Source: Proteiniphilum sp. UBA5267 (GTDB taxonomy: Bacteria; Bacteroidota; Bacteroidia; Bacteroidales; Dysgonomonadaceae). Taken from it: 19,985 nucleotides of DNA. The DNA lies in assembly GCA_002411515.1 (NCBI GenBank), contig DHTF01000085.1:52647-72631 (forward strand). Reading direction: 5' to 3'. The notes beneath the pieces are model-generated. The model did not search any database, was not told the origin of the DNA, and saw only the letters and a list, made by a program, of their open reading frames with translations. A program made the position numbers and the translations under genes. Positions 1-19,985 of the stretch are shown here, one piece after another (the stretch's first letter is position 1; every line of letters starts with the position of its first letter).

Positions 1-48
1 ATTGGCACATTAGCATATTGGCACATTAGCACATTCTCACATTCATCT
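1..48. repeat. Short tandem repeat, 16-bp period, cut by window edge
   Basis: Two near-perfect copies of ATTGGCACATTAGCA(T/C) lie at 1-16 and 17-32. A degenerate third copy (ATTCTCACATTCATCT) lies at 33-48 and touches the stop codon of the PorP/SprF gene. The array probably continues left of the window. AT-rich repeats built on CACATTAGCA words are, to my recollection, common between genes in Bacteroidales; no function is evident here. Confidence 0.75.
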
Positions 49-1019
49 CACAGCAACCGGATGCTTTTTTGGGGTGGCAGTTTCGGCTTGAAATAATCAA
101 GCGGAAAATCATACCGTAGATAAAACTCGTGGCTGCCTTTGCTTATGTCTCCCGGACCGCTTGTGTGTTTGTTGTATGCATATCCCATTTCCAGACCTTG
201 AAAAGTAGCACCGCCAAAAATGACATACCCGTCGCCCGGCGACCAGCTAAAGCCGCCTGAGAACTGTTTATTGTATTCCAGACGCAGTGTTGTCTGTATC
301 ACCGTCTCACTGAAATCGGACTGTACCCACACCATGGGTTGTAATACCAACGGATAAAATAGCGCAATATTGTATCCTGCCATGAAATTTATGGAGCGGG
401 GGATGGAGGCGCGCGCCGAGTCGCTCTGAAGGTCAGTGGTCACAGAATCGCTGAAAGCATAAAACTGCGGTTGGGTAATGTGTCGCACCGAGAGGCCGAT
501 GAATTCCTTCGCTCCGATCCAAGCAATGCCGGCATGTAGATCGGGCAGTTGTTTGTCCACTAAATTCACCCGCAGTAGAGGCTTCCCGTAGCCTTCTCCG
601 GAAATGGTTTCCCAGCTCCCTGCATCGAATTGCAAACTGTAGATACCTGCCTGCATTCCTAGCTGCAGGGCACCATTAGGCATTTCCCAGCGATAGCTGT
701 ACTGTCCGGCAAGGAGTCTGTTGCGGAGCGATCCCCTCTGTTCGCCGTAGACAACGATGCCAGCGCCCTGTCTCTTGCGGAGAAATTCTATCGGCAGATC
801 GGCAGTAAGAACCAATTTTTGCGGTGCATTTTCTACGCCAGCCCACTCATAGCGGTAGGCTGCTGCAGTGTGTATCTGCTCCGTGGAACCGGCAAAAGCA
901 GGGTTATAGAAACTCCTCACCGCCCAATAGTGACTGAACGGTACATCCCACTGTGCTTGCATCGGCAAGATGCAGCAGAGCAGCGAAAGAGATATGAAAG
1001 AGAATCGCCTTTTTCCCAT
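48..1019 (-). CDS. PorP/SprF-family type IX secretion-associated outer-membrane protein
   Basis: This 323-residue protein starts with a signal peptide (basic MGKRR, hydrophobic stretch, likely cleavage after QA near residue 22). The mature N-terminus carries the family hallmark, a short aromatic stretch followed by YNPAFAGS near residue 38. The rest alternates aromatic and polar residues, as expected of an outer-membrane beta-barrel of about 300 residues. PorP of Porphyromonas and SprF of Flavobacterium are needed for type IX secretion or for export of specific partners such as SprB; many genomes carry several paralogues. Here the gene is 37 nt behind the double-VOC gene with no terminator between them, so it is probably the last gene of the sulfonolipid-type operon. 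No large adhesin or OmpA/PD40 partner is adjacent. Family assignment is firm; the specific partner is unknown. Confidence 0.88.
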   Translation of the reverse strand: MGKRRFSFISLSLLCCILPMQAQWDVPFSHYWAVRSFYNPAFAGSTEQIHTAAAYRYEWAGVENAPQKLVLTADLPIEFLRKRQGAGIVVYGEQRGSLRNRLLAGQYSYRWEMPNGALQLGMQAGIYSLQFDAGSWETISGEGYGKPLLRVNLVDKQLPDLHAGIAWIGAKEFIGLSVRHITQPQFYAFSDSVTTDLQSDSARASIPRSINFMAGYNIALFYPLVLQPMVWVQSDFSETVIQTTLRLEYNKQFSGGFSWSPGDGYVIFGGATFQGLEMGYAYNKHTSGPGDISKGSHEFYLRYDFPLDYFKPKLPPQKSIRLL

Positions 1020-1056
1020 TGTAACAACAACGGGAAAAAGAGTGGAAAAATTGTGT

Positions 1057-2163
1057 TTACTGCAAACTTTCCGGCTTCACACGCATAAAGCGGAGCATGC
1101 CGAGCATCCATTTGGGCAGAGGCTTTTCGGGATCGCGTTTGCGGAGGTCGAGATATAGGTTCATATTCTTCATCAGTGGAATCTTGTGCGCTTCCACAAG
1201 TTCAATCAGTGTGCCGTCGGGGTCTTCTATGTACGCAAACTGGCCGGCTGCCTCGCCCATATCGAAAGATTGTCCCTCTTTGAATCTTCGTGAACTGTCG
1301 ACAGTGAAGAGATAGCCCATCTCTTCGCATTTTCTGCGTAGTGCATCGGTATTGCGTATATCGAAGCAGATTTGGATAAAGCCGGGGTCGCCCCAGTAGC
1401 GCCCCTCGTAGATCTTGCGCGGTGTGTGGTCGAGGGCTTGTACCAGCTCGATATAGGACTGACCGAATAACTCACTGAAGCTTCCCTTGCGCGGTTTACT
1501 GTGTGTGAGCAGTCGTCGCCGAAACGTGCCCTCTCCCGAGGGGAGAGCCTTCAGATCGTCGAATGTGCCAGTTTTGTCGGCAAGAACCACATCATAGCCA
1601 AGGATGTCACGGTAGATGGGCATGGCTTTGTCTATATCGGTCACCCCAATCAGGGCGCCGGCAATACCGCCGGTAAGCCGTTTCTCATCACGATAGACCG
1701 AAGGCTCGTGAATGATCTGAAAGATATTGCCAAAGGGATCTTTCATGAAAAAAGTCGGGTGTCCGTCGATGCCATCGGTGAGCCTGCCCAGAATAAGGAT
1801 ATTTTTTTTTCTGCTGAACAGTTCGTATGTTTTTACCACATCGCGGCTTTTAATCCTGGCTGCAAACACACCCAGATCACCTGCCTGAATCTCAAAACCA
1901 ACAGGTTGCGGCTTGCGTTCGGCGTACTGCCAGATCTCGAAGCCACCTCCTCCCTGCAAGTTCAGGGCTATGGCTGCACGGCGCTTCTGTGGTTTCCCAC
2001 CGGTGTAGGGCAACATCAACTCCGCCACCTTGTCATCCTCGAGGATGCGGATGTCCATGTTGAAAACGTCGATGTAATATTTCCACGCTTCGGCGAAGTT
2101 TTCCACGCCAATGCCGATCTGCTGTATGCCGGCAATGATGTATTCATTTTCCATATGCGTCAT
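1057..2163 (-). CDS. Double-VOC-domain (glyoxalase/dioxygenase superfamily) protein
   Basis: The 368-residue protein contains two tandem vicinal-oxygen-chelate domains, about residues 8-155 and 163-320, each with paired beta-alpha-beta-beta-beta units. Examples are the DPFGNIFQIIHE and DPDGTLIELVEAH ends. The two-domain layout recalls extradiol dioxygenases and 4-hydroxyphenylpyruvate dioxygenase. However, the usual metal-ligand histidines appear replaced: Q15 at the first strand, a leucine-type residue in the third module and Q in FIQICFD in the fourth. Glutamates at some ligand positions persist (IELVQA, IELVEA). It may therefore be a non-canonical or non-metal member. It lies 33 nt after the short-chain dehydrogenase and 37 nt before PorP/SprF, implying co-transcription. 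A second ATG three codons in (2154) is an alternative start. Substrate and reaction are unknown; a role in sulfonolipid modification is only suggested by position. Confidence 0.8.
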   Translation of the reverse strand: MTHMENEYIIAGIQQIGIGVENFAEAWKYYIDVFNMDIRILEDDKVAELMLPYTGGKPQKRRAAIALNLQGGGGFEIWQYAERKPQPVGFEIQAGDLGVFAARIKSRDVVKTYELFSRKKNILILGRLTDGIDGHPTFFMKDPFGNIFQIIHEPSVYRDEKRLTGGIAGALIGVTDIDKAMPIYRDILGYDVVLADKTGTFDDLKALPSGEGTFRRRLLTHSKPRKGSFSELFGQSYIELVQALDHTPRKIYEGRYWGDPGFIQICFDIRNTDALRRKCEEMGYLFTVDSSRRFKEGQSFDMGEAAGQFAYIEDPDGTLIELVEAHKIPLMKNMNLYLDLRKRDPEKPLPKWMLGMLRFMRVKPESLQ

Positions 2164-2196
2164 CTTTTAAGGAGGTTTCGTGGATTACTCTCTGGA

Positions 2197-2988
2197 TCAG
2201 CTGTTTTTTATTTTCCGTACCATCCGGCGGGAGAGCCTCGGAAAAAATCGTTTGATGTAAACCATCAACAGTTCTTTTCCACCGACCAGTACCTCGGGTT
2301 TTTGTTTGTGGATGGCCCGCACAATTTTATGGGCTGCCTGTGCTGGGGAGATCCCATTTGCCTGTCCTTCATCCAAAAGCCCGTGTTTGCTGCCGTCGCT
2401 CTCCAGGGCATTGTATGATATATTTGTTTTTACTTGCCCCGGACAGACCATTACCACACGGATGTTGTCATCGTAATACTCGGCATGCACGGTCTCAAAA
2501 AAGCCGTAGAGGGCAAATTTGGATGAGGCGTAGGCTGAGCGAAGCGGAAAGCCGAACTTGCCGGAAATGCTGCTGGTGACAGCAATGGTTCCTCCACCGT
2601 TTTCAATCATTGCAGGCAACAGCCGTTTGGTGATCTTTACGGGGGCAAAGAAGTTCACATCCATGATCTTCCGGTCTACAGCAAAATCGGTTTCTGCCAT
2701 CTTCCCACGCTGACTGATGCCGGCATTGAGAAAGGCGATGTCAATGGAGCCGAACGCAGCCAGTGCTTGGTCGGTCAGCGCATCGATGTCTGCCAGGTTG
2801 GAGAGATCAAATGGGAGTACCTTGCATTGAGCTCCCAGCTGGATGCACTCCTGCTGTACCTCAGCCAGCCTTTCGGCCCGCGTAGCGGTAAGGATGAGGT
2901 TTGCCTTCTCACGGGCAAACTGATGGGCACATGCTTCGCCGATACCCGACGAGGCCCCCGTGATCCATATAGTTTTGTTGGCTGGCAT
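2197..2988 (-). CDS. capC: Short-chain dehydrogenase; probable 3-ketocapnine reductase (CapC-like)
   Basis: This 263-residue classical SDR has the cofactor motif TGASSGIG at residues 10-17 and NAG at 88-90. The catalytic set is N112, S140, Y153 and K157 (YASSK). An arginine just after the second strand (R37) favours NADPH over NADH. The C-terminus is basic (RFFPRLSRRMVRKIKNS), which could favour membrane-surface binding, as in 3-ketosphinganine reductases. It is 11 nt downstream of the threonine-synthase-like gene and follows an alpha-oxoamine synthase. This is the order expected for reduction of a 3-keto long-chain base. The inferred reaction is 3-ketocapnine plus NADPH to capnine. SDR assignment is certain; the substrate rests on context. 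A 3-ketosphinganine reductase role is the main alternative. Confidence 0.75.
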   Translation of the reverse strand: MPANKTIWITGASSGIGEACAHQFAREKANLILTATRAERLAEVQQECIQLGAQCKVLPFDLSNLADIDALTDQALAAFGSIDIAFLNAGISQRGKMAETDFAVDRKIMDVNFFAPVKITKRLLPAMIENGGGTIAVTSSISGKFGFPLRSAYASSKFALYGFFETVHAEYYDDNIRVVMVCPGQVKTNISYNALESDGSKHGLLDEGQANGISPAQAAHKIVRAIHKQKPEVLVGGKELLMVYIKRFFPRLSRRMVRKIKNS

Positions 2989-2999
2989 GTTTTTAGCGA

Positions 3000-4328
3000 T
3001 CAGTCTTCCAATAATTCCTTCCAGAGCTGGCTACGGAAGTCGTCGATGGAGTGGGGCGCACATTCATCTACATTGTTCACGTTGCGGGAGGTATAGACCA
3101 TCTGTTCCAGATAGTAAGGTGCCCGGTTGGGGCCTTCGCCGAGGTTGATCAGTACCGTCTCGCCGTTTTTGATGAGGTTCTTGCGCAGGGCGATGAAGAA
3201 TCCGGCCATGGCCACTGCGGAAGCGGGACCTGGGATCACCTTTTTCTCGTAGGCCATCAGCTTTCCCATCGACAACAGTTTCGATTCCCGCATGCGCAGG
3301 AAGGCGCCGCCGGATGCTTTTACCAGCTTTGCTACAATGGGGTAGGTGGCAGGATTACCGGTAGCCAGCGTGGGTACTTCGGTCTGTGGGTTATCAATTA
3401 TTGGGTATTCCTTCTCATAGCTTTCAGGGAAACCAGCCGCTTCGGCTTTCTCCCAAGCCTGTACCATGGGATCACATTTGTCAGTCTGCACCAACAGGAA
3501 GCGGGGGTTCTTCAGTTCAGGATACACATGCTTGATTTCTCGTATTCCTTTGTCGATGGCAATGGGTCCTGTGCCACCACTCACCGCCTGAATGTAAACA
3601 TCGGGAAATGTCTCCATCTGCCGCAACCATTCGAAGACCATGGTTTTCTTGGCTTCCACCCGAATGGGATCGATGTTGCCCGTGGACATGGGTATATTGT
3701 ATATTTTTGCATAGCCGGCCGCAATCTCTTTGGCTTTGGCATAATCACCCATCACCCGGAAGACCTGCTGCCCGTATGAACTGATGGTGGCCTCGGAAGT
3801 TTTGATGGCATCCTCGGGCATAAAGACGGAGCAGTTCACATTGGCCATAGAGAGATACCTGGCATAGGCTGTCGCGGAGTTGCCGGTGGAAGCAATGCAA
3901 TACTGATTGATTCCCAGCTCGTTGAATAGACTGGCAGCCATGGAGGCAGCAATATCCTTGAAGGTGCCCGTGCCACCGTTCAGATCATTGCGGTAGACAT
4001 GTACCCTGAGATTGAGATCAAACTCTTTCCTGGCGAACTCTTCCAAAAATGTCCATCGCTCTACAGGAATAGCCCCTTCACCTTTGGAGATGATGTGCCT
4101 CCGCCTAAGCAGTGGAAGAAAAGGAAAATAATGCCAGAAGCTGTCCGGCTTGCGTTTGAGGATGCGTGGCAGACGCTGGTAACGTCTGTTGTACCACACC
4201 TCAGAATGTTTACTCCCGCATTGGGGACATTGCTGGTTCTGGTCGAACCAGGTCCAGAAGTTGGGCGTCACATAGCCGCACTGAGTGCAGGTCAGGTGGT
4301 ACTTGTGCTGTATCTTGACACGTAACAT
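3000..4328 (-). CDS. capA: Threonine-synthase-like PLP enzyme; probable cysteate synthase (CapA-like)
   Basis: The 442-residue fold-type II PLP enzyme opens with a zinc ribbon (C14, C17, C34, C37), followed by a basic linker. A threonine-synthase-like core begins near residue 110. The PLP-binding lysine is K124 in GTFKD, the phosphate-binding glycine loop is SGGTG, and a late NLGEG segment closes the site. True threonine synthases of Bacteroidota occur with the homoserine genes, whereas this copy sits between a long-chain alpha-oxoamine synthase and an SDR. Archaeal cysteate synthase is a known threonine synthase paralogue that makes L-cysteate from O-phosphoserine and sulfite. The bacterial capnine pathway uses an analogous enzyme (published name CapA, from memory). 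I infer cysteate synthesis here. Gaps to neighbours are 15 and 11 nt. Fold certain, substrate inferred. Confidence 0.74.
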   Translation of the reverse strand: MLRVKIQHKYHLTCTQCGYVTPNFWTWFDQNQQCPQCGSKHSEVWYNRRYQRLPRILKRKPDSFWHYFPFLPLLRRRHIISKGEGAIPVERWTFLEEFARKEFDLNLRVHVYRNDLNGGTGTFKDIAASMAASLFNELGINQYCIASTGNSATAYARYLSMANVNCSVFMPEDAIKTSEATISSYGQQVFRVMGDYAKAKEIAAGYAKIYNIPMSTGNIDPIRVEAKKTMVFEWLRQMETFPDVYIQAVSGGTGPIAIDKGIREIKHVYPELKNPRFLLVQTDKCDPMVQAWEKAEAAGFPESYEKEYPIIDNPQTEVPTLATGNPATYPIVAKLVKASGGAFLRMRESKLLSMGKLMAYEKKVIPGPASAVAMAGFFIALRKNLIKNGETVLINLGEGPNRAPYYLEQMVYTSRNVNNVDECAPHSIDDFRSQLWKELLED

Positions 4329-4343
4329 GGATTGCGGATCAGG

Positions 4344-5606
4344 TTATTCAGTCGACATCGACTGCATCTCTTCTGCTTTGTATGCACCGGCTTCGAGATT
4401 TACTTTGATCTTTTTAAATACGGCGATGGTCTCATCCACCTCCTTCTGTGTGTGGGCAGCGGTGGGAATTAACCGGAGCATCAACACATCTTTTGGAACG
4501 ACAGGATAAGCAACGATGGAGCAGAAGATGCCATGATTTTCACGCAGATCGACTACGACGTTGGTTCCCTCAGCGACGTTCCCCTTTACGTAAACTGGAG
4601 TGACGGGCGATTGGGTGTTGCCGATATTGAAACCTTCGGCAACCAACCCTTCCTGGAGCGACCGGACTACGCTCCAGAGCTTTTCCCTGTGCTGGGGTTG
4701 TGTTTGCAGAATCTCCAGCCGCTTCAGTGCACCAATAACCATCGGCATGGGAAGCGATTTGGCAAAAATCTGCGAACGCATGTTGTACTTCAGTGAATCC
4801 ACGATTGCCTTTTTAGAAGCTACAAAAGCGCCTATACCGGCCATTGATTTGGCGAAGGTGGCAAAATAGATATCCACTTCGTCCATTAGTCCAAAGTGTT
4901 CGCTGGCACCTGCGCCACTCTCACCCATGGTGCCAAAACCATGCGCATCGTCAATCATTAGACGGAAACTGTACTTTTCACGCAGCTTCACAATACCGGG
5001 GAGGTTGCCTAAATCGCCCGACATGCCGAAGACCCCTTCGGTAATGACCAGAATGCCACCACCGGTTTCTTCTGCCTTGCGGGTGGCAAAACTGAGCATT
5101 TTGTCGCACCGTTCCATGTCGTTGTGCGGATAGACGAAGCTCTTGCCACCCTTGGCCTTGTGCAGAAAAATACCATCCATGATACAGGCATGTGACTCTG
5201 AATCGTAGACGATGACATCGTTGCGCGACACAAGTGAATCGAGAATGGATACCATTCCCTGATAGCCGTAGTTAAGCAGGTAGGCTGCTTCCTTCTTCTC
5301 AAAACGGGCCAGCTTCTCTTCCAGCTCCTTGTGGTACTTTGTCTGACCCGACATCATACGGGCACCCATGGGGTAAGCCATGCCCCAGTCGGCTGCAGCT
5401 TTCGCATCGGCAGCGCGCACTTCGGGGTGGTTGGCCAACCCCAGGTAATTGTTCAGACTCCAGGTGATTACTTCCTTGCCATGAAATTTCATGCGGGGTC
5501 CTATTTCACCTTCCAGCTCCGGAAACATAAAATACCCCTCCGCTTTTTGGCGATATTGTTCCAGTGGCCCATTGACGTTTTGTAGTCTCTCAAAAATATC
5601 TGTCAT
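4344..5606 (-). CDS. capB: Alpha-oxoamine synthase; probable cysteate fatty-acyltransferase (CapB-like)
   Basis: With start ATG at 5606 the product is 420 residues (MTDIFERL...). It is a fold-type I PLP enzyme of the BioF/Kbl/serine-palmitoyltransferase family. Motifs include SLNNYLGLANHPEV, the acyl-transfer histidine region SESHACIMDG, the PLP-clamping DDAHGFGTMGESG, and the Schiff-base lysine K253 in TFAKSMAGIGAF. This last motif resembles serine palmitoyltransferases (TFSKS) more than Kbl. The family condenses an amino acid with an acyl-thioester and releases CO2. Beside a cysteate-synthase-like gene and an SDR, the expected substrates are cysteate and fatty acyl thioester, giving 3-ketocapnine. 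An in-frame ATG at 5690 was rejected because it would overlap the DUF4834 gene by 35 nt and add a basic tail absent from the family. Serine palmitoyltransferase or glycine acetyltransferase are the alternatives. Confidence 0.77.
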   Translation of the reverse strand: MTDIFERLQNVNGPLEQYRQKAEGYFMFPELEGEIGPRMKFHGKEVITWSLNNYLGLANHPEVRAADAKAAADWGMAYPMGARMMSGQTKYHKELEEKLARFEKKEAAYLLNYGYQGMVSILDSLVSRNDVIVYDSESHACIMDGIFLHKAKGGKSFVYPHNDMERCDKMLSFATRKAEETGGGILVITEGVFGMSGDLGNLPGIVKLREKYSFRLMIDDAHGFGTMGESGAGASEHFGLMDEVDIYFATFAKSMAGIGAFVASKKAIVDSLKYNMRSQIFAKSLPMPMVIGALKRLEILQTQPQHREKLWSVVRSLQEGLVAEGFNIGNTQSPVTPVYVKGNVAEGTNVVVDLRENHGIFCSIVAYPVVPKDVLMLRLIPTAAHTQKEVDETIAVFKKIKVNLEAGAYKAEEMQSMSTE

Positions 5607-5655
5607 AATCAGTGCTTGTATTTTTTTGATTGTACTCCCCTGCCGGCTAAGATGC

Positions 5656-5901
5656 TTATTTTTCTCCGTCCTTGCTTTTGATTTCCACAAAATCTACATC
5701 CTCCACATCGCTCTTTTCAAAGTTTTTTTTCTGATATTCGATGATGCGATCCTCCTGTTTTTCAGGCTGTCTTGTGTATGTCTGTTGCTGCTGACGAGGT
5801 GGAGCCTGTGTATTTCTTTTTCCTGTTAAAAAGCGGACAAATGCTTTCATTGCTAGGTAAACGATCGTAAAGAAGAGGAGAAATTTAATTAGAAATCCCA
5901 T
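5656..5901 (-). CDS. DUF4834-type small membrane protein
   Basis: This 81-residue protein has one hydrophobic N-terminal helix (about residues 3-25), then a basic Q/P/R-rich linker (residues 27-50). It ends in a charged tail with the acidic stretch KSDVEDVDFVEIKSKDGEK. This layout matches the Bacteroidota-specific DUF4834 family, whose role is unknown. It starts 71 nt after the pssA stop and precedes the sulfonolipid-type genes by 49 nt. A good promoter lies just upstream, so it is the first gene of that unit. A single-pass inner-membrane protein with a cytoplasmic tail is the likely topology. Confidence 0.7.
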   Translation of the reverse strand: MGFLIKFLLFFTIVYLAMKAFVRFLTGKRNTQAPPRQQQQTYTRQPEKQEDRIIEYQKKNFEKSDVEDVDFVEIKSKDGEK

Positions 5902-5926
5902 ATGGTGTATAAAAATTTATTACAAG

Positions 5927-5958
5927 TAAAGATATAATGAATTGGTTGATCCACAGAA
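5927..5958 (-). promoter_or_regulatory. Candidate Bacteroidota-type promoter for the sulfonolipid operon
   Basis: On the minus strand a TTCTG (-33, 5954-5958) is followed after exactly 19 nt by TATCTTTA (-7, 5927-5934). Each box is one mismatch from the TTTTG / TAnnTTTG consensus. Transcription would begin near 5920, about 20 nt before the DUF4834 ATG at 5901. Confidence 0.5.
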
Positions 5959-5972
5959 GCGGTTTGTATAAT

Positions 5973-6674
5973 TTAACGATTTGCGGAGGGCGTAATCACC
6001 GAGAGCAGGATGTAGGAGAGTATACCCCAGGCAATGCCGGCTATGCCCCATATCGCTACCAGAACAACCATCATCACTGCCAAAAGCCATTGCCGCTCAT
6101 ATCCCTTCCAACTGATTTTTTTAATTTTAAGGGAAAACATCGGTATCTCCGATACCATCAACCAGGAGAGCAAAGCGACCAGGATAAAGATCGCTGGGAA
6201 AACAATATAGCTGCTGCCTGCTATATCGGAAACGGCCACGCTGAAGCTTACCCAGAAAAGACCATTGGCGGGTGTGGGCAGTCCCCTGAAGGAAGTTGTC
6301 TGCCTCTCATCGATGTTAAATTTGGCCAGGCGCAGCGCCGAAAACAACGGAATCATAAAAGCCAGATAGGGAATATATATTTGTAGTGGCTCAGTGAAGC
6401 CGGGAAGGAGAGTGTGGTCACGTAACAAGACGAACAGTGCCGCTGCAGGAGCCACGCCAAAGCTGACCACGTCGGCCAACGAGTCGAGTTCCTTGCCAAT
6501 GTCGGAGTAGGCTTTCAGCAGGCGGGCAAAGACGCCATCGAGAAAGTCAAAGAGTGCTGCCAGGGTCACCCATACTGCTACAGCGGTGAAATTCCCTTCG
6601 AAGGCCATGGCGATGGCAACACACCCCGCAAAGAGGTTGGCCAATGTGATGATGTTGGGTATATGTTTCCGCAT
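5973..6674 (-). CDS. pssA: CDP-diacylglycerol--serine O-phosphatidyltransferase
   Basis: The 233-residue integral membrane enzyme joins CDP-diacylglycerol and serine to give phosphatidylserine. The complete CDP-alcohol phosphotransferase signature is present: D43, D46, G47, A50, R51, G60, D64 and D68 with canonical spacing. Roughly six hydrophobic helices flank it, and several follow in the C-terminal half. It begins 71 nt after psd, the next enzyme of the phosphatidylethanolamine pathway, with no terminator between them. The two genes are therefore probably co-transcribed. Length and topology are normal for the type II family of Bacteroidota. The serine substrate is inferred from the psd neighbour and from family. 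Confidence 0.93.
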   Translation of the reverse strand: MRKHIPNIITLANLFAGCVAIAMAFEGNFTAVAVWVTLAALFDFLDGVFARLLKAYSDIGKELDSLADVVSFGVAPAAALFVLLRDHTLLPGFTEPLQIYIPYLAFMIPLFSALRLAKFNIDERQTTSFRGLPTPANGLFWVSFSVAVSDIAGSSYIVFPAIFILVALLSWLMVSEIPMFSLKIKKISWKGYERQWLLAVMMVVLVAIWGIAGIAWGILSYILLSVITPSANR

Positions 6675-6745
6675 AATTGTAATCTTGTTTATCGGGGTCT
6701 ATTGACAAAAATGCTACGATGCATTGGAAATGGGTTGCTACCGGT

Positions 6746-7432
6746 TTATTCTTGCACCTGTTTGCTCAGACGTGCCAGAAACGTGACGTTGGCACGCACT
6801 TCTTCGCCGATATCCACCAGAATATCGCTATCAGGGGGTAGATATATATCCATGCGGGAGCCCAGTTTGATAAAACCCAGCGGTGAACCTATATGAACTT
6901 CTTCACCTTCCTTTACGTATGTGATGATGCGTCGCGCCATGGCTCCTGCAATTTGTTTGGTGAGGATTAGCCCATATTCGGGCGTCTCAATCAGAATGTT
7001 GGTGTGTTCGTTCTCGCTGCTCGATTTGGGCAGGTAGGCAGCATGGAAATTACCATCCACATGGGACTGGTGCACAATCTTTCCGGTTACAGGTACCCAG
7101 TTGGCATGGGCGTTGAATAACGACATGAAAATAGATATCTTGATGCGTTCGTCGTGCAGAAATTCCTTCTCGGTCACTTTCTCGATGGTGACAATACGTC
7201 CGTCTGTGGGTGCATTCACCAGCCCATGCAGATCACCTTTGTAGGTGCGATCGGGACTTCTGTAAAAGTTTAGTGTCATCGCAAAGAACAGCACCGATAT
7301 AAAAAAGAAAATAGTCGTGAAGTATGTGTCGGTAAGAAAGATGAAGTTGATCAGGTTTATGAATACCAGCACAGAGAATATTCTGGCTAAAGGCGTCTTC
7401 CCCTCTTTGTGTATTTGAAATTTTTTTTCCAT
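6746..7432 (-). CDS. psd: Phosphatidylserine decarboxylase, short form
   Basis: This 228-residue proenzyme converts phosphatidylserine to phosphatidylethanolamine. Two hydrophobic segments near residues 19-52 anchor it in the inner membrane. The self-cleavage site is LGSRMD, with S192 becoming the pyruvoyl group of the short C-terminal alpha chain. The segment FMSLFNAHANWVPVTG (about residues 103-118) is the conserved family motif with the active-site histidine. The short size is typical of the small PSD class seen in Bacteroidota. Its ATG overlaps the stop of the CvpA-like gene by one base (TAATG), indicating translational coupling. It is followed by pssA. Confidence 0.94.
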   Translation of the reverse strand: MEKKFQIHKEGKTPLARIFSVLVFINLINFIFLTDTYFTTIFFFISVLFFAMTLNFYRSPDRTYKGDLHGLVNAPTDGRIVTIEKVTEKEFLHDERIKISIFMSLFNAHANWVPVTGKIVHQSHVDGNFHAAYLPKSSSENEHTNILIETPEYGLILTKQIAGAMARRIITYVKEGEEVHIGSPLGFIKLGSRMDIYLPPDSDILVDIGEEVRANVTFLARLSKQVQE

Positions 7433-8049
7433 TAATCTACGTTGAAATGTTTTTGCTGGTATACGGAATCGATGAGTGCTCCTTCGGGTAAATCACGGTA
7501 TGTGCTGTCGGATTTCTTTTCGAGCTCCTCGATGTAGGGACGGGGGATATATTCTTCCCAAAGTTCTTTGTTCATGTAAGGTATGACGGCCGGTACCACA
7601 GCTTCTACCCGTTCGAAAAAGAAGGACTCCTGTTTTGTTTTCTTGTTGATGACAACTTCCTTCTTATCCTTATCGAGTACAAGTATCAGATTCAGGAGGA
7701 TGCTCAGGAAAAACATCATTGTACCCATGGAAATCACACTTCCCAGTAGCCGGTTGATGAAACTCAGCATCACCACATCTACGAACTTTTGAATCAGCCT
7801 GCCTATCAATGAGAGGAGGATGGCGATCAGCGCGAAGGCAAGCACAAAAGCAAGCACTTTGGCGCTTGCCGGCGAAATGTCTATCAGTCGGATAATCTCT
7901 GGAAAGATCCTTTCTGCTATCCTGCCGCCGAAAATAGCTGCCAGTACAATGGTGGCCAGTCCCACAAGCTGCATGATAAGCCCCTTGCGGTAGCCGTTGA
8001 TAAAAGCAATCAACAGCAGCATGCCAACGAGTACATCGAACCAGTTCAT
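7432..8049 (-). CDS. CvpA-family inner-membrane protein
   Basis: The 205-residue protein has four predicted membrane helices in its first two thirds (about residues 4-20, 26-44, 64-84 and 103-125). It includes the typical GYRKGLIMQLVGL segment. A charged cytoplasmic tail follows. This matches the CvpA family (colicin V production), whose members are linked to envelope homeostasis but have no settled biochemical role. TAATG one-base overlaps with murI upstream and psd downstream indicate a tightly coupled operon. The family assignment is solid; function is open. Confidence 0.85.
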   Translation of the reverse strand: MNWFDVLVGMLLLIAFINGYRKGLIMQLVGLATIVLAAIFGGRIAERIFPEIIRLIDISPASAKVLAFVLAFALIAILLSLIGRLIQKFVDVVMLSFINRLLGSVISMGTMMFFLSILLNLILVLDKDKKEVVINKKTKQESFFFERVEAVVPAVIPYMNKELWEEYIPRPYIEELEKKSDSTYRDLPEGALIDSVYQQKHFNVD

Positions 8050-8900
8050 TATTTTCTAGTGAGTGTTGTTCTTTCGGCATCCACCGCTTCATTGAGAAAG
8101 AGGGATGCTTGTTGTTTGAATTTTTTTGGCGATTCAGTGGTGAAATACCGGACAGTGCCATTTTTTGTGCATCGTTCCGCCATCTCCGGGTGACGATGAA
8201 GATAATCTTTTAGGCTGTTAGCCACATAGCTTCCCTGAGATATGACCTTCATGTGTGCAGGCAAAAACCTGTTTATGACGGGCAGCAACAATGGGTAATG
8301 TGTACATCCCAATAAGAGTGTGTCGATCAACGGATCCTTCGTGAGGAGACGGTCGATATGTTGCTTTACAAAGTAATCGGCACCAGGCTTGTCGAACTCT
8401 CTGTTCTCCACCAGTGGCACCCACATGGGACAGGCTTCACCAGTGACGGTGAGTGCAGGGTGAAGTTTATTTATTTCTATCTCGTATGATTGCGACTGGA
8501 TTGTTCCTTCCGTTCCAAGCACACCAATGTGGTTTGTCTGCGATAGTCCCGTTAGGCATTCCACAGTGGGACGAATCACGCCCAGTACTCTTTTGTGGGG
8601 ATCAATTGCGGGCAGATTAACCTGCTGTATGGTGCGCAATGCCTTTGCCGAAGCAGTGTTACATGCTAGGATCACCAAGTGGCACCCTTGTGTAAAAAAC
8701 CATTCTACCGCCTCAAGTGTGAATTCATAAACACTCTCGAAAGAGCGGCTACCATAAGGTGCACGGGCATTATCACCCAAGTAAATGTAGTCATATTCAG
8801 GCATCACCTGTTTTATCCCGGACAGGACGGTAAGTCCCCCGTAACCCGAATCGAATATGCCTATTGCTCCTGCACCTGAGAGAGAAAGTTTCTTCACCAC
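8049..8900 (-). CDS. murI: Glutamate racemase
   Basis: This 283-residue cytoplasmic enzyme interconverts L- and D-glutamate to supply D-Glu for peptidoglycan. FDSGYGGLTV (D17/S18), the catalytic ACNTAS (C80) and LGCTHYPLL (C199/H201) are all present, so both acid/base cysteines are intact. The start is GTG at 8900, directly followed by a second GTG; no better ATG precedes the conserved GIFDSG. It lies 12 nt after the ompH-like gene and overlaps the next stop/start as TAATG. OmpH-MurI adjacency is common in Bacteroidota. Confidence 0.96.
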   Translation of the reverse strand: MVKKLSLSGAGAIGIFDSGYGGLTVLSGIKQVMPEYDYIYLGDNARAPYGSRSFESVYEFTLEAVEWFFTQGCHLVILACNTASAKALRTIQQVNLPAIDPHKRVLGVIRPTVECLTGLSQTNHIGVLGTEGTIQSQSYEIEINKLHPALTVTGEACPMWVPLVENREFDKPGADYFVKQHIDRLLTKDPLIDTLLLGCTHYPLLLPVINRFLPAHMKVISQGSYVANSLKDYLHRHPEMAERCTKNGTVRYFTTESPKKFKQQASLFLNEAVDAERTTLTRK

Positions 8901-8912
8901 GGCAAAAGTTGT

Positions 8913-9437
8913 TTAACGAATGCCCAGCTTCTGCTTTACATAGGGATTGGCATCTACTGCAGAAGGAGAGACGAATGCAATGCCGGGATTGGCAAGATCA
9001 TAAATTACAGTGTAATTGTACTCAACACCCACAGCATGGATGGCCTCTTTGATTTTTTGTTTGAGTGGTTCCAAAAGAACCTTTTCCTGATTTTCAATGT
9101 CTTCCTGTGCCAGTTCCATGAACTGCTGCATCCTGTTCTCTAACTCCGTGAGTTCCTGCATTCGGCGTAGCTTGATGTTTTCAGCCAGTGATGACTGATA
9201 GGTGATGTAGTCGGAATACTTCTTGTTATACTCGTTTTGCATCAGCTCAAGCTCTTTTTTGTAATTGTCGCTTAAAGCAAGCAGTTGCTGCGCGGCGGCT
9301 TCTTTTTCCGGATAGAGTTCCAGTAACTCGGCACTATTCACAAATGCCACAGTTACCTGTGTTGCAGATTGTGCAAACGTTGGGGTAGCCGTCAACAAAA
9401 TAAACAGACCAAAGGTAAAAATGAGTTTCTTTGTCAT
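8913..9437 (-). CDS. OmpH/Skp-family periplasmic chaperone
   Basis: Using the ATG at 9437 the product is 174 residues with a clean signal peptide (MTKK, hydrophobic core, TPTFA-QS). The central 90 residues are a charged helical coiled coil (ELLELYPEKEAAAQQLL to QEDIENQEKVLLEPL). It ends in the family segment with YNYTVIYDLANPGIAFVSPSAVDANPYV. Skp/OmpH trimers hold unfolded outer-membrane proteins in the periplasm. Longer in-frame starts up to 9479 would put polar residues before the signal peptide and were rejected. A candidate promoter sits at 9571-9601, and the inferred leader contains a strong hairpin. murI follows 12 nt downstream. Confidence 0.9.
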   Translation of the reverse strand: MTKKLIFTFGLFILLTATPTFAQSATQVTVAFVNSAELLELYPEKEAAAQQLLALSDNYKKELELMQNEYNKKYSDYITYQSSLAENIKLRRMQELTELENRMQQFMELAQEDIENQEKVLLEPLKQKIKEAIHAVGVEYNYTVIYDLANPGIAFVSPSAVDANPYVKQKLGIR

Positions 9438-9500
9438 AATCATCAAATTTAATGGAACTACTTCTGACCATTGTATCACCAGTTTCCTGCGGATTTAATG

Positions 9501-9568
9501 TCCTTCCCTGTGTGTTGCGGCCGCATCAGCATTCGAGGAAAGCGGGTGCGGCCGCTGTCAGGGTAGGA
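9501..9568 (-). other. Large two-part hairpin in the ompH leader region
   Basis: An inner perfect 9-bp stem is formed by GCGGCCGCA (9517-9525) and TGCGGCCGC (9547-9555) with a 21-nt loop. Beyond a 6/3-nt internal loop, an outer stem pairs TCCTTCCCTG (9501-9510) with CAGGGTAGGA (9559-9568), 9 of 10 pairs. Each inner arm also contains the self-palindrome GCGGCCGC. It is far more GC-rich than its surroundings. If the candidate promoter at 9571-9601 is real, this hairpin is the very 5' end of the ompH mRNA. Confidence 0.65.
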
Positions 9569-9570
9569 AT

Positions 9571-9601
9571 TAAAAATAACAATGTCAACTGGTTTACAAA
9601 A
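9571..9601 (-). promoter_or_regulatory. Candidate promoter for ompH-murI-cvpA-psd-pssA
   Basis: On the minus strand TTTTG (9597-9601) is followed after 18 nt by TATTTTTA (9571-9578), which has the TAnnTTT core but not the final G. It lies just after the infB hairpin and would start transcription near 9565, giving a leader of about 128 nt. Confidence 0.35.
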
Positions 9602-9611
9602 TATGCCCCTA

Positions 9612-9629
9612 ATCCCGTTTTCACGGGAT
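9612..9629 (-). terminator. Hairpin after infB, possible terminator
   Basis: A perfect 7-bp stem (ATCCCGT / ACGGGAT) reads on the minus strand as a GAAA tetraloop hairpin, 23 nt past the infB stop. The following run (TAGGGGCATATTTTG) is only weakly U-rich, so it may terminate inefficiently or serve as a 3'-end stabiliser. Confidence 0.5.
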
Positions 9630-9652
9630 CGTTCCATGTAGGCAGGGCAGTC

Positions 9653-12600
9653 CTACAATGTTTTCTTTATTTCAGTTTCTTCGTAAGCTTCAATCACGTC
9701 ACCCACTTTGATGTCGTTGAAATTGCGGATTGTAATTCCACATTCGTAACCCGAAGTGACCTCTTTCACATCTTCCTTGAACCGCTTGAGCGAATCTAGT
9801 TCGCCCGTGAAGATGACGATACCATCTCGCACCAGACGGATGCGACTTGAGCGTTTGATCTTACCGTCGCGAACCATGGAGCCGGCTACGGTTCCCACTT
9901 TTGTGATCTTGAACACATCGAGTACCTCCACGTTGCCGGTGATATCTTCCTTGATATCGGGAGAGAGCATACCTTCCATGGCCGCTTTCACCTCTTCGAT
10001 TGTGTCATAGATGATGGAGTAAAGGCGGATGTCGACCCCTTCCTTCTCGGCTTCCTTGCGTGCGCCCAATGACGGACGTACCTGGAAACCGATGATGATA
10101 GCGTCGGACGCGGCGGCAAGCGTTACGTCGGATTCCGATATCTGACCCACAGCCTTGTGGATTACATTCACCTGAATCTCTTCAGTAGAGAGTTGAATGA
10201 GTGAGTCGGAGAGTGCTTCCACCGAGCCGTCCACGTCACCTTTCACGATGATATTCAACTGTTGGAAGTTGCCAATAGCAATTCTGCGACCGATGTCATC
10301 AAGTGTAAGCATTTTCTGGGTACGCAACGACTGTTCACGCTGTAGTTGCTCGCGGCGGTTGGCGATGGAGCGTGCCTCCTGTTCGGTTTCCATCACGTTG
10401 AATGTGTCGCCAGCCTGTGGAGCGCCGTTGAGTCCGAGTATCAGCGCAGGTTCAGCGGGAGCGGCCTCTTCGATGCGCTGGTTGCGCTCATTGAACATCG
10501 CTTTCACACGGCCGTAATAAGCTCCTGCAATAACAATGTCTCCCTGATGGAGGGTGCCGTTTTCTACCAGCACCGTGGATACGTATCCGCGTCCTTTGTC
10601 GAGTTCCGACTCAATGATCGAGCCTGTGGCCCTGCGATCGGGGTTGGCTTTCAAATCGAGGAGCTCGGCCTCAAGGACGACCTTCTCCAGCAGTTCCTGG
10701 ATGCCGATGCCTTTCTTCGCGGAAATGTCCTGTGACTGGTACTTGCCTCCCCAGTCTTCCACCAGGTAGTTCATCTCGGCAAGTCGCTCTTTAATCTTTT
10801 CGGGGTTAGCCCCAGGTTTGTCTATCTTATTGATGGCAAATACGATGGGTACGCCGGCAGCACCGGCATGGTTGATAGCCTCCACCGTTTGCGGCATCAC
10901 ATTGTCGTCGGCAGCTACAATGATGATGGCCACGTCGGTTACCTTGGCTCCGCGGGCACGCATGGCGGTAAAGGCCTCGTGACCGGGGGTGTCAAGGAAG
11001 GTAATTTTCCTGCCATCGTTTAGCTTCACGTTGTAGGCTCCAATATGCTGGGTAATTCCTCCGGCTTCCCCTGCAATTACGTTGGTACTGCGGATGCTGT
11101 CGAGCAGCGAGGTCTTTCCATGATCCACATGGCCCATCACTGTGACAATGGGGGGACGCGGAATCAAATCTTCGGGATCATCTTCCTCCTCGTTAATCGC
11201 TTCAATCACATCGGCACTGACATACTGGGTCTTGAATCCATATTCTTCCGCTACGATGTTGATGGTCTCGGCATCGAGACGCTGGTTGATGGCTACCATC
11301 ACACCCAGACTCATACAGGTGGAAATTACGTTGGTTACCGGCACATTCATCATGTTGGCCAGATCGTTGGCTGTCACAAACTCAGTCAGCTGCAATACGC
11401 GGCTTTCTCTTTCCTGCTGCTTGAGTTCCTCCTGATGACGATGGGCACTTGCTTCCCTTTTTTCGCGCCGGTATTTGGCACCTCCCTTTTTACCTCTCTT
11501 CTCGGTGAGGCGGGCAAGAGTCTCTTTGATTTGCTTTTGTACATCCTCCTCACTCACTGCTGCCTTGAGCGGTTTTCTGAGTGAAGGCTTCCTGTCGCCG
11601 CGGGAGGACTGGCTTACTGCGCCCGGTTTGTCGATGTTTACCTTGGCGGTACGTATGCGGGTGCGTTTCTTCTTCTTGTTGTCGTCGTCAGTGTCGGAAG
11701 AAACCGGCTTTTTCTTCTCTTCGATGGCCTCTTTCTTCAACAGTTTCACTTTTTCATCCTTCAGCTTCTTACCGTCAATGGCCTTCTGTTCGCGCTCCAG
11801 ACGTTCTTTCTTACGTTGGGCTCTTGATTTGCGGGGAGGGCGGGTGCGGTCGTTGATGGCATCGAGATCGATGGATCCTTTTACCACAATATTCGACTCC
11901 AGCTTGTTTTTATTCAGGCGGAACACCTTATCAGTTCGCGACTCCAGGGGTTCTTCAATGATCTCCGCGGTTATGTCTTCCGGTTTCTCCTCTGTTGTGT
12001 GTGGGGTTTCATCCTTTTCAACCGGAGTTTGTATTTCTGTATCCGCGATCTCCGAATCTGTCGGGTTCATTACCACGTTCTCTTCCACCAACGTGGGCGT
12101 CGTGATAATCTCCTCTTCTTTGGATATCACCGGGGTGTCTTCTTCCACCTTTACTACTGGAGACTCTTGCGTTGATATCGGTTCCGGAATTTCTTCCTGC
12201 TCTTGAGGAAGTTGCGGTGCCGGTGTGGTGTCGGCCTGTTTCGGGGAAATGAGCGGTTCAGGAACGATTTCTGGTTCAGGAACAATCTCTACTTCAGGGG
12301 TAACCTCAACAACCACTTCTTCCTGCTTTGGTTCGGTTTTCTTTTTGTTAAGGTTATCCAGATCAATGCTGCCCACGACGTTGAAACGAGGCTTCAGTTC
12401 CTTGGGGATTTCGGTTTCGATGATTTCTTTTTCCACTTTCTTTTTGGAAGTCTCTTCCGGCAGTTCATAGCCTTCGATGGCCACGGTCTCCCTTTTTTCA
12501 TCGCGGCGGTGCATTTTCTCCCTTGTTTCGGTAGCTTCGCGGCGAATATTTTTATCTTTCCCGAATTCAGCGATCAGTATGTCGTACTGTTCATCCTCTA

Positions 12601-12712
12601 TTTTTGCGTTAGGATTTGCTTCTATTTCGATACCTTTCTTGTGTAGAAATTCAACAAGGCTGTTGATTCCTACATTTAAATTTTTCGATACTTTGATTAG
12701 TCTGATAGGCAT
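9653..12712 (-). CDS. infB: Translation initiation factor IF-2
   Basis: This 1019-residue GTPase delivers initiator fMet-tRNA to the 30S subunit and promotes subunit joining. An N-terminal IF2_N-like module spans residues 1-50. A long low-complexity region (about 60-430) follows; it is first rich in P, V, E and T with repeated VPEPE-type words, then highly basic. A second IF2_N-like domain is near 440-500. The G domain carries GHVDHGKTS (about 523-531), DTPGHEAF (from 573), NKIDKPGAN (from 628) and SAKKG. The remaining beta-barrel and tRNA-binding domains are complete to the C-terminus. It is long but within the range for Bacteroidota, which tend to have extended disordered N-termini. It follows nusA by 86 nt in the conserved rimP-nusA-infB order. 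Confidence 0.98.
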
Positions 12713-12798
12713 ATACTCTTTTATCCTTTTCTCTCTTTATATGGTTGTGAACAGTCTATTATCGCAGATCAGTTGTGATTCTCCGGTGCTCCTTTCTG

Positions 12799-14145
12799 CT
12801 AGGGTCTCTCTTCTTCCTCTTCTGTCTCCTCCTGCTCCACGTGATTGTTCTGTGATGCGGTGTATTCCTGTTCCGCGATGTTGTTTTCTTCCTCCTCTTC
12901 AAACTCGAAGCGCAGGATAGACAGTATCTCATCCACTGTACTTTCTTCCAGGTCAGCTTCTCTGATAAGCCGCTCCCTGCTCGTGGCGAGTACGTTTTTG
13001 GCTGTGGAACATCCAATCTTTTTCAATTGGTCGATGACCCAGCCATCAATCTCATCACGGAATTCATCGAGGTAGATATCTTCTTCGTCTACATCATCAA
13101 TGTCACGGAAAACTTCAATATTATACCCGGTAAGCATGGAGGCCAGCTTGATGTTGGCTCCTCCCTTTCCGATAGCAAGCGACACCTCTTCGGGGTTCAA
13201 AAAGACCTCGGCACGATGCTCCTCCTCCTTTACGGTGATGGAGTTGATCCTCGCGGGACTCAATGCCCGCTGAATAAAAAGCGAGGTGTTATTGGTGAAG
13301 TTAATCACATCGATATTTTCGTTGCGCAACTCCCGTACGATACCATGAATGCGGAAACCCTTCATGCCCACACAGGCACCTACCGGGTCGATACGGTCGT
13401 CATAAGCTTCCACGGCCACTTTGGCGCGTTCGCCGGGAATGCGGGCTATCCCTTTAATGGTGATGAGTCCGTCGGCAATCTCCGGAATCTCCTGTTCGAA
13501 CAACCGCTCCAGAAATACCGGTGATGTACGGGAAAGAACAATCCGCGGGTTGTTATTTTTGTTTTCTACCCGTGCAACCACGGCACGGGCATGCTCCCCT
13601 TTGCGGAAGAAATCGCTGGGTATCTGTTCAGTCTTGGGCAGAATAAGTTCATTGTGCTCGTCATCGAGCAAAAGCAACTCCTTTTTCCATACCTGATATA
13701 CTTCACCCGACACAATCTCACCCACTTTCTCCTTGTACTTGTTGTAAAGGTTGTCCTTCTCCAACTCCAGTATCTTGGAGGCCAGCGTCTGACGCAGGTT
13801 CAGAATGGTGCGGCGTCCGAAATGCTCAAGCGAGACCTCATCGGTTACCTCTTCGCCCACTTCAAAGTCTTCGTCTATTTTCAAAGCTTCAGAAAGAGTG
13901 ATTTGCAGATTGGGGTCTTCCAGCTGATCGTCTTCCACAATGGTACGGTTACGCCATATCTCCAGGTCTCCCTTGTCGGGATTGATGATGATGTCGTAAT
14001 TCTCGTCTGTACCAATGGTCTTCGAGATGACGTTGCGGAACGACTCTTCGAGCACACTGATCAACGTCGCTTTATCGATGTTTTTCAGTTCATTGAATTC
14101 GGAAAATGTATCTATGAGACTTATTGTTTCTTTCTTCTTGCCCAT
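12799..14145 (-). CDS. nusA: Transcription termination/antitermination factor NusA
   Basis: The 448-residue protein binds RNA polymerase and nascent RNA to modulate pausing and termination. Domains in order are the N-terminal RNAP-binding domain (about 1-130) and the S1 domain (about 130-205, starting GEIVSGEVYQVW). Then comes KH1, with GACVGMKGFRIHGIVREL, and KH2, with AIGKGGANIKLA. A helix-hairpin-like segment follows (VIDQLKKIGCSTAKNVLATS). It ends in a strongly acidic tail (EEEEENN ... EEEEERP). The acidic tail is a common trait in the phylum. It starts 6 nt after rimP. The rimP leader hairpin makes NusA autoregulation, known in Escherichia coli, a reasonable hypothesis. Confidence 0.97.
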   Translation of the reverse strand: MGKKKETISLIDTFSEFNELKNIDKATLISVLEESFRNVISKTIGTDENYDIIINPDKGDLEIWRNRTIVEDDQLEDPNLQITLSEALKIDEDFEVGEEVTDEVSLEHFGRRTILNLRQTLASKILELEKDNLYNKYKEKVGEIVSGEVYQVWKKELLLLDDEHNELILPKTEQIPSDFFRKGEHARAVVARVENKNNNPRIVLSRTSPVFLERLFEQEIPEIADGLITIKGIARIPGERAKVAVEAYDDRIDPVGACVGMKGFRIHGIVRELRNENIDVINFTNNTSLFIQRALSPARINSITVKEEEHRAEVFLNPEEVSLAIGKGGANIKLASMLTGYNIEVFRDIDDVDEEDIYLDEFRDEIDGWVIDQLKKIGCSTAKNVLATSRERLIREADLEESTVDEILSILRFEFEEEEENNIAEQEYTASQNNHVEQEETEEEEERP

Positions 14146-14151
14146 ATGCTG

Positions 14152-14616
14152 TTAAAATCTTATCAGATATTTTGTATATTTTACTTCTTCGTACGCAAAG
14201 TGAATATCTTCTGTGACTTCAGTTTTGCGTTTGGCTCCTTCAGGCTTTATTTTTCTGGAGACGGTGAGGATGAAGCCTTCCTCGTTGGACGACTTCAACA
14301 AGCCTGTCATTTTCTGTCCTTGCTTACTGAGCACCTCCATCTCTTTTCCTTCATACTTCCTGTACTGACGTTGCGTCTTCAAGGGAGAGGTGAGTCCCGC
14401 AGATGTCACAGTCAACTCAAAATCTTCAGTATCCCTGTCGAGATGCGACTCCAAGTAGCGACTCAACGCCACACAGTCATCAATATCCACACCCTCATCG
14501 TTGTCAATTTCCACGGTGATCGCATTGTCGGCACCCACCATCACATCGATCAGATAGTTGGGCGAATCCTTCAGAAAGTCTTCCGTGAGGGCGGTAAGTA
14601 ATTTTTTTTCGATCAT
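14152..14616 (-). CDS. rimP: Ribosome maturation factor RimP
   Basis: With the ATG at 14616 the protein is 154 residues, the normal family length. It shows the alpha-beta N-domain, the conserved segment DDCVALSRYLESHLDR, and the ELTVTSAGLTSPLK motif matching the family E-V-SSPGLDRPL consensus. A C-terminal Sm-like domain follows. RimP assists 30S subunit assembly. An in-frame ATG at 14697 was rejected: it lies upstream of the predicted transcription start near 14674 and adds 27 non-conserved residues. The true ATG overlaps the stop of a five-codon upstream reading frame (ATGA). First gene of rimP-nusA-infB. Confidence 0.93.
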   Translation of the reverse strand: MIEKKLLTALTEDFLKDSPNYLIDVMVGADNAITVEIDNDEGVDIDDCVALSRYLESHLDRDTEDFELTVTSAGLTSPLKTQRQYRKYEGKEMEVLSKQGQKMTGLLKSSNEEGFILTVSRKIKPEGAKRKTEVTEDIHFAYEEVKYTKYLIRF

Positions 14617-14634
14617 TTTGATGCAACCATGAAC

Positions 14635-14662
14635 AAAAAAGGAAGCGGTGTTTCCTGCTTCC
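14635..14662 (-). terminator. Terminator-like hairpin in the rimP-nusA-infB leader
   Basis: Read on the minus strand, GGAAGC, a 10-nt loop and GCTTCC are followed at once by TTTTTT (14635-14640). That is the form of an intrinsic terminator. It sits between the promoter (14680-14711) and the rimP ATG (14616), so it would act as a leader attenuator rather than an end-of-operon signal. The 6-bp stem is short, so efficiency is uncertain. Confidence 0.55.
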
Positions 14663-14679
14663 CTCTCTCTTTTCGAATG

Positions 14680-14711
14680 CAAAGATATTATTTTCAAACG
14701 GATTCACAAAA
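14680..14711 (-). promoter_or_regulatory. Bacteroidota-type promoter for rimP-nusA-infB
   Basis: On the minus strand TTTTG (14707-14711) is followed after exactly 19 nt by TATCTTTG (14680-14687), a perfect TAnnTTTG -7 box. Predicted start is near 14674, giving a leader of about 58 nt before rimP. Confidence 0.72.
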
Positions 14712-14756
14712 TGTTTGGTTGTTTTTTTGGCTAGCTCTTTCTTTTCAGTTTTATTC

Positions 14757-14996
14757 TCAGGGGAGCGACTGCAAGTCCGCATCGGGAGGAGGAATACCCA
14801 CCTCTTTTTCGTCGGTCAGCGAGATAATGGCTGCATGGCGACGTATCTTGTCGATGGTTTCCTCCTCTGCATATCCGATGATTACACCAAAAGCATAAAG
14901 ACGGGTAATGCTGACACCCTCCTTCCGTAGGTCATCCGCTACAATATCGAGCCGGTCGAGGTAATAAGCCGAAATGGTGATGATAATCTGTTTCAT
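14757..14996 (-). CDS. Free-standing I9/propeptide-like small protein
   Basis: With ATG at 14996 this is a 79-residue protein without a signal peptide. Predicted order is strand (KQIIITIS), helix (YYLDRLDIVADDLRKEG), strand pair (SITRLYAFGVIIGYAE), helix (EETIDKIRRHAAIISLT), then strand and a Pro-rich tail. This is the ferredoxin-like layout of subtilisin propeptides (inhibitor family I9). The GVIIGYAEEETIDKIR segment and the ISLTDEKEVGI segment fall where I9 domains contact the enzyme. The gene begins 17 nt behind a subtilisin-like protease gene on the same strand, so I infer an inhibitor or folding chaperone in trans. The longer start at 15050 overlaps the protease gene and was rejected. 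It could instead be an unrelated small ferredoxin-fold protein. Confidence 0.6.
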   Translation of the reverse strand: MKQIIITISAYYLDRLDIVADDLRKEGVSITRLYAFGVIIGYAEEETIDKIRRHAAIISLTDEKEVGIPPPDADLQSLP

Positions 14997-15013
14997 CTGC
15001 ATTCTTTTTTGTT

Positions 15014-16273
15014 TCAGGGTGCTATTGCAAGCCCAGCACCTACATCCCACGCTGGCAACGACAGGCTTTTTGCCAATCCTATTAGTTCCTTCCGGATCAT
15101 TTCCGGCGTGGCATCCGGATATTTTTCACATAAAAGGGCAGCTATACCCGCCACATATGGTGTCGCCATGCTGGTACCCGAAAGAATGCGGTATCTTGCA
15201 GGCATGAGCCAGGAAGAATAGATATCTACGCCTGGTGCAGCAATGTCCACCAAGCCGTTTGCATTGATGGCCCGGTTTGAGAAATCGGCTATCTGAAGGG
15301 AAGAATCAATAGCTCCTACAGCAAGGATGGATGGACAGTCTGCAGGACTTCCCACCGGACTGAACCGGTTTTCGGAGCGTCTGCTTTCATTCCCTGCTGC
15401 GGCCACAATGAGCGTCCCTTTTGATTGTGCAAATTGTGCAGCTCTTTCGTAAGCAATATCATAGTTTTGCCCCGGTAATACTCTTGATCCCAGTGAGAGG
15501 GACAATACCCGACATCCCTGGTTGGCCGCCCATGTTATTCCATCCAGCACCCACGCCTGTGCACCGCTTCCGCTGTTGTTCAGCACCTTGCCTGCATAAA
15601 TATGTGCACCGGATGCTACCCCGTAGCGCAGTCTGTTCAAATCAGCAGAGCCGCAGGCTATGCCAATGCAATGGGTACCATGTCCGTGGCGGTCCTCCAC
15701 GGTTTCGTCAGGCACAAACGAAAAGGTAGTCAGGTTTCTTTCTTGAAAGTCGGGATGACGCAAGTCGAAGCCGGTATCGAGCACCGCTATTTTTATTCTG
15801 TCACCGGTATAAGGCGATTTCGTAGCAGCGATGGCCTCGATACCCCATGTATTGTTTGTTGCCTCGTCTGACAATATTTCATCGGGAATGTAGACGACTT
15901 TTTCCGGTTCAATATAGTAATCGGCATCGGACTTCTGCAGCAGCTTCATCATTTCCTCATCGCCAGCCAGGAGGGCGATACCCAGTTCGTTATAAAACAG
16001 GACATCTGCATTCTGAATCTTGCTCTCAGAGATGGTTTCCTTTACAAAATCGGCCGTGTTGGCCACTCTGAGGCCCCATTTTGATTCAAGCATCTTTGTG
16101 GTTTTCAGCATATTGATGCTTCCTTCCTTGAGGATGAGCAGATGCCGCCCCGTGTAAAAGGGGACCTCGGTTTGCTCCTGCATTGCTGCCTGATGGCCCG
16201 ACACACCGGCAGCTTTCTGTGCGACGAAATGATCGGGCTCTTGTCTTTTATGTCCTAAAATAGGTGGTTTCAT
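15014..16273 (-). CDS. Cytoplasmic subtilisin-like serine protease (S8 family)
   Basis: The 419-residue protein has a complete S8 catalytic set. This comprises D166 (AVLDTGFD), H198 (GHGTHCIG), the oxyanion asparagine in AAAGNES and S368 (SGTSMATPYVAG). Residues about 41-150 form an I9-like N-terminal domain (RHLLILKEG ... ADYYIEPEKVVYIP), probably an internal propeptide. The first 40 residues are polar and basic (MKPPILGHKRQEPDHF). There is no signal peptide and no type IX C-terminal sorting domain, so the enzyme should stay in the cytoplasm. It sits between a membrane protein gene (71 nt upstream) and a tiny propeptide-like gene (17 nt downstream). Protease family certain; substrate unknown. 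Confidence 0.92.
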   Translation of the reverse strand: MKPPILGHKRQEPDHFVAQKAAGVSGHQAAMQEQTEVPFYTGRHLLILKEGSINMLKTTKMLESKWGLRVANTADFVKETISESKIQNADVLFYNELGIALLAGDEEMMKLLQKSDADYYIEPEKVVYIPDEILSDEATNNTWGIEAIAATKSPYTGDRIKIAVLDTGFDLRHPDFQERNLTTFSFVPDETVEDRHGHGTHCIGIACGSADLNRLRYGVASGAHIYAGKVLNNSGSGAQAWVLDGITWAANQGCRVLSLSLGSRVLPGQNYDIAYERAAQFAQSKGTLIVAAAGNESRRSENRFSPVGSPADCPSILAVGAIDSSLQIADFSNRAINANGLVDIAAPGVDIYSSWLMPARYRILSGTSMATPYVAGIAALLCEKYPDATPEMIRKELIGLAKSLSLPAWDVGAGLAIAP

Positions 16274-16323
16274 TTCTGTGTTTTTGTCTTAATTCAAACA
16301 TGTTATGTACTTTTCCACAGCTT

Positions 16324-16339
16324 ATTGCCAAAAGGCAAT
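16324..16339 (-). other. Small perfect hairpin after the membrane protein gene
   Basis: ATTGCC AAAA GGCAAT lies 5 nt past the stop codon at 16345. On the minus strand no U-run follows, so it is not a standard terminator. It could be an RNA processing or stability element between the membrane protein and protease genes. Confidence 0.4.
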
Positions 16340-16344
16340 GAATG

Positions 16345-17172
16345 TCACAACAAGGATCGCAAAATATCTTCGTCTGCAATCAGAAGAGAACCAATCCTTC
16401 TGGAAGAACTGTCAGGAGTCTCCCTTAAAATACCTTTGGCTACCAACACGTTTATGGCAGCAATTTCCCGGTGACTTAGCCGCTGGGAGCCAGTCTGCAG
16501 ATTGTTTTGTGCGGCAATCTTTTGCAGTACCTGCTTCTCTTCTTCCGTTAGGTTTGCGGTTTCGTGGACAGATGCAACTACTCCGTCGCCCTGTTGTATC
16601 TTTTGGCTACCCGCTCTCCAGATGGCAATCTCGGCACTTTTTATGCTGTAATCTTCCATCATCACAAAGAGATTGGGAAGGAATAACCGGGTGTAATAAT
16701 AACCACCAGTAAAACCTGTAATAAAAAAGTAGATCAACAGAGAGATTATTATGGGAGCGGCATAGTGGCAATTCATCTCCTCGCAGTTGCTATACATCAA
16801 AATATTGTCGGCAATACTATCCAGGTAGCCGGGTATTTTTGTCAGTTGAGTCAGTGTAACGCCAATGATGATCTTTGTGAGCCAGTCTGATACATCCTCC
16901 AGATTAGTATTGGGCATGTACCGGGTAGTACTGTTCTCTTTTTCTGTGGAATCGTAATTTCTGTTCAGCCTGGGTATTCCAAAGAGAAAACCAGTGAGCA
17001 GACCGCACAACATCGCTGCCAGCGAGAGCAAGAGCAGCAATCCGAGAAGCTCCCAGTAGGCCTCGGCAACAACTGCACCGGCAAAGCATGCTCCAATGCC
17101 GACAACCACAAGGACGAGAGGCCACAAATGAATGGGCCGAAAAAGACCAGAGAGTGAACGGTAATTGGTCAT
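16345..17172 (-). CDS. Uncharacterised multi-pass membrane protein with cytoplasmic tail
   Basis: This 275-residue protein has two strong membrane helices at about 16-40 and 42-66, ending in the motif GFLFGIPRLN. A conserved-looking juxtamembrane segment follows (YMPNTNLEDVSDWLTKIIIGVTLTQL). A further helix lies near residues 140-165 (IIISLLIYFFITGFTGGYYYTRL). The last 80 residues are soluble and predicted helical (NLTEEEKQVLQKIA ... HREIAAINVLVAKGILRE), similar in feel to a winged-helix or regulatory tail. I recognise the FLFGIPR / NTNLExxSDWLTKI combination as recurring in unnamed bacterial membrane proteins but cannot assign a function. It precedes the S8 protease by 71 nt on the same strand, which suggests a partner, sensor or substrate. 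Confidence 0.75.
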   Translation of the reverse strand: MTNYRSLSGLFRPIHLWPLVLVVVGIGACFAGAVVAEAYWELLGLLLLLSLAAMLCGLLTGFLFGIPRLNRNYDSTEKENSTTRYMPNTNLEDVSDWLTKIIIGVTLTQLTKIPGYLDSIADNILMYSNCEEMNCHYAAPIIISLLIYFFITGFTGGYYYTRLFLPNLFVMMEDYSIKSAEIAIWRAGSQKIQQGDGVVASVHETANLTEEEKQVLQKIAAQNNLQTGSQRLSHREIAAINVLVAKGILRETPDSSSRRIGSLLIADEDILRSLL

Positions 17173-17276
17173 TGTTTTTCAAAAAAACATTCTATCAAGC
17201 TTTCATTGCCACATAGGGGGTAATTCCCTTCTTTTTGTAGCGGCAACACCTTATCCCTGCATGAGCAGGCCCATGA

Positions 17277-17306
17277 TACCGCACAACCAAGGGGTGCTGT
17301 GCGGTA
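17277..17306. repeat. Perfect 9-bp inverted repeat, 12-nt loop
   Basis: TACCGCACA (17277-17285) pairs with TGTGCGGTA (17298-17306). No U-run follows on either strand, so it is not a typical terminator. An operator for the divergent genes, or part of a small RNA with the neighbouring 17256-17269 hairpin, are both possible. Confidence 0.7.
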
Positions 17307-17457
17307 GTTTACGTCGCATATACTGTGCAAGTTAATGCAATAATTTGAAACAAAAAACTTTCGTCCTGTTTTTATTGTCAAGATCGGGGCATTCGCAAAC
17401 TGATGCCTTTGTTATAGATGCATGACGTGCACGCTTTCTGTGTACGAATAAATTCTG

Positions 17458-17465
17458 TACATTTG
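17458..17465 (+). promoter_or_regulatory. -7 box of the DUF5063 operon promoter
   Basis: TACATTTG fits TAnnTTTG exactly. A weak -33 element (CTTTCTG, around 17434-17440) precedes it. The predicted start near 17471 leaves a leader of only about 14 nt. Confidence 0.55.
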
Positions 17466-17484
17466 CAGGCATAAATAAACAGGT

Positions 17485-18051
17485 ATGTTAAACAAAAATA
17501 ACGATGAACCCATTTATCTGCCGGCGGTGATTGAGTTTGTCACCATTGCGGTGGAACTTTCATCCTTCCTTGAAAAGGAAGAATCTGTTACACGCGAAGA
17601 ATGGATCGACCGGATATTGAAAATACTTCCCCTGTTGTACGTGAAAGCTTCGCTCCTGCCCGACAGTTTTCCGGTGAACGATGAACCGCCTGCCACTTTC
17701 GTGCGGGAAGAAGATTATATCAGGGTAGTTACACGGGTGGCTGCCATCATGGGTGAGGGAGATATCTACCTGGATGTGTTTGTCGATGAGATGAAATACA
17801 GCGATACACCGGTCAGAGCGACTATCTCGGAAGATATCGCTGACATATACCAGGATGTCCGCAATTTTGTGTCAGTTTATCAGTTTGAACTTACCGACCA
17901 GATGCAAGATGCCATCCATGTGTGCAAAGAGAATTTCCGGCTCTTCTGGGGGCAGAAGCTAGTGAATGTACTGCGTCCGCTGCATGCGTTGAAAACCGCT
18001 GAAACCGATGGCGAAGAAAATTATTTAAACGGGGAGGACTTGTGGGACTGA
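17485..18051 (+). CDS. DUF5063 domain-containing protein
   Basis: The 188-residue acidic, helical, cytoplasmic protein opens with PAVIEFVTIAVELSSFLE, and further helices run to the end (ENFRLFWGQKLVNVLRPLHAL). This matches the Bacteroidota DUF5063 family; no catalytic motif is visible. Function is unknown. It overlaps the downstream exonuclease gene by 10 nt, and its last codons contain that gene's ribosome-binding site. Co-occurrence with an RNase D-like exonuclease suggests a role in RNA or DNA metabolism, by context only. Confidence 0.8.
   Translation: MLNKNNDEPIYLPAVIEFVTIAVELSSFLEKEESVTREEWIDRILKILPLLYVKASLLPDSFPVNDEPPATFVREEDYIRVVTRVAAIMGEGDIYLDVFVDEMKYSDTPVRATISEDIADIYQDVRNFVSVYQFELTDQMQDAIHVCKENFRLFWGQKLVNVLRPLHALKTAETDGEENYLNGEDLWD
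18031..18038 (+). promoter_or_regulatory. Strong Shine-Dalgarno before a GTG start
   Basis: GGGGAGGA, 3 nt before the GTG at 18042, inside the 3' end of the DUF5063 gene. Such a strong site is unusual for Bacteroidota and supports the GTG start. Confidence 0.6.
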
Positions 18052-18617
18052 CAATAACAAAGGAACAAATAGCGGAGTTACCCGTAGAGAAATTCATGGG
18101 TAGGATCGTGGTGGTAGATCATGAGGAGAAGATAGCCGATGCACTGAATTACCTTTCAGTTCAACAGGCACTGGGTTTTGATACAGAGACGAAGCCGGCA
18201 TTCAAGCGCGGCCAGGTTCATAAGGTGGCTCTTCTGCAACTGGCTACGCAGGAAGCTTGTTTTCTGTTTCGGCTGAACAAGATAGGTTATCCCGATGAGC
18301 TGGAGGCTATCATGGTGAACCCGGCGATACGCAAAATTGGCCTTTCTCTGCGTGACGACTTTGCAGCCATCAACAAACGTTCTGCCAGAAAACCGGAAAA
18401 CTTTATCGATCTGCAGGTATTTGTCGATAAGTTCGGCATCGAGGACAACAGCCTTCAGAAAATATATGCCATTCTTTTTGGCAAAAAAATATCAAAAAGC
18501 CAGCGCCTCTCAAATTGGGAGGCTCCCGAGCTTACCCTGGCACAACAGTCGTATGCGGCAATTGACGCTTGGGCATGCTTACGCATTTATGATCACTTAA
18601 CCAATACGAAAAGATGA
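18042..18617 (+). CDS. RNase D-like 3'-5' exonuclease domain protein (DEDDy)
   Basis: This 191-residue protein is essentially one 3'-5' exonuclease domain. Exo I is FDTETK (D47, E49), Exo II carries the aspartate in GLSLRDDFAAIN, and Exo III is YAAIDAWACLRIYDHL with the Tyr-x3-Asp spacing of the DEDDy class. No HRDC domain follows, unlike full RNase D. It likely trims RNA or DNA 3' ends with two metal ions. The GTG start at 18042 is chosen for the strong ribosome-binding site just ahead. It overlaps DUF5063 by 10 nt and the methyltransferase gene by ATGA, forming a coupled three-gene operon. Confidence 0.88.
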   Translation: MGLTITKEQIAELPVEKFMGRIVVVDHEEKIADALNYLSVQQALGFDTETKPAFKRGQVHKVALLQLATQEACFLFRLNKIGYPDELEAIMVNPAIRKIGLSLRDDFAAINKRSARKPENFIDLQVFVDKFGIEDNSLQKIYAILFGKKISKSQRLSNWEAPELTLAQQSYAAIDAWACLRIYDHLTNTKR

Positions 18618-19807
18618 ATGAGTTGAAAGAAATTGTGTTACGTCCCGGCAAAGAGGATTCTTTGAAACGGTTTCATCCCTGGGTCTTTTCAGGAGCCATT
18701 GCACGCAAGCCCGACTCCGTTGAGGAAGGCGAGGTGGTGCGCGTGTTGGCGGCCGACGGCAGCTTCCTGGGTGTAGGACATTATCAGATTGGGAGTATTG
18801 CCGTGCGTATTCTCTCTTTCCAAAATGAGGCGATTGATATTTCATTTTATATCAGACGAATTGAGCAGGCCTATCGGCTACGGCAAACATTGCAACTCCT
18901 GCGCCCCGATAACAACACTTTCAGGCTGCTTCACGGAGAAGGTGATCACTTGCCGGGGTTGATCATTGATATATATGGCAATACCGCCGTAGTGCAGGCT
19001 CATTCTGTGGGGATGCACAGAGATCTCTCCCTTATCGTAAATGGCCTGAAACAGGTGCTGCCCGCCGATAGGTTACAGCATATTTTTTATAAATCGGAAG
19101 GTACATTGCCATATAAGGCGGAGGTCAACGCCGTGGATACATACCTCATGGGAGGTGATCAGGTGGACGAAGTGGCACTGGAAAACGGATTACAGTTTTA
19201 CATCGACTGGCTCAAAGGACAGAAAACAGGTTTTTTTGTCGATCAGCGTGAAAATCGCAGCCTGCTTGAAAAGTATTCCGCAGGCCGACATGTGTTGAAC
19301 ATGTTCTGTTACACGGGAGGTTTCTCCGTTTATGCTTTGCGGGGAGGAGCAGCATCGGTCGATTCTGTTGACAGTTCCTCCAAAGCTGTGTCGTTGACCG
19401 AGAGGAATGTGACCCTGAACTATGGGGATGAACCGAGGCACAAGGCTGTGGCAGATGATGCTTTTAAGTTTCTCAAGCAGGTGCCCCAAGGAAAGTATGA
19501 CCTGATTGTGCTCGATCCGCCGGCCTTTGCCAAGCACCGCGGTGCCATCAACAATGCGCTGCAGGGTTACAAGAAGCTGAATCTTTCCGCACTGGAGAAG
19601 CTGGCTCCAGGCGGTATCCTTTTCACCTTCTCCTGCTCGCAGGCTATCACAAAGGAACAGTTCCGACTGGCTGTCTTCAGCGCTGCTGCCATATCGGGAC
19701 GACAAGTTAGAATCCTGCATCAGCTGACACAACCTGCCGATCACCCGGTCAATATATATCATCCCGAAGGGGAATACTTGAAAGGATTGGTTCTGCAGGT
19801 GGAATAA
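18614..19807 (+). CDS. RlmI-like class I SAM-dependent rRNA methyltransferase
   Basis: The 397-residue protein has an N-terminal PUA domain (about 1-75, opening with HPWVFSGAIARK). A central RlmI-type linker domain follows. The Rossmann methyltransferase has motif I NMFCYTGGFSVYALRGG (about 229-246) and motif IV LDPPAFAK (near 300). Motif VI, FTFSCSQ (near 338), contains the cysteine expected of m5C-forming RNA methyltransferases. The family methylates cytosine in 23S rRNA (RlmI, C1962 in E. coli). Start ATG at 18614 overlaps the exonuclease stop by ATGA. Target site not proven, so no symbol is given. Confidence 0.9.
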   Translation: MNELKEIVLRPGKEDSLKRFHPWVFSGAIARKPDSVEEGEVVRVLAADGSFLGVGHYQIGSIAVRILSFQNEAIDISFYIRRIEQAYRLRQTLQLLRPDNNTFRLLHGEGDHLPGLIIDIYGNTAVVQAHSVGMHRDLSLIVNGLKQVLPADRLQHIFYKSEGTLPYKAEVNAVDTYLMGGDQVDEVALENGLQFYIDWLKGQKTGFFVDQRENRSLLEKYSAGRHVLNMFCYTGGFSVYALRGGAASVDSVDSSSKAVSLTERNVTLNYGDEPRHKAVADDAFKFLKQVPQGKYDLIVLDPPAFAKHRGAINNALQGYKKLNLSALEKLAPGGILFTFSCSQAITKEQFRLAVFSAAAISGRQVRILHQLTQPADHPVNIYHPEGEYLKGLVLQVE

Positions 19808-19887
19808 ACCAGAAACATGTTTAAAACTGTTTAAAGGGACTCTCATTTGGTTAAATTGGCTAAATTGTTGAATTTTTCTGCTCATAA

Positions 19888-19902
19888 GTTATGTTTTATA
19901 AC
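19888..19902. repeat. AT-rich inverted repeat upstream of last promoter
   Basis: GTTAT-GTTTT-ATAAC, perfect 5-bp arms, placed where the -33 region of the 19914-19921 promoter would be. It could be an operator; it could also be chance in AT-rich DNA. Confidence 0.3.
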
Positions 19903-19913
19903 ACAAAATCCAT

Positions 19914-19921
19914 TATATTTG
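19914..19921 (+). promoter_or_regulatory. -7 box of a promoter for the next gene
   Basis: TATATTTG fits TAnnTTTG exactly in the AT-rich stretch after the methyltransferase gene. The -33 element is poor. The transcript would run off the right edge. Confidence 0.55.
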
Positions 19922-19934
19922 CAACGTGTTTTTC

Positions 19935-19985
19935 ATGGTATTAGATTTAAGGTTAACAATGAAGATTGGTTGTCGTGAGACAACC
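19935..19985 (+). CDS. Possible 5' end of a gene cut by the window edge
   Basis: An open frame begins MVLDLRLTMKIGCRETT (ATG at 19935, or 19959) downstream of the -7 box and stays open to the edge. Too short to identify. It may equally be a non-coding leader, given the hairpin it contains. Confidence 0.2.
   Translation, partial: MVLDLRLTMKIGCRETT
19968..19985 (+). other. Perfect 7-bp hairpin with GTGA loop at window end
   Basis: GGTTGTC-GTGA-GACAACC, a GNRA-class tetraloop hairpin about 40 nt after the predicted transcription start. The stem may extend beyond the edge. Confidence 0.65.

Follow-up and report, generated by a model that had tools for sequence, protein, structure and literature searches.

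A compact set of genes for sulfur-containing membrane lipids of the sulfonolipid (capnine) type, well supported as a cluster, is present in a Proteiniphilum-like bacterium. The genes lie in the window, by which we mean the whole 19,985-nucleotide stretch of DNA that was analysed, and comprise the following features:

4344 to 5606, minus strand: CFAT, cysteate fatty-acyltransferase (SulA, CapB), 420 aa, by phmmer
4758 to 4760, minus strand: codon of CFAT Lys283, equivalent to SulA Lys281 (Ala in serine palmitoyltransferase, SPT)
3000 to 4328, minus strand: TSL, threonine-synthase-like PLP enzyme, 442 aa, PALP fold, a group of its own
4218 to 4289, minus strand: Cys4 zinc ribbon of TSL (C14, C17, C34, C37), from the 84-row TSL alignment
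2197 to 2988, minus strand: SDR, proposed 3-ketocapnine reductase, 263 aa, NF004825/PRK06181
1057 to 2163, minus strand: VOC, two-domain vicinal-oxygen-chelate protein, proposed 3-ketocapnine isomerase/epimerase, 368 aa
1201 to 2121, minus strand: putative VOC metal site, Q15 (2119-2121), E76 (1936-1938), Q264 (1372-1374), and E321 (1201-1203)
1008 to 1041, minus strand: terminator-like hairpin directly 3' of VOC, possible operon end; weak, from a consensus scan

Gene order and proposed pathway

The CFAT gene starts at an ATG, with the mechanical open reading frame extending to a TTG at 5690. CFAT and TSL are separated by 15 nt (4329-4343), and TSL and SDR by 11 nt (2989-2999), in agreement with a preliminary description of this DNA that had placed three minus-strand genes at 2197-5606 with gaps of these lengths. 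The families it had named, an alpha-oxoamine synthase, a PALP-fold PLP enzyme with a Cys4 zinc ribbon, and a classical SDR, were likewise borne out, while the fourth gene, VOC, which begins 33 nt past SDR, had been overlooked. The scan that located the hairpin returned 16 sites per 9.5 kb versus 10.0 in shuffled sequence. The order CFAT-TSL-SDR-VOC was found in 34/39 testable loci with a TSL identity of 60% or more and in 0/17 testable loci below 60%, and the conservation of gene order is more than expected by chance.

We propose that these four minus-strand genes constitute a sulfonolipid operon, in which TSL would convert O-phosphoserine and sulfite to L-cysteate, CFAT would combine cysteate with acyl-ACP to form 3-ketocapnine, and SDR would reduce 3-ketocapnine to capnine, the substrates of TSL and SDR being presumed. 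VOC would belong to this pathway too, and the most likely role for it is that of a metal-dependent proton-transfer enzyme (isomerase/epimerase) acting on the keto intermediate; N-acylation of capnine would be carried out by an enzyme encoded elsewhere. Gene anatomy, the CFAT family and its diagnostic residue, conserved order, and co-occurrence are directly established. That this is a sulfonolipid cluster with TSL, CFAT, and SDR in the proposed roles is highly likely, with all activities predicted from sequence.

The acyltransferase and the candidate cysteate synthase

Searches with phmmer gave CFAT 587.5 bits against 7u7h and 560.9 bits against 28eh ('Cysteate-C-fatty acyltransferase'), versus 254 bits against SPT 3a2b and at most 229 bits against KBL/BioF-type chains, so that the synthase does not group with KBL/BioF. 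We take 7u7h, whose PDB entry title is '7-keto-8-aminopelargonate synthetase-like enzyme', to be the structure of A. finegoldii SulA. At the position of CFAT Lys283, Lys is present in 96/96 CFAT rows (the window gene accounts for three of them), with Ala in the genome's own SPT and Asn in its KBL; Lys281 of SulA is described as distinguishing it from SPT, which has Ala there (PMC9304779). On these sequence grounds the window synthase is CFAT/SulA and not serine palmitoyltransferase. The genome also carries its own SPT, KBL, ThrC, and CysK, separate from the cluster genes. The thrC and spt genes for which the preliminary description had suggested a check were both located elsewhere in the genome, with ThrC at 311 bits (TIGR00260) and SPT at 666.9 bits, above its curated cut-off; together with the separate KBL and the assignment of the synthase to SulA/CFAT, this upholds the reading of the cluster as capnine-type. 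It is extremely improbable that the synthase is instead SPT or KBL and that the cluster yields a sphingoid base in place of capnine: the superfamily is common to all of these enzymes and SerpalmtaseCFB is the best NCBIfam model for CFAT (308.9 bits, below the cut-off of 640), but SulA/CFAT chains score double, Lys283 is present, and the genome has a separate SPT and KBL, and both identities were rejected on these points.

The scores of TSL lie under the curated cut-offs for archaeal-type cysteate synthase (CS; TIGR03844, 102.6 bits, cut-off 324.9) and for the threonine synthases ThrC (TIGR00260, 94.6 bits, cut-off 167.1) and PRK08197 (NF006050, 156.9 bits, cut-off 303), and among 16 families at E <= 0.001 it had no match to the CapA model NF053679. 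The top NCBIfam matches are threonine synthases, with PRK08197 the best, and in the PDB its nearest sequence neighbours are ThrC chains. Each of C14, C17, C34, and C37 is conserved in at least 98% of the 84 alignment rows. While TSL retains a ThrC-like N.DP.R.E..KT stretch, its loop resembles that of CS (QAV.GGTG / QA(V/I)GSGTG) rather than that of ThrC (PVGNAGN), and TSL and CS also share a DY motif. The phylogenetic comparison suggested in the preliminary description came out in its favour: TSL groups by itself, with four ThrC chains outside (support 91/85), although ThrC is its closer neighbour and archaeal-type CS the more distant one (branch of TSL and ThrC versus CS, 100/100) in a tree that is unrooted, in which long branches meet and which does not include the genome's own ThrC. 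The solved archaeal-type CS 9k3c, to which the window TSL is 27% identical, groups with 12 proteins of this type from the order Bacteroidales (100/100). Archaeal-type CS and CapA were rejected as identities for TSL, given scores below cut-off or no match and a separate group in the tree, and the finding of a true ThrC elsewhere excludes TSL as the genome's only ThrC.

The distribution of TSL was compared with that of CFAT and the other cysteate synthases. In the order, 175 genomes bear CFAT; 40 of them carry TSL, 62 carry archaeal-type CS, and none carries both (mutual exclusion, p=1.8e-9, kinship ignored); the remaining 73 have neither, and in 20 CFAT loci from genomes of this last kind the TSL, CS, and CapA profiles had no match near CFAT. 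The CapA cut-off was passed by 0/247 genomes of the order, and the window genome had no match at 1e-95. Conversely, CFAT is present in 40 of the 47 genomes of the order that bear TSL (Fisher p=0.02), with no CFAT match at 1e-100 in the other seven. CFAT is not directly upstream at 22 TSL loci, 17 of which were traced to genomes, and 15 of these 17 carry CFAT elsewhere; two Chlorobiota have TSL and no CFAT-level match. Eight loci with TSL and/or VOC contain genes given the identity CysH, CysD, CysN, or sulfate permease, among them L202, where a CysH-like gene sits between TSL and CFAT. This frequency (8/129 TSL- or VOC-selected loci versus 0/40 controls) is not counted as significant, several of the eight having been picked because CFAT, TSL, or VOC were close together, and no such genes were found in the window or in 56 closer TSL loci.

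Taken together, these comparisons suggest that TSL is probably a third cysteate-synthase lineage, unrecognised so far. The best NCBIfam match (PRK08197, 156.9 bits), the nearest PDB sequences, the position in the unrooted tree, and the public names of relatives would all suit an alternative in which TSL is an additional threonine synthase, or some other beta-replacing PLP enzyme, and is simply a neighbour of CFAT. We consider this quite unlikely, as TSL falls under all ThrC cut-offs in a genome with a true ThrC, adjoins and co-occurs with CFAT, excludes CS, and has a CS-like active-site loop, and as the CysH-like gene of L202 lies between TSL and CFAT. As the preliminary description had anticipated, automatic names mislead here, the named ones among 120 listed relatives being 'threonine synthase' or 'pyridoxal-phosphate dependent enzyme'. 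Its statement that the known enzymes are of exactly these families fails for cysteate synthase, which in Bacteroidota has been characterised as CapA (CBS/CysK-like) or archaeal-type CS (PMC10191378).

The ketoreductase candidate and the VOC protein

SDR scores 229.7 bits against NF004825/PRK06181, above the cut-off of 215, and has the classical SDR features TGASSGIG, S140, Y153, and K157, conserved in a 53-row alignment. In a tree of SDRs, 11 cluster and 14 VOC-adjacent proteins form one clade, separate from eight other SDRs of the genome. SDR is proposed as a candidate 3-ketocapnine reductase (CapC/KCR).

VOC comes next after SDR in 44/80 TSL loci, and SDR directly adjoins VOC in 23/39 VOC loci; outside the order, VOC adjoins CFAT in L203, L204, and L230 and is one gene apart from it in L116. 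At 1e-30, VOC was found in 12/40 hand-picked CFAT-positive genomes and in 0/40 CFAT-negative genomes. Because it is absent from many CFAT-positive genomes (28/40 of those hand-picked and 100/175 of the order), VOC is not required for all sulfonolipids. A CFAT match at 1e-100 is lacking in 7/82 VOC genomes belonging to the order; one of the seven, G618, has a partial CFAT, but G416 is rated 99% complete. The predicted structure (AF2, mean pLDDT 93.8) matches the VOC superfamily, and because 4huz, 1zsw, and 3oaj all lie within 1.5 Z, the fold leaves the function unnamed. The putative metal positions, in strands 1 and 4 of both module 1 and module 4, are visual assignments, and in alignment A1 (60 rows) Q15 is conserved in 59/60, E76 in 58/60, His or Gln at 264 in 59/60, and E321 in 58/60. 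The third ligand, at 264, is Gln in the window protein and 27/60 rows and His in 32, and the putative site would be glyoxalase-I-like.

The VOC reaction is the most weakly supported part of the pathway model, and we suggest only tentatively that VOC isomerises or epimerises 3-ketocapnine. VOC proteins are common and frequently detoxifying, which would be in keeping with a passenger, namely a detoxification or resistance protein outside the lipid pathway, as would the many CFAT genomes that lack VOC and the 7/82 VOC genomes that lack a full CFAT match. Its absence from all 40 CFAT-negative genomes at 1e-30 and its pairing in distant families with a single SDR clade or with CFAT make a passenger unlikely. 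That VOC modifies the lipid chain as a dioxygenase or oxygenase is, in our assessment, very unlikely. Returning to an isomerase/epimerase, it is conceivable, if doubtful, that VOC is an unrecognised metal-dependent step that acts on 3-ketocapnine with the adjacent ketoreductase to set the stereochemistry or tautomer of capnine, and that TSL is a cysteate synthase of a third kind, recruited independently. On that joint reading, some of the Bacteroidota would have the VOC step, with a range that extends from Bacteroidales to lineages carrying AMP-ligase/ACP/CFAT fusions.

Sulfonolipids influence gliding and host signalling (PMC11211663, PMC10191378), and their producers are predicted from genes. 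Should TSL prove to be a third cysteate synthase, searches restricted to CapA or archaeal-type CS overlook 40 of the 102 genomes of the order that bear CFAT and have an identified candidate. The conserved SDR-VOC pair narrows the choice of ketoreductase, for which experimenters faced numerous SDRs (33 homologues in C. gleum, PMC11211663), and indicates a pathway step for which we found no assignment in the open-access literature searched; VOC accompanies the pathway in distant relatives too.

Comparison with known systems

Relative to the VOC enzymes glyoxalase I and methylmalonyl-CoA epimerase, the window VOC differs in having about 16% identity, and the Q/H-E-H-E pattern of the glyoxalase-I type is Q-E-Q-E in the window protein, with Gln replacing His as third ligand. 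In the open-access literature searched, we found no paper that ties a VOC/glyoxalase or threonine-synthase-like protein to capnine in Bacteroidota; for the sulfonolipid of roseobacters, which is a different one, a comparative table includes a glyoxalase-family gene (PMC8319176). The SulA system of Alistipes and Odoribacter shares with the window the CFAT family with its diagnostic Lys and the order Bacteroidales (PMC9304779, PMC10191378), but its cysteate synthase is of the archaeal type, whereas the window TSL is 27% identical to 9k3c. In C. gleum and A. finegoldii, the genes for the ketoreductase are described as lying apart from cfat and cys (PMC11211663).

The CapA-CapB-CapC capnine pathway is known from Capnocytophaga ochracea and Ornithobacterium (Liu et al. 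2022, as cited in PMC10191378 and PMC12927429). In eight scanned CFAT loci outside the order, CapA was the best model of an adjacent open reading frame in five (L100, L108, L109, L110, and L114), and its cut-off was exceeded in two of these. The window cluster resembles this pathway in acyltransferase family, in the kind of reductase, and in having a cysteate synthase gene (in the window, the candidate TSL) adjoining the acyltransferase gene. The two differ in that CapA is CBS/CysK-like (NF053679), a model that TSL does not match, and in that the window cluster also includes the reductase and VOC.

Organization and conservation of the cluster

The preliminary description had placed an alpha-oxoamine synthase, a PLP enzyme and an SDR head to tail at 2197-5606, and this trio was re-found on the minus strand with spacings of 15 and 11 nt. 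Beyond these three, a gene for a two-domain vicinal-oxygen-chelate (VOC) protein lies 33 nt downstream of the SDR on the same strand and forms the fourth gene of the cluster.

5656-7432: 81-aa ORF (no family), pssA and psd, directly upstream of CFAT
4344-5606, minus: alpha-oxoamine synthase (cysteate fatty-acyltransferase, CFAT)
3000-4328, minus: threonine-synthase-like enzyme (TSL), PALP-fold PLP enzyme with an N-terminal Cys4 zinc ribbon
2197-2988, minus: classical SDR
1057-2163, minus: two-domain VOC protein

Proteiniphilum MAGs are the closest named relatives, which places the genome, as taken here, in the Bacteroidales ("the order" below). Gene order was counted in the best 80 of 95 TSL loci. 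In these 80, CFAT lies within 3 kb upstream of TSL in 58, SDR within 1.5 kb downstream in 49, and VOC within 1 kb after SDR in 44. Thirty-nine loci of this set combine a TSL identity of 60% or more with sufficient flanking contig in both directions; all four genes stand in order in 34 of them, but in none of the 17 with TSL identity below 60%. The order persists where pssA and psd were not found nearby (e.g. loci L049, L050 and L054-L058).

The 81-aa ORF, pssA and psd are also kept in Proteiniphilum and Petrimonas loci with sufficient contig; phospholipid genes therefore adjoin the sulfonolipid genes. A PorP/SprF-family type IX secretion membrane protein (48-1019) also adjoins the cluster, and a 275-aa ORF at 16345-17172 had no match in Pfam or PHROGs.

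Identity of the acyltransferase and the candidate cysteate synthase

The synthase had been read as a cysteate acyltransferase, to be accompanied by separate spt and thrC genes, and both points hold. CFAT scored 587.5 bits against 7u7h, taken as A. finegoldii SulA, and 560.9 against 28eh, a chain named cysteate-C-fatty acyltransferase, versus 254 against serine palmitoyltransferase (SPT). In the SulA study, Lys281 instead of Ala sets A. finegoldii SulA apart from SPT (PMC9304779). The equivalent residue here is Lys283, and Lys occupies this position in 96 of 96 CFAT rows (three being the window gene itself), with Ala in the genome's own SPT and Asn in its KBL, a related synthase. These two proteins exceed the curated models NF047600 (666.9 vs a cut-off of 640) and TIGR01822 (685.2 vs 493), respectively, and the same genome has a true ThrC gene at another site.

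The PLP enzyme had been assigned to exactly the cysteate synthase family; it stands as a candidate for that activity, but the family assignment does not, as TSL fell below the cut-off for archaeal-type cysteate synthase (CS; TIGR03844, 102.6 vs 324.9) and the model of the CBS/CysK-like synthase CapA gave no match in the family-model scan. TSL was also below the cut-offs of PRK08197 (156.9 vs 303) and the ThrC model TIGR00260 (94.6 vs 167.1). A 35-row tree resolved TSL (18 rows, 91/85), CS (13 rows including the solved 9k3c, 100/100) and four ThrC chains (100/99), with TSL nearer ThrC than CS, although the tree is unrooted and long branches meet there. TSL and CS have in common a DY motif and a loop of the QAV.GGTG type, neither of which the ThrC chains carry, while TSL residues ~217-229 resemble ThrC instead of CS.

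Distribution and putative sulfite supply genes

Of the order's 247 sampled genomes, 175 carry CFAT (E <= 1e-100), 47 TSL (<= 1e-60), 82 VOC (<= 1e-40) and 66 CS (<= 1e-40), leaving out two further CS matches that are TSL genes themselves; CapA exceeded its cut-off in none. TSL co-occurs with CFAT in 40 genomes and lacks it in seven (p=0.02), VOC co-occurs with CFAT in 75 and lacks it in seven (p=1.3e-7), and TSL and VOC occur together in 35 (p=1e-10). The 175 CFAT genomes comprise 40 with TSL alone, 62 with CS alone, none with both and 73 with neither (p=1.8e-9); all four statistics ignore relatedness. In 20 CFAT loci from genomes of the order with neither (L163-L182), the neighbourhood of CFAT holds no gene for TSL, CS or CapA. 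Outside the order, CapA was the best model for the ORF adjoining CFAT in five of eight scanned loci, over its cut-off in two. The three other sampled genomes of the window's family had no CFAT, TSL or VOC at these thresholds, and the distribution is therefore patchy.

Seventeen of the 22 TSL loci without CFAT just upstream were traced to genomes, and 15 of these 17 carry CFAT elsewhere; the two exceptions are Chlorobiota. On Chlorobiota contigs L087 and L095, TSL is ~53% identical and the genomes' CFAT matches are only KBL-level (E ~1e-47 to 1e-48), pointing either to another use of cysteate or to incomplete assemblies. Six genomes of the order (G416, G430, G477, G549, G562 and G565) have TSL and VOC with no CFAT match; G416 is rated 99% complete.

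In three loci, each with VOC nearby, CFAT follows an AMP-ligase and an acyl carrier domain within a single fusion protein of 1108-1143 aa:

L116, 5886-9266
L203, 2145-5576
L204, 7950-11276

A fatty-acid hydroxylase lies between fusion and VOC in L116. In L200 (2975-7068), CFAT is flanked by one SDR on each side, followed by VOC, placing two candidate ketoreductases at one CFAT.

Genes assigned by Pfam match and similarity as CysH, CysD, CysN and/or a sulfate-type permease are interspersed with CFAT, VOC and TSL in eight loci (L075, L192, L199, L202 and L208-L211) of 129 selected by TSL or VOC; in L202, a CysH-like gene sits between TSL and CFAT. CysDN and CysH together would yield sulfite. Because no such genes were found in 20 CFAT loci from outside the order, 20 CFAT-only loci from within it, the 56 closer TSL loci or the window, the link to the cluster is suggestive rather than statistical. 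In L192, L208, L209 and L211, genes for sulfate assimilation and sulfonolipids share an island, with CFAT divergent from VOC-CysH-CysD-CysN-permease; TSL lies beyond it in L192, L208 and L211, and none is in the stretch of L209 covered. In G565, a CysH-like gene lies ~1.3 kb from VOC (L199).

Proposed pathway and comparison with known systems

TSL may convert O-phosphoserine and sulfite to cysteate, which CFAT, as its homology strongly indicates, would join to acyl-ACP to give 3-ketocapnine. Family, position and clade suggest that SDR reduces this to capnine. Its putative metal site and pairing with SDR hint that VOC might transfer a proton beside the 3-ketocapnine ketone, as an epimerase or isomerase. 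Published reductase assays gave two product peaks taken as epimers (PMC11211663), a point at which such an activity, if VOC has it, could matter. Our searches, limited to open-access literature, found no paper linking a VOC gene to capnine synthesis in Bacteroidota.

The sulfonolipid pathway itself is already known. In C. gleum and A. finegoldii the ketoreductase is reported not to be clustered (PMC11211663), whereas in the window the candidate reductase is. The present cluster differs in the lineage to which its first enzyme belongs, in the clustered reductase and in the presence of the VOC gene.
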